Source of the DNA: Aquincola tertiaricarbonis
GTDB lineage: Bacteria > Pseudomonadota > Gammaproteobacteria > Burkholderiales > Burkholderiaceae_C
DNA: 64,000 bases
NCBI RefSeq assembly: GCF_023573145.1
Contig: NZ_CP097636.1
Coordinates: 186,001 to 250,000, forward strand
Direction of reading: 5' to 3'
In this document: positions 1 to 64,000 of the stretch, in pieces
How positions within the stretch are numbered: the first letter of the stretch is position 1
How the letters are laid out: every line of letters begins with the position of its first letter
The notes under the pieces: generated by a model
The model's input: the letters and a program-made list of their open reading frames with translations, nothing else
Database searches by the model: none
What the model was told of the DNA's origin: nothing
Position numbers and translations under genes: made by a program

Positions 1-1
1 C

Positions 2-1783
<1,782 letters not shown>

Positions 1784-1801
1784 GCGGCGCGCGCCCGCGC
1801 T

Positions 1802-4800
1802 TCAACGCGCGGCCACCCGGTCGCCCGCCCCGCTGGGCGGCAGCCACAGTTCGATGACACGCTGGCTGCCGTTGCGCAGGCTGGCGGGCAGCTCGCGCAC
1901 CCACACCTCGCCGCCACGGCCGGGCACCCATTGCTGGCGCACCTGTTGCGCCAGCAGCTGGGCGCAAGGCAGGTCGGCACGCTGGTGCACCACCAGCGTG
2001 GGCTGAGGCCAGGGCACCGGCCGGCGCTGCTGCCGCAGCGCGGCACTGCGCGTCACGTTCTCGATCGGCGCCACCTGCAAGGTCTCGGCGCCGGCCTGTT
2101 GCAGGGCCGCCCGCAAGCCGACCGCGGCGCTGCGCGAGGCTTCGTCGTACACCTGCAGGTAGATGCGCACGGCACCGGCGCCCCCTTCGCGGCAGCTGGC
2201 CTGCAGCGCCGCAGCCGCGGCCGCCTGGGCGCTGACCGGCGGCGGGGTGGGCGCCGGTGCCGGTGCTGGTGCCGGTGCTGGTGCCGGCTCTGCCACCGGC
2301 GGCGGTGCCACGGCCACCACCGTCGGCGGCTCGTCGCCCCGCCACCGTGCCTGCAGCAAGGCCACCAGGCCGGCGCCCGTCAGCATGCGGCCCGGCGGCA
2401 GCTCGAAGGGGTGCCAGTAGCTCAGCGCATCGCGGTTGGGCAGCGTGCCCAGCGCAGCGCACAGGCCCTCCTGCGCTTGCCGTTGCGCAGCCACGCAGGC
2501 CTCGGTGGGGCTGGCAGCCAGCAGGCGGCACTGGTCGCGCGCGGCTTCCAGCAGCCGCTGCACACCCACCCGGTCCAGCTCGGGGATCACCGGGTTCTGT
2601 ACCAGGTCCTGCAGCAGCGTCACCTGCTGCGTCACATGCGCGGGCACCTTGGGGCAGCTCAGGTCCACCGCCGACAGGGCACGCGACACCTCGGTGAACA
2701 GCGTGCGCACTTCGCCGCGCTGGGCGTTTTCGTTCTGGCGGATCTGGTCGCTCACCTGCCACAGCGACAGCAGCAGCGTGCCCGAGGCGCCCAGGCCCAG
2801 CGTGGTGCCGATGGCACTGTTCTTGGCGGCGCGCCGCCAGGCCGGCTCGGGCTGCGGCGTGGCCGGTGCCGGCAGGGCCTGGCCGGGCGGGCGCAGGCGG
2901 GCCGGACGCTCCAGGCCGTGCAGCGCACGCTGCCGCCAGCCCGGCAGGCGTTCCAGCCAGTCGGGGTGCAGCGCGGCACCGGCGTCCTCGCCCAGCCGGT
3001 GGTAGCTCTCCCATTGGGCCTCGTCGAAGTTCTGGTCGCCGGTGGACTCATGCGGAAAGCGCGGATGCCGCTGCGCATAGGCCAGCACGTCCACGTCCAG
3101 GGCCGCATGCAGGTTGGGCTTGATCACCAGCAGCGTGCCCTGGTGTTCCGGCGTGTCGGCCGGGCAGCCGGCCGGCCGCAGGTAGCGGATGCGGCCCAGC
3201 AGCACGCCGCGGGACGATTGGCTGTCGGCCATGTCCTGGGGCGAGAGCACGGTCACGCCGGCTTCGTCCACACCGAAGCGCTGCACCGCCTCTTCGTGCG
3301 GGTAGAACTCGATCTCGGCGCCGAAGTCGATGCGCGCCTTGCGCACCAGGTTCTCCAGGTCGGTGAACTCGTAGCGCGGGTCGCAGCTGGCATCCACCAG
3401 CACGATGAAGTCGAGCTGCCGCCGCAGCAGCGCATAGACGCCGGTGTTGTCGAAGTGGCCCCCATCGGACAGGTACCACCAGGGCCGCGCCTGGCCGCGG
3501 TAGGTGGCCGTGGCTTCCGACCACAGCATCAGCGGCTTGGCGGCCAGCTGCCACAGCGCATCGCGCCAGCGGGGCCGCGCGCGCGCCGGGGGTGCCGGCT
3601 CACGCACCCAGTGCCCCAGCCGCACGCCGATGAGAAAGAGCAGCAGCGCCCAGCCGCGCGAGGTGTAGGCACCCGCGCCCGGCGCCGCCGCTGCCCCCGA
3701 GATGGCCACCCACTTGCCCAGCGTGCCCACTTCGCTGGCGGTGGAAAAGCACACGCGCTCGCGCGGGCCGATCTCCACGCCATCGGGCCGCACCGTCAGC
3801 AGCGTGCCCTTGCGGTCGGCGTTGAACAGGCCGCTGGCGTCGTCGCGCGTCTGGTTGAGGCAAGTGTTGATGAGGTGGATCGGCCCACCGCGGCGCTCGG
3901 GCCGGTAGTCGCGCAGGTCGGCATCGTCGCGTGACACCACCTGGGTGACGTCGGCCGCCGCTTCGCCGGCGGCGGGTTGCAGCACCGGCCGGTTGGGGTT
4001 GCCCACCGCCAGGTAGGCGCGCGTGAGCCGCGCGCGGTAGAAACCGTGCAGCGACGAGGCATTGGCCATCGCATCGTTGTGGGCAGTGGCCAACCACCAC
4101 AGGCCGCAGCAGGCCAGCAAGCCGCCGGCCCGCCAGGTGGGCGGCACCGCGTCCAGCCAGCCCATGGGCGCGGGCGTGAACACCAGCCACTGCACGGTGC
4201 TGAACCAGAAGCACAGCACCACGGCCAGCACCAGCACCCCCGCGGCATTGAGCAGCCGCGGCGTCCAGGTGCCCAGCGAGGTGCTGGCCTGCTGCACCAG
4301 CTGCTGCAGCGGCTGCGCCAGTGCCCGCAGCAGCAGCGCCGCGAAGCCGCCCAGACCCACGCCGCCCCACAGCCAGTCGCGGTCCGACAGCGCCAGCTTC
4401 AGCAGCCGCCAGCTCAGCAGGTCCAGCACGCCCATGAAGAGGGCCAGCGCGGCCATGAGCAGTGCGCTGCGCGTCAGCTCGGTGGTGCGGCGGCGCACGC
4501 GGGCGCTGGCCAGGCCACGGCTGTCGGTGGTGCGGCCCAGCACCACCCAGGTGCCGCCGACGCCCACCGCCACCGAGGCCACGGTGAGCAGCAGCAAAGG
4601 CATGCCGACCAGACCTTCGCTCAGCGGCCGCAGCAGCTGCAGCCGCCAGGCCAGCCACACGAGCAGCAGGGTGGCGGCCCACAGCACCGCGGCCTGCAAC
4701 CGCTCGCGCAGCGCACCGGCCACGTCGCGGCGCGTGGGGTCGGGGCCTTCGCGGGCCACCCAGTAGGCGCAAGCCAGGCCGGGCAGGCTGGCGCACATCC

Positions 4801-5443
4801 AGGCCACCGCGGCCGGCAGCCACAGGCTGCCCCAGGCCTGCCAGGTGTTGGGGTCCAGCGTGTCGGTGCTCAGCTGCCACAGGTGGGGCGCCACCACCAG
4901 CAGCCCGAACAGCAGGGCGGCCATCATCAGCTCGGCATGGATGGCGACGAAGGCGCGCAGGTAGGTGACGGCCGCCACGCCCACGTCGTGCGAGCCGGCG
5001 GGCGTGAGGTAGCGGCCGTTGCGGCGCAGCCAGTCCAGCAGCGTGGAGCGGCGCTGCGCCAGCATCACCTGCGCCTCGCGCACGCCCAGCGCCAGGATCA
5101 GCCGGCCCAGCATGGCGCCCACGTAGCCGCCGCCCGACACGGTGGACAGGTAATCGAAGCGGGGCAGCAGGCCGCGCTGGGCCAGGCCGCGGATCAGGCC
5201 CAGGCCGTAGGTGGCGCTGCGCACGCCGCCGCCCGACAAGGCCAGGCCCACCGTGGGCAGCTCGGCCGCCTGGCGGCCGGGGCCGAGCCCGGCGCGCCGT
5301 CGCCGGCGCAGCAGCGCGGCTCGTTCGTCGCGCTGCCAGGGCGCGGCGGGCGAGTCGGCGGCTGCAGGCGGCAGGGCCGGGTCGCCCCGGCGCGGGGTGG
5401 GGCGTGCGAACGGGTCCACGGTTTGCTGAGGTGGCGCGACCAC
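1802..5443 (-). CDS. Large patatin-like phospholipase with multi-pass membrane insertion
   Basis: Predicted 1213-residue patatin-family acyl hydrolase. The oxyanion motif GGGVRS lies at about 71-76, the nucleophile elbow STVSGGG gives Ser103, and the catalytic DGG motif gives Asp660 (LSDGGHFDNTG). Between Ser and Asp are about eight hydrophobic segments, so the patatin fold appears split by an integral-membrane insert. This differs from small soluble patatins. After Asp660 come another hydrophobic segment (near GTTLGLGASGTLLLSL), an Ala-Pro repeat tract encoded near 2250-2290, and a C-terminal domain ending VIELWLPPSG. The predicted start is GTG; a second GTG eight codons downstream is possible, and no strong ribosome-binding site separates them. 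It stands alone, convergent with recQ and divergent from uvrA. Substrate and physiological role are unknown. Patatin assignment is secure; orientation in the membrane is inferred. Confidence 0.85.
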   Translation of the reverse strand: MVAPPQQTVDPFARPTPRRGDPALPPAAADSPAAPWQRDERAALLRRRRRAGLGPGRQAAELPTVGLALSGGGVRSATYGLGLIRGLAQRGLLPRFDYLSTVSGGGYVGAMLGRLILALGVREAQVMLAQRRSTLLDWLRRNGRYLTPAGSHDVGVAAVTYLRAFVAIHAELMMAALLFGLLVVAPHLWQLSTDTLDPNTWQAWGSLWLPAAVAWMCASLPGLACAYWVAREGPDPTRRDVAGALRERLQAAVLWAATLLLVWLAWRLQLLRPLSEGLVGMPLLLLTVASVAVGVGGTWVVLGRTTDSRGLASARVRRRTTELTRSALLMAALALFMGVLDLLSWRLLKLALSDRDWLWGGVGLGGFAALLLRALAQPLQQLVQQASTSLGTWTPRLLNAAGVLVLAVVLCFWFSTVQWLVFTPAPMGWLDAVPPTWRAGGLLACCGLWWLATAHNDAMANASSLHGFYRARLTRAYLAVGNPNRPVLQPAAGEAAADVTQVVSRDDADLRDYRPERRGGPIHLINTCLNQTRDDASGLFNADRKGTLLTVRPDGVEIGPRERVCFSTASEVGTLGKWVAISGAAAAPGAGAYTSRGWALLLFLIGVRLGHWVREPAPPARARPRWRDALWQLAAKPLMLWSEATATYRGQARPWWYLSDGGHFDNTGVYALLRRQLDFIVLVDASCDPRYEFTDLENLVRKARIDFGAEIEFYPHEEAVQRFGVDEAGVTVLSPQDMADSQSSRGVLLGRIRYLRPAGCPADTPEHQGTLLVIKPNLHAALDVDVLAYAQRHPRFPHESTGDQNFDEAQWESYHRLGEDAGAALHPDWLERLPGWRQRALHGLERPARLRPPGQALPAPATPQPEPAWRRAAKNSAIGTTLGLGASGTLLLSLWQVSDQIRQNENAQRGEVRTLFTEVSRALSAVDLSCPKVPAHVTQQVTLLQDLVQNPVIPELDRVGVQRLLEAARDQCRLLAASPTEACVAAQRQAQEGLCAALGTLPNRDALSYWHPFELPPGRMLTGAGLVALLQARWRGDEPPTVVAVAPPPVAEPAPAPAPAPAPAPTPPPVSAQAAAAAALQASCREGGAGAVRIYLQVYDEASRSAAVGLRAALQQAGAETLQVAPIENVTRSAALRQQRRPVPWPQPTLVVHQRADLPCAQLLAQQVRQQWVPGRGGEVWVRELPASLRNGSQRVIELWLPPSGAGDRVAAR

Positions 5444-5578
5444 TCTAGGCCTGCGGGCGCCGCCCTGGCAAGCGGCACGTGCCGTGTGGCGTGGGATGGC
5501 GCTGCAGGCCCGTCCATGGCCGGTGCCTGCACGTGAAACCGCTGCGCACTATGATGACCGGTTGCCCTCGCCCCTTCG

Positions 5579-8483
<2,905 letters not shown>

Positions 8484-8485
<2 letters not shown>

Positions 8486-8516
8486 GCCCCCGCGGCAACC
8501 GGTGCGGCGGGGGCTT
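8484..8516 (+). terminator. Intrinsic terminator after uvrA
   Basis: A perfect 10-bp inverted repeat (AAGCCCCCGC at 8484-8493 with its complement at 8507-8516) overlaps the uvrA stop codon and encloses a 13-nt loop. Only two T residues follow, so termination in the uvrA direction may be partial. It lies between two convergent genes and could serve both. Confidence 0.65.
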
Positions 8517-8561
8517 GGTGTGCGTGTGACCCGCTGGCGCGGGCGGGTGGGCCGTGGGGCG

Positions 8562-9449
8562 TCAGCCGCGGCGGCCGGTGCGCACCGGCTGCACTGCCAG
8601 GCGTCGCTGGCGCAGCAGGGCCAGCAGGGCGATGCCGCCCAGCATCAGCGCCCAGGTGCCAGGCTCAGGCACCGGCGGCGGCACCACCGGCACGGTGGGC
8701 AGGCTGCCCGAGGGCAGCACGGGGGCCGAAGGAATCGAGATCGGGCCGCCCAGCACGGGTTGGCCGCCACCAGGGTTGCCAGCGATCGGGCCCAGCAGGC
8801 CGGGAGACACCGCGGGCACCGCAGCCAGACCCACGGCCGGTGTGCCGGCGCCGGTCGGCGGCAGGCTTTCCAGTGCGTCGGGCGCGGCGGCCACGGGTTC
8901 GCCGGCGGCAGGAGGATCAAAAGCCAGTTCACCCGGGCCCGCGGCGGCGGCGCCGGTGGCGCCCCCGGCACGGCTGATGCGGCTGACGTTGCGGCACACG
9001 GTGGGCACCAGGATGCATTCGCCGCTTTCGCAGTACACCAGGCCACGCTCTTCGGCATCAGCCGCCCACTTGTTGCGCGAGACGGTGCTGCAGACGCTGC
9101 CGTTGCCGAAGTGCATGTCGCGGATGGCGGACGAATAGACGTCCTTGCCGACGATGCTGTCGCGGCGGATGGACACCATTTCGTCGTACTGGCGTGCGGC
9201 GATGCGCTGCTTCAGTCGCTCGCGCACGGCGGGGGCGATGTCGGTGTAGCGGTCGACGGCCGAGGAGAAATCGCCCATGTACGGGTTGTGGCCGGGCTTG
9301 TCCCACGAGCACTGCTGCAGGCGCGCAGGCGCGGCGCTGACGGCCTTCGCCGGCTTGGCCGCGGTTGTTTGGCCAACGGCCGCATGCACGGACAGCGCGC
9401 TGCCCAGCAGCGAGGCGGTGATGGACCAGATGATCAAGGAGTGTTTCAT
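8562..9449 (-). CDS. MHFG-type PEP-CTERM sorting-domain protein
   Basis: Exported protein of 295 residues with an N-terminal signal peptide (cleavage likely after SALSVHA) and a C-terminal PEP-CTERM signal: VPEPGTWALML, a short hydrophobic helix, then RQRR. In the family, exosortase/archaeosortase-like proteases recognise this tail. The central domain has a MHFGNG motif and paired cysteines (GLVYCESGECILVPTVC), matching the group I know as MHFG PEP-CTERM proteins. A Gly/Pro/Ala-rich linker precedes the tail. I chose the ATG at 9449 because it starts the signal peptide (MKHSLIIWS) and has a GAAAG upstream; the frame stays open a further 10 codons. No exosortase or EPS genes occur in this window. 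Function beyond surface sorting is unknown. Confidence 0.85.
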   Translation of the reverse strand: MKHSLIIWSITASLLGSALSVHAAVGQTTAAKPAKAVSAAPARLQQCSWDKPGHNPYMGDFSSAVDRYTDIAPAVRERLKQRIAARQYDEMVSIRRDSIVGKDVYSSAIRDMHFGNGSVCSTVSRNKWAADAEERGLVYCESGECILVPTVCRNVSRISRAGGATGAAAAGPGELAFDPPAAGEPVAAAPDALESLPPTGAGTPAVGLAAVPAVSPGLLGPIAGNPGGGQPVLGGPISIPSAPVLPSGSLPTVPVVPPPVPEPGTWALMLGGIALLALLRQRRLAVQPVRTGRRG

Positions 9450-9747
9450 GGAGCTTTCGGCCACAGAGGGCCACCGCACGACTGCCGCAGTGATTGCTAA
9501 CTTTACGACTGCGCCGATTGTCCGTGGCTCTTAAGAGCACGCCGCGTGCATTTGTCGCGGATTCACGACGCGGCTGCAAAGTCACGTAGGCAAAGGGCGC
9601 ACCAGCCTGCGATGCACCATGGAGGTGTGAACTTTGGCCGCAGCTTGTCTGTTCGGGGCCAATCCATCATCTAATAGCCCGCGACCCCCTGCGGGGATGG
9701 GGGTCGAGACGCTGCCTGTCCACCCGATTGTTGTGAGCTGAACCCCG
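9450..9747. other. Divergent intergenic region
   Basis: A 298-bp gap between the PEP-CTERM gene (leftward) and the hybrid sensor kinase (rightward). It should hold both promoters. I see no convincing -35/-10 pair; the best rightward -10 candidate is around TCTAAT at about 9671-9676, with an over-long spacing to TTGTCT. The inverted GC-rich stretch near 9680-9705 (CGACCCCC...GGGGGTCG) could form a leader hairpin. No ORF of its own is credible here. Confidence 0.4.
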
Positions 9748-12027
9748 ATGAAGTACCTGGATGCCGAGCGCCTGGCCGACATCGCCCGTGCCGGCGGCGA
9801 CGTGCTCTGGGAATGCGACATGGACTGGCGATACACCTGGGTGGCCGGCCTGCCCGAGCCGCTGGGCAGTGGCGACGCCGAGGCGCTGATCGGTCAGCCG
9901 CTGGCCGATGGTCCGCTGCTCGACAGTCATGGCGATGCCTTGGGCGACCAGCGCCTGTACCACTGTCTGGCCCAGCCGCGGCCCTTTGCCGAAGCGGTGA
10001 CCGAGGTGCGCACGCCACGCAGCCGCGTGATGGTGTCGCGCTCGGCCGTGCCCCTGTTCGATGCACAGGGCCGCCACGCAGGCTGGCGCGGCACCGCCCG
10101 CGACGTGAGTGTGCGTGTGGCCCTGGCCCGCAGCGAACGTGAACGCGACGAGCGGCTGCGCAAGCTGACCGCGCTGCTGCCGGGGGCGCTGTACCAGTAC
10201 CACGAGCCCGACGGGCCGGAGCCGGCATCGGGCCCGGCCGACGTGCAGGCCGCCGGGCCGATGTTCGGCCTTCAGACGCCGCTGCTGCTGGGGCCCTTGC
10301 GGCTGCATCCGGGCGACCTGCCCACGCTGCGCGCCGCCTACCTGCGGGCGCGTGGCGCGCAGCTGCCTTGGCAGGTGCAGTTCCGGGCCTTGCGCGCCGA
10401 TGGCGAAGAGCGCTGGCTGGAAAGCCGGGCCATGCCCGAACGCTCGCCCGACGGCGGCTGGCTCTGGCACGGCTTCGTCACCGACATCACCGAGCAGCGG
10501 CAGGTGGAGTTGGCGCTGCGCGCTTCGGAAGAGCGCTGGCTGCTGGCGGCCGAGGCCACCGCCACCGGCCTGGCGCAGTTCCACTGCCGCGACCGGACGC
10601 TGCTGCTCGACCGCATGGGCTGCCTGAACCATGGCCTGCCGTGGCCGCATCCGCCGCTGCGCATCGATGACTGGCTGGCCACCCTGCATGCCGATGACCG
10701 GCCGCTGGCCGAGGCTGCATTGCAGCGCGCCGAGACCGATGGCGAGCGCATGGAGGCGCGCTTCCGCTTCCACCTGCCCGATGGCAGCCTGCGCTGGCTG
10801 GAGATCTTCGCTCGGGCGCAGCAGGGCCCGGACGGTGATGCCGTCACCATCGTCGGCACCTGCCGCGACGTCACCGCGCAGCAGGAGGCGGTGCAACTGC
10901 AGCGCGCCAAGGAAGAGGCCGAGCGCGCCAACCGTGCCAAGAGCGAGCTGCTTTCGCGCGTGAGCCATGAGCTGCGCACACCGCTCAACGGCATCCTCGG
11001 CTTCGCGCAGCTGATGGGCCTGGACCGCGAGCAACCGCTGGGGACCGCCCAGCGTCGCCGGCTGGAAGGCGTGGAGCAGGCCGGCCGGCACCTGCTGGCG
11101 CTGGTCAACGACGTGCTCGACCTCACGCGGCTGGAGCGCGGCGAGTTCGGCCTGCATCCGCGGCCGATCGACCTGGTGCAGTCGCTGGCCGCGGCGCTGG
11201 GCATGGTCAGGCCGCTGCTGTCGTTGCATCCGGCGCAGTTGCCGTTGCGCCTGCCGCCGGGGCCGGTGTGGGTGCAGGCCGATCCGCGCGGGCTGGAGCA
11301 GGTGCTGGTGAACCTGCTGTCCAACGCCATCAAGTACAACCGGCCGCAGGGCCAGGTGCGCTTCGAGCTGCGGCTGCTGCCGCTGCAGGCGGTGCTGACC
11401 ATCGAAGACGAGGGCGCGGGCCTCACCGAGGATGAGCAGCGCCAGCTGTTCCAGCCCTTCAACCGGCTGGGCGCCGAGCGCCAGCGCATCGAGGGCACCG
11501 GCCTGGGTCTGGTGATTGCCAGCGAACTGGTGCGCACGATGAACGGTGCGCTGTCCGTCACCAGCCGCAGCGGCGTGGGCAGCCGCTTCAGCGTCGCGCT
11601 GGCGCGTGCCCATGAGGTCGCGCCCCAGGCCGATCCGGTGGCCGAGCCGCCGCCCTACCGCGTGGTCTACATCGAGGACGAGCCGCTCAATGCCCTGCTG
11701 ATGCAGGAGGTGTTCCGCGCCCAGCGCGGCTGGCAGCTGGTGGTGGCGCGCAATGGCACCGAAGGCCTGGACCGTGTGCGCAGCCTGCTGCCGGACATGG
11801 TGCTGGTGGACATGAACCTGCCCGACCTGTCGGGCCTGCAGGTCATCGCGGCCCTGCGGGCCGACCCGCGCACCGCGGGCCTGCGCTGCGTGGCCCTGTC
11901 GGCCGATGCGATGGCCGACCAGATCGACGTGGCGCGCCGCGCCGGGTTCGACGACTACTGGACCAAGCCCATCGACGTGGCGCGCATGCTGCACGTGGTG
12001 GAGCAGGCCATTCGCACTCGACCATGA
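9748..12027 (+). CDS. PAS-domain hybrid sensor histidine kinase/response regulator
   Basis: Hybrid two-component kinase of 759 residues without transmembrane segments, so probably cytosolic sensing. Order: three PAS/PAC-like regions (about 10-120, 140-250 and 260-380, the later ones ending in TDITEQR and CRDVTAQQ), HisKA H-box SRVSHELRTPLNG with His407, N-box VLVNLLSNAIKYN, G boxes IEDEGAG and GTGLGLVI, then a C-terminal receiver with Asp688 in VLVDMNLPD and Lys740 in YWTKPID. No output domain or partner regulator lies next to it, so the phosphoryl group must pass to a protein encoded elsewhere. PAS ligands cannot be told from sequence. It ends at a hairpin shared with the convergent SWIB gene. 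Confidence 0.92.
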   Translation: MKYLDAERLADIARAGGDVLWECDMDWRYTWVAGLPEPLGSGDAEALIGQPLADGPLLDSHGDALGDQRLYHCLAQPRPFAEAVTEVRTPRSRVMVSRSAVPLFDAQGRHAGWRGTARDVSVRVALARSERERDERLRKLTALLPGALYQYHEPDGPEPASGPADVQAAGPMFGLQTPLLLGPLRLHPGDLPTLRAAYLRARGAQLPWQVQFRALRADGEERWLESRAMPERSPDGGWLWHGFVTDITEQRQVELALRASEERWLLAAEATATGLAQFHCRDRTLLLDRMGCLNHGLPWPHPPLRIDDWLATLHADDRPLAEAALQRAETDGERMEARFRFHLPDGSLRWLEIFARAQQGPDGDAVTIVGTCRDVTAQQEAVQLQRAKEEAERANRAKSELLSRVSHELRTPLNGILGFAQLMGLDREQPLGTAQRRRLEGVEQAGRHLLALVNDVLDLTRLERGEFGLHPRPIDLVQSLAAALGMVRPLLSLHPAQLPLRLPPGPVWVQADPRGLEQVLVNLLSNAIKYNRPQGQVRFELRLLPLQAVLTIEDEGAGLTEDEQRQLFQPFNRLGAERQRIEGTGLGLVIASELVRTMNGALSVTSRSGVGSRFSVALARAHEVAPQADPVAEPPPYRVVYIEDEPLNALLMQEVFRAQRGWQLVVARNGTEGLDRVRSLLPDMVLVDMNLPDLSGLQVIAALRADPRTAGLRCVALSADAMADQIDVARRAGFDDYWTKPIDVARMLHVVEQAIRTRP

Positions 12028-12029
12028 AA

Positions 12030-12058
12030 AAAGCCGGTGCTGTGAAGGCACCGGCTTT
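12030..12058 (-). terminator. Intrinsic terminator of the SWIB gene
   Basis: An 11-bp perfect stem (AAAGCCGGTGC at 12030-12040 with its complement at 12048-12058) with a 7-nt loop. Read on the minus strand it is followed by a run of T (six A on the plus strand at 12026-12031), so it is a strong terminator for the SWIB-domain gene. In the other direction it closes the sensor kinase gene with only a short T run. Confidence 0.85.
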
Positions 12059-12093
12059 GGGTTCGAAGGCCCTGGCGGGCCCGCTCGAACGGC

Positions 12094-12480
12094 TTACTTC
12101 AGGTGATCGTTGATCAGCTTGGTCATCTCGAACATCGAGACCTGATCCTTCTTGAAGATCGCCTTCAGCTTCGCGTCTGCGTTGATCATCCGCTTGTTCT
12201 CGGCGTCCTGGAGCTTGTGCTTCTTGATGTACTCCCAGACCTTCTTGGTGACCTCGGTGCGCGGTGCCGGGGTGGCACCGATCACGGCGGCCAGCGCCTC
12301 GGTCGGGGTCATCGCCTTCATGAAGGCCGCGCTCGGGGTGCGCTTCTTGGCGGCCGGAGCTGCCTTCTTCGCGGGGGCCGCGGCACCAGCCTTGATCGGC
12401 GGCTTGGCGCCGCCGACCTTCTTGGCCGGAGCCTTTTTCGCCGGGGCCTTTTTAGCCGGCGCCTTCTTCGCAGTTGCCAT
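12094..12480 (-). CDS. SWIB/MDM2-domain protein with Lys/Ala-rich histone-like N-terminus
   Basis: A 128-residue basic protein. Residues 1-45 are low-complexity, with AKKAP-type repeats like the tails of bacterial histone-H1-like proteins. Residues 50-128 form a SWIB domain (FMKAMTPTEALAAVIG, VWEYIKKHKLQD, NADAKLKAIF, DQVSMFEMTKLINDHL). Family members occur widely in Burkholderiales and in chlamydiae, where SWIB was also found fused to topoisomerase. A nucleoid-associated role is inferred from the tail, not shown. It is a single gene with its own terminator, which fits an abundant transcript. Confidence 0.9.
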   Translation of the reverse strand: MATAKKAPAKKAPAKKAPAKKVGGAKPPIKAGAAAPAKKAAPAAKKRTPSAAFMKAMTPTEALAAVIGATPAPRTEVTKKVWEYIKKHKLQDAENKRMINADAKLKAIFKKDQVSMFEMTKLINDHLK

Positions 12481-12670
12481 TTGAATTTCGCTCCATCAAA
12501 TAATGGGTTGATGTGCCGGGTGGAGGTGATGGCCGCATGAGCCATCGTTTCTCTCTGGGCACCCTGCGGCGCGAATGGTACTGCGTGCATCAGGGGCTGA
12601 GAAGCCGTTTTCCCTCGGAGAACACCCTCCGAAGCCCCTTTTCAAGCCCCTTTGCGCAGCCTTTGCGGTA

Positions 12671-13804
12671 TCAGGGTGCTTCGAAGAAGAGTTGAGGGCC
12701 CGCATCGGCCACCGTGCGGCAGCCACACAAGGCCATCGCGACCTCGAGTTCGTCGCGCAGCACACGCAGCACATGGGCCACGCCGATGGCACCACAGGTG
12801 GCCAGCGCATGCATGTACGGCCGGCCGATCAGCACCGCGCGCGCACCCAGCGCCAGTGCCTTCAGCACGTCGGTGCCACGCTGGATGCCGCCATCGACCA
12901 GCAGCGGCATCGCATCGCCCACCGCATCGGCGATGCGGGGCAGCACCCAGGCCGTGGGCGCCGCGGTATCGAGCGTGCGGCCGCCGTGGTTGGAGACGAT
13001 GAGGCCGGCCACCTGCTGGCGCCGCGCCTCGCGCGCGTCCTCGGGGTGCATCACGCCCTTGAGCAGCAGGGGCAGGTTGGTGTGGCTGCGCAGCGTGTCG
13101 ATCTCGTCCCAGGTGGGCGCATCGGGCATCAGCGCATCGAACACCCAGCTTTGCGTGCGGTCGATCTGGGTGCGCGGTGCCGGCGGCAGCCGGGCCAGGT
13201 TCACGGCCGAAACCCCTTCGGGCAGCTTGAGCTGCGCGCGGCGCTCGCGGTCGCGCACGCCGTGGCTGGGCGCATCGACGGTGAGCACGATGGCTTCGTA
13301 ACCGGCGGCCTCGGCGCGCTGCACCAGCTCGCGGGTGAAGCCGCGGTCGTGCTGCATGTACAGCTGGAACCACAGCGGCCCGCGTTCGGCCTCGGGCAGC
13401 ACCGCCCGCGCGACGTCTTCCATCGAGGTGCTGGCCTGCGCGCTGAGGATGAAGCCGGCGCCTTGCGCGGCGGCCGCATGGGCGCTCGCCAGTTCGCCAT
13501 CGGGATGGGCCAGCCGCTGGTAGGCCACCGGCGCCAGCAGCAGCGGATGGGCCAGCGTGCGGCCCAGCAGCTCCACGCGGGTGTGGCCACCGGTCAGGCG
13601 GCGCAGCACGCGCGGCACCAGGGCCAGGTTGTCCCAGGCCGCGCGGTTGGCGCGCAGCGTGATCTCGTCGGCCGCGGCGCCGGCCAGGTAGGCCCAGGCG
13701 TTGTCGTCCAGCCGCTCGCGCGCATGGGCGGCGTAGTCGGGCAGGCACACCACGTCGGGCGGCACCTGCTGCAGTGCGGGCACGCGGCCGGGCCGGTCGC
13801 TCAT
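12671..13804 (-). CDS. FMN-dependent 2-hydroxy-acid oxidase/dehydrogenase
   Basis: A 377-residue TIM-barrel flavoprotein of the lactate/glycolate/mandelate oxidase family. Visible family motifs include VAYQRLAHPDGE, LSAQASTSMEDV, WFQLYMQHDRG, LTVDAPSHG, LLKGVMHPEDA, the active-site IVSNHGGRTLD with the catalytic His, LVDGGIQRGTDVLKALALGA and VLIGRPY. The product would be the 2-keto acid, with electrons going to O2 or a quinone; which one cannot be told. I chose the ATG at 13804 (MSDRPGRVP), with GAAAG upstream, over the longer frame that overlaps the previous gene. It starts 10 bp after the PKHD hydroxylase stop, so it is probably the last gene of the Fur-type iron operon. Why a hydroxy-acid oxidase belongs there is unclear. 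Confidence 0.9.
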   Translation of the reverse strand: MSDRPGRVPALQQVPPDVVCLPDYAAHARERLDDNAWAYLAGAAADEITLRANRAAWDNLALVPRVLRRLTGGHTRVELLGRTLAHPLLLAPVAYQRLAHPDGELASAHAAAAQGAGFILSAQASTSMEDVARAVLPEAERGPLWFQLYMQHDRGFTRELVQRAEAAGYEAIVLTVDAPSHGVRDRERRAQLKLPEGVSAVNLARLPPAPRTQIDRTQSWVFDALMPDAPTWDEIDTLRSHTNLPLLLKGVMHPEDAREARRQQVAGLIVSNHGGRTLDTAAPTAWVLPRIADAVGDAMPLLVDGGIQRGTDVLKALALGARAVLIGRPYMHALATCGAIGVAHVLRVLRDELEVAMALCGCRTVADAGPQLFFEAP

Positions 13805-13814
13805 GGGCGGGCTT

Positions 13815-14498
13815 TCATGTGCTGGCCCACATGCGCAGCAGGTTGTGGTACGTGCCGGTGAGGGCCACCGCGGCTTCGGTCTCGCCATGCGCTTCGCGCA
13901 GGCGCATCAGGTTCATGTCGAGGTCGAACAGCAGCTGGCGCTGCTCATCGCTGCGCACCATGCTTTCGATCCAGAAGAAGCTGGCGAGCCGCTGGCCACG
14001 GGTCACCGGCTCCACATGGTGGACGCTGGTGCCGGGGTACAGCACCAGATGGCCGGCCGGCAGCTTGACGCGCTGCTGGCCGAAGCTGGTGTGCACCACC
14101 AGTTCGCCGCCGTCATAGCTTTGCGGGTCGCTCAGGAACAGCGTGCACGAGAGGTCGGTGCGCACCCGCTCGCCGGTGTCGGGCGAGAAGCGCACCGCCT
14201 GGTCCACGTGCGCACCATAGGCATTGGTGCTGCCGCCGTAGCGGTTGAACATCGGCGGCAGCACGCGGCGCGGCAGTGCCGCCGAGAAGACGATGGGGTG
14301 CCGGTCCAGCGCCTTCAGCACCAGCGCGCGCAGCTGCGTGGCCGCTTCACAGCGGTGCGGCAGCTGTTCGTTGTTCTTCACCGCGGCGGCCTGGGGGCCG
14401 GCGGTGGACCGCCCGTCGGTCCACGGTGCGCCGGCCAGCAAGGCCTGGGCCTCGCGCAGTTCGGCGGCACCGAGAACGTCGGGAACGGTCAGCAGCAT
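13815..14498 (-). CDS. ybiX: Fe(II)/2-oxoglutarate PKHD-type hydroxylase (YbiX/PiuC family)
   Basis: A 227-residue non-haem iron dioxygenase, the same size as E. coli YbiX (225). The iron ligands are the HxD pair in AYGAHVDQA (His97, Asp99) and the distal His in [15 protein letters not shown], whose Arg contacts 2-oxoglutarate in the family. In E. coli and Pseudomonas this gene sits beside catecholate siderophore receptors (fiu-ybiX, piuA-piuC), and the same pairing is seen here. It starts 11 bp after the receptor stop, and the ATG gives the family's normal N-terminus (MLLTVPDVL). The longer frame runs into the receptor gene and is rejected. Its substrate is not established. A role in iron uptake is inferred from linkage. 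Confidence 0.9.
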
Positions 14499-14509
14499 GG
14501 TGGGCGAGC

Positions 14510-16729
14510 TTAGAACGTGTAGGTGCCGGTCAGCATCACGGTGCGCGGCGTGCCTGCAATGTAGTGGCCGCGGTACAGCATGTCGGCGTACAGCTTGTCG
14601 GTGATGTTGGTGATGTTGAGCTTGAAGGCGAGCTTGTCCATCTTGTACTCGGCCATCAGGTCGGCGGTCACCCAGTGCGGTGCGTTGATCGTGCTCTGCA
14701 GGGGCTTCATGCCGCTGCGGGCGTTCAGGCCGCCGCCGATGCGCCACGAAGGCGTCAGCTGGTACGTGGTCCACACCGTGCCGCTGTGGCGCGGCGTCAG
14801 GCCGGGGCGTGAGCCCACCTGTTCGCCAGCGGCCAGCGTGGTGCCGTCCGGGGCACCCTTGTCGATCTTGGCACTGGGAATCCAGGCATAGGACGCGAAC
14901 ACATCCCAGGCCGGCGTCAGGCGACCGGCGACGTTGATGTCCAGGCCGGCCGCATGGCGCTCACCCGACAGCAGGTAGTTGGTGGGGCTGGCGGAGTCGC
15001 TGTCGCGGTTGCGCTCGTTGTACTTGGTGGCGTGGAAGATCGAGACCTCGGTCGAGTACTTGCCCTCGGCCCAGTCCAGCTTGGCGCCCAGCTCGATGTT
15101 GCGGCTCTTTTCCGGCGCGGTGTTCTTGCTCAGGTTGTCGTACTGGTAGGTGTCGCCCGATGTGTTGAACGAGGTGCCGTACTGCAGGTGGAACGACGCG
15201 AACGGCGTAGGCTGGTACATCACCGCGAAGCGGCGGCTCCACAGCGAGTCGCTGCGCTCGCCGTCGGCGGTGTCGGTGGTCGAAGTGGTCTGGTACTTGC
15301 CCTTGAACTTGTCGAAGCGCAGGCCGGCCAGCACCTTCCAGTTCGGCGCGATCTGCAGCTGGTCGCGGGCGTACACGCCCAGGCCCTGCGAATCGAAGCG
15401 GCGGTTCTGCGTCACGATGCGCAGCGACTCGTCCACACCCACGCCGTTGTTCGGCGTGCCGATGGTGGTGGTGGGCTTGGTCAGCGTCACGCCGGTGGGC
15501 AGCGTGGCGGCATAGCCGATGAACTTGTCGTCGGTGAAGTCGACGCCGGCTGCCACGTCGTGCGTGCCGCCGAAGCCCTTGAACTTGCCGGTGTAGTCGC
15601 TCTGCAGCGCCACCGTGTCCAGGTCCATGATCTTGTTCTGCGTGCCGCGGGTCAGCACCGTCGCGTCGCTGATCGTGTCGCGCGTGACGGCCTGGCGGCC
15701 CGGCTGCAGGTTGGCGGCGGCGAAGCGCACCGCGCTCGCGCGCTGGTCGCGTTGGTACTTGGAGATGCGCACCACGCTGCGCAGCTCGCCGCCGTTGTCG
15801 AAGCGGTGCAGGTGGCTGCCGGTGCCGATGGTCACGTTGGCGCTGGCGTAGTCGCTGGCCATGCCGTAGTAGGCCTTCGGGCTCACCGGCACCAGGCCGG
15901 GGCCGCCGTCCTTGCCGGCGCCGTTCAGCCAGGGCAGGCCGTAGGTCACGCCGTTGTCGTTGTCCAGCAGGTACAGGCCGACGCTGAACTCGTCCTGCAG
16001 GCCGATGCCCCAGCGGAACGTGGGCGCGATGCCGCGCTTGTCGATCTTGTTGCCCCAGTTGTCGGCCACGTTGGCCATCGCGTTGATGCGCAGGGCCGAG
16101 TTGTCGCCGGTCTTGATGTTCAGGTCGGTGGTGGCGCGCACGAAGTTGCCCGAGCCGACGGTGACCGAGACTTCCTTCTGGTCGTAGCTGAACGGCTGCT
16201 TGCTCACCTGGTTCACGGCGCCGCCGGTGGAGCCGCGGCCGAACAGCATCGAAGCCGAGCCGCGCAGCACTTCCAGGCGGTCCCAGTTGAAGGAGTCACG
16301 CTCATAGAAGGCCGGGTCGCGCAGGCCGTCGATGAAGATGTCGCCGGTGGATTGCAGCGAGAAGCCACGCAGGCGGATGTCTTCTTCGCCGCCTTCGGCC
16401 GCCTGGAAGCTGATGCCGGCGGTGTTCTTCAGCGCTTCCTTCAGCGTGTCGAGGTTGCGGTCGTCGATCAGCCGCTCGGTCAGCACGGTGATGGACTGCG
16501 GCACGTCACGCAGCTCCTGCTTGCCCTTGCCGATGCGCGTGTCGGTGGCCTGCAGCTCCGTCTTGCTGGTGGTCGCGGTTTCGGCGGTGGCCTTGGCGCG
16601 CACCACGGGCAGGGCTTCGGTGTCCTTCTTGGGCGGTTCAGTCTGGGCCATGGCCAGGCTGGCAAAGCCGAAGCCGGCGGCCAGGGCGCCGAGCGGCAGC
16701 ATCGCGGGGCGGGAGTTGCGTTTAGACAT
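14510..16729 (-). CDS. TonB-dependent siderophore receptor (Fiu/catecholate type)
   Basis: Outer-membrane receptor of 739 residues: signal peptide ending at about ASLAMA-QTE, then a plug domain ([48 protein letters not shown]-type [19 protein letters not shown]), then a 22-strand barrel ending in the aromatic GTYTF typical of BamA-recognised proteins. Closest in layout to Fiu/PiuA-type catecholate receptors. Uptake would be powered by the TonB-ExbB-ExbD set encoded immediately upstream in the same direction. A 138-bp gap with a hairpin separates it from exbD; I see no Fur-like box in that gap, so it probably depends on the operon promoter. The actual siderophore cannot be told. Confidence 0.93.
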
Positions 16730-16843
16730 GGTTGTCCCTCAGTCGGTCTTGGATGGTTCTGGTCGTGACGATGGGCGGTGGCCGCGGCGCGTGCGCGGCC
16801 ACCGGCTGCCGGCGGGCGATGGCTGGCCGGAATCGGGGGCGGT

Positions 16844-16863
16844 GGCGGCCGTGAACGGCCGCC
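16844..16863 (-). other. Hairpin between exbD and the receptor gene
   Basis: A perfect 8-bp stem (GGCGGCCG at 16844-16851 with its complement at 16856-16863) and a 4-nt loop, four bases after the exbD stop on the transcribed strand. No T run follows on the minus strand, so it is more likely an mRNA-stabilising or attenuating structure than a full terminator. A second GC-rich inverted repeat (GGTGGCCGCG...CGCGGCCACC) lies near 16770-16802. Confidence 0.5.
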
Positions 16864-16867
16864 GGGG

Positions 16868-17287
16868 TCAGCGCTTCTCGGGCTCGCTGACGAAGCCGAT
16901 CTTGCTGAGGCCGGCGCGCGAGGCATCGGCCAGCGTCTCGGCCACGTTGCGATAGGCCACGCTCTGATCGGCGCGCAGCTGGATCTCGGGCTGCGGCTGC
17001 TTCTGGCCTTCGGCCAGGAAGCGCTCGGCCGCGACTTCACGCGTCACCGGCTCGCCGTTCCAGTAGCGGGTGCCGGCGGCGTCGATCGCGAACTCGATGC
17101 GCTCGGGCTTGGGCAGGTTGGCCTGCGAGTCGGCCTTGGGCAGGTCGAGCTTGACGGCCTGGGTGAGCAGCGGCGCGGTGACGATGAAGATCACCAGCAG
17201 CACCAGCATCACGTCGATGAGCGGCACCATGTTGATCTCGGCCACCGGCGCATTGCTGCGCTTGGCGTCGAAGGAGGCGAAAGCCAT
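16868..17287 (-). CDS. exbD: Biopolymer transporter ExbD
   Basis: Inner-membrane proton-channel partner of ExbB that energises TonB. The 139-residue product has the family layout: a short cytoplasmic N-terminus (AEINMVPLIDVMLVLLVIF) whose single transmembrane helix carries the proton-relay Asp in PLIDVML, followed by a periplasmic domain. It starts 24 bp after exbB. The order tonB-exbB-exbD is common in betaproteobacteria. No unusual features. Confidence 0.95.
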   Translation of the reverse strand: MAFASFDAKRSNAPVAEINMVPLIDVMLVLLVIFIVTAPLLTQAVKLDLPKADSQANLPKPERIEFAIDAAGTRYWNGEPVTREVAAERFLAEGQKQPQPEIQLRADQSVAYRNVAETLADASRAGLSKIGFVSEPEKR

Positions 17288-17311
17288 GGTCGTGGACTCC
17301 GAGCTGCCGCG

Positions 17312-18064
17312 TCAGGCCGCCGAGGCCGCGGGCTTGAGCGGGCGCACGCTGGCGCTGGCCGATTGCTGCGCGCCGGCGCCGGGCGCTTCGCCCAGTGTCA
17401 GGAAGCTGTGCAGCTCATACGCGAACGCATCGAGGCGGGCGGTGAGCACGCGGTTGCTGCGGGTGAAGGCGTTGTAGGCCATGACGGCCGGGATGGCCAC
17501 GGCCAGGCCGATGCCGGTCATGATCAGCGCCTCGCCCACCGGGCCGGCCACCTTGTCCAGCGTGCCGGAGCCGCTCATGCCGATGGCCACCAGCGCGTGG
17601 TACACGCCCCAGACGGTGCCGAACAGGCCGACGAAGGGCGCGGTGGCGCCGACGGTGGCCAGCGTGGTCAGGCCGCTTTCCAGGCGGGTGGTTTCTTCGT
17701 CCAGCACCTTCTTGATGGTGCGGGTGATGAAGTCGTTGGCGCTGCCGGCTTCGGCCAGGCGCGCGGCGCCGTGCTTGGCATGGTGGGCCTGCGCATGCAT
17801 GGAGTGGGCGGTGAGGTGGGAGAACGGGTCACGCGCGCCATGGGTGGCGATCTCGTGCTGCACCGCGTCCAGCGAGCGGGCGTTCCAGAAGAAGTCGAGG
17901 AAGGCGGTGCTGCGGCGGTTGCGCACCAGCGCCGTGATGCCCTTGAGCGCGATCAGGGCCCAGGACACGACCGACATCACGATGAGGATGCCGAGCAGCG
18001 TCTTGCCGACGGCATCGCTCTGCGCAATGAAGTGGCCGAAGCCAAGGGTGTTGGTGGGTTCCAT
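17312..18064 (-). CDS. exbB: MotA/TolQ/ExbB proton channel family protein ExbB
   Basis: A 250-residue inner-membrane protein with three hydrophobic helices: GKTLLGILIVMSVVSWALI, then LATVGATAPFVGLFGTVWGVYHAL, then ALIMTGIGLAVAIPAVMAYN. The last two carry the family's Thr/Ser-lined pore positions. It drives TonB with ExbD using the proton gradient. It begins 6 bp after tonB, so translational coupling is likely. Placement beside tonB and a siderophore receptor argues for ExbB rather than TolQ. Confidence 0.95.
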   Translation of the reverse strand: MEPTNTLGFGHFIAQSDAVGKTLLGILIVMSVVSWALIALKGITALVRNRRSTAFLDFFWNARSLDAVQHEIATHGARDPFSHLTAHSMHAQAHHAKHGAARLAEAGSANDFITRTIKKVLDEETTRLESGLTTLATVGATAPFVGLFGTVWGVYHALVAIGMSGSGTLDKVAGPVGEALIMTGIGLAVAIPAVMAYNAFTRSNRVLTARLDAFAYELHSFLTLGEAPGAGAQQSASASVRPLKPAASAA

Positions 18065-18070
18065 CGAGGG

Positions 18071-18826
18071 TCAACGCTCCAGTTCGTAAGACAAGGTGGC
18101 CGTGCTCTCGCAGACGACGGCCACGCCGTTTTCAGTGCAGGGTTCGAAGCGGGCCTGGGCCATCGCCGAGGTGGCGTTGGCATCCAGCCGCGGATAGCCG
18201 GAAGAGCGGATCACCGACCACTGCGCGGGCATGCCGCGCGTGTCCACCACCACCCGCAGCACCACGGTGCCGCTTTCGCCCATGCGGCGCGAGGCCAGCG
18301 GCACCTCGATCGGCGGCTGCACGCGCCAGCGCAGTGCGCTGGTCGGCACCACCTTCGGCCCCACGGGGGCGGCGGGCGGTGCTGGCGGCGCGGGGGGCGC
18401 CGGCGGGGTGAACACCTGCTGCGGCACGGGCGGCTCGGGCGGTGCAGGCGGCACCACGAAGGTGGGCGGCGTGGGCGAGGGCGAGGGTGCGGCGGCGATC
18501 ACCGGCGAAGGGGCCGGTGGCGTCTTGGGCCGTGGCTGCGGCGGCGGTGGTGGGGGCGGAGGGGTGGGCACCGGCGCTGGCGGCGCCACCATGTCCACCA
18601 CCATCGGCGCCACCTCGGCCACCGCCTGGCGCACCGCATCCACCTGCAGCAGTGCCCACATCGCGGCCACGTGGGCGGCGACGATGCCGGCGGTGAGCGC
18701 GGCACGGGCACCGCCGGGCAGTTCGTCGCGCTGGGCCGGCGGGGCCAGGGGCGCGCGGGGCACCGAAGGCGGCGCGTCCGCGGCGGCAGGCGCGGCGGGC
18801 GCAGCGATCGATCGGGCAGGGGTCAT
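18071..18826 (-). CDS. tonB: Energy transducer TonB
   Basis: A 251-residue inner-membrane-anchored protein that transmits energy to outer-membrane receptors. It has one hydrophobic anchor (AALTAGIVAAHVAAMWALL, about 32-50), a long Pro/Ala-rich periplasmic span (about 70-165), and a TonB C-terminal domain (VVLRVVVDTRGMPAQWSVIRSSGYPRL... residues interrupted here; ending TATLSYELER). I chose the ATG at 18826 because upstream codons of the open frame fall inside the promoter/Fur region. There is no clear Shine-Dalgarno sequence. First gene of the iron operon. Confidence 0.92.
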   Translation of the reverse strand: MTPARSIAAPAAPAAADAPPSVPRAPLAPPAQRDELPGGARAALTAGIVAAHVAAMWALLQVDAVRQAVAEVAPMVVDMVAPPAPVPTPPPPPPPPQPRPKTPPAPSPVIAAAPSPSPTPPTFVVPPAPPEPPVPQQVFTPPAPPAPPAPPAAPVGPKVVPTSALRWRVQPPIEVPLASRRMGESGTVVLRVVVDTRGMPAQWSVIRSSGYPRLDANATSAMAQARFEPCTENGVAVVCESTATLSYELER

Positions 18827-18849
18827 CGGAGGGCGAGAAATAATTCGCA

Positions 18850-18889
18850 ATATTAAGTTATCGTAACACGAATGAGAACAGTTCCTATT
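18850..18889 (-). promoter_or_regulatory. tonB operon promoter overlapped by a Fur-box-like palindrome
   Basis: On the minus strand a sigma-70-like promoter reads -35 TTCTCA (18873-18878), a 17-bp spacer and -10 TAATAT (18850-18855). The -35 lies inside a 19-bp imperfect palindrome at 18871-18889, plus-strand AATGAGAACAGTTCCTATT, whose half sites match at 7 of 9 positions and resemble the Fur consensus half (AATGANAAN). A second Fur-like stretch, GAGAAATAATTCGC, lies at 18835-18848. Binding by Fur would block the -35. The layout predicts iron-repressed expression of the whole tonB-to-oxidase operon. Confidence 0.7.
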
Positions 18890-18950
18890 AAGTAGCGAGG
18901 CGCTGTCTGACAGGCGCGACAGCGCGCGTGCGGCAGCTATGCTGCGCCGC

Positions 18951-19295
18951 ATGAAACTGATTGTTCGCTGGATGCTGCTGGCCGCCGCGCTGTTGCTGGT
19001 GGCCTATCTCTACCCCGGTGTGGTGGTGCAGAGCTTCGGCTCGGCCCTGATCGCGGCGCTGGTGCTGGGCCTGCTCAACACCATCGTGCGGCCGGTGCTG
19101 GTGCTGCTGACGCTGCCGGTCACGCTGCTGACGCTGGGGCTGTTCCTCTTCGTCATCAACGCGCTCACCTTCTGGATGGCGGCCAGCGTGTTGCAGGGCT
19201 TCTACGTCACCGGCTTCGTGGCCGCGCTGATCGGCTCGCTGATCTACAGCCTGGCCGGCATGGTGATCGACGTGGCGATGGAACGCCTCTTCTGA
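18951..19295 (+). CDS. Phage holin family 4-type small membrane protein (YvlD-like)
   Basis: A 114-residue protein made almost entirely of four hydrophobic helices (WMLLAAALLLVAYLYPGV, ALIAALVLGLLNTIVRPVL, TLPVTLLTLGLFLFVINAL, VAALIGSLIYSLAGMVI). The NTIVRPVLVLLTLPVT stretch is the hallmark of the Phage_holin_4_2/YvlD group. Despite the name these are chromosomal housekeeping-type membrane proteins; there is no phage context here. An ATG four codons upstream (18939) is an alternative, but homologues usually begin at the MKLIVRW-like position. It converges on pbpC with a 17-bp gap. Function not known. Confidence 0.8.
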   Translation: MKLIVRWMLLAAALLLVAYLYPGVVVQSFGSALIAALVLGLLNTIVRPVLVLLTLPVTLLTLGLFLFVINALTFWMAASVLQGFYVTGFVAALIGSLIYSLAGMVIDVAMERLF

Positions 19296-19312
19296 TACCT
19301 TTTGCGGCACGC

Positions 19313-21454
19313 TCAGCGCGCCCGCACCGTGGCACCCCTCACCTCGAAGTGCACCTGCTGCAGCAGCCGCCCATCCGCGCTGCGCAGCGCCAGCACATGG
19401 CGGCCCGGCCAGGGCGACCACAGCAGCCGCGGGCCGCTGCCCAGGCGCTTGCCGTCGAGGTGCCACACGCCATCGGCGCCTTCGAACACCAGGCGCTGCG
19501 CTTGCGGCGGCATGTCGGGGTCGAGCGCGAACAGGCTGCCGTCGCGCGGCTGCGCGATGCCGAAGGGCGCCGCCTGCACGCTGCGCGGCTGGAACACCGC
19601 CTGCTCGGTGCCGGCGATGAACCACTCGGGGCGGTCGGGCTCGGCCACGCCGATGAAGCGCACTGGCTGGCGCAGCACGCCGGCCGGGGGCGCGGGTGGC
19701 GGCTGTGGCGGATCTTCCGCCATCAAGGCCTGCACCAGCTGACGCCACACCGGCGCCGCGCCGCTGGTGCCACTGACGTGGTGCATCGGCTCGCCGGCCG
19801 CATTGCCCACCCACACCGCCACCGTGTGTCGGGCGGTGAAGCCCACGCACCAGTTGTCCCGCATGTCCTTGCTGGTACCGGTCTTGGCGGCGGCAAAGCC
19901 GCGGGTCACCAGCGGGCTGTCGAGGCCGAAGGTCAGCGCGCGGGCGTTGTTGTCGGCCAGGATGTCGGTCACCAGCCAGGCGGCGCGGGCGTCCATCACC
20001 CGGCGTGGCGCCACCGCGGCGCCCGGCTGCCAGCGGGTGGGCGAGGCCAAGCCGCCGTTGGCCAGCGTGCGGTAGGCATTGGCCAGCGCCAGCAGCGTGA
20101 CGTCGGCACTGCCCAGTACCAGCGCATGGCCGTGGTAGCCGGCGGTGTGGTCGATCTGCAGGCCCAGCGCATTCAGGCGCTCGAACACCGCATCGGGTCC
20201 CAGCATCGCGCCCACGCGCACCGTGGGCACGTTGAGGCTGGCGCCCAGCGCGGTGCGCGCCGACAGCCAGCCCTTGAAGCGGCGGTCGTAGTTCTGCGGC
20301 TGGTAGAGGCCGCCGATGCCGTCGACGCCGGTGGCCAGTTCGGTGGGGGTGTCGTCCAGCAGGCTGGCGGGCGTGAGCAGGCGCCGCTCGAAGGCCAGCC
20401 CATACACGAAGGGCTTGAGCGTGGAGCCCGGCTGGCGGCGCGCGAGCACCGCATCCACCTCGTGCGCCGACGACAGCGCGGCGCCGGCCGATCCCACCCA
20501 GGCCAGCACCTCGCCGCTGCGGTTGTCCAGCACCAGCACCGCGCCGTCCTGCACGTTGCGGCCCTGCAGCTCGGCCAACTGCTGCTGCAGCGCCTGCAGC
20601 GCCAGCCGTTGCAGCCGTGCATCGAGCGTGCTGCGCAGCGGGCCAACGGGCCGTGTTCCGGCGCGCCAGGCGGCGGCGGCCTGCCGCGCCAGGTGCGGTG
20701 CCAGCTGCGGGCTGCCGGCCGCCAGCGCGGCGGGGCCGGGGCGTCGGGTCAGCGCCTGGTCGGCCAGCAGTGCCACGCCGCCGCAATCCAGCTTCTGCAG
20801 TTGCAGCACGCCGCAGGCGCGGCGCGACACATCGGCGGCCGGTGCATTGGGCGCGCGCACCAGCGCCGCCAGCACCGCGGCCTCGGGTGCGTCGAGCCCG
20901 CTGGGGTGCTTGCCGAACAATTGCTGCGAGGCGGCGGCCACGCCCACCAGCTCGCCACGCAAGGGCACGCTGTTGAGGTAGGCCTCCAGGATCTCGGTCT
21001 TGCGCCAGCGTGCTTCCAGCTCACGCGCCAGGCTGATCTGGCCGATCTTCTGCACCACGCTGCGCCCGCCCGTGGGCCGCGCTAGACCTTCGTCCAGCAG
21101 GCCGGCCAGCTGCATGGTGAGCGTGGAGCCGCCCTGGGTGCGGCGGTTCACCGCATTGGCCCAGGCGCTGCGCGCCAGGCCCGACCAGTCGACGCCGGCA
21201 TGTTCCCAGAAGCGGCGGTCTTCGCTCAACACCAGCGCGGTGCGCAGCGCTGGCGACACCTCGGCCAGCGGCACCCAGTCGCCGCGGCGCACGGTGGGGT
21301 CCACCCGCACGCTGTTCAGCGGCACGCCGGCGCGGTCCACCAGCAGCAGGTCGGAAGGGCGGTGCGCGGCGCGCACCTGCTCGAAGCTGGGGGGCGCGGC
21401 CAGGGCCGAGGTGGCCAGCCACAGCAGCGCCGCCGCAGCCAGCGCAGGCCTCAA
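19313..21454 (-). CDS. pbpC: Penicillin-binding protein 1C (bifunctional glycosyltransferase/transpeptidase)
   Basis: A 713-residue inner-membrane/periplasmic peptidoglycan polymerase. The glycosyltransferase motifs are SEDRRFWEHAGVDW (Glu78) and GGSTLTMQ; the transpeptidase motifs are STLK (Ser344), SLN in GASLNVP, and KTGTS (Lys524). A C-terminal PBP1C-specific domain follows. The start I favour is TTG at 21454: it overlaps the upstream alpha-2-macroglobulin stop (TTGA) and is preceded by a perfect GGAGG at 21462-21466 with 7-bp spacing. It gives a signal anchor (MRPALAAAALLWLATSALA). The frame continues upstream through the neighbouring gene, but that part is a shadow. The yfhM-pbpC pairing is as in E. 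coli. Confidence 0.93.
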   Translation of the reverse strand: MRPALAAAALLWLATSALAAPPSFEQVRAAHRPSDLLLVDRAGVPLNSVRVDPTVRRGDWVPLAEVSPALRTALVLSEDRRFWEHAGVDWSGLARSAWANAVNRRTQGGSTLTMQLAGLLDEGLARPTGGRSVVQKIGQISLARELEARWRKTEILEAYLNSVPLRGELVGVAAASQQLFGKHPSGLDAPEAAVLAALVRAPNAPAADVSRRACGVLQLQKLDCGGVALLADQALTRRPGPAALAAGSPQLAPHLARQAAAAWRAGTRPVGPLRSTLDARLQRLALQALQQQLAELQGRNVQDGAVLVLDNRSGEVLAWVGSAGAALSSAHEVDAVLARRQPGSTLKPFVYGLAFERRLLTPASLLDDTPTELATGVDGIGGLYQPQNYDRRFKGWLSARTALGASLNVPTVRVGAMLGPDAVFERLNALGLQIDHTAGYHGHALVLGSADVTLLALANAYRTLANGGLASPTRWQPGAAVAPRRVMDARAAWLVTDILADNNARALTFGLDSPLVTRGFAAAKTGTSKDMRDNWCVGFTARHTVAVWVGNAAGEPMHHVSGTSGAAPVWRQLVQALMAEDPPQPPPAPPAGVLRQPVRFIGVAEPDRPEWFIAGTEQAVFQPRSVQAAPFGIAQPRDGSLFALDPDMPPQAQRLVFEGADGVWHLDGKRLGSGPRLLWSPWPGRHVLALRSADGRLLQQVHFEVRGATVRAR

Positions 21455-24400
21455 GGCTGCACCTCCAGCGCCGCATTGGGCAGCTCGGCGAACACCTCGG
21501 GCGCGTACATCGCCTCGGCCCGCGTGGGCGGCAGCTGGAAGCGGCCGCTGCTGTTGAGCCGCAGCGTGTAGCTCATCACCTGCGTGCCGCGCGGCATCCA
21601 CTCGTGGTAGGCCCGCCAGGCGGCCGGTGTGCGTTCCACATAGGCCAGCACGCCGGGGCCTTGCTGCTCTTCGCCGCGGGTGGCGATGGCGGAGTCGCGC
21701 CCACCACCGCCGCCCAGCACGGTGCCGCCCGTGGGCACGGGGTCGCTGACCACCAGCCAGCCGTTGTCGGCATTGGATTGCAGCTCGATGCGCACCCGCA
21801 GCACGTCGCCGCGCGACCAGCGGCCCGGCACCTTCTGCGACACCGGCGTGATGCTGCGGGCCAGCCGCAGGCCGGCGAACACCGGTGATTCGAGCCGCAC
21901 GGCGGCCAGCGCCTGGGTGCTGACCCACGGCTTGCCGCTGCCTTGCTGGGTGAGGGTCAGCGGCGTGGGCGTGCCGGCTGGCGGCCAGGGCAGCTGCAGC
22001 ACGCCGCCGGCCGGCTGCGCGGCCCAGTCGATCTGCTGCTCCGCGCCAGCCAGGCGCGCCACGCTGCGGCCGGCCACGGGTTCCTTCTCGAAGCGCTGCG
22101 CAAAGCGGCTGAGCGCCAGCGAGCCCCAGGTGTTGGCCGTGGTGGTGGACCAGGCGCCACCGCGTTGCCGCGCCAAGGCACCGGTCACCAGCCGCGGCAG
22201 GTCGGCCTGCCAGCCCGGGTCTTCCAGCGTGGCGAGGATCACGCGCACCGCATTGGCGTCGGGGCTGTCCATCAGCCACCACCAGCCGTCGGTGGCTTCG
22301 GTGCCAAAGCGCAGCGTGGTGCCGCTGACATCGAGCCGGCTGCGCAGCAGCTGGCGTGCTTCCTCCAGCCGCTGCTCACGCTGCGGCACGCCGTCCAGCC
22401 GCTGCAGGATCTGCAGCCAGTCGATCAGCGCCGCCGTGGGCCACGTGGCCGGCACGAGGTCGATGGAGCCCAGCATGCGCGGCGTGGCGCGGCCGTGGCG
22501 CGACAGTGCCTCGATCGCGGCGAGCTTGCGCACGTCCAGGTCGGGCCGCGGCGCACGGCTGCTGCGCGTGAGCCGGCCTTCGACGAAGGCGGCCAAACCT
22601 TGCAGCATCGGCTCCTTGGCCGCAGCGGGCAGCGCCAGCCGCGGGTCCAGCCGGCCGGCTTCGTCGCTCACCTGCAGCAGGTAGGCGGTCAGGCGGTCGT
22701 GGCCACGCGGCGCGTCACCCGCCGCGGGCGGGAAGTACAGCGCCAGGCCATCGCTGTCCAGGTAGTCGGGCAGCTGCGCCACCACGGCCTGCCAGCGCGC
22801 CACGTCGCGCAGGCCCAGGGCCACCGAGGTCTTTTGCTCCAGGCAGGCGTAGGGGTAGGTTTCGAAGAAGCGGCGCAGGCCCGGCAGCTCGGCACCCAGC
22901 CGTGGCTGCAGGCCGATGCGCAGGCCGCCGGCCTTGGGCCCTTGCTCGGGCAGTGCGCCGGCAGGGGGCGCCACCGGCAGGGTGAGCGTGCCTTCCAGTT
23001 GCGCCAGCGTGGCCTGCGTCACCTGCACCGGCACCGCGGGCGTGATGGCCTGCGGCAGCCGCACCTGGTCGCGGGCGCTGCCGCCTTGCTCGGCCACCGA
23101 GGCTTCCCATTGCAGCGCGCTCACGCCGCTGGGCGTGAGCACCGGCCACACCACTTCGGCCGCGGCACCGGCGGGCAGCGCGACGGTCTGCGGCTGCAGC
23201 CCGGTCACGCCTTCGGCCTTCAACGCCGCCTGCACCGTCATCGCGCGGCTGGTGGTGTTGCGCAGCGTGAAGACGGCGTTGTAGCGATCGCCTTCGCGCG
23301 CCACCGGCGGCAGGCCGGGCAGCATCTGCAGGTCTTGCGACACCCGCACCTGCGTGCTGCCGGTGCCAAAGCGGTCGGCACCCGCATCGGCGATGGCCAC
23401 GAGGCGGAAGCTGGTGAGCGAATCGTTCAGCGGCACCTGCAGCTTGGCCTCGCCCTTGGCGTCCAGCGTGACTTCGGCGCGCCACAGCAGCAAGGTGTCG
23501 AACAGCTCGCGCGTGGGATTGCGGCCACCACCGCCGCCGGCCGGCACCGCCTTGCGGCCGTAGTGCCGGCGGCCGATGACTTCGCCCTGCGCGGTGGCGG
23601 TTTCCACCGACCAGGGCCGGGGCTGGAACATCGCTTCCAGCAGCTGCCAGCTGCCGTTGGGCTGCAGCGCCAGCAGGCCTTCGTCCACCGCCGCAAAGGC
23701 CACGGAAGTGCCGGCCACCGGCTGGCCGTTCTGCGTCACCTTCACCGTCACCTGGGCGGTCTGGCGCACGCCGTACTGGGCGCGGTCGGCGCTCACGTGC
23801 ACGTCCAGCTTGTGCGCATCGAGCCCCACCTGCAGCTGCGTGGCGCCGAACTTGAAGGCCGGCTTGGCCAGGTCCACCATCGCGCCGGGCGGCCGCCAGT
23901 CGGGTGCTTCGTTGCGGAAGGCGCGCCACCAGTCCAGCGGTGCGCGCCAGCCCCACTGGAAGAGCGAGTACCAGGGCACTTCGCGCAGCCGGCCACGCAG
24001 GGCCAGCACGCTCACGTACACATTGGGCGCCCAGCTGGTGGCATCCGCCGTGGCGTCCTTGGGCAGCCGCGGAATGGGCACTTCCACCACCGGCTCACTG
24101 CCGCGCAGCGTGACCACCTGGGTGTGCAGCACGCCTTCGCGTTCCACCGACACCAGCACCGTCGCTTCGCGGAAGGGCATGCGCACCTGCAGCCGTGCGG
24201 TGCCGCCGGGCGCCACGCTGCGCTGCTCGGGCAGCAGGTCGATGCGGTCGTCGTTGTCCTGCGCAAACCAGAAGTCGCCCTGGCCGGTGATCCACACCGA
24301 GGTGGCGGCCTGGCTGGCGCGGCCGGCTTCGTCCTTGGCTTGGGCCACCAGTTCCACCTCGCCGGCCGCGGTGAGCGAGGCTTCGCACAGCACCAGGCCG

Positions 24401-27339
24401 CGTGCATCGCTGCGGCCGCTGCACAGCGTGCCCAGCGGCTGCACTTCGCGCCGCTGGTCGTAGGCGTAGAAGCCGCCCACCAAGCGCTTGCGCGAACTGA
24501 TCCATTGCGTGCGGCGGCCAGTGACTTCCACCTGCTGGTTGGCCTTGGGGCGGCCTTGTGTGTCCAGCACCACGGCCTGGAAGCGCACCTGCCCAGGGCT
24601 GGCCGCCCAGGCGCGCGCACGCAGGCCCACCACCACCGCGCTGGGCCACACGGCCAGGCGCTGGGTGGCGGTCTGCACCTCGCCGTTCGGGTCGTCGAAG
24701 CGCAGTTCGGCGGTCAGCTCGGCCGGCGTGCGCGGCACGGGCAGGCGTGGCAGCTCGATGCGGGCAGCGCCGTTGGCATCGGTGGTGGCGGCCAGCTTGT
24801 CGGCCACCAGGCGGGCGCCGTCGGCGGCTTCTTCACCGGCCGCGGCATCGGCTTCCTGGCCGGGCTCCCGCGGGGGCTGGAAGCTGTAATCCTCATAGCC
24901 CGCGAAGTCGACGCTGCGCTCGCGCCACAGCGCGCTCAGCTGGACCGGCGCCTTGGCCACGCCGCCGCCCGACAGGTGGGTGAGCTGCACCGCCATCGGC
25001 AGGCTTTGGGGCGCCACCAGCGGACCGGCGGGCGCACTCAGCCGCGCATCGACCAGCGGCACACGGAAGGCTTCCACCCGAAAGCTGCCGCTGGACCAGG
25101 CGCGGTCGCCGCGCAGCAGCTCCACCTCGTACTGGCCCAGCTTGGCGGTGGTGGGCACGGCCCAGTCGGCGCTGGCATGGCGGCCTTCGGCCTGCCAGGT
25201 CAGCGGCTGCTCGTAGCGGGTGTCGCTGCCCACGTGGGTGATGCGCATGCGCGTGGGCCGGTCGGCCACCGGCAGGGTTTGCAGGCCGCGGCTGGTTTCG
25301 GCGCGCAGCAGGTGCTTCATGTGCACGGTTTCGCCCACGCGCAGCAGCGTGCGGTCGAACACCGTGTGCGCGCGTAGCGTGGGGCCTTCGGCCACGTCGT
25401 CGGGGCTGCCGGTGGGCAGGTTGAAGCGCCAGGGCTCGATGCCGCGGTTCCAGTCGCTGAACACCCAGGACAGGTCACCGCCCGCGCGGGCGGTGACGAA
25501 GAGGCCGGCGCTGTCGGCCAGGCAGGCTTCGCCACGACGCTCGTTCACCAGCGGGGCGTCGATGCGGGCCACGCCGTCAGCACCGGTGCGGCCTTGCCAC
25601 AGCTGGTTGCCGCGGCAGTCGTTCACCGCCACCTGCGCGTCGGCCACCGGGCGGCCCCGGTCCAGCCGCGTCACCCACACCACGCTGGATTCACTGCCGT
25701 GCTTGAAGTGCACGGCCAGGTTGGTGGCCAGCACGCCGGTGCGCACGAACATGGTCTTGCCCTCGGGCAGCAGTTGGCGGCCCAGCTGGGGCGAGGCCAC
25801 CTCCACCACGTGGTAGCCGGCGCCGGCCAGCGGCAGGCCGATCACTTCGGTATCCCCCGTGCGGCCGCTGGCCGCGGGCAGCTGCAGCCGGGTGGTGCCC
25901 GTGGCTGCCTGCAGCAGTGGCAGGCTGCGGGTGGCCAGCTGGCGCTCGCGCACCACGGTGCGGCTGCGGCCTTCGTCGTCGGTCTCGGTCACCCGCTCTT
26001 TCCACTGGCTCTGCGGCAGGCCGGCTTGCTTGGCGCTCAGCGTGGTCTCGTGGAAGCGGGCCACGCGGCCGATCCAGCGCAGCAGCTCGGCATCGGGCGT
26101 GCCGGCGTCCAGCCGCTTGACGGTGGCGGTGCCGCGCGCCTGCGGGCCCAGCAGGTCCGCCTGCACATGGCGCAGCGTGAGGGGCAGCACCGCCTGCGGG
26201 CCTTCCAGCTCCAGGATGCCGAAGGGCGCGGCCGCGAACTTGGCCAGCGGCGGCATCGGCCCGGTGGCCACCGCCATCGGAAAGGCGGCGGCATTGGTCA
26301 GCGGGCGGCCGCTGTCGTCGGCCAGCGGCGTGGGCAGCGTGAGGGTGAAGCGGGTGTCCGGCGGCAGCGGTGCCTTGAACTGCACCGAGCGCACGGCATC
26401 GTCGCCGGCTTCCAGTAGTGGCTGCAGCGCGGCGCCCTGCGCCGGCTGCAGACGGATGGCGGCGGCCTGGGCGCGCGGCAACGGGGCGGAGAAGTTCAGC
26501 ACCATAGCCTGCAGCGGCAGGCAGCCGGCATCGGCCCGCTCGCGCTGGCAGCTGAAGTCGGCCGCAAAACGCGCGCGCACCGTGTACTCGAAGCGCTGCG
26601 ACGTGCGGGTGAGCACCTGCGGGTTGTCGGCCGAGGCGATGCCGCTGCCCCACACCAGGCGCATGCGCGCTTCGGCCGGCAGCGGGCGCTGGCAGGTCAG
26701 CAGCAGCAGGCGGTTGGCCTCGGGCCGGCGGCGCTGGCCCTTGAACTGCTGGGCCAGCACCTGATCGCGCACCGCGCCTTCGACGATGCGCACCGGCAGG
26801 CTTTCGCCCAGGCCTTCCACCTCGCACACCGCACGCGCCTGCACGCTGGCCGGCGTGGCGGGGCCGTTGAGCGTGAGCAGGAAGTGCGCGTCCTCTTCCA
26901 GCTCGGTGCCGGGCCAGGGCTGCACCTGCAGCACGGCCGGGCCGCCGGTCGAGAAGCTGAAGTCGGTACGGCCTTCCAGCGGCGTGCCGGTGGTGGCCGG
27001 CTGCCAGCCGGCGGCCAGTTGCAGCCGGCATTGCTGGCCCGGCGCCAGCGGCGTGGCCAGGTCGAACAGCCACACCTGCGCATCGGCCCAGCGGCCGGTG
27101 CCGGCGGGCGCGCGGCCATTGCACTGCAGCGTCAGCGGCGGCTTTTGCCGGCCGTCGCCCAGCGGCACCACGGCTTCTGAAAAGCGCACGCTGATCTGCC
27201 GCACCTCGGCCACTTCCCCTTGCGGCTGCACGCGGTCGATGCGGGCGGCGTGTGCCGGTGGCGTGGCGGCGGTCAGGGCTGCGGCCAGCAGCAGGGCGGC
27301 CGGCACGGCACCGCGGCGGAGGAACGAGGGCAAGGGCAT
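21451..27339 (-). CDS. Bacterial alpha-2-macroglobulin family protein (YfhM-like)
   Basis: A 1962-residue periplasmic protease-trap protein. Signal peptide: MPLPSFLRRGAVPAALLLAA..., cleaved after PPAHA; there is no lipobox Cys, unlike E. coli YfhM, so it is probably soluble or otherwise anchored. It has N-terminal MG repeats, a central bait-region neighbourhood, and the thioester motif CLEQ (Cys1499 in YPYACLEQKTS), so it belongs to the covalent-trapping class. I chose the ATG at 27339 because GGGAAG precedes it by 8 bp; an ATG at 27360 is the alternative. It follows the bepA-like protease by about 40 bp and is coupled to pbpC. In the family, pairing with PBP1C is taken as defence of the periplasm when the wall is breached. 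Confidence 0.92.
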   Translation of the reverse strand: MPLPSFLRRGAVPAALLLAAALTAATPPAHAARIDRVQPQGEVAEVRQISVRFSEAVVPLGDGRQKPPLTLQCNGRAPAGTGRWADAQVWLFDLATPLAPGQQCRLQLAAGWQPATTGTPLEGRTDFSFSTGGPAVLQVQPWPGTELEEDAHFLLTLNGPATPASVQARAVCEVEGLGESLPVRIVEGAVRDQVLAQQFKGQRRRPEANRLLLLTCQRPLPAEARMRLVWGSGIASADNPQVLTRTSQRFEYTVRARFAADFSCQRERADAGCLPLQAMVLNFSAPLPRAQAAAIRLQPAQGAALQPLLEAGDDAVRSVQFKAPLPPDTRFTLTLPTPLADDSGRPLTNAAAFPMAVATGPMPPLAKFAAAPFGILELEGPQAVLPLTLRHVQADLLGPQARGTATVKRLDAGTPDAELLRWIGRVARFHETTLSAKQAGLPQSQWKERVTETDDEGRSRTVVRERQLATRSLPLLQAATGTTRLQLPAASGRTGDTEVIGLPLAGAGYHVVEVASPQLGRQLLPEGKTMFVRTGVLATNLAVHFKHGSESSVVWVTRLDRGRPVADAQVAVNDCRGNQLWQGRTGADGVARIDAPLVNERRGEACLADSAGLFVTARAGGDLSWVFSDWNRGIEPWRFNLPTGSPDDVAEGPTLRAHTVFDRTLLRVGETVHMKHLLRAETSRGLQTLPVADRPTRMRITHVGSDTRYEQPLTWQAEGRHASADWAVPTTAKLGQYEVELLRGDRAWSSGSFRVEAFRVPLVDARLSAPAGPLVAPQSLPMAVQLTHLSGGGVAKAPVQLSALWRERSVDFAGYEDYSFQPPREPGQEADAAAGEEAADGARLVADKLAATTDANGAARIELPRLPVPRTPAELTAELRFDDPNGEVQTATQRLAVWPSAVVVGLRARAWAASPGQVRFQAVVLDTQGRPKANQQVEVTGRRTQWISSRKRLVGGFYAYDQRREVQPLGTLCSGRSDARGLVLCEASLTAAGEVELVAQAKDEAGRASQAATSVWITGQGDFWFAQDNDDRIDLLPEQRSVAPGGTARLQVRMPFREATVLVSVEREGVLHTQVVTLRGSEPVVEVPIPRLPKDATADATSWAPNVYVSVLALRGRLREVPWYSLFQWGWRAPLDWWRAFRNEAPDWRPPGAMVDLAKPAFKFGATQLQVGLDAHKLDVHVSADRAQYGVRQTAQVTVKVTQNGQPVAGTSVAFAAVDEGLLALQPNGSWQLLEAMFQPRPWSVETATAQGEVIGRRHYGRKAVPAGGGGGRNPTRELFDTLLLWRAEVTLDAKGEAKLQVPLNDSLTSFRLVAIADAGADRFGTGSTQVRVSQDLQMLPGLPPVAREGDRYNAVFTLRNTTSRAMTVQAALKAEGVTGLQPQTVALPAGAAAEVVWPVLTPSGVSALQWEASVAEQGGSARDQVRLPQAITPAVPVQVTQATLAQLEGTLTLPVAPPAGALPEQGPKAGGLRIGLQPRLGAELPGLRRFFETYPYACLEQKTSVALGLRDVARWQAVVAQLPDYLDSDGLALYFPPAAGDAPRGHDRLTAYLLQVSDEAGRLDPRLALPAAAKEPMLQGLAAFVEGRLTRSSRAPRPDLDVRKLAAIEALSRHGRATPRMLGSIDLVPATWPTAALIDWLQILQRLDGVPQREQRLEEARQLLRSRLDVSGTTLRFGTEATDGWWWLMDSPDANAVRVILATLEDPGWQADLPRLVTGALARQRGGAWSTTTANTWGSLALSRFAQRFEKEPVAGRSVARLAGAEQQIDWAAQPAGGVLQLPWPPAGTPTPLTLTQQGSGKPWVSTQALAAVRLESPVFAGLRLARSITPVSQKVPGRWSRGDVLRVRIELQSNADNGWLVVSDPVPTGGTVLGGGGGRDSAIATRGEEQQGPGVLAYVERTPAAWRAYHEWMPRGTQVMSYTLRLNSSGRFQLPPTRAEAMYAPEVFAELPNAALEVQP

Positions 27340-27380
27340 CGGCAAGGCTTCCCGGCACATGGGAAGCGCAGCCTAGCCGA

Positions 27381-28982
27381 TCAGTCGCGGGGTGGCTGCC
27401 GGTTGGCGTCGGCGTACAGCTGTCGGCGCAGCGCGTCGATCTGCCGCAGCCGAGCGTCGATGACCGAGGCGTCGACGAAGTCGTTGCCGCCTTGCAGGCC
27501 GCTGCGCGCCATGCGCTGGCCCGCGCGCAGGCGGTCGATGGCGCCGGTGAGGTCGCCCAGGGCGGCGCGTTCTTCGGCTTCGGCGCGCACCGCGCGCAGG
27601 CGCAGGCCCTGCTGCGTGTTGGCCTGGGCCAGCAGGCTCCAGGCGGTGGCGTCCTGCGGGTGGTCGGCCACCCAGGTCTGCAGCGCGTCGGTGCCCTGGC
27701 GCAGGGGATCGGTACGGGCCATGCCGGCGGCGCGGGCGGCGTCCAGCGCGGCCTGGGCGCGCATCAGCATCAGCGGGCGCGAATGGTCGTCGATGGCCTG
27801 CAGCGCGGCCAGGGCCCGCGGGGCGGCGCCGCTGTCCAGCCAGATCTGCGCCTGCAACAGCGTGAACGCGCGCTGCACCGCGGGATCGGTGCCGGCCAGG
27901 GCGCGGGCGGCGTCGAGCGCGGCCTGCGCGCGCTGCGGCTCACGCAGCTGCTGCGAGGCCAGCGCGCTGCCATACAGCGCCGCCATGCGCTCGGCCGCGG
28001 GCGGGTGGCGGTCGGAGTCGGCCGCCTGCGACTGCGCACGCCGCAGCGCGCTGACGCCGGTATCACCCAGCACGCGAGCGCGGGCCTGCATCACCAGGTG
28101 CTCGGGCGTGACCACCGCCGGCGCGGCCTGGGCCGAGGCCTGCGCGCGCATGCGCGCTTCGCCGATGCGCTCGGTGGTCAGCGGGTGGCTGCGCAGGTAG
28201 GGGTAGTTGCCGCTGTCGTTCAGGCGCGAGGCGTTTTCCAGCTTCTCGAACATCGCGGCCATGCCCTGCGGCGAATAGCCGGCCTCGGTCATCACCTGGA
28301 AGCCGATGCGGTCGGCCTCGCGCTCCATGTCGCGCGAGAAGTTCAGCTGTCCCTGCATCATCGCGGCCTGGCTGCCGATGATGGCGGCGTTGATGCCGTC
28401 GCCGCTGTTGGCGCGGCTGGCCGCCACCACGCCCAGGATCATCGCCGCCATGCCCACCAGCGACTGCCGCGACGAGCTGGAGATGCTGCGGGCGATGTGC
28501 CGCTGCGTGACGTGTGACAGCTCGTGGCCCAGCACCGAGGCCAGCTCGTCGCGCGTGCCGGCGGCGGCGATCAACCCCAGGTGCACGCCCACGTAACCGC
28601 CGGGCAGCGCAAAGGCGTTGAAGCTGCGGTCGCGCACCAGGAAGGCTTCCCAGGCGAACACGCCGTCGGTGTCGGCGCCGATGTCGCCCCGCTCGCGCGC
28701 CGCGGCCACCAGGCGGCTCCAGACCGACTGCACGTAGTCCAGCAGCAGCGGGTCGTCGATGTAGTCGGCGTCGCGGCGCACCTGCCGCATGATCTCGTCG
28801 CCCAGCTTTTTCTCGGCGCCCACGCCCACGTCTTCCGACACCGATTCACCCAGCGACGGCAGGCGCACCTGGGCCTGTGCGGGCGACAGCGTGGCCGGCA
28901 GGCTGGTGATCACCAGGGCCAGCGCGAGGGACAGCGGGGTCAGCTTCAAGGAGAGGGTCAAAGCAGGAAGGCGGCGGAACAC
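27381..28982 (-). CDS. bepA: M48-family periplasmic metalloprotease, BepA-like, with C-terminal TPRs
   Basis: A 533-residue exported zinc protease. It has a signal peptide (ending near LSPAQA), a zinc motif HELSH (His153, Glu154, His157) with the third ligand in READRIG, and an M48 core, followed by an alanine-rich helical TPR region to the end. BepA in E. coli degrades or helps fold outer-membrane proteins such as LptD. It is the first gene of a probable three-gene run with alpha-2-macroglobulin and pbpC, all acting in the periplasm. It diverges from moaC with 43 bp between starts. The symbol is by domain architecture, not proven orthology. Confidence 0.88.
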
Positions 28983-29025
28983 CGGTCGCTATGATGACAC
29001 CGACCCTTTGCTGCGACGTTTCGGA

Positions 29026-29553
29026 ATGTCCTCACCCGCCGCTGTACCCGCGCTGCCCCTACCCATGCTGACCCACTTCGACACCGAGGGCCAGGCCCAC
29101 ATGGTGGACGTTGGCGCCAAGCGCGAAACGCACCGCGTGGCCCGCGCCACCGGCCTCATCCGCATGCAGCCGGCCACCTTCGCGCTGCTGGCCCAGGGCA
29201 CCGCCAAGAAGGGCGACGTGATCGGCGTGGCCCGCATCGCCGCCATCCAGGGCGCCAAGCGCACGGCCGACCTGGTGCCGCTGTGCCACCCGCTGCCCAT
29301 CACCCGCGTGGCGGTGGAATTCGAGGCCGATGCCACCGCCAGCACCGTGCGCTGCACCGCGCAGGTGGAAACCCATGGCCGCACCGGCGTGGAGATGGAG
29401 GCGCTGACGGCGGTGCAGGTGGGCCTGCTCACCGTCTACGACATGCTCAAGGCCGTGGACCGCGGCATGGTGATCGACGGGGTGCGGGTGATCGAGAAGC
29501 ATGGCGGCAAGTCGGGCGACTGGACAGCCGCCGATCTGCCGCCGACTGCCTGA
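29026..29553 (+). CDS. moaC: Cyclic pyranopterin monophosphate synthase MoaC
   Basis: Second enzyme of molybdenum-cofactor synthesis, converting 3',8-cyclo-7,8-dihydro-GTP to cyclic pyranopterin monophosphate. Diagnostic segments: [29 protein letters not shown], the catalytic [14 protein letters not shown] (Lys and Asp) and [10 protein letters not shown]. The ATG at 29026 gives 175 residues; an internal ATG at 29065 would give 163, nearer the usual length, and neither has a strong ribosome-binding site. A TATGAT at 28990-28995 may be the -10. No other moa gene is adjacent. It converges on the ligase gene with a 10-bp gap. Confidence 0.95.
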
Positions 29554-29563
29554 AGCCACGACG

Positions 29564-31318
29564 CTAAGGCGTCCGGAAGTCCCGCCAGTCCAGCGGCAAA
29601 CGCGATGGCGTGCACTGGAAGGGCAACGGTTCGCGCTTCGGGTTCTGGCATTCGGCAAAGAACTCGTCCGAGTTCGGGTTGCGGAACTCACGCAGCCGCT
29701 CGGCCAGGTGGCGCGCGCGTTCCAGGTCGCCCTGCTGCGCATAGGCGCGGGCCCAGGCGATCATCAGCCGCGTGTCCAGCAGGTTGTGCGCGGCCCGCTG
29801 CACCGCCGGCATCAGCAGGCCGGGCTGGTCGGTGGTGGTGGCGGCCGCGTAGTCGGCCTGGTGACCGAACAGCCAGGCATCCTGCCCCAGCCGTATGCGC
29901 TGCGACAGCGGGCTGGCATCGGCTGGCGGCGCATAGATCACCACCACGCGGCGGTAGTCCTGCATCGCAGCCAGGCCCAGCACCATCGTCAGCAGGCCGG
30001 CGGCGGGCAGCAGCAGCGCCGGCCGGCGCGCGGCGGGTGAGGCCGTGCGCGCCGCTGCCTCTGGCTGGCCGGCACCCAGGCACGCTCCCCAGGCCCAGGC
30101 GGTGGGCAGCAGGAAGTACAGGTACCACAGGGGGTACTCCAGCTGGCTGTGCAGCGCCATCATCAGCACCATCATGAAGGCGGCGCGCACACCGGCGCCT
30201 TCCGCCCCCGGCACCTGCAGGCTGCGCCGCCCGGCCTGCCACAGCGCCCAGGCCAGCAGCGCCAGCACCAGCGCCGCCAGCGGCAGGCCCAGTTCCACCG
30301 CCAGCTGCAGCGGCAGGTTGTGCGTGTGGTCGAAAAAGGCCACCGGCCGCTGCGGGAAGGGGGTCAGCGACCAGGCGAAGTTGAACTCGCCCCAGCCCAC
30401 GCCCGAGCCCGGGTGCATGCGGATCAGCGACAGCGTGTCGCGCCAGATGCCGAAGCGGCTGCTGGAGATGTCGCCGCCCGCGGCCATGTGCAGCGCCGCG
30501 CCGAAGGTCTTGGCCGTCTGCCCGGCCCAGTAGGTCATCACCGCCCAGCTGGCGGCGAACATCAGCGGCACCGCCAGCAGCACGCCGCGCGCCGGCCGCT
30601 GCAGCCGCCCGTCCAGCAGGCCCCACAGCGTGAGCACCGCCATGCCCACCAGCCCGGTGCGCGAGCCCGACAACGTGATGCCGAACACCATGAAGGCCAT
30701 CAGCAGCGCAGCGGCCACACGCGGCAGGCGCCGCGCTTCCAGCAGCGGCACCACCGCGATGGCCGACCACAGCAGCAGGCTGCTCAGGTGGTTGGGCTGC
30801 CGCAGGTTGCCCACGGCGCGCCCCAGCAACCCGGTGCGCGCAATGACGTTGCCATCGGCCAACTCGGGTGCAAACACCTGCACCACGCCGATGGCGGTGC
30901 TCAGCACCCCCACCAGCAGCCAGGCCGCGAACACCGCCGGCAGCACACGACCCTGCCCGCGCGCCACCGCCGCCCAGCCGGCCGCCACCATCACCAGCGC
31001 GCCGAGCAGCGACAGCGCGGACAGCCGACCCAGCGTGATCGGCAACTGGCCCCAGACCGAAGAAGCCAGCGCCGCGCCGGCCAGCAGCAACAGCGGCAGC
31101 GCCAGCGGCCACAAGGCCCTTGGCGCGCCAAATCGCGGACCCGGCTGCGCCGCAGCACCGGCGGTGCTCCACGCCACGAACAAACCCCACAGCACCGCCG
31201 CGGCGGCCTGGTTGTAGAGGGTGGAGGACGGCGGCTCGTTGAAGGCGATGAGGGCGGGGACGGTGGCAGCCAACAAGGCCAGCCATCCGGCGCCAGGCAG
31301 AAGCGGGCGCGGGCTCAC
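29564..31318 (-). CDS. pglL: PglL-type O-oligosaccharyltransferase / Wzy-like ligase
   Basis: A 584-residue multi-pass inner-membrane protein with about 12 hydrophobic segments and a soluble C-terminal tail. Family signatures: RAVGNLRQPNHLSSLLLW (periplasmic His loop) and FFDHTHNLPLQLAVELGLP. These match the Wzy_C/PglL group that moves lipid-linked glycans onto pilins or other proteins, or onto lipid A for O-antigen. Lying 240 bp downstream of a type IV pilin gene on the same strand, it is best read as the pilin glycosylation ligase (as with PilO/PglL in Pseudomonas and Neisseria). The start is an ATG-type MSPRPLLPG. The strong terminator after pilA means it probably has its own promoter in the gap. 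Confidence 0.82.
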   Translation of the reverse strand: MSPRPLLPGAGWLALLAATVPALIAFNEPPSSTLYNQAAAAVLWGLFVAWSTAGAAAQPGPRFGAPRALWPLALPLLLLAGAALASSVWGQLPITLGRLSALSLLGALVMVAAGWAAVARGQGRVLPAVFAAWLLVGVLSTAIGVVQVFAPELADGNVIARTGLLGRAVGNLRQPNHLSSLLLWSAIAVVPLLEARRLPRVAAALLMAFMVFGITLSGSRTGLVGMAVLTLWGLLDGRLQRPARGVLLAVPLMFAASWAVMTYWAGQTAKTFGAALHMAAGGDISSSRFGIWRDTLSLIRMHPGSGVGWGEFNFAWSLTPFPQRPVAFFDHTHNLPLQLAVELGLPLAALVLALLAWALWQAGRRSLQVPGAEGAGVRAAFMMVLMMALHSQLEYPLWYLYFLLPTAWAWGACLGAGQPEAAARTASPAARRPALLLPAAGLLTMVLGLAAMQDYRRVVVIYAPPADASPLSQRIRLGQDAWLFGHQADYAAATTTDQPGLLMPAVQRAAHNLLDTRLMIAWARAYAQQGDLERARHLAERLREFRNPNSDEFFAECQNPKREPLPFQCTPSRLPLDWRDFRTP

Positions 31319-31500
31319 CGGGTGACGACGAAGAAGAACGAAAGCGAGCGCGCCATGGAGGGTGGGGCTGTGCGGAAAGCGGGGACTTTCGCACAGGTGG
31401 AGCTGGAAGCTGGATGCCCTGGAGCGATGGCTGCGACCTGAGGCCCCTTTTCACGCGACGCTGCGCCGCAGACAAGCCATTCCGCAGCCCCCAATGGCAA

Positions 31501-31522
31501 ACGGACACCCGAAGGTGTCCGT
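31501..31522 (-). terminator. Intrinsic terminator of pilA
   Basis: A perfect 9-bp stem (ACGGACACC at 31501-31509 with its complement at 31514-31522). On the minus strand the loop is the very stable TTCG tetraloop, and the stem is followed by TTTGCC. It lies 40 bp after the pilA stop and separates pilA from the ligase gene. Confidence 0.85.
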
Positions 31523-31561
31523 GTCAGCTCGCGCAGCGCCAGAAGCGCTGCACGGCAGTCA

Positions 31562-31996
31562 TCACTTCTTCGGCAGGTATTTCGCGTTCACCGAACCGGC
31601 AACGGTCCACTCAATGCCACCCGCACCGCAGACACCTGTCCAAGTGACGGTTGCATCGTCGGCCACTGCGGAGCCGATGGCCTTCAGCACCACCGTCACC
31701 AAGGCGTTGGTCGGGCCGGTCGACGTCACCGTGACCGACTTGACATAGTTGCCTTTCATCTCGGTGTTAGCCGGCAGGCCCAGTTGGTCGTGAGTGATGC
31801 CGGAGGCCAGCGTCTGCGCACTGCAAGCAACACCAGCGGCGGTCAGCGCAGGCGAAGCGACGTTGTTCACTTCGGACACCTTGGCCTTGACCGTGTAGTC
31901 CTGATAAGCCGGCAGCGCAACGGCAGCCAGAATGCCGATGATCGCCACGACGATCATCAGTTCGATGAGGGTGAAACCTTGTTGGACGCGCTTCAT
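31562..31996 (-). CDS. pilA: Type IV major pilin PilA
   Basis: A 144-residue prepilin. Short leader MKRVQQG, prepilin-peptidase site G-FTLIEL (cleavage after Gly7, N-methylated Phe, Glu at +5), a hydrophobic N-terminal helix ([18 protein letters not shown]) that packs the fibre core, and a C-terminal domain whose Cys pair (GVACSAQ and TGVCGAGG) probably forms the pilin disulfide loop. AGGAG lies 6 bp before the ATG. It is monocistronic, with a sigma-54-type promoter and a strong terminator. In Ralstonia and relatives the main pilin sits in the same sucCD-terC neighbourhood, supporting a major pilin rather than a minor one. Confidence 0.95.
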
Positions 31997-32055
31997 GGTG
32001 TTGCTCCTGGAGAAGATGGCGGGGGTGACTTGAGACCGCAGTCGGATCCCCTGTT

Positions 32056-32071
32056 TGCAGTCCCCGTGCCG
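32056..32071 (-). promoter_or_regulatory. Sigma-54 (-24/-12) promoter of pilA
   Basis: Minus-strand CGGCAC-GGGGA-CTGCA matches the sigma-54 consensus TGGCAC-N5-TTGCW with the essential GG and GC dinucleotides at correct spacing. The predicted start site is about 48 bp upstream of the pilA ATG. Pilin promoters driven by RpoN with PilSR are well known; pilSR is not in this window. Confidence 0.75.
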
Positions 32072-32178
32072 GGCCTTGCCAGGGGCTGCCAGGGCGCCCA
32101 GTCGTGCGGTTCCGCACATCGCCTGACATTTCTCGTCACCTGGCAGCGCCGCGTTGCGGCAGCAGGTGACGCAAAACG

Positions 32179-32982
32179 TCAGGTGGCAGGTGCTCCGTCC
32201 AGTTCGATCACCTGGCCGGTGTGCAGCGCGGTCAGGTCATGGCCGCTGCCCAACTGCTGCACCTGCGCCATCACCGCCTCCACCTCACCCGGCTTGATGT
32301 GGGTGATGTGCACCTGCACGCGCCCGGGCAGCTGGGCCAGTTCCTCGCCCAGGGTGCAGGGGCACAGGTGGCTGCTCAGGTCGGCCAGCGCATGTTCGTC
32401 GTCGCCGAAGGCGGTCTCGATGACCAGGTGGTCGACCTGCCAGCCGCGCAGCCGTTGCCACAGCCGCGGGTTGGGGCCGGTGTCGCCGGTGAACACCCAG
32501 CGGGCGCCGCGGCCGGGCTCGTCGTGCAGCAGCGCGAAGCCCACCGCGGGCACGGTGTGTTCGGCGGGCAGCACCTCGATGCGGCGGCCGCCCAGCGCCA
32601 GCACCTCGCCGGTGGCAAAGGGCACCAGGGCCAGGATGGGCTGCTCAGGCCTTGGCAGCTGGGTGAAGTCGGGCCAGATGACGCCGTTGAACACATGCTG
32701 GCGCAGCGCGTTCAGCGTGGGTGCCAGCGCATGCACCTGGATCGGCGGTCGGCCGGCGGCGGTGCGGCGGCGCATCACGCTGTCGGCCAGCAGGGCGATG
32801 GCCAGGATGTGGTCGAGGTGGCTGTGGCTGACCAGCACGTGGTCGATGCGGGTCAGCTCGTCCAGCGTCAGGTCGCCCACGCCGGTGCCGGCGTCGATCA
32901 GCACGTCGTCGTCCAGCAGGAACGAGGTGGTTCGGCTGCCGGCGGCAATCGACCCGGAGCAGCCGAGGACACGGATCTTCAT
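32179..32982 (-). CDS. Metallo-beta-lactamase-fold 3',5'-cyclic-nucleotide phosphodiesterase
   Basis: A 267-residue hydrolase with the metal-binding HSHLDH motif (53-58) after an N-terminal [21 protein letters not shown] typical of the class II cyclic-nucleotide phosphodiesterase group. Later metal ligands are in [20 protein letters not shown] and HITHIKPGE. Predicted to hydrolyse cAMP and/or cGMP. It starts 53 bp after the CHASE2 cyclase, so synthesis and breakdown of the nucleotide are encoded together. The ATG at 32982 gives the family N-terminus; upstream frame is rejected. There is no signal peptide, so it is cytosolic. Confidence 0.86.
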
Positions 32983-33035
32983 GGGGCGGGACGGGGCATC
33001 TGCGGTGCAGGCGTCGGGTGGAAGGGCCGCCGGTG

Positions 33036-35252
33036 TCAGCGGCGTTTCGGGTCCTGGGCCAGCGCGTGCTGTAGATGCCACAGAAGATCGCCTTCGGTGA
33101 CGACCGCCCGCAGGGCAGCCCGTCGCGCGTCGGCTTCTTCCCAATGTTGCGAGCGCGCCGCGGCCAGCGCAAGCTGCCAATTGCGCAGTTGCGCTTCTCG
33201 CGCCGAACCGGGTGGCGCTGGATGCACATCCAGCGTGAAAAGGTTCACAGGCTGCTGGCGGCCTTTGACCTGCACTTCGCCCACCTCCACCCAGGGCAGG
33301 CTGGCCGCCGTGGTCGGCTCGGTGGCGAACACCGCGTCGCGGGTGGCGGCGCTGATCAGCAGGTCGACGCCGTAGCGTCGGGTCAGGCCCTCGATGCGCG
33401 AGGCCAGGTTCACGCTGTCGCCCAGCGCGGTGTAGGCGCGGCGCAGGTCGGAGCCCATGTCGCCGACGCAGGCCACGCCGGTGTGCAGGCCGATGCCCAT
33501 GGACAGCGTGGGCTGGCCGCGAGCCCGCAGTTCATGGTTCAGCGCATCCAGCGCCTGCGCCATCGCCTGCGCGGCCTGCAGCGCCAGCACCGCGTGGCGG
33601 GGCTCGGCCAGCGGCGCGCCCCAAAAGGCCATCAGCGCATCGCCGATGAACTTGTCCAGCGTGCCGCCGTGGGCGTGGATCACGGCCGTCATGCGCGAGA
33701 AGAACTGGTTCAGCAGCTCGCGCAGGGCCAGCGGTTCCAGGTGTTCAGACAGCGTGGTGAAGCCCCGCAGGTCGCAGAACAGCAGCGTCAGCTCGCGGTT
33801 CTCGGCCAGGAGCGCGGCGCGGGTGTAGCGCTCGGGCTCACGCGCCATGCGCCGCACCAGTTCGCGCGGCACGTAGCTGCCGAAGAGGCGCACCAGGCTG
33901 CGCCGCGAGCGGCCTTCCACCAGGTAGCCCCAGGCCATCACCACCGCAAAGCCGATGGCCAGCAGCACCAAGGCCGAAGCGAGCGGCAGCGCCAGTCCAT
34001 GGACCTGCCAGGCGTACAGGTTGATGCCCAGCAGCGTGGCCAGCACCCCGGCGCTCAGCGCCACGCAGCCGATGGCCGACAGCCGGCGCAGGCCCACGCC
34101 CAGCACCCCGGCGGTGACCAGCAGCAGGCAGGCCTCGTAGCCGGCGGCCCAGTCGGGCCGCACCGGCAGCCGGCCCTGGTCCAGGCCGGCGATCAGCGAC
34201 GCATGGATTTCCACGCCCGGCTGCGCCGGGTGCACGGGCGTGGCCCGCAGGTCGCCGAGCGCGGGCACCGTGGTGCCGACCAGCACGCGGTAGCCCGCCA
34301 GTCGGCCGGCGGGCAGGCGGCCGGCCAGCACGTCGGCCGCGCTGTGGCGCTCAAAGGCGCCCGACATCGGCCCGGCGTGGCGGCGAAAGGGCACCTGCAC
34401 GGCGCCGCGTTCGTCCACCGCGATGCGCTGCGCGCCCAGGCGCAGGGCCACCAGCGCCGGCCCGCCCGGGGCGGGCGCCAGCTCCAGCGTGGGCGCGGGC
34501 ACCTTGGCGCCCAGCCGCCAGACGGCCAGCGACAGCGATTCGTAGAGCTGCGGCGCCGCGGCATCGCCGGTGTAGGCGGCCACCAGCAGCGCGGAGCGGA
34601 TGAGGCCGTCGTCGTCCGGCAGCGCATTGATGAAGCCGCCGGCCGGTGCTGCCGCGGTCAGGCGGTCCAGGCTGGCGCCGTGGCCGTTCCAGCGCAGCAG
34701 GCCGGCGGGCAGCGGGTCGGGCAACGCTGTCGGCAGCGCGGGGGGCAGCTGGCCGCTGCGGGCGCCCGCGCGGTCGCTGGTCAGGTAGAAGGGCAGAGCC
34801 ACCGGGCGCCGGGCCAGCGCGCGGGCCAGCACGGCGTCGTTGTCGAGTTGCTCGCGCAGCGCGGGCAGGCGGGCGGCCAGCGTGGCATCGTCGCGCGCCA
34901 GCCGCTGCAGCACGGTCAGCGGGCCGGGGTCGGGCTCGGCCAGCACCAGGTCGAAGCCGGCGGCGGCCACCTGCTGGCGGTCGAACAGCTCATCGGTCAG
35001 CCGGGCCAGCCGGTCGCGCGGCCAGGGCCAGCGGCCCAGCTCGGCCAGGCTGGCTTCGTCGATGTCGATGATGGCGATGCGCGGTGGCACCGTGGGCTCG
35101 GCCGTCCAGCGGGTGCGGGCATCGGCCATGGTCTGGTCCAGCCGCTCCACCAGTTCCAGGGGCAGCAGCCGCACGGCATGGGCGATGCCCAGCAACAGCA
35201 GCACGGCCCAGAAGGCCGTGGCCACCAGCGTGGTGCGTCGACGGCCGTTCAC
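33036..35252 (-). CDS. CHASE2-domain adenylate/guanylate cyclase (class III)
   Basis: A 738-residue inner-membrane receptor cyclase. It has an N-terminal transmembrane helix (VATAFWAVLLLLGIAHAV), a periplasmic CHASE2 sensor (about 40-350, starting IAIIDIDEASLAELGRWPW), about three transmembrane helices (about 360-440), then a class III cyclase domain. Metal-binding Asp494 is in LFCDLRGFT and Asp538 in DKFIGDALMAFW; ALGDSVNLASRIE is the dimer/ribose motif. It is complete and expected to be active. The signal sensed by CHASE2 domains is unknown. It lies 40 bp after the FHA gene and before the phosphodiesterase. Base choice (cAMP or cGMP) is not certain, but cAMP is the usual product. Confidence 0.9.
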   Translation of the reverse strand: MNGRRRTTLVATAFWAVLLLLGIAHAVRLLPLELVERLDQTMADARTRWTAEPTVPPRIAIIDIDEASLAELGRWPWPRDRLARLTDELFDRQQVAAAGFDLVLAEPDPGPLTVLQRLARDDATLAARLPALREQLDNDAVLARALARRPVALPFYLTSDRAGARSGQLPPALPTALPDPLPAGLLRWNGHGASLDRLTAAAPAGGFINALPDDDGLIRSALLVAAYTGDAAAPQLYESLSLAVWRLGAKVPAPTLELAPAPGGPALVALRLGAQRIAVDERGAVQVPFRRHAGPMSGAFERHSAADVLAGRLPAGRLAGYRVLVGTTVPALGDLRATPVHPAQPGVEIHASLIAGLDQGRLPVRPDWAAGYEACLLLVTAGVLGVGLRRLSAIGCVALSAGVLATLLGINLYAWQVHGLALPLASALVLLAIGFAVVMAWGYLVEGRSRRSLVRLFGSYVPRELVRRMAREPERYTRAALLAENRELTLLFCDLRGFTTLSEHLEPLALRELLNQFFSRMTAVIHAHGGTLDKFIGDALMAFWGAPLAEPRHAVLALQAAQAMAQALDALNHELRARGQPTLSMGIGLHTGVACVGDMGSDLRRAYTALGDSVNLASRIEGLTRRYGVDLLISAATRDAVFATEPTTAASLPWVEVGEVQVKGRQQPVNLFTLDVHPAPPGSAREAQLRNWQLALAAARSQHWEEADARRAALRAVVTEGDLLWHLQHALAQDPKRR

Positions 35253-35292
35253 GGTGGCTTTGGCAGCGCGCGCTTCGCGCGCCGCGCGAGGC

Positions 35293-35964
35293 TCAAGCCT
35301 GGATGAACTGCATCTGGGTGCCGGCCAGCTCGATCACGTCGCCGTTCTTGAGCGGCACGGATTCACCGACCAGCGGCACGCCATTGACCGTGGGGCGCGA
35401 CGTGCCTTCCACGTGGGCCAGCACATAGCCGCCCGGGCGCTTGGTGATGGAGGCCACCTGCACGCCGGGCTTGCCGACGGTGGTGACGACCTTGGTGAGC
35501 GTGACTTCGCGGCCCGCCGCGGCGCCGTTGAGCACCTTGATCGACGCGGTGCCGACGGGCGCCCCCAGGTTGCCGAAGCTGGACACCGGGGCGGGCGCGG
35601 TCTGCGCATAAGACGGCGAGACACCGGGCGCCGCGCTGCCGGGGCGCACGATCATCGTCTTCTCGTACTCGTTGCCTTCTTCGACCAGGTACTTGATCTT
35701 GTACTTGCCGATCTCGACCGTGTCGTTGTGGGCCAGCAGCTGCTTCTTGATCGCCTTGCCGTTGATGTAGGTGCCGTTGGTGCTGTTCAGGTCTTCGATG
35801 AACACGTCGGCGCCCACCATCTGCAGCACCGCATGCTCGCCGCTGACCGCCAGGTTGTCGATGACGATGTCGTTGTACGGGCGGCGGCCGAGCGTGGTCT
35901 TGTCCTTGGTGATCTGGACTTCCTTGATGACCACGCCATCCAGCGAAACGACCAGTTTGCCCAT
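35293..35964 (-). CDS. FHA-domain protein (canonical plus degenerate second FHA)
   Basis: A 223-residue cytosolic phosphothreonine reader. The first FHA domain (about 5-95) has all hallmarks: TLGRRPYNDIVI, the SGEHA loop and NSTNGTYING. After it a linker contains EYEKTMIVRPG with Thr103, reminiscent of the N-terminal pThr motif of GarA-type FHA regulators. A second FHA-like repeat (about 140-223: VGKPG, TVNGVPL, LKNGDVIELAGT) lacks the SxxH loop and may not bind pThr. It starts 76 bp after the PP2C gene. The obvious partners are the kinase and phosphatase upstream and the cyclase downstream. Phosphorylation of Thr103 is inference. Confidence 0.88.
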   Translation of the reverse strand: MGKLVVSLDGVVIKEVQITKDKTTLGRRPYNDIVIDNLAVSGEHAVLQMVGADVFIEDLNSTNGTYINGKAIKKQLLAHNDTVEIGKYKIKYLVEEGNEYEKTMIVRPGSAAPGVSPSYAQTAPAPVSSFGNLGAPVGTASIKVLNGAAAGREVTLTKVVTTVGKPGVQVASITKRPGGYVLAHVEGTSRPTVNGVPLVGESVPLKNGDVIELAGTQMQFIQA

Positions 35965-36040
35965 GCTTGACCTTATGCGTTTGACGTCTGCCGGCGGCCG
36001 CGGCCGCCCGGCGTGTGATTGGTGATGCGGTGGTGAAGGC

Positions 36041-36826
36041 CTAGCGTTTGAAGCGCCACCACGGGCGCGCAGCACCGGCGGCGCTGTCCTGAACGCGGAC
36101 CAGGATCACGGCGATATTATCCTTTCCACCCGCCTCATTGGCTGCATCGATCAGCCCACGGCCCGCGGCCTCCAGCGACTCATGCGACAGCAGCACCTGC
36201 GCGATGCGGTTGTCCGGCACCATGTCAGACAAGCCGTCGGAGCACATCAGGTACAGGTCGCCGGGCTCGGTGGCATGCAAGTGGGTTTCCAGCAGCACGG
36301 TGTCTTCCACGCCCACCGCCCGCGTCACCAGGTTCTTGTTGGCCGAGTAGGCCGCCTGCTCGGGCGTGATGAGGCCGGCGTCCAGCTGCTCCTGCAGCAG
36401 CGAATGGTCGCGCGTGAGCTGCGCCAGCCGCCCGGCCCGCAGCCGGTAGGCCCGCGAGTCGCCCACGTGGCCCAGCAGGGCGCGCTGCTCGCGGAACACC
36501 GATAACACCAGCGTCGTGCCCATGCCGGCGTACTGCGGGTTGGCATTGGCCGCGTTGAAGATGGCGCGGTTGGCGTTGTCCACGCAGATGTCCATCGCGC
36601 GGCGCACGTCGGCATCGGAAGCCTGGGCGCTGGCCTCGTGCAGCCAGCGGCCCAGCTCGGCCTGGATGAAGCTGGTGAGCATGCCGCTGGCCACCTCGCC
36701 GGCGTTGTAGCCGCCCATGCCATCGGCCAGTACCGCCAGCCCGGCCCGTTCGTCCAGGGCCACGGCATCTTCGTTGTTGCTGCGGGCCCGACCGGTGTCG
36801 ATGGCGCTGAAAAACTCGAGAGGCAT
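36041..36826 (-). CDS. PP2C-family Ser/Thr protein phosphatase (Stp1-like)
   Basis: A 261-residue PPM phosphatase that would oppose the neighbouring kinase. Metal-binding motifs: TGRARSNNEDA, LADGMGGYNAGEVAS, LGHVGDSRAYRLR, MCSDGLSDMV and KDNIAVILV. It is soluble, with no membrane anchor. The ATG at 36826 (MPLEFFSAID) gives the usual family N-terminus and length. A GTG at 36877, immediately after the kinase stop codon, is a possible alternative that would add 17 residues and allow tight coupling; neither has a clear ribosome-binding site. Confidence 0.9.
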   Translation of the reverse strand: MPLEFFSAIDTGRARSNNEDAVALDERAGLAVLADGMGGYNAGEVASGMLTSFIQAELGRWLHEASAQASDADVRRAMDICVDNANRAIFNAANANPQYAGMGTTLVLSVFREQRALLGHVGDSRAYRLRAGRLAQLTRDHSLLQEQLDAGLITPEQAAYSANKNLVTRAVGVEDTVLLETHLHATEPGDLYLMCSDGLSDMVPDNRIAQVLLSHESLEAAGRGLIDAANEAGGKDNIAVILVRVQDSAAGAARPWWRFKR

Positions 36827-36877
36827 TGGGCGCGCTGTGGCGGTGGATGAGGTCGGCGGATTGTGCTCTTTTGTCAC

Positions 36878-37813
36878 TCAACGTGGCCACGGCGCGACCG
36901 TGGCTGCGTCTTTTGACACGCCGTGGCCCTGCCAACGGGCCGCCATCTCGCGCAGCTGGCGTGCGATCGGCAGGCCATCGGCGGGCCGTGCGCGCGGGGT
37001 GCGGTCGAGCAGCCGTTCCGTCAGCTCGGCCAGCTCGGCCGGCAGGTCGGGCCGCAACAGGCGCAGCGACTGCGGAGGGCCGCCCGCGATCGCGCGCAGC
37101 AGCGTGCCCATGGATTCGCCTTCGTAAGGCAGGCGGGCGGTGAGCAGCTGGAACAGCAGCACGCCCAGCGCATAAAGGTCGCTGCCGGGGTGCGGCGGTG
37201 CGCCGGCCAGCAGCTCCGGCGCCATGAAGGCCGGGGTGCCCAGCACCAGGCCGGTCCGGGTGCGGGTGCCGTCGGTCAGCCGCGCCAGGCCGAAGTCGGT
37301 GATCTTCACCCGCCGGGTGGGCAGCTCCACCATCACGTTGGCGGGCTTGATGTCCCGGTGCACCACACCCTGCGCGTGGGCATGGGCCAGGCCGTCGGCC
37401 ACGGAGGCGGCCAGCTGCAGCGCCAGCGGCTCGGGCAGCAGGTGGCGGCGCTGGGTGTAGCGCTCCATCGTGCAGCCGGGCAACGCCTGCATCGCCAGGT
37501 AGGCCAGGCCGCGGCGCTCGCCGCAGCCGTACACGCGCACGATGTGGGGGTGGCGCAGTCGCGAGGTGGTCAGCGCCTCCAGCGCCAGGCGCTCACGCGC
37601 CAGCGGCAGCTCGTCGCGCTCGAACTGGCGCACCAGGTCGATGGTCTTGAGGGCCAGCAGCTTGCCGCGCCGGTTGGACGCCAGGTACACGGCGCCGATG
37701 GCGCCGCGGCCCAGCAGGCGATGGATGCGGTAGCCGTCGAACTCGCTGTCCCGCTGCAGTAGCCGTTCACTGCCTTGGGCAGGGCCGATCGGCCGCTTCG
37801 TCGAATCCCCCAT
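36878..37813 (-). CDS. Soluble Ser/Thr protein kinase (PknB-type catalytic domain)
   Basis: A 311-residue Hanks-type kinase: glycine loop GRGAIGAVY, catalytic Lys56 in LLALKTIDL, HRDIKPAN with Asp154, ITDFGLAR with Asp173, an activation loop rich in Thr (GTRTRTGLVLGTPAFMAPE), and the C-lobe YALGVLLFQLLTARLPY. There is no transmembrane helix, PASTA or other sensory extension, so its input must come through partners or a co-expressed sensor such as the CHASE2 protein. It is the first gene of the phospho/cyclic-nucleotide operon. A 20-bp perfect palindrome lies about 50 bp upstream of its ATG. Confidence 0.92.
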   Translation of the reverse strand: MGDSTKRPIGPAQGSERLLQRDSEFDGYRIHRLLGRGAIGAVYLASNRRGKLLALKTIDLVRQFERDELPLARERLALEALTTSRLRHPHIVRVYGCGERRGLAYLAMQALPGCTMERYTQRRHLLPEPLALQLAASVADGLAHAHAQGVVHRDIKPANVMVELPTRRVKITDFGLARLTDGTRTRTGLVLGTPAFMAPELLAGAPPHPGSDLYALGVLLFQLLTARLPYEGESMGTLLRAIAGGPPQSLRLLRPDLPAELAELTERLLDRTPRARPADGLPIARQLREMAARWQGHGVSKDAATVAPWPR

Positions 37814-37863
37814 GCCCTGCCAAAACCCGTGTCCATCCTTTTGGGCGCGGACCTTAGCACGGC

Positions 37864-37883
37864 GCCGCCGATGGCCATCGGCG
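37864..37883. promoter_or_regulatory. 20-bp perfect palindrome upstream of the kinase operon
   Basis: CCGCCGATGGCCATCGGCGG at 37864-37883 is a perfect, uninterrupted palindrome 51 bp before the kinase start codon. With no loop it is a poor RNA hairpin, and it looks more like an operator for a dimeric DNA-binding protein. No match to a known regulator consensus is obvious to me. Confidence 0.5.
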
Positions 37884-37914
37884 GAGATGATGGGGGCCGT
37901 TCAGCCGCCGGGCC

Positions 37915-37970
37915 GCCCCAAGGCTGAACGCGCCCCCCCTGGGGGGCCGCGAGCGCAGCGAGCTTGGGGG
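37915..37970 (-). repeat. GC-rich palindromic element after terC
   Basis: Nested inverted repeats: GCCCCAAG (37915-37922) pairs with CTTGGGG (37963-37969), enclosing CCCCCCTGGGGGG and GCGAGCGCAGCGAGC. From memory, near-identical elements (CTTGGGGGC next to CGAGCGCAGCGAGC) are frequent between genes in Rubrivivax/Variovorax-type genomes. It lies 7 bp after the terC stop and may act as a terminator, though no clean T run follows. Confidence 0.5.
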
Positions 37971-37976
37971 CCCTTG

Positions 37977-38663
37977 TCACGCCGCCCCGGTGTGCGCCTC
38001 GGCGCGGCGGGCCATCATGCGGCCGGCCAGCAGCACGCCGGCGATCACCACGGCGTACACCGCCCAGCGCGCGATCTCGTTGGGGTCGAACACCGGCTTG
38101 AGCAGCGGCTCACCCACGATCATCTTGGCCGCGGTGAAGGCCAGCACACCGGCGCCCAGGTAGCTGATGATCGGGAAGCGGTCGACCAGCTTCAGCACCA
38201 CGCTGCTGCCCCACACCACGATGGGCACGCTGATCAAGAGGCCGATGACCACCAGGTCGAAGGCGCCATGCGCGGCACCGGCCACGCCCAGCACGTTGTC
38301 CACGCCCATCAGCGCGTCGGCCACGATGATGGTCTTCATCGCGCCGAAGAAGGTGGTGGCGCCGCCGCCGCCGTGCTCTTCGTCACCGCCGGGCACCAGC
38401 AGCTTGTAGGCGATCCACACCAGGCCCAGGCCGCCGGCCAGCATCAGGCCGGGGATCTTCAGCAGCCACACCACCACCAGCGTCATCAGCGACCGCACGA
38501 CGATCGCGCCGATGGTGCCCCAGAGGATGGCTTTTTTCTGCAGATGGGTGGGCAGGCTGCGGGCAGCCAGCGCGATCACGATCGCGTTGTCACCGGCCAG
38601 GATCAGGTCGATCAGCACGATCGACGCCAGGGCGGACAGCCATTCGGGAGACAGGAAGGTCAT
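37977..38663 (-). CDS. TerC-family membrane protein under Mn2+ riboswitch control
   Basis: A 228-residue, seven-helix inner-membrane protein of the TerC/YjbE/YkoY group. Characteristic segments: VLIDLILAGDNAIVIALAARSL (the Asp-Asn pair of helix 1 and 2) and VADALMGVDNVLGVAGAA, each with metal-site acidic residues. Proteins of this family are linked to metal ion efflux, particularly Mn2+. The ATG at 38663 has GGAG 6 bp upstream. It is preceded by a yybP-ykoY riboswitch and by a hairpin covering its ribosome-binding site, so a manganese-exporter role is well supported by regulation although not shown by sequence alone. Confidence 0.9.
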   Translation of the reverse strand: MTFLSPEWLSALASIVLIDLILAGDNAIVIALAARSLPTHLQKKAILWGTIGAIVVRSLMTLVVVWLLKIPGLMLAGGLGLVWIAYKLLVPGGDEEHGGGGATTFFGAMKTIIVADALMGVDNVLGVAGAAHGAFDLVVIGLLISVPIVVWGSSVVLKLVDRFPIISYLGAGVLAFTAAKMIVGEPLLKPVFDPNEIARWAVYAVVIAGVLLAGRMMARRAEAHTGAA

Positions 38664-38719
38664 GGGCAACTCCAGGGTGCGGACAGGGATCGTCGAGATC
38701 GTCCGCAACCGGGTTGCCC
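38664..38719 (-). promoter_or_regulatory. Hairpin occluding the terC ribosome-binding site (riboswitch expression platform)
   Basis: On the minus strand, GGGCAAC (38713-38719) pairs perfectly with GTTGCCC (38664-38670), the seven bases directly before the ATG. An inner stem of about nine pairs follows (GGTTGCGGAC with GTCCGCACCC). The GGAG ribosome-binding site falls in the internal loop and base of this structure. It would block translation unless the upstream aptamer changes the fold. Confidence 0.6.
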
Positions 38720-38794
38720 TTCGAAGGCGGCTGATGCACGGGTTCAGATGCAGGCAAGCCTTCGAGCGCCAACCGCCGCATCGCGGACGGAAGT

Positions 38795-38924
38795 GTCGAA
38801 GGTCTTGCTCGGCGGGCGCCGCTGGCGCCGCCCGACAGACCGGAAGCCTTCCCGGCTTCGTCCTGACGATCTGTCGAAGGCGCCCGCGGATCACCGCCAG
38901 GCGCCAGAGCTACTCCCCTTCAGC
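38795..38924 (-). ncRNA. yybP-ykoY manganese riboswitch aptamer
   Basis: The two conserved strands of the class are present on the minus strand: GAAGGGGAGTAGCTC (38907-38921) and GAGCAAGACCTTC (38798-38810). They pair as P1 (GAAGG/CCTTC) and P2 (GCTC/GAGC) around the GGGGAGTAGC and CAAGA bulges. Between them is the second conserved hairpin region, CTTCGACAG...CGTCAGGACGAAG. A TACAAT -10 candidate at 38930-38935 would start the transcript almost exactly at the aptamer. This RNA class binds Mn2+ and turns on exporter genes. Confidence 0.85.
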
Positions 38925-38948
38925 GGGAAATTGTATCGAGCAGGGTCC

Positions 38949-39650
38949 TCAGCTGGCCGAGGCCGCGGCCTGCGACGAATGGCGACGCTTGAGGTACAGG
39001 CCCAGCATCACCACCAGGATGGCGCCGATGGTGCCAGCGGCATTGACGGCCAGGTGCGACTGGTGGCCGAAGTAGTTGTCCACGGCGGGGTCGGTCAGCG
39101 TCATCTCGCCGGCCAGGAAGCCCAGCAGCGCCGCGCCCAGCGTGATGATCAGCGGGAAGCGTTCCATCACCTTGAGCAGCATGGTGCTGCCGAAGATGAT
39201 CAGCGGGATGCTGATGCCCAGGCCCAGCACCAGCAGCACGGTGTCGCCCTTGGCGGCGGCGGCCACGGCCAGCACGTTGTCCAGGCTCATCACCAGGTCG
39301 GCCACCAGGATGGTGCGGATGGCGGTGAGCATGCTGGAGTGACCGGCACCCGCGCCTTCGTCTTCACCGCCGTCGTCTTCCACCAGCAGGCTGACGCCGA
39401 TGTACACCAGCGCGATGCCGCCGATGATCTTGAGGTAAGGCAGGGCCAGCAGCTTGACGGCCAGCAGCGTGAGCGCGATCCGCATCACGATGGCGGCGGC
39501 GCTGCCGAAGAAGATCGCCTTTTTCTGCTGATGCGGCGGCAGCGAGCGGGCGGCCAGGGCGATCACCACGGCGTTGTCGCCCGACAGCAGGACGTTGGCC
39601 AGGATGATGGAACCCAGCGCGGCCCAGAATGTGGCGGAGGCGAAGTCCAT
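38949..39650 (-). CDS. TerC-family membrane protein (second paralogue)
   Basis: A 233-residue relative of the downstream terC gene with the same architecture: ATFWAALGSIILANVLLSGD-type helix 1 (SGDNAVVIALAARSLP) and VADLVMSLDNVLAVAAAA. A longer acidic loop (EDDGGEDEGAGAG) and a basic C-terminus (LYLKRRHSS) set it apart. The ATG at 39650 has GGAG 10 bp upstream; the open frame extends three codons further to a TTG that is less likely. It begins only 37 bp after the sucD terminator, so transcription may come from read-through. No riboswitch precedes this copy. Metal substrate unknown. Confidence 0.9.
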   Translation of the reverse strand: MDFASATFWAALGSIILANVLLSGDNAVVIALAARSLPPHQQKKAIFFGSAAAIVMRIALTLLAVKLLALPYLKIIGGIALVYIGVSLLVEDDGGEDEGAGAGHSSMLTAIRTILVADLVMSLDNVLAVAAAAKGDTVLLVLGLGISIPLIIFGSTMLLKVMERFPLIITLGAALLGFLAGEMTLTDPAVDNYFGHQSHLAVNAAGTIGAILVVMLGLYLKRRHSSQAAASAS

Positions 39651-39687
39651 GGGAAGCAATCTCCGAAGGGCGGCAGGAAAAGCAAAA

Positions 39688-39711
39688 GGCCCGATGCGTG
39701 AGCATCAGGCC
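39688..39711 (-). terminator. Intrinsic terminator of sucCD
   Basis: On the minus strand, GGCCTGATGC, loop TCAC, GCATCGGGCC (one mismatch in a 10-bp stem) is followed by TTTTGCTTTT. It lies about 110 bp after the sucD stop and just before the terC paralogue start. Confidence 0.85.
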
Positions 39712-39818
39712 CCGGGGTGCGGGGGCGCCGGGCACGAGGGCCGGCGCTGATCCGCAGTTTAGGTTTTGGTTCCGTCGCGCGCGTACGTAGCTTTACGCAC
39801 GGCGCGGCGGGCGCCGGT

Positions 39819-40712
39819 TTACAGCAGTGCCTTGAGCAGCTTGCCCATTTCCGACGGGTTGCGGGTGACCTTGAAGCCGCACTCTTCCATGATCGCCAGC
39901 TTGGCGTCCGCGGTGTCGGCGCCGCCCGAGATCAGCGCGCCGGCGTGGCCCATGCGCTTGCCCGGAGGCGCGGTGACGCCCGCGATGAAGCCGACGATCG
40001 GCTTCTTCATGTTGTCCTTGCACCAGCGGGCGGCTTCGGCCTCGTCCGGGCCACCGATCTCGCCGATCATGATCACCGCATCGGTGTCCGGATCGTCGTT
40101 GAAGGCCTTCATCACGTCGATGTGCTTCAGGCCGTTGATCGGGTCGCCACCGATGCCGACGGCGCTGGACTGGCCCAGGCCGATCTCGGTCAGCTGCGCC
40201 ACGGCTTCATAGGTCAGCGTGCCCGAACGGGACACGACGCCGATGCGGCCCTTGCGGTGGATGTGACCGGGCATGATGCCGATCTTGATCTCGTCCGGCG
40301 TGATCAGGCCCGGGCAGTTGGGGCCCAGCAGCAGCGTCTTCTTGCCGCCGGCCGCTTCCTTGGCCTTCATCTTGTTGCGCACTTCCAGCATGTCGCGCAC
40401 GGGGATGCCTTCGGTGATCGCGATCACCAGGTCCAGGTCGGCTTCCACCGCTTCCCAGATGGCGGCCGCGGCGCCCGCGGGCGGCACGTAGATCACGCTG
40501 ACGGTGGCGCCCGTCTGGCCGGCGGCTTCCTTGACGCTGGCGTAGATGGGAATGCCTTCGAACTTCTCGCCGGCCTTCTTGGGGTTCACACCCGCGACGA
40601 AAGCGTTCTTGCCGTTGGCGTAGGCTTGGCAGCCGAGCGTGTGGAACTGGCCCGTCTTGCCGGTGATGCCCTGGGTGATGACCTTGGTGTCTTTGTTGAT
40701 GTAGATCGACAT
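39819..40712 (-). CDS. sucD: Succinyl-CoA synthetase alpha subunit
   Basis: TCA-cycle enzyme subunit (297 residues) that binds CoA and carries the phosphohistidine intermediate. Visible: [18 protein letters not shown] at the N-terminus, the CoA-binding [19 protein letters not shown], and the active-site His in [10 protein letters not shown]. It starts 15 bp after sucC and forms a two-gene operon with it. Nothing unusual. Confidence 0.98.
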
Positions 40713-40727
40713 GAATCTGCTCCCGTC

Positions 40728-41888
<1,161 letters not shown>

Positions 41889-42213
41889 AGGCTTATCTTG
41901 GAGGGGGGAGCGGACAGCGGTGCGCTGCGGCGGACAGGCCGCGATCAGCGTGCCGCGACGGGCGGAAAAGGCGGATTGTCGGCCGAATGGCCGACAGCGG
42001 GCTGACGCCACCATGCGAAACCGGCGGCCCGCTGCACCGCGATGCCCGTTCCGCCGCGCGGCGCATGCAGCGGCCGACGGCAGGAATGGCGAAGGAGGAG
42101 CGAAGAGGCCATGGACAGCGGGCAGGTCTGCGGCGCGAGGCCGCCATTCCCCAGCGCGCATGCGCCAAGGAAACCGCGGGAATGTAGCATCTTGCGCCGC
42201 AGCCAACCTGCGG
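41889..42213. other. Intergenic region between recX and sucC
   Basis: A 325-bp gap with no credible gene. It should hold the sucCD promoter, which I could not pin down. The clearest structure is a perfect 8-bp hairpin at 41977-41996 (TGTCGGCC, loop GAAT, GGCCGACA). On the minus strand it is followed by a CCTTTTCC stretch 9 bases later, so it may weakly terminate recA-recX transcription or form part of the sucC leader. Confidence 0.4.
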
Positions 42214-42762
42214 CTACCCGCAGGCTTCGTCGTCCGCGCCCTGCACCACGCGCCGGATGGTTTCGCCGGAAAAGCCCCGGCCGGCGAGGAAACGCATCTG
42301 CTTGGCCCGCCCGGCGGGGTCGGTGGCCGGGCTGCCGAACCGGCGTTGCCAGAGGGTGCGGGCACGTTCCAGTTCGGACTGCCTGAGCTGCGCGGCCTGC
42401 TCGGCGTCGAGTGCCAGGCCGTGCTGCGCCAGTTCCAGCCGTATGCGGGTGTTGCCGAAGCGGGTGGCCCGCGCATGCACCCGGCTTTCGACGAAGCGCT
42501 CTTCACTCAGGTAGCGGTGCGCCTGCAGCCAGTCGAGCAGCTTGTCGAGGCACTGGTTCGGTGTTTCCAGCGGCTCGGCAGGCTGGGCGTCGTCGGGCGC
42601 CTGCTGGTCGGTGGCCTGCTCATGCGCCTGCCGGCGCGCTTCGCAGAAGGCCTGCGCATGCGGCAGCAGCTTGCGCCGCAGCTCGATCCGGCTGTGCTCC
42701 CGTTGCGCCAGGAGCTTGAGCGCCCGCGCCTTCAATGAAAGCCGGGCGGGCGCTGTGGCCAT
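42214..42762 (-). CDS. recX: Regulatory protein RecX
   Basis: A 182-residue all-helical modulator that caps and inhibits RecA filaments. It has three RecX repeats: [23 protein letters not shown] (first residues in pieces), [20 protein letters not shown], and RTLWQRRFG...[20 protein letters not shown] Gln/Ala-rich insertion after the first repeat makes it longer than the usual about 150-165 residues. It lies 9 bp after recA and is surely co-transcribed with it. Confidence 0.93.
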
Positions 42763-42771
42763 GCGATCGGC

Positions 42772-43836
<1,065 letters not shown>

Positions 43837-43872
43837 GGGGTTCTCCAGGCGATGGCGCCATGATACCCGAAG

Positions 43873-43888
43873 CTGGATATTCGTACAG
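43873..43888 (-). promoter_or_regulatory. LexA (SOS) box upstream of recA
   Basis: Minus-strand CTGTACGAATATCCAG fits the LexA consensus CTGT-N8-ACAG with one mismatch, and the flanking TACTGTA matches the E. coli recA operator. It sits 37 bp upstream of the recA start; a TTGCCA at 43892-43897 could supply a -35, but I could not find a well-spaced -10. It predicts SOS induction of recA-recX. Confidence 0.75.
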
Positions 43889-43953
43889 TACTGGCAAAGC
43901 CCCCGAAGCTGGGAGATTGAATCCCTAAAATCGGTGGCACAGGAGACAACATC

Positions 43954-44625
43954 GTGCGCATTCTGATAGCCGAGGACGACCAGGTGCTGGCCGATGGCCT
44001 GATCCGCTCGCTGCGCAATACCGGTTATGCGGTCGATCAGGTCGGCAGTGGCAGCGAAGCCGACGCGGCTTTGTCCGCGCATGAATTCGACTTGTTGATC
44101 CTCGACCTGGGCCTGCCCAAGCTGCACGGCCTGGAGGTGCTGCGCCGGCTGCGCGCCCGCGGCTCCAGCGTGCCGGTGCTCATCCTCACCGCGGCCGACA
44201 GCGTGGAGCAACGGGTCAAGGGCCTGGACCTGGGCGCCGACGACTACATGGCCAAGCCCTTCTCGCTGGCCGAGCTGGAGGCACGGGTGCGTGCGCTCAC
44301 CCGCCGCGGTCTTGGTTCGGCGTCCACCGTCATCAAGCACGGGCCGCTGAGCTTCGATGCCACCGGCCGCGTGGCCTACCTCAACGACCAGATGGTCGAT
44401 CTGTCGGCACGCGAGCTGTCGCTGCTGGAGGTGCTGCTGCAGCGCGCCGGCCGGCTGGTCAGCAAGGACCAGCTGGTGGAGCGGTTGTGCGAGTGGGGCG
44501 AAGAGGTGAGCAACAACGCCATCGAGGTGTACATCCACCGCCTGCGCAAGAAGATCGAGCAGGGTCCGGTGCGCATCGCCACGGTGCGCGGGCTGGGCTA
44601 CTGCCTCGAGAAGATTCCGGGCTGA
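43954..44625 (+). CDS. OmpR/PhoB-family response regulator
   Basis: A 223-residue two-component regulator. Receiver: acidic pocket AEDD, phospho-acceptor Asp51 in [13 protein letters not shown], Thr in LILTAAD, Lys101 in YMAKPF. C-terminal winged helix ending [17 protein letters not shown]...[13 protein letters not shown]. It starts at a GTG with AGGAGA 7 bp upstream; a TAAAAT at 43926-43931 may be the -10. It is the partner of the kinase gene that starts 34 bp downstream. This pair next to recA recurs in Burkholderiales, and its regulon cannot be read from the window. Confidence 0.95.
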
Positions 44626-44659
44626 GCGGCCCGGCCGGCTGACGGAGGCGAGCGACCGC

Positions 44660-46120
44660 ATGCCCGGCCCCCTGCGCGAGCAGCGCTCGCTGTTCGGCGA
44701 GATCCTGGACTGGATGCTGGCGCCGCTGCTGCTGCTGTGGCCCATCAGCGTGGCGCTCACCTGGCTGGTGGCGCAAGGCATTGCCAATCGACCTTACGAC
44801 CGTGAGCTGGGCGAGCTGGCGCGCACGGTGGCGCGCCGGGTGTCGGTGGAGAGCAGCGAGTTCGTGCCGCCGCTGGTGAAGGTGAAGATCCCCGAGGCCG
44901 CGGCCGAGATCCTGCGCAGCGACGACAGCGACCAGGTCTTCTACCAGGTGCTGGGCCTGCGCGGCGAGTTCCTGGCCGGCGACCGCGACCTGCCGGTGCC
45001 CGACGAAGAACGTGCCGCGCCGGGCGAGCTGCGCTTTCGCGACGACCAGGTGCTGAGCGAGCCGGTGCGCATCGCCTACATGTGGCTGGCCGATGCCAAC
45101 GCCCCGAAGGACAGCGTGCCGCTGGTGCAGGTGGCGCAGACGCTGGACAAGCGCTCCCGCCTGGCCACCGAGATCTTCCGCGGCGTGATCCTGCCGCAGT
45201 TCGTCATCCTGCCGGTGGCGGTGCTGCTGGTGTGGCTGGCGCTGGCGCGCGGGCTGGCGCCGCTCAATGCGCTGCAGCGGCGCATCCGCGAGCGCGAAAG
45301 CCACGACCTCTCGCCGATCGAGGAGCGTGATGCGCCCGACGAGGTGGCGCCGCTGGTGCGCTCGATCAACGACCTGCTGGCGCGGCTGGACCTGTCCATC
45401 AGCGCGCAGAAGCACTTTCTGGCCGATGCGGCCCACCAGCTGAAGACGCCGCTGGCCGGCCTGCGCATGCAGGCCGAGCTGGCGCAGCGTGAGCTGGACA
45501 GCGGCGGCGACGTGGCCTCGGTCAAGCGCTCGCTGCAGCAGATCGCCCGTTCCACGCAGCGGGCGGCGCACATGGTCAACCAGCTGCTGGCGATGGCTCG
45601 GGCCGAGGACAAGGAGCAGGCGCGCAAGACGCAGGAGGTGAGCCTGCCGCGGCTGGCGGTGGAGACGGTGCGCGACTTCGTGCCACGCGCGCTGGAAAAG
45701 CGCATCGACCTCGGCTACGAAGGGCCGGACGCACACAGCGCTGGCCCTTCCATGCGCATCCAGGGCCAGCCCGTGCTGGTGCGCGAGCTGGTGCGCAACC
45801 TGGTGGACAACGCGCTGCAGTACACGCCTTCGGGCGGCGCGGTGACGGTGCGTGTGGTGGCCGATCCGTTTGGCCAGGTGGTGGTGCTGCAGGTGGAGGA
45901 CAACGGCCCCGGCATTCCGGAGGCTGAGCGCGAGCTGGTGTTCCAGGCCTTCTACCGCGCGCTGGGCACCAACGTGGACGGCTCGGGCCTGGGCCTCGCC
46001 ATCGTGCGCGAGATCGCGCTGCAGCACGGCGCGGTGGTGGCGGTGGAAGACGCCCACCCGCGCAACACGCCGCCGGGCACCCGCTTCACGGTGCGCTTTC
46101 CGGTAGCCCCTGAAGGCTAG
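44660..46120 (+). CDS. Sensor histidine kinase, TctE/QseC type
   Basis: A 486-residue membrane kinase. First helix ([20 protein letters not shown]), a periplasmic 2CSK_N domain (about 40-175, [14 protein letters not shown]...), a second helix ([16 protein letters not shown]), HAMP, H-box [17 protein letters not shown] with His259, N-box [15 protein letters not shown], and G boxes VEDNGPGI and [10 protein letters not shown]. Cognate regulator is the gene just upstream. TctE relatives sense tricarboxylates, but no tct transporter is nearby, so the ligand is open. Its stop codon overlaps the rodA stop in a CTAG, so no room is left for a terminator. Confidence 0.94.
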
Positions 46121-47271
46121 CTCTGCATCAACCGCCGGCTCTTGGCGATGGACATCAGCATGCCCAGCCCCAGGCCCATCGTGACCATGGCGGTGCCGCC
46201 GTAGCTGATGAAGGGCAGCGGCACGCCCACCACCGGCAGGATGCCGCTGACCATGCCCATGTTCACGAAGCAGTAGGTGAAGATGCTCAGCGACAGCGCG
46301 CCGGCCAGCAGGCGGGCGAACATGGTGGGCGCTTCGGCGGCGATCACCAGCCCGCGGAACAGCAGGAAGGTGAAGCCCACCAGCAGCCCGGCCACGCCGG
46401 CCAGGCCGAACTCTTCGCTGAAGGCCGCGAAGATGAAGTCGGTGGTGCGTTCGGGGATGAACTCCAGGTGGGTCTGGGTGCCGTTCATGAAGCCCTTGCC
46501 ATGGATGCCGCCGGAGCCAATCGCGATCATCCCCTGGATGATGTGGAAGCCCTTGCCCAGCGGGTCCTGCGTGGGGTCCAGCAGTGTGCACACGCGGTGC
46601 TTCTGGTACTCGCGCAGCACCGGCCACACCACGTCGGGCTGGCAGATCGCCTCCTCCGACAGCACCAGCGCGGTGATGCCGACGACGCCCACCACCAGCA
46701 CCGGCAGGATGAGCTTCCAGCTCAGGCCGGCGAAGAACATCACGTACAGCCCGCCCGCCAGGATGAGGATGGCCGTGCCCAGGTCGGGCTGCTTCATCAC
46801 CAGGCCGACGGGGATGGCCAGGATCAGCCCGCCCACCACGAAATCGAGCGCGCGCAGCTGGCCTTCGCGCTTCTGGAACCACCAGGCCATCATCAATGGC
46901 ATGCCGATCTTCAGGATCTCGCTGGGCTGCACCACGATGCCCACGTCCAGCCAGCGCGTGGCGCCCTTCTTGGTGATGCCGAATATGGCCGTGGCCACCA
47001 GCAAGGCCACGCCCACGGCGTACACGGGCACGGCCAGCATCATCAGCCGCTGCGGCGGCACCTGCGCCACCAGCAGCAGCACCGCAGCGCCCAGCATCAT
47101 GTTGCGGCCATGGTCGACGAAGCGTGTGCCGTGGTCGAAGCCGGCGGAGTACATCGTCACCAGGCCGCCTGCGGCCAGCAGCAGGATGGCCACGATCAGC
47201 CAGTAGTCGTAGCCCACGAACAGCGGGCGCAGCCGCACCCACAGCGAGGGGCGTTCAATGACGGCGCTCAT
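46117..47271 (-). CDS. rodA: Rod-shape SEDS peptidoglycan glycosyltransferase RodA
   Basis: A 384-residue, ten-helix SEDS protein that polymerises peptidoglycan with PBP2 in the elongasome. Diagnostic: GITKKGATRWLDVGIVVQPSE (in pieces), MKQPDLGTA, GSGGIHGKGF, FIPERTTDFIFA, and FISYGGTAMVT near the end. ATGA overlap (start at 47271, mrdA stop at 47268) shows tight coupling. The longer open frame upstream is a shadow over mrdA. Last gene of the mre operon. Confidence 0.97.
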   Translation of the reverse strand: MSAVIERPSLWVRLRPLFVGYDYWLIVAILLLAAGGLVTMYSAGFDHGTRFVDHGRNMMLGAAVLLLVAQVPPQRLMMLAVPVYAVGVALLVATAIFGITKKGATRWLDVGIVVQPSEILKIGMPLMMAWWFQKREGQLRALDFVVGGLILAIPVGLVMKQPDLGTAILILAGGLYVMFFAGLSWKLILPVLVVGVVGITALVLSEEAICQPDVVWPVLREYQKHRVCTLLDPTQDPLGKGFHIIQGMIAIGSGGIHGKGFMNGTQTHLEFIPERTTDFIFAAFSEEFGLAGVAGLLVGFTFLLFRGLVIAAEAPTMFARLLAGALSLSIFTYCFVNMGMVSGILPVVGVPLPFISYGGTAMVTMGLGLGMLMSIAKSRRLMQS

Positions 47272-49388
47272 CGGTTGCTGCGCTGCGCGGCCGTGGCCGC
47301 CTGCGCCAGTTGCTGCGGGCCCGAGGCGGGCACCGGCGCCGGCGTGGCGGCCGGTGACTCGGGCACCGAAGGAATGGGAGAAGGCGCGCCACGTTCGCTG
47401 CCCACGTCCAGCGCGACGCCGGGCAGGCCGGCCATCGCGGTGCCTCCGGGCAGCGGCACGTCGGCCGCCTGGCGCGGCGTGCCGATGGGGGCCACCGACT
47501 TGCCCTGCTGGGTGGCGGCCATGTCCTCGTCGCTGGGCCACAGGCCCAGCAGGCTGTAGTCGAACACCCGGCGCGCGATGGGCGCTGCCGCGGCGGCGCC
47601 CCAGCCGGCGTTTTCCACGATCACCGCCAGCGCGATGGTGGGGTTCTCGAGCGGCGCGAAGGCCATGTACACCGAGTGGTCGCGCTGGTATTCGCTCAGC
47701 TTGGCGGCGTTGTATTTCTCGTTGGCACGCACGCCCACGGCTTGTGCGGTGCCGGTCTTGCCGCCGGACTTATAGGGCGCGCCGGCAAACACCGGGGTGG
47801 AGGTGCCCTCTTGCGTCACGCCGTGCAGCGCGCGCAGCACCAGCGCGATGTGCTCGGGCTTGTAGGGCAGCGCGTCCAGCGGCTGGCCGGAGACGCGGCG
47901 CTTCTCATGGGTGACGACGTTCTCGACCTCACGCACCAGCCGCGGCTGGAAGCGCTGGCCGCCGGCCACCAGCGTGGCGGTGGCGCTGGCCACCTGCAGC
48001 ATGGTGAAGTTGTTGTAACCCTGGCCGATGCCCAGCGAGATGGTTTCGCCGGAGAACCACTTCTGCTGCTCGGGCCGCTTGTAGGCCTTCTTCTTCCAGG
48101 CGGTGGACGGCAGCAGGCCGGTGCCTTCGGCTTCCAGGTCGATCCCGGTGCGGCGCCCGAAGCCCAGCGGCGACAGCTGGTCGTGCATCAGGTCCACGCC
48201 CATCTCGTTGGCCAGCGAGTAGTAGTAGACGTTGCTCGACTTGACGATGGACCGGTACATGTCCACCGGGCCCAGGCCCTTGTCGCCGTGGCTGCGGAAG
48301 GTGTGGTTGCCGAACACGAAGCTGCCGTTGTCCTGGATCACTACGTTGGGACCGCGCTTGCCGGTGTTCAGCGCCGCCAGCGCCATGAAGGGCTTGAAGG
48401 TGGAGCCCGGCGGGTAGGTGCCACGAAGTGCGCGGTTCAGCAGCGGCCGGTCGATGGACTCGTTGAGCTCCTTCCAGCTGTCGTAGTCGATGCCGTCGAC
48501 GAACAGGTTGGGGTCGAAGGTGGGCTTGCTGACGAAGGCCAGCACCTCGCCGTTGCGCGGATCGATGGCCACCAGCGCGCCGCGGCGGTCACCGAACATC
48601 TGCTCCACCAGCGCCTGCAGCTTGATGTCGATCGACAGCACCAGCGTGTTCCCCGGCGTGGCGGGGTGGGTCTTCAGCCGCCGCACGGCGCGGCCGCCGG
48701 CACTGGTTTCCACTTCCTCGAAGCCGGTCTGGCCGTGCAGCTCGCGCTCGTAGCTCTGCTCCACGCCGAGCTTGCCGATGACCTCGGTGCCGCGGTAGTT
48801 GGCCTGGACTTCCTCGTCCCAGTCTTCCATGGCCTTCTTCTCGGCCTGGTTGATGCGGCCGATGTAGCCGATGACATGGGCGCCGACGTCGCCCAGGGGG
48901 TAATTGCGGAACAGCCGCGCGCGCACGTCCACGCCGGGGAAGCGGAAGCGCTGCGCCATGAAGCGCGCCACCTCGGCATCGGTCAGCTTGGTGCGGATGG
49001 GCAGCGACTCGAAACTCTTGCTCTCGTCCATCAGCCGCTTGAAGCGGCGGCGGTCGCGCGGCTGGATCTCCACCAGGTGCGACAGCGCATCGATCGTGGC
49101 TTCCAGGTCGCCGGCCTTGGAGGGGGTGATTTCCAGCGTGTAGGCCGAGTAGTTGGTGGCCAGCACCACGCCGTTGCGGTCGACGATGAGCCCGCGGTTG
49201 GGCACGACCGGCAGCACCGCGATGCGGTTGGCCTCGGCCCGCGTGGCCAGTTCCTCGTGGCGGTAGATCTGCAGGTAGACCATGCGCGTGGCGATGAGGC
49301 CGAAGCCCAGCAGCACGAACAAGGCAGCCGCCACCAGCCGGCCGCGAAAGCGGCTGATCTCGCGTTCGAGGTTCTTGATCTCGGTCAC
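47268..49388 (-). CDS. mrdA: Penicillin-binding protein 2 (elongasome transpeptidase)
   Basis: A 706-residue class B PBP. Single anchor (FRGRLVAAALFVLLGFGLIA), dimerisation/pedestal domain, then transpeptidase motifs STFK (Ser329, Lys332), SSN in VKSSNVYYY, and KTGT (Lys544). A long Pro/Ala-rich tail of about 75 residues after the catalytic domain is an extra compared with E. coli PBP2 (633 residues). Start chosen: GTG at 49388, overlapping the mreD stop as GTGA and matching the usual (M)TEIKN start of homologues; the open frame upstream overlaps mreD and is rejected. Confidence 0.96.
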   Translation of the reverse strand: MTEIKNLEREISRFRGRLVAAALFVLLGFGLIATRMVYLQIYRHEELATRAEANRIAVLPVVPNRGLIVDRNGVVLATNYSAYTLEITPSKAGDLEATIDALSHLVEIQPRDRRRFKRLMDESKSFESLPIRTKLTDAEVARFMAQRFRFPGVDVRARLFRNYPLGDVGAHVIGYIGRINQAEKKAMEDWDEEVQANYRGTEVIGKLGVEQSYERELHGQTGFEEVETSAGGRAVRRLKTHPATPGNTLVLSIDIKLQALVEQMFGDRRGALVAIDPRNGEVLAFVSKPTFDPNLFVDGIDYDSWKELNESIDRPLLNRALRGTYPPGSTFKPFMALAALNTGKRGPNVVIQDNGSFVFGNHTFRSHGDKGLGPVDMYRSIVKSSNVYYYSLANEMGVDLMHDQLSPLGFGRRTGIDLEAEGTGLLPSTAWKKKAYKRPEQQKWFSGETISLGIGQGYNNFTMLQVASATATLVAGGQRFQPRLVREVENVVTHEKRRVSGQPLDALPYKPEHIALVLRALHGVTQEGTSTPVFAGAPYKSGGKTGTAQAVGVRANEKYNAAKLSEYQRDHSVYMAFAPLENPTIALAVIVENAGWGAAAAAPIARRVFDYSLLGLWPSDEDMAATQQGKSVAPIGTPRQAADVPLPGGTAMAGLPGVALDVGSERGAPSPIPSVPESPAATPAPVPASGPQQLAQAATAAQRSNR

Positions 49389-49906
49389 AGCGGCCGATTT
49401 TCGTCCGGATCGGGCGCGCGGCGCTGCGGCGCCAGCAGCAGCCATGTTGCCGGCAGCCACAAGGCCGCTTCCAGCACCGGGGCCCACAGGATGGGCCAGC
49501 CCGGCAACATGCCGCCCGCGATCAGCCGCACGACGATGGACACCGCATGCGCCGCCGCGAACAGCGGCAGCACGTGCAGCGCCTGCGCCGGCAGGCCGAA
49601 CCAGCGCAGCCGCCGGTGGATGGTGATGGCGAAGAACGACAGCAGCGTGTAGGCCAGTGCATGCTGGCCCAGCAGGGCCGCCTCGTGCACGTCCATCAGC
49701 AGGCCGAAGACGAAGGCCACGCCCACGCCCACACGCCGCGGCTGGTGCACGTTCCAGAACACCAGCACCAGCGCCAGCAGGTCGGGCACCGCCGGTTCAC
49801 GGCCGAAGGGCAGCAGGTTGAACAGCAGCGCGAACAGCAGCGTGAACCAGACGAAGAACGGGTTGGCCGGCAGCAGCAGCTGGTCCGAGCCGCGGGGCAT
49901 GATCAT
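49385..49906 (-). CDS. mreD: Rod-shape-determining protein MreD
   Basis: A 173-residue, five-helix inner-membrane protein of the elongasome. It opens MIMPRGSDQLLLPANPFFVW, with GLLMDVHEAALLGQHALAY as the conserved loop. ATGA overlap with mreC upstream and GTGA overlap with mrdA downstream. Low sequence conservation is normal for MreD; position makes the call firm. Confidence 0.95.
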   Translation of the reverse strand: MIMPRGSDQLLLPANPFFVWFTLLFALLFNLLPFGREPAVPDLLALVLVFWNVHQPRRVGVGVAFVFGLLMDVHEAALLGQHALAYTLLSFFAITIHRRLRWFGLPAQALHVLPLFAAAHAVSIVVRLIAGGMLPGWPILWAPVLEAALWLPATWLLLAPQRRAPDPDENRPL

Positions 49907-50817
49907 GGCTTGCGCTTGCTCCGGGGGTCGACCGCGGGCGCCGGCTCTGGCGCGGGGGGCGGGGGCAGCTGGGCGCTGAGCGGCTCCAGCACCATCACGT
50001 GGCGCACGCCGTCCAGCACGGCCGCGGGCTTGAGCACGATGCGGGCGAAGCCTGCCTCGGCCTGGCGCTCGACGCTGGCCACCGTGGCCACCGGCAGGCC
50101 CGACGGGTACACGCCGTCCACGCCCGAGGTGGTCAGCACGTCACCGGCCTTGACGTCGGAGTTGGCGGCCATGAAGCGCAGTTCCAGCGTGGCGCCGGGG
50201 CCGCCGAAGGCGGCGCTGCGCTGCTGGGTGCGGGTGTTCAGCACCGGAATGGCGGCGTCCTTGTCGGTCAGCAGCGTGACCTCGGCGGTCAGCGGGTACA
50301 GCCGCGTCACCTGGCCCATCACGCCGCCTTCGTTGATGACGGGCGAGCCGAGCACGATGCCCTGGTTCTCGCCGCGGTCGATGAACACCTTGCGCGAGAA
50401 GGGATCGGCCGCCTCGTACAGCACCTCGGCGGCGGTGGAGCGCACGGTCAGCGCGGGGCGCAGCTCCAGCAGTGCACGCAGGCGCTCGTTCTCACGCTCC
50501 AGCAGCGCCACCTGCGACACACGTTCCGCCTGGCGCACCATCTCCAGCCGGGCCGCGTTCTCGGCCGCGCGCGCCTGGGCGATGCCCTGCAGGTAGTCAC
50601 GCCCGCCGGCCAGGATCTCGCGCGGCACCAGCAGCGCCCGCTCCACCGGCAGCAGCACCGTGGCCAGCACCGCCCGTGCGCCCACCACCAGCTGGAAGCG
50701 GCCATCGGCCACCATCAAAAACACGGCCAGCGCCGCGAAGAACAGCAGCTTGGTGAGCGCGGACACGCCCTGCCGGAAGAAGGGCGGCGGTGTGCGGTCT
50801 AGGGTGCCCAGCTGCAT
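49903..50817 (-). CDS. mreC: Rod-shape-determining protein MreC
   Basis: A 304-residue bitopic protein: cytoplasmic tail MQLGTLDRTPPPFFRQG, one helix (KLLFFAALAVFLMVADG), a periplasmic coiled coil (about 80-120, EMVRQAERVSQVALLERENERL in pieces), then the beta-barrel pair (VINEGGVMGQV, SGVDGVYPSGLPV). It ends in a Pro-rich tail with basic residues. It activates PBP2/RodA. It follows mreB by 86 bp with a hairpin in between. Confidence 0.96.
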   Translation of the reverse strand: MQLGTLDRTPPPFFRQGVSALTKLLFFAALAVFLMVADGRFQLVVGARAVLATVLLPVERALLVPREILAGGRDYLQGIAQARAAENAARLEMVRQAERVSQVALLERENERLRALLELRPALTVRSTAAEVLYEAADPFSRKVFIDRGENQGIVLGSPVINEGGVMGQVTRLYPLTAEVTLLTDKDAAIPVLNTRTQQRSAAFGGPGATLELRFMAANSDVKAGDVLTTSGVDGVYPSGLPVATVASVERQAEAGFARIVLKPAAVLDGVRHVMVLEPLSAQLPPPPAPEPAPAVDPRSKRKP

Positions 50818-50854
50818 GGTGTCGGCTCGGGGCTCGGCGGCTCAGATGACGAAA

Positions 50855-50882
50855 GGCCGGCCACGTCTTGCACGCGCCGGCC
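50855..50882 (-). other. Hairpin between mreB and mreC
   Basis: GGCCGGC (50855-50861) pairs with GCCGGCC (50876-50882). On the minus strand it is followed by TTTCG. It may be a partial terminator that lowers mreCD-mrdA-rodA expression relative to mreB, as in other mre operons; the T run is short. Confidence 0.5.
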
Positions 50883-50903
50883 CGCGGTGGAAGATGACGC
50901 GGA

Positions 50904-52318
<1,415 letters not shown>

Positions 52319-52614
52319 ATGGCCCTGACCCCCGAGGACGTGAGCCGGATCGCGCATCTGGCGCGCCTGGAACTCAAGCCCGAAGCCCGCTCCGAGCTGC
52401 TGGACCAGCTCAACGGTTTCTTCGGCATCGTCGAACGCATGAGCGCCGTGGACACCAGCGGCATCGAGCCGCTGTACACCCCGCTGTCTGCGGTGCAGGC
52501 CGTGCAGCTGCGGCTGCGTGAAGACGCCGTGACCGAAGCCGATGACCGCGAAGCGAACCAGCGCAGCGCCCCCGCCGTGCAGGACGGCCTGTTCCTCGTG
52601 CCCAAGGTGATCGA

Positions 52615-52618
<4 letters not shown>
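52319..52618 (+). CDS. gatC: Asp/Glu-tRNA amidotransferase subunit GatC
   Basis: A 99-residue chaperone-like subunit of the GatCAB amidotransferase, which makes Gln-tRNAGln and/or Asn-tRNAAsn by transamidation. Starts [19 protein letters not shown], the conserved family N-terminus; [13 protein letters not shown] is the loop that contacts GatA/B. It overlaps gatA by four bases (ATGA). Confidence 0.97.
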
Positions 52619-54129
<1,511 letters not shown>

Positions 54130-54142
54130 ACCGGCCCACCCC

Positions 54143-55591
54143 ATGTCCACAGCTTCCCTGATCCGCGGCTACGAGGTCGTCATCGGCCTGGAGACGCACG
54201 CGCAGCTTTCCACCCAGAGCAAGATCTTCAGCGGCGCCAGCACGCAGTTCGGCGCGGCGCCCAACACCCAGGCCTGCGCCGTCGACCTGGCGCTGCCCGG
54301 CACGCTGCCGGTGATGAACCGCGGCGCGGTCGAGCGGGCCATCCGCTTCGGCCTGGCCGTGGGTGCCAAGGTGGCGCCGCTGTCCATCTTCGCGCGCAAG
54401 AACTACTTCTACCCCGACCTGCCCAAGGGCTATCAGATCAGCCAGTACGAGATCCCGGTGGTGCAGGGCGGGCAGATCAGCTTCTTCGTCGGTGAGCAGC
54501 GCAAGACGGTGCACCTGACCCGCGCCCACCTGGAAGAAGACGCCGGCAAGTCGCTGCACGAGGACTACCACGGCCAGACCGGCATCGACCTCAACCGTGC
54601 GGGCACGCCGCTGCTGGAGATCGTGTCCGAGCCCGAGATGCGCTCGTCGGCCGAGGCGGTGGAGTACGCGCGCACGCTGCACGGCCTGGTCACCTGGCTG
54701 GGCATCTGCGACGGCAACATGCAGGAAGGCAGCTTCCGTTGCGACGCCAACGTCTCGGTGCGGCGGCCGGGCCAGCCCTTCGGCACGCGGCGCGAGATCA
54801 AGAACCTCAACAGCTTCCGCTTCCTGCAGCAGGCGATCGACTTCGAGGTGCAGTGGCAGATCGACCAGATCGAGGACGGGCTGCCCATCGTGCAGGCGAC
54901 GGTGCTGTTCAACCCCGACACCGGCGAAACGCGGTCCATGCGCACCAAGGAAGACGCGCACGACTACCGCTACTTCCCCGACCCCGACCTGCCGCCGCTG
55001 GTGATCGCGCCCGAGTGGGTGGAACGGGTGAAGGGCGAGATGCCCGAGCTGCCGGCGAAGATGGCCGAGCGCTTCCAGACCGCCGACGGCCTGCCGGCCT
55101 ACGACGCGACGATGATGACGCAGAGCCTGGCGCTGGCCCGGTTCTATGAAACCACGCGCGATGCCTGCCAGCAACCGAAGCTGGTGGCCAACTGGCTGAT
55201 GGGCGAGGTCTCGCGCCGGCTGAATGCCGAAGGCAAGACGATCGACGACTGCCCGGTGTCGGCCGCCACGCTGGCGCGGCTGATCGGCCGCATCACCGAC
55301 GGTACGGTGTCGAACAACGGCGCGCGCCAGGTGTTCGATGCGCTGTGGGCCGGTGAGGCTGACGTCGACGCGGTCATCGAGGCCAAGGGCCTGAAGCAGA
55401 TGAACGACACCGGCGCGCTGGAGGCCATCGTCGCCGAGGTGCTGGCCGCCAATCAGAAGTCGGTCGACGAGTTCCGCGCCGGCAAGGACAAGGCCTTCAA
55501 TGCGCTGGTCGGCCAGGTGATGAAGGCCAGCAAGGGCAAGGCCAATCCGGCCCAGGCCACCGAGCTGCTGAAGCAAAAGCTCAGTTCCTGA
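54143..55591 (+). CDS. gatB: Asp/Glu-tRNA amidotransferase subunit GatB
   Basis: A 482-residue kinase/amidotransferase subunit. Conserved: [33 protein letters not shown] (pieces), the RCDANVSVR and KNLNSFRF metal/ATP region, [12 protein letters not shown], and the C-terminal YqeY-like tRNA-binding tail. The ATG at 54143 is fixed by [17 protein letters not shown]; the frame open back to 54068 lies inside gatA. Last gene of gatCAB. Confidence 0.98.
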
Positions 55592-55598
55592 AGCCGGC

Positions 55599-55785
55599 GC
55601 CGGGTGCTCCATCCCCCGAGGCCAGCGCCGGGCCGCTCCCAAGCGGCCTCGGCACCCTCGCGGAGGGTGGCGTCCCGCAGGGGCGCCGGGTGTTCCATCC
55701 CCCGAGGCCAGCGCCGGGCCGTTCCCAAGCGGCCTCGGGACCCTCTCGGAGGGTGGCGCCCCGCAGGGGCGCCGGGTGCCCCATC
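55599..55785. repeat. 86-bp tandem direct repeat (2.2 copies)
   Basis: Unit 1 is 55599-55684, unit 2 is 55685-55770, and a third copy stops after 15 bp (55771-55785), touching the DUF4124 stop codon. The units differ at only a few positions. Each unit holds two inverted repeats: CGAGGCC...GGCCTCG, and ACCCTC...GAGGGT. It fills the gap between two convergent genes (gatB and DUF4124). Confidence 0.85.
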
Positions 55786-56495
55786 TACCGGGTGTCGCTG
55801 GCGGGCAGCGTCTGCGGCCCGCTGAGCGAGCCCGCGGGCGTGCCGGCCCACAGCCGGCGCAGGCGTTCCAGCTCGAGGTCGAAGTTGCGGTTGATGCGGT
55901 CCAGCTCGGCCGCCTGCGTCTGTGCGGCGGCGCGCTGCGCTTCCGCGGCGGCCTCGTTGGCCTCCAGTTGCTGCTTCAGCGGGCCGGGCAGCGTGCGGTC
56001 GCGGTAGAACTCCGCTTCCGAGAGCAGCGGTTTGCGCTCGTCGGCCAGGCGCTTCAGGCGCATGTCGGTGGCGCGCATCGCCACCCGTACGGTGTCGAGC
56101 GCGGCTTCGCGCGCGGCGCGGTGGGCGGCCTCGTTGGGAAAGCGGTTGAGCAGGTTGCGGTCGCGGCGCACCGCATCCATCCGCGCGGTGCGCTCGGCCT
56201 GGGCGCGCCGTTCGGCGGCTTCGCGCAGTGCGCGTTCCTCGGGCGTGAGCGAAGGCGGCAGGATGCGCTGCAGCGAGCCGTCGCTGTTGAGCACCCGCTG
56301 CTCCTGCGCATTGCAGGCCGGAATGGGTCGGTCGGAGGTGAAGCGCCGGCCGTCAGGCGTGGTGCAGGTGTAGATGCCCGCGGACGAAGACGCCGGACTC
56401 TGGGGCTGCGCCACGGCGGCTGCGCAGGCCAGGGCCATCGCCAGGGCGGTGCTCAGCCATCGTGCGGTCGCCGGCCGGTGTCTCGTTCGTTGCAT
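55785..56495 (-). CDS. DUF4124-domain periplasmic protein with coiled coil
   Basis: A 236-residue exported protein. Signal peptide (LSTALAMALACAAAVA-QPQ), a short DUF4124 domain (about 40-65: GIYTCTTPDGRRFTSDRPI, with Cys residues that may form a disulfide), then a long charged helical region (about 80-215, Ala/Arg/Glu-rich heptads) likely to be a coiled coil. DUF4124 proteins are common in betaproteobacteria and of unknown function. The stop codon directly abuts the tandem repeat. It sits immediately after pyrE on the same strand with no gap, so co-transcription is possible. Confidence 0.8.
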   Translation of the reverse strand: MQRTRHRPATARWLSTALAMALACAAAVAQPQSPASSSAGIYTCTTPDGRRFTSDRPIPACNAQEQRVLNSDGSLQRILPPSLTPEERALREAAERRAQAERTARMDAVRRDRNLLNRFPNEAAHRAAREAALDTVRVAMRATDMRLKRLADERKPLLSEAEFYRDRTLPGPLKQQLEANEAAAEAQRAAAQTQAAELDRINRNFDLELERLRRLWAGTPAGSLSGPQTLPASDTR

Positions 56496-57173
56496 TCAGA
56501 TTCCGTAACGCGCCCGGTATCCGGCCACGCTGTCTGCGTGCGCCGCCAAGGCGGCGTCGCTGGTGTGGGCCAGATAGTCCAGCAGATCCTGCAGCGTCGC
56601 AATCGACACCACGCTCAAGTTGAAACGCCTGGTGACGTCCTGGACCGCCGACCACGCAACATCGGCGCCGTTCTCGGTGGCCTTTTCCTGGCGGTCGAGC
56701 GCCAATGACACGCCCACCGGCTGGCCGCCTGCGGCTTCGATCATGGTGATGGACTCGCGCACCGAGGTGCCTGCGGAAATGACGTCATCGATGATGAGAA
56801 CGCGGCCGCGCACCGGTGCGCCGACCAGCGTGCCGCCTTCGCCGTGGTCCTTGGCTTCCTTGCGGTTGTAGGCGAAGGGCTTGTTGTGCCCCAGGCGCGC
56901 CAGTTCCACGCTCACCGCGGCGGCCAGGGTGATGCCCTTGTAGGCCGGGCCGAACAGCATGTCGAACTGCAGGCCCGAGGCCAGCAGCCGGCGTGCATAG
57001 AATTCCGCCAGACGGCCCAGCTTGGCGCCGTCATCGAACAAGCCGGCGTTGAAGAAATAGGGCGACAGCCGCCCCGCTTTGGTCTTGAACTCGCCAAAGC
57101 GAAGCACACCGGCCTTCACCGAGAACTCGACGAACTCTTGGGCCAGCGGGTCGGTGTGTTCGTGGGTGCTCAT
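56496..57173 (-). CDS. pyrE: Orotate phosphoribosyltransferase
   Basis: A 225-residue cytosolic enzyme of UMP synthesis, joining orotate to PRPP. The PRPP loop is LIIDDVISAGTSV; FFNAGLFDDG, GPAYKGITLAAA and AYNRKEAKDHGEGG are family segments. It starts only 19 bp from the divergent xth start, so its promoter must overlap xth sequence or be very compact. Confidence 0.97.
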   Translation of the reverse strand: MSTHEHTDPLAQEFVEFSVKAGVLRFGEFKTKAGRLSPYFFNAGLFDDGAKLGRLAEFYARRLLASGLQFDMLFGPAYKGITLAAAVSVELARLGHNKPFAYNRKEAKDHGEGGTLVGAPVRGRVLIIDDVISAGTSVRESITMIEAAGGQPVGVSLALDRQEKATENGADVAWSAVQDVTRRFNLSVVSIATLQDLLDYLAHTSDAALAAHADSVAGYRARYGI

Positions 57174-57192
57174 GAAGGAAGGTCCTCAAGGT

Positions 57193-57978
57193 ATGTTTCG
57201 GCTCGTCACCCTCAATCTGAATGGCATCCGGTCGGCGGCGACCAAGGGTTTCGAGGCATGGGCCGCAGAAACGGCGGCAGATTGTATGGGGGTGCAGGAA
57301 GTCAAGGCCCAGGCCGACACGGTGGCCGGCCGCTTCGACACCCTCGACGGCATGCCCGGCCATTTCCACTACGCCGAGAAGAAGGGCTACTCGGGTGTGG
57401 GCCTGTATTCCCGCAAGCCGCCCACCGACGTGATCATGGGCTTCGACCCCGATGAATTCGACGCCGAGGGCCGCTACGTGGAGGCGCGCTACGACGTGGG
57501 CGGCCGCAAGCTCAGCCTGATCAGCTGCTACTTCCCCAGCGGCAGCAGCGGCGAGGAGCGGCAGGCCGCCAAATTCCGCTTCCTGACCAAGATGTACCTG
57601 CACCTGGTGCGGCTGAAGGCCGAGCGCGAATTCATCCTGATGGGTGACGTGAACATCGCCCACAAGGAGATCGACCTCAAGAACTGGCGCAGCAACCAGA
57701 AGAACAGCGGCTTTTTGCCCGAGGAGCGGGCCTGGATGACGCGCCTGCTGGACGAAGCCGGCCTGGTGGACGTGTTCCGCACGCTCAACACCCAGGCCGA
57801 GCAGTACACCTGGTGGAGCAACCGCGGCCAGGCCTGGGCCAAGAACGTGGGCTGGCGGCTGGACTACCACCTGGCCACCCCCGGCGTGGCGGCCGCTGCC
57901 CGGCGCGAGCACATCTACCTGGCGCAGCGCTTTTCCGACCATGCGCCGCTGGTGATCGACTACGACTTCAGCCTCTGA
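57193..57978 (+). CDS. xth: Exodeoxyribonuclease III
   Basis: A 261-residue AP endonuclease/3' exonuclease of base-excision repair. Catalytic features: TLNLNGIRSA, Glu36 in GVQEVKAQ, LMGDVNIAH with Asp/Asn, RLDYHLATP, and the terminal His in FSDHAPLVIDY. Complete and of normal length. AAGGT lies just before the ATG. Divergent from pyrE. Confidence 0.97.
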   Translation: MFRLVTLNLNGIRSAATKGFEAWAAETAADCMGVQEVKAQADTVAGRFDTLDGMPGHFHYAEKKGYSGVGLYSRKPPTDVIMGFDPDEFDAEGRYVEARYDVGGRKLSLISCYFPSGSSGEERQAAKFRFLTKMYLHLVRLKAEREFILMGDVNIAHKEIDLKNWRSNQKNSGFLPEERAWMTRLLDEAGLVDVFRTLNTQAEQYTWWSNRGQAWAKNVGWRLDYHLATPGVAAAARREHIYLAQRFSDHAPLVIDYDFSL

Positions 57979-58100
57979 AGGCAGTCTCCGACGAGTTGGT
58001 GAGTTTTCACCTTGCGCGGTCCGCGCAATGGTGGAGTTCTTCCCGAGGCCCGTTCGCTACCCTGGTTCGCGGTGGTTGATCAGTCGAACGGGGGGAGCGG

Positions 58101-58796
58101 ATGTTGCTTGAATTCCTGTCGCCGCTGGGCGGCGACGTGCAGGCCCTGCGGCCTCCACGCCTGCGAGAGCCTGCCTATGCCGGGCCCGAACGCCGGGGTG
58201 ACGCCGGCGTGGCGCAGTGCCTGCGCGCGGTGATGGATGAGATCGACTACGGCGTGCTGGTGGTCCGCCACCCGGGTCGCGTGATCCACATGAACCATGC
58301 TGCGCGGCTGACGCTGGCGCGCGAGCATGCGCTGGAGGTGATCGGCACCCAGTTGCGCGCCCGTTCGGCCGAGGACGACCTCGCGGTGCGCGAGGCGCTG
58401 GCCGCTGCCGCCGGCCGGCACCGGCGCTGCATGCTCAGCTTGGGCCCGGCGGGCGCGCGGGTCAACGTGGTGGTGGTGCCCTTGCCGGCCTCGGCCGAGG
58501 TGCCGGAAGGCGCCGTGCTGCTGATGTTCAACAAGCGCCAGATGTGCGAGGAACTGTCGGTCGAGGCCTTCGCCCGCTGCCACGGCCTCACCGGCACCGA
58601 GACGCAGGTGCTCAAGGCCCTGTGCGCCGGCGCGCGGCCGGCGGCGGTGGCGCAGACGCAGGGGGTGCGCCTGTCCACCGTGCGCACCCAGATCAGCAGC
58701 ATCCGCGCCAAGACCGGGGCGGCGACCCTGCGAGACCTGGTGCAACAGGTGGCGCGCCTGCCACCGATGACCACCACCTTGCGCGCCTTTCCCTGA
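58101..58796 (+). CDS. LuxR-family transcriptional regulator
   Basis: A 231-residue regulator. The N-terminal part (about 40-150) looks PAS-like (VMDEIDYGVLVVRHPGRVIHMN, in pieces). The C-terminal HTH is LuxR type: HGLTGTETQVLKALCAGA, then GVRLSTVRTQISSIRAKTGA. There is no receiver Asp, so it is not a response regulator. GGGGGAG lies close before the ATG. It stands 89 bp upstream of the CRP-like gene on the same strand and may belong to the same cluster. Target genes unknown. Confidence 0.85.
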   Translation: MLLEFLSPLGGDVQALRPPRLREPAYAGPERRGDAGVAQCLRAVMDEIDYGVLVVRHPGRVIHMNHAARLTLAREHALEVIGTQLRARSAEDDLAVREALAAAAGRHRRCMLSLGPAGARVNVVVVPLPASAEVPEGAVLLMFNKRQMCEELSVEAFARCHGLTGTETQVLKALCAGARPAAVAQTQGVRLSTVRTQISSIRAKTGAATLRDLVQQVARLPPMTTTLRAFP

Positions 58797-58885
58797 GGGG
58801 CGCCGCCGAACTCCGCATTGTGGATTCAATATGTAACGGTTTGCTTCACGTGGATCCATGACCCCGCTAGCATGCATCGACGAGC

Positions 58886-59560
58886 ATGAAGGCTCGTCTG
58901 TCGAGCATGTTGAATCAAGACCGCGAAGAAGATCCTTCCAGCAATTTCCTGAGTCCCCTTTTGCAACGCCTGGCACAACGCGGGCAAGTCTGTCATTACC
59001 GCACGGGTACTTTGCTGATTCAGGAGGGCGACCGCGACGACACGATCTACATCCTGTTGGCGGGGCGGGTGCGGGCTTATTCGGTGGGCGACAAAGGCCA
59101 GGAGATCACCTATGGCGTTTACGGGCCGGGTGAGTACATGGGTGAATTGAGCCTGGACGGTGGTGCTCGTTCGGCCAGCGTCGTGACGATCGAGCGTTGC
59201 ACTTGCGCCGTGATCAATCGGCAGGCGGTGCTGGAGCACATTGCGCAATACCCCGAATTCGCTTTCGAATTGCTCGCGAAGGTGATTCGCCGTGTGCGCA
59301 GCGCCACCACCAATGCACGCCAGCTGGCATTGAACGACGTGTACGGCCGCCTGATCCACATGGTCAACACCATCGCGGAGCCTGCGGGCGACGGCACGCG
59401 CGTGATCCGCGAACGCTGGACGCACAAGGAGATGTCGAGCCGCCTCGGCTGCTCGCGGGCCATGGTGAGCCGTTTGCTGAAGGACCTGGAAACCGGCGGC
59501 TATGTGCGGCTCGAGCCCGAGTGCTTCGTGATCTGCAAACCCTTGCCCACCCGCTGGTGA
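58886..59560 (+). CDS. CRP/FNR-family transcriptional regulator
   Basis: A 224-residue cyclic-nucleotide-type regulator. In the N-terminal beta-roll the phosphate cassette reads GELSLDGGARSASVV with the Glu (87) and Arg-Ser (95-96) that bind cAMP in E. coli CRP, so cAMP or cGMP binding is plausible. No iron-sulphur Cys set. The HTH (about 178-202) is THKEMSSRLGCSRAMVSRLLKDLE, where the recognition-helix Glu of CRP is replaced by Ala. The stop overlaps the next start as TGATG, so it is translationally coupled to a CHASE2 cyclase that could make its ligand. A second ATG seven codons in is possible. Confidence 0.9.
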   Translation: MKARLSSMLNQDREEDPSSNFLSPLLQRLAQRGQVCHYRTGTLLIQEGDRDDTIYILLAGRVRAYSVGDKGQEITYGVYGPGEYMGELSLDGGARSASVVTIERCTCAVINRQAVLEHIAQYPEFAFELLAKVIRRVRSATTNARQLALNDVYGRLIHMVNTIAEPAGDGTRVIRERWTHKEMSSRLGCSRAMVSRLLKDLETGGYVRLEPECFVICKPLPTRW

Positions 59561-61788
59561 TGGCGCTGCCCCGCGGCGCCGGCAGCCCGTGGCGCCGTGG
59601 TGCCTGGTGGCTCACCGTGATCCTGCTGCCCTTGCTGGGCCTGCTGGCCTGGGCACTGGAGCCGCTGCTGCCCGTCGAGTCCGGCCCGGGCCTGCAGGGC
59701 CTGTTCCATTGGCGGGGCCTGCGGCCCCCGCCCGCCGGTGTGGTGGTGGTGGCCATCGACGAGCACGCAGCCGCCACCTTCGGCCTGCCCGAGCGGCCGC
59801 GTCAATGGCCGCGGCGCCTGCATGGCGAACTGGTCGACCGGCTGCATGCGGCCGGCGCGGGACTGGTCGCCTTCGATCTCACTTTTGAGACGCCGACCCC
59901 CGACGACGAGGCGCTGGGCCGCAGCCTGCGGCAGGCCGGCAATGTGCTGGTCACCTCGTCGCTGCGCCGCGATGCCTGGCGCCAGGGGACAGGTGAAGTG
60001 GTGGTGGAGCAGCTGCGGCCGGCCGTGCCGGTGATCGGCGCGGCGGCGCTGGACCAGGCGCCGTTCGTGCTGCCGAAGGACGCGCGCATCGACATGTACT
60101 GGGCCTTTCGCCGCGATGCCGGCCACATGCCCAGCCTGCCGGTGCTGGCCTTCCACCTGCAGCACCGTGACGCGGCGCAGGCCTTGGCCGACCTGGTGTG
60201 CGCGGAAGCAGCCCTTCGTCACTGCCCGTCGATGGAGCCGGCGGGCGAGCCACCTTCCGCTGCGGTGAGCCGGCTGCGCGAACGCTTCGTGGAAGACCCG
60301 ACGCTGGTCGACCGGGTGGCGCATCGCCTGGACGAGATGCCCGACGTGCAATTGCCCGTGCCCCGCACGCAGATCGAGGCACTGCTGGCCTTGCATGCGG
60401 GCCACGACGTGGTGCCGCTGAACTTCTACGGCCCTTCGCGCAGCATCCGCACCGTGTCGTACGCGGACCTGCCGGCTGTGCTGGCGGCCGAGCCGGCGCT
60501 GTTCCGCGACGCGATGGTCTTCGTCGGCTTTTCCGCGCAATCGGCCGGTGCGCAGGATCGCCTGCGCGACGACTACCGCACCGTCTTTTCCGATGGCTCG
60601 GGCGTGGACATGAGCGGCGTGGAGATTGCCGCCACAGCGTATGCCAACCTGGCCGACGGACACCGGCTGAACGCGTTGTCACCCGCCGCGTGGGCGGCGT
60701 GGCTGGTGCTGTGGGGCACCTGGCTGACGGTGCTGGCCCACGGGCCGCGGCCGCGCTGGCAGGCGGTGCTGGGCGTCGGCTCCGCGCTGGCGGTGGCGGC
60801 GGGCAGTGCCTGGGCCTTCCAGGCCGACTGGTGGCTGCCCTGGGCCATTCCGCTGCTGTTGCAGTGGCCGGCGGCGGTGGGCCTGGCCCTGTGGCTGCAT
60901 GCCCATCGCAATCACCAGCGTCACCACCGCCTGCGCGCGGCGTTTTCGCGCTTCGTGCCGCGGGAGGTGGCCGACCTGCTGTCGCAAGGCGCGGGTGAGC
61001 TGGCAGACCGCCACCGCATGAGCCACGGCGTGTGCATGGCCACCGACGTGGAGCAATACACCGCGCTTGCGGAGTCGCTGCCGGCGCAGGCGCTGGGTGA
61101 GCAGCTCAATGCGTACTACGCGCGTCTGTTTGAGCCCATCGGGCAGGCGGGCGGCGCCGTGATGGACATCGTGGGCGACGCGATGATGGCCGTGTGGGAG
61201 GCGCCAGCCGACGACATCGCCCGCCGGCGCGCGGCCTGCGAGGCGGCGCTGGCCATCCAGCAGCGCATGGCGGTGCCGCCCGATGCGCACACGCCGGCCT
61301 GGCCCACGCGCATCGGTCTGCATGCCGGCGAGTTGCGCATTGGCGTGGTGGGGGCCCGTCCGCACTACCAGTTCCGCGCGGTGGGGGATGCGGTGAACAC
61401 CGCTTCGCGGCTGGAGGGCTTGAACAAGCTGCTGGGTACGCGGGTGCTGGCTTCGGCCGCGCTGGTGCAGGGGCTGGAGGGCCTGTGGTTGCGGCCCCTG
61501 GGCAGCTTCATGCTGGCGGGCAAGCAGGCCGCACTGGATGTGGTGGAGGTGATGGGCCGACCCGCATGGCCCGGGCAGCAACCGCCCGAGCTGCTGCGCG
61601 CTTTTGCGCAGGCCCTGGCGCAATACCGCAGCGGCCAGGTGGAGGCGGCGCTGGCGGCCTTCAGTGCATTGCAGCAGGCTCATCCCGACGACGGCCCTAC
61701 GGGCTATTACGTACAGCGTTGCCGCAGCCACCTGGCCGAGCCTGCGAACCACGATCCGGCGTTACCAATTCGGGTGTTTTCCAAATGA
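59560..61788 (+). CDS. CHASE2-domain adenylate/guanylate cyclase (second copy)
   Basis: A 742-residue receptor cyclase. N-terminal helix (WWLTVILLPLLGLLAWAL), periplasmic CHASE2 (about 45-370; VVVVAIDEHAAATFGLPERP... start), three helices (about 375-450), then a class III cyclase with metal Asp496 in MATDVEQYTAL and Asp540 in MDIVGDAMMAVWE. AVGDAVNTASRLEG follows. It differs from the copy at 33036 by lacking the Lys in the DKFIGD-type motif (here VMDIVGD), so substrate choice may differ. A short TPR-like tail follows the cyclase domain. Its start overlaps the CRP-like gene stop; upstream of that ATG the open frame is a shadow. Confidence 0.88.
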   Translation: MALPRGAGSPWRRGAWWLTVILLPLLGLLAWALEPLLPVESGPGLQGLFHWRGLRPPPAGVVVVAIDEHAAATFGLPERPRQWPRRLHGELVDRLHAAGAGLVAFDLTFETPTPDDEALGRSLRQAGNVLVTSSLRRDAWRQGTGEVVVEQLRPAVPVIGAAALDQAPFVLPKDARIDMYWAFRRDAGHMPSLPVLAFHLQHRDAAQALADLVCAEAALRHCPSMEPAGEPPSAAVSRLRERFVEDPTLVDRVAHRLDEMPDVQLPVPRTQIEALLALHAGHDVVPLNFYGPSRSIRTVSYADLPAVLAAEPALFRDAMVFVGFSAQSAGAQDRLRDDYRTVFSDGSGVDMSGVEIAATAYANLADGHRLNALSPAAWAAWLVLWGTWLTVLAHGPRPRWQAVLGVGSALAVAAGSAWAFQADWWLPWAIPLLLQWPAAVGLALWLHAHRNHQRHHRLRAAFSRFVPREVADLLSQGAGELADRHRMSHGVCMATDVEQYTALAESLPAQALGEQLNAYYARLFEPIGQAGGAVMDIVGDAMMAVWEAPADDIARRRAACEAALAIQQRMAVPPDAHTPAWPTRIGLHAGELRIGVVGARPHYQFRAVGDAVNTASRLEGLNKLLGTRVLASAALVQGLEGLWLRPLGSFMLAGKQAALDVVEVMGRPAWPGQQPPELLRAFAQALAQYRSGQVEAALAAFSALQQAHPDDGPTGYYVQRCRSHLAEPANHDPALPIRVFSK

Positions 61789-61902
61789 ATTCGCCCGCAA
61801 TTCAGTGAACAAATGCGATAGTCTTCGCGGTTGAATATTTACGTCTGGTTGCACCGCGCGCTGTCTGTGTGCAAGCCGACTCCTGATAGCGACCGCACTG
61901 CC
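61789..61902. other. Gap before the FecR-TPR gene
   Basis: A 114-bp stretch, unusually AT-rich for this window at its left end (AATTCAGTGAACAAATGCG, GTTGAATATTTACG). It may carry a promoter, but I cannot assign a -35/-10 pair or a CRP-type TGTGA-N6-TCACA site. No gene fits in it. Confidence 0.35.
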
Positions 61903-64000
61903 ATGTACACACGATGGGCTGGCCCCGCCACCCGATCCTTCGCAGTCAGGTTCGCCAAGCTCCGGATCTGTTGCGCCGCGCTGGGCAGCCTGCTGCTGGG
62001 GGGCGCCCCGGCCCAGGCGGCCGACCTTTGTCCTCAGCCCATCGCCCGCATGGCGTCCGTGCAGGGCCTGGTGGAAGTGCGTCGCACCGATGCCGCCTGG
62101 CAGCGCGCCGAGCTTGACCAGCCGTTGTGCGCAGGCGACGCGGTGCGGGTGGGTGAGCGCAGCCGCGCTGCGCTGCTGATGAGCAACCAGACCACGCTGC
62201 GGCTGGATCAGCACTCCCACGTCACCCTGCGCGCGCCCGAGGCACCGCGCGGCACGGTGATCGAGCAGCTGCGCGGCATCGTCAACGTGATCACGCGCAC
62301 GCCGCAGCCGTTCCGGCTGACCACGCCCTTCGTCAATGCCAACGTCGAAGGCACCGAGTTCCTGGTGCAGGTGGGCGCGACCGAGTCGAGCGTGCTGGTG
62401 GTCGAAGGGCGCGTGGTGGCCAGCAACGAGGCGGGCCGGGTATCGCTGCAGGCCGGTGAGCAGGCCAGCGGCGACGCCGTGACGCTGCCGCGCAAGACGC
62501 TGGTGGTGCGGCCGCGCAATGCGGTGCAGTGGGCTGTGCACTATCCCACGGTGCGGCCTCGCCAGACGGCCGACGAGCGCCTGCAGCGCGCCGCCCGCCT
62601 GCTGGACGTGGGTCGTGCCGATGAAGCCCTGCCGGTGCTGCAGGCCATTGCCGCGGGCGATGCCGCCTACGCCGAATCGCTGGCGCTGCAGGCCATGATC
62701 GCTCTGGTGCAGAACCAGCCCGAGGCGGCGCAGTCGCTGTCGCAAGCGGCGCTGGCGGCGGATCCGCGGTCCAGCGCGGCAATGCTGTCGGCTTCTTATG
62801 TGCAGCAGTCGCGTTTCGAGCTGGACGCTGCCGCCACGCAGGCTCAAGCCGCCGCCGCGCTGGAGCCCGATAACGCCCTGGCGTGGGCCCGGCTGGCCGA
62901 GCTGCAGCTGTACAGCGGCCGGCTGGCGGACGCGACGCAGGCCGCCCGGCAGGCCGTCACTAGCGGCCCGGCCCTCTCGCGGGCCCACCTCGTGATGGGT
63001 TTCACCCGGCTGGCGCACTTCGACACCGTCGGCGCCCGCGCCGCGTTCGAGCGCGCGTTGCAGCTCGACCAGGCCGACCCGCTGCCGCGCATGGGCCTGG
63101 GGCTGGTGTTCCTGCGCGAAGGCCAACGAACGGCCGGCCGTGAGCAGATCGACATCGCGGTCAGCCTGGACCCGGAGAACGCGCTGCTGCGCAGCTACTT
63201 GGGCAAGGTGTACGCGCAGGAGCGCCGTGGCGCCGCCGCCGAGACGCAGTTCCGCCTGGCGCGTGAGCGTGATCCGCTCGACCCCACGCCCTGGTTCTAC
63301 GAGGCGCTTTACAAGCTGGTGAACAACCGGCCGGTGGAGGCGCTGGACGACATGTCGCGGTCGATCGCGCTCAACGACAACCGGGCGGTGCTGCGTTCAC
63401 GCCTGCTGCTGGACGACGACCGTGCCGAGCGCAGCGTGGCATTGGCCCGCATCCACGACGAGCTGGGCTTCGGCCGCCTGGGCATCGCCGAGGCCACCAA
63501 GGCCCTGGCCATCGACCCCGACCATGCGGCAGCGCACCGATTCCTGGCCGATGCTTACACGGCGCTGGACCGGCACGAAGCCGCCGTCGCCAGTGAAAGC
63601 CTGCAGGCGCTGCTGCTGCAACCGGTGCGGCCGGCGCATCTGCTGCCGCGGCGCAGCTCCACCGCGGTGATGCGCTCGGTGGACGAATCGTTGCTCGGCA
63701 CCCCGGCCGACGACTCCCGCTTCTTCGAGCGCAGCGGCGCCAGCGGCCGGTTGGGTCTGGCGGCCGGCAGCCGCGGCCTGTGGTCGGCCGAGGCCAGCGC
63801 GGCTTATGCCGGCGAGCGCTTTGCGCTGGACGCCGGCGTGTTCCGCTACCACACCGACGGCTTCCGTCCCGGTTCGCAGGTGAGCCACCGTCTGGACGAT
63901 GCGCTGGTGCAATGGCAGCTGCAGACCGGCCTCATCCTGCAGGCACAACTGCGTTCGCGCCGCACGCAGTTCGGCGACGTGCGTTCGAGCTTCTCGCTGG
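61903..64000 (+). CDS. FecR-domain/TPR protein with barrel-like C-terminus (3' end outside window)
   Basis: Open from the ATG at 61903 to the window edge, 699 codons with no stop. Signal peptide (CCAALGSLLLGGAPAQA, cleaved before ADLCPQ), then a FecR domain (about 50-175: ASVQGLVEVRR, LCAGDAVRVGERSRAALL, LTTPFVNANVEGTEFLVQV, VVEGRVVASNEAG). Then come several TPR-like helical repeats (about 195-560, e.g. AWARLAELQLYSGRLADA, LEPDNA, LDPENA). From about 600 the sequence alternates hydrophobic and polar residues (GRLGLAAGSRGLWSAEAS, RFALDAGVFRYHTDGF), as in an outer-membrane barrel. In the family FecR is a peptidoglycan/periplasmic module, not always linked to iron. It follows the CHASE2 cyclase, a linkage I believe recurs. 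Confidence 0.82.
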   Translation, partial: MYTRWAGPATRSFAVRFAKLRICCAALGSLLLGGAPAQAADLCPQPIARMASVQGLVEVRRTDAAWQRAELDQPLCAGDAVRVGERSRAALLMSNQTTLRLDQHSHVTLRAPEAPRGTVIEQLRGIVNVITRTPQPFRLTTPFVNANVEGTEFLVQVGATESSVLVVEGRVVASNEAGRVSLQAGEQASGDAVTLPRKTLVVRPRNAVQWAVHYPTVRPRQTADERLQRAARLLDVGRADEALPVLQAIAAGDAAYAESLALQAMIALVQNQPEAAQSLSQAALAADPRSSAAMLSASYVQQSRFELDAAATQAQAAAALEPDNALAWARLAELQLYSGRLADATQAARQAVTSGPALSRAHLVMGFTRLAHFDTVGARAAFERALQLDQADPLPRMGLGLVFLREGQRTAGREQIDIAVSLDPENALLRSYLGKVYAQERRGAAAETQFRLARERDPLDPTPWFYEALYKLVNNRPVEALDDMSRSIALNDNRAVLRSRLLLDDDRAERSVALARIHDELGFGRLGIAEATKALAIDPDHAAAHRFLADAYTALDRHEAAVASESLQALLLQPVRPAHLLPRRSSTAVMRSVDESLLGTPADDSRFFERSGASGRLGLAAGSRGLWSAEASAAYAGERFALDAGVFRYHTDGFRPGSQVSHRLDDALVQWQLQTGLILQAQLRSRRTQFGDVRSSFSL

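Follow-up and report, generated by a model that had tools for sequence, protein, structure and literature searches.

A predicted NsrA-type cell-surface signalling locus whose CHASE2 cyclase carries an unusual Asp/Arg purine-recognition pair

Organization of the CRP, cyclase and FecR-TPR-barrel genes

The window, that is, the whole 64,000-nucleotide stretch that was analyzed (G000:C2:186001-250000 of a 7.1 Mb genome), holds near its 3′ end a CRP/FNR-family regulator, P0003 (224 aa, 58886..59560, + strand, with cNMP_binding and HTH_Crp_2 domains). It is followed on the same strand by a CHASE2 class III nucleotide cyclase, P0002 (742 aa, 59560..61788, with CHASE2 and Guanylate_cyc domains), and by an NsrA-like FecR-TPR-barrel protein, P0001, whose N-terminal 699 of 1102 aa are encoded at 61903..64000 (Pfam, profile and AlphaFold2). 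The CRP stop codon TGA (59558-59560) and the cyclase start codon ATG (59560-59562) have the A at 59560 in common, producing a TGATG overlap at 59558..59562 of the + strand. The coordinates and domain matches bear out the three genes and the overlap that a sequence-only reading of this DNA had described. At the corresponding junctions of L079 (Aquincola tertiaricarbonis) and L050 (a genome of the window's own genus), whose letters are identical to each other, the overlap is GTGA with a GTG cyclase start inferred from the homolog P0132. The CRP-cyclase overlap is thus conserved in both loci, while its exact letters are not. These comparisons suggest a species near Aquincola as the host of the window.

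A gap of 114 bases separates the cyclase stop from the ATG of the P0001 gene at 61903. This gene runs past the window's last base, 64000, as far as L004:7211 (G000:C2:251211), and when the sequence past 64000 was included it was found to be complete, encoding an exported protein of 1102 residues. Simple consensus scans detected neither a sigma70-type promoter in 58000-62100 nor a terminator-like site within the 114-base gap; two terminator-like sites lie inside the cyclase gene, a number close to that in shuffles. Upstream of the CRP gene is a PAS/LuxR-HTH-like regulator, P0004 (231 aa, 58101..58796, + strand), with GerE and PAS matches that are both below the Pfam cut-offs, and in both L050 and L079 the CRP gene is likewise preceded by a homolog of it.

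Homology of P0001 to the receptor NsrA

P0001, an exported protein, comprises a FecR domain (PF04773, residues 79-171, 62137..62415, + strand, by Pfam), a TPR superhelix (residues about 225-572, 62575..63618, + strand, by Pfam and AlphaFold2) and a plugless TonB-receptor-type beta-barrel, as seen in a confident AlphaFold2 model. The barrel starts at residue 612 (63736..64000, + strand, by profile and AlphaFold2), with its remainder past the window, and is of the 22-strand type found in TonB-dependent transporters. Mostly TonB-receptor barrels were found in the fold list generated by VIA-align over Foldseek candidates, with TPR proteins listed as well. Pfam, profile and AlphaFold2 together support, as a prediction, the outer-membrane barrel that had been suspected earlier, and P0001 is accordingly placed by prediction in the outer membrane. 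In alignment A2, Cys76 is invariant and Cys43 is conserved at 90% or more, which suggests that the two form a disulfide where the FecR region begins.

P0001 matched 48 of 72,556 plasmid records, all from Sinorhizobium, Ensifer or Rhizobium and one annotated as nsrA, with the FecR part (about residues 43-221) being the matching region. As described in the accessible portions of the literature on Sinorhizobium meliloti, the root-nodule bacterium of Medicago, NsrA acts in the outer membrane as the receptor of plant signals, with CyaK, CyaD1 and CyaD2 as its CHASE2 cyclases and the CRP-family protein Clr as the cAMP receptor, and the NsrA-CyaK/CyaD1/CyaD2-Clr cAMP pathway has been shown genetically (PMC13001267, PMC7529298, PMC5498481). 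The same portions give neighbouring locus tags to clr (SMc02175), cyaD1 (SMc02176) and a FecR gene (SMc02177), and state that the FecR protein SMc02177 beside cyaD1 is dispensable for signal perception (PMC13001267, PMC7529298, PMC5498481). NsrA itself yielded FecR, TPR and weak barrel matches, and nsrA directly precedes cyaK with a one-base overlap. The profile of the P0001 family aligned with NsrA over 956 columns (E 1.2e-31), and the barrel portion alone also matched NsrA (E 3.1e-11), with a low identity of 21% between the two proteins. Judged from these alignments, P0001 is a near-full-length NsrA homolog.

The chain from outer membrane through CHASE2 and cAMP or cGMP to the CRP-like regulator, which the sequence-only reading had thought plausible and not characterised, thus gains support from homology but does not represent an uncharacterised kind of pathway: the genetics of NsrA, CyaK/CyaD1/CyaD2 and Clr in S. 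meliloti contradict that part, the third gene being an NsrA homolog. With the NsrA-CyaK-Clr precedent found, the notion of a wholly uncharacterised pathway was rejected. The earlier label "envelope-to-nucleus" is also a misnomer, since the host is a bacterium.

P0001 might instead be a transporter or exporter, either a TonB-dependent importer or of the TPR-barrel polysaccharide exporter type, with the cyclase and the CRP-like protein merely controlling its synthesis or a linked pathway. Polysaccharide exporters, too, combine a TPR arm with a C-terminal barrel, and the barrel fold of P0001 matches TonB-dependent transporters. Nevertheless, the plug domain PF07715 gave no Pfam match in P0001 even at E up to 10, and in the AlphaFold2 model about 40 residues separate the last TPR helix from the first barrel strand. 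Moreover, no synthase or TonB gene was seen by eye among the flanking ORFs, part of which were scanned, and NsrA, its homolog, figures in the accessible text as a receptor of signals. We therefore regard a transport function as improbable.

Recurrence of the gene set outside rhizobia

The cyclase alignment A1, run against named genomes, gave 418 relatives, of which the best 80 were taken as loci. These best 80 of 418 derive from Burkholderiales, Nitrosomonas, Nitrosospira, Chromatiales, Thiodiazotropha, Desulfobacterales, Nitrospirota and Brocadia; they are rich in Nitrosomonas and Thiodiazotropha, and counts over them are not independent. An NsrA-like gene could be judged in 76 of the best 80 of 418 loci, those with at least 600 bases on the 3′ side, and it lay within 1.5 kb on the same strand in 63/76. 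Among the remaining 13/76 of this best-80-of-418 set, it was found elsewhere in the locus in three (L080, L123 and L156) and elsewhere in the genome in 10/10. A loss of the barrel gene in genomes such as those of Thiodiazotropha, in which it does not adjoin the cyclase gene, was therefore rejected. No cyclase match was found around the relocated barrel copies (0/10 stretches).

A CRP-family gene close to the cyclase was present, in three layouts, in 46/80 loci (best 80 of 418): on the 5′ side in 36, with 33 divergent and three same-strand, and on the 3′ side in 10 further loci, mostly belonging to a different CRP subfamily. None was found close in 34/80 (best 80 of 418), some of which are short contigs; in this count L139 (score 47) was left out and L131, missed by the crude gene caller, was included. 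Co-conservation of the three genes, whose absence the sequence-only reading had named as a refuter, was thus supported, with an NsrA-like gene in 76/76 judgeable loci and a close CRP gene in 46/80 (best 80 of 418). The tight CRP-cyclase overlap is local, as a same-strand CRP gene precedes the cyclase in 3/80 loci (best 80 of 418), and the cyclase-barrel link is kept more widely than this overlap.

An order-level sample of 150 genomes gave a raw tally of 108/150 that was mostly TPR cross-matching, and only the 12 genomes beyond the window's own with a clear NsrA-like match (3.8e-16 or better) were counted, the weakest of them being G106 and G022 (163-172 bits). The cyclase was adjacent to the NsrA-like gene in 11/12, and in G016 a close cyclase relative was on another contig. 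In L047 and L048, the most diverged of this set, the barrel gene precedes the cyclase gene, as in nsrA-cyaK. Below 3.8e-16, three stretches from G137 and G109 contained diverged FecR-TPR frames (50-131 bits), with a cyclase near one of the three (L202, as opposed to L201 and the 5.7-kb contig L200).

In 120 phylum genomes, 41 of 150 listed CHASE2 places had one of 150 listed FecR places no more than 6 kb away, against about 0.9 expected, an expectation that assumes uniform placement in 4-Mb genomes and supports enrichment without giving a rate. CHASE2 receptors seem to be commonly partnered by FecR-domain proteins, which give CHASE2, a domain whose signals the accessible text of PMC5192318 still described as unknown in 2016, a recurrent genetic partner. 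What is new here is that the NsrA-type set recurs far outside rhizobia, in beta-, gamma- and deltaproteobacteria, Nitrospirota and Brocadia; a search of the open-licence PMC literature, with subscription papers outside its scope, found no description of a CHASE2-FecR or non-rhizobial NsrA module. The single plant-signal-sensing case, NsrA, thereby becomes a broadly distributed bacterial surface-sensing design. In several Nitrosomonas-type genomes (L036, L037, L038, L088, L095 and L197) the NsrA-like gene occurs in two or three copies, some of them tandemly arranged after a single cyclase.

Predicted nucleotide-binding residues of the CRP-like protein P0003

The phosphate-binding cassette of P0003 is intact (G86-E87...R95-S96). 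Pocket residues reported for Clr in the accessible text are G85, E86, R95 and S96 together with T140 and T141 of the C-helix (PMC10127613), and they are matched by G86-E87, R95 and S96 of P0003. At the C-helix, however, P0003 retains only the second Thr of Clr, the first being Ala (A140-T141, aligned to mycobacterial CRP), and most gammaproteobacterial orthologs have L-T. The pattern GE(L/M/I)...R(S/T) extends throughout 37 aligned CRP rows, with L156 as a partial row. P0003 therefore likely binds a cyclic nucleotide, which may be cAMP or cGMP.

Few chance CRP neighbours are expected, because merely 14 genes with a cNMP domain over the cut-off are present in the 7.1 Mb of the window's genome, beside seven cyclase-domain genes. 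A crude search of 30 divergent crp-cyclase intergenic regions found no shared CRP-site palindrome.

An alternative would be that only the cyclase and the barrel protein cooperate, with the CRP-like protein answering some other input or no nucleotide and its neighbourhood being historical. Consistent with this, a CRP gene was not found close in the 34/80 loci above (best 80 of 418), the downstream CRPs of nitrifiers score 28-54 bits with P0003 and hence belong to a different subfamily, Ala replaces Thr at position 140, and the 14 cNMP-domain and seven cyclase-domain genes make cross-talk possible. On the other hand, a CRP gene stands beside the cyclase in three arrangements, including the Thiodiazotropha loci in which the barrel gene is elsewhere, and the cassette residues are retained across the 37 aligned rows (L156 partial). 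A CRP-like protein independent of the cyclase is, on balance, unlikely.

An Asp/Arg pair in the purine pocket of the CHASE2 cyclase

P0002 is predicted to have a TM helix (about 10-32), a periplasmic CHASE2 domain, three helices (about 375-463) and a catalytic domain (about 485-666), and its AlphaFold2 model (pLDDT 87.4, pTM 0.65) agrees with this layout. The class III catalytic residues are intact, namely the metal-binding Asp496 and Asp540 and the transition-state Asn613/Arg617, whose equivalents are invariant in 32 A1 sequences and all retained in 79/80 loci (best 80 of 418).

The purine positions of P0002, aligned by HMMER to K and T of the photoactivated adenylyl cyclase 5mbh, are D536 (codon 61165..61167, + strand), at the place of the adenine-selecting lysine of adenylate cyclases, and R606 (codon 61375..61377, + strand), at the second place. 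The D/R pair occurs in 67/80 loci (best 80 of 418). It is also present in 13/13 of the closest homologs and in 50/57 of the next group. At the first place, D, E, N, Q and K are found in 69, 3, 7, 1 and 0 of these best 80 of 418 loci, respectively, an acid thus being present in 72/80. In comparison, distant cyclases (n=49, one without a CHASE2 label) have K/T or K/S in 44/49, and D/R was found in 0/29 general CHASE2 loci of the phylum sample, two of which were unreadable at the purine places. Among 30 cyclase loci sampled at family level, D/R occurred in four, all within the five that have an NsrA-like neighbour, and in 0/25 others (Fisher p 1.8e-4; 1.1e-3 with the window's own locus excluded); the fifth locus with such a neighbour, L052, has E/Q. 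Unlike CyaK, whose pair is K/S, P0002 lacks the adenine-selecting lysine; in a two-sequence comparison it matched CyaK at E 5e-21, with a low identity of 29%. An R/R pair was observed in 13/30 cyclase loci of the family sample (L049-L078).

The most interesting feature of this real, widely conserved signalling module is its unusual purine-recognition pair. Guanylate cyclases, as given in the accessible text of PMC4215837, carry Glu where adenylate cyclases have the lysine, and their second place is taken by C, S, T, H, A or G; the Asp/Arg pair is absent from the residue lists there. An acid reading the guanine 2-amino group and Arg serving as O6 donor would fit GTP. The residue pattern suggests cGMP as a serious candidate product, because the adenine-selecting lysine is lost and the Asp/Arg pair stands in its place. 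We tentatively suggest, as a possibility that we hold with some doubt, that the non-rhizobial NsrA-branch cyclases are guanylate cyclases reading the purine by Asp/Arg, in which case an outer-membrane-to-cGMP-to-CRP pathway would be widespread among nitrifiers, sulfur-oxidising symbionts and further environmental bacteria, where cGMP signalling is considered rare.

The same pathway could also operate with cAMP, if these enzymes are adenylate cyclases that accommodate the Asp/Arg pair, a reading that is compatible with the NsrA-type explanation and to which we give nearly an even chance. Several relatives are annotated "adenylate cyclase", the CyaK pathway uses cAMP according to the accessible text, and R is not among the guanylate-cyclase second-place residues given in the accessible text of PMC4215837. 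Against cAMP, the lysine is lost in 80/80 loci and replaced by an acid in 72/80 (best 80 of 418), at the place where guanylate cyclases carry Glu in the accessible text of PMC4215837. With the Asp/Arg signature, the cAMP-or-cGMP question becomes decidable by a simple enzyme assay.

A proposed signalling route and comparison with related systems

The locus is probably a betaproteobacterial variant of NsrA-CyaK-Clr-type cell-surface signalling. The C-terminal barrel would anchor P0001 in the outer membrane, as fold prediction and homology suggest, and, by analogy with NsrA, P0001 would bind an external ligand, while its TPR arm and FecR domain may extend into the periplasm and contact the CHASE2 domain of the cyclase. 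Activated P0002, with the catalytic residues identified by alignment, would make a cyclic nucleotide in the cytoplasm, which may be cGMP rather than cAMP in view of the Asp/Arg pair. P0003, co-made with the cyclase from overlapping genes and carrying the aligned pocket residues, would bind that nucleotide and presumably switch target genes.

As in the NsrA pathway, a FecR-TPR-barrel protein (homologous over nearly its full length), an adjoining CHASE2 cyclase gene (nsrA and cyaK overlapping in S. meliloti) and a CRP-family receptor with an intact nucleotide cassette are present; in contrast to it, the cyclase gene here precedes the barrel gene and the CRP gene is within the same cluster. Counted against the NsrA-CyaK-Clr-type reading were the low identities to NsrA (21%) and CyaK (29%), the absence of the CyaK K/S pair from this branch and A140 of P0003 for T140 of Clr. 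The 34/80 loci in which no close CRP gene was found (best 80 of 418, some of them short contigs), the 30 intergenic regions lacking a shared palindrome, the dispensability of SMc02177 in the accessible S. meliloti text and the finding of a cyclase near only 1/3 weak FecR-TPR matches were also so counted.

Similar to the Fec system (FecA-FecR-FecI), an outer-membrane barrel and a FecR domain are tied to a cytoplasmic regulator; unlike Fec, P0001 has the FecR domain fused to the barrel, with no plug/STN match, and a second messenger would replace the sigma factor. No separate FecR anti-sigma and ECF sigma genes were found in the cluster by eye, the nearest sigma-like gene being at L004:10995-11537, 3.8 kb off on the opposite strand. 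In the BiofilmReg operon of Burkholderia contaminans, a LysM-FecR protein is encoded with a CHASE2 histidine kinase, so that a FecR protein likewise neighbours a CHASE2 receptor; in contrast to the P0001 locus, it signals through a histidine kinase and response regulator, and its FecR protein has LysM, with no barrel mentioned in the accessible text (PMC5192318). Likewise, the exported TPR protein MtxA of magnetotactic bacteria is encoded beside a CHASE2 cyclase gene; unlike P0001, it has an Ig-like domain with TPR, and the word FecR is absent from the accessible text of PMC4439547.

Other CHASE2 cyclases of the genome

A second CHASE2 cyclase of this genome lies within L005:1171-9603 (G000:C1, about 304170-312602) and has the purine pair R/R. 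About 3 kb upstream of this cyclase are a TPR-plus-barrel-like ORF (1171-2559, recognized by eye) and a separate FecR protein (about L005:2454-4436), an arrangement resembling a split form of the NsrA layout. A PEP-CTERM-like ORF (L005 11986-12618, by eye) comes next. A third, with a K/T pair, is located in the window at 33036-37813 (− strand), with FHA-, PP2C-phosphatase- and Ser/Thr-kinase-like genes in line on the same strand (by eye).
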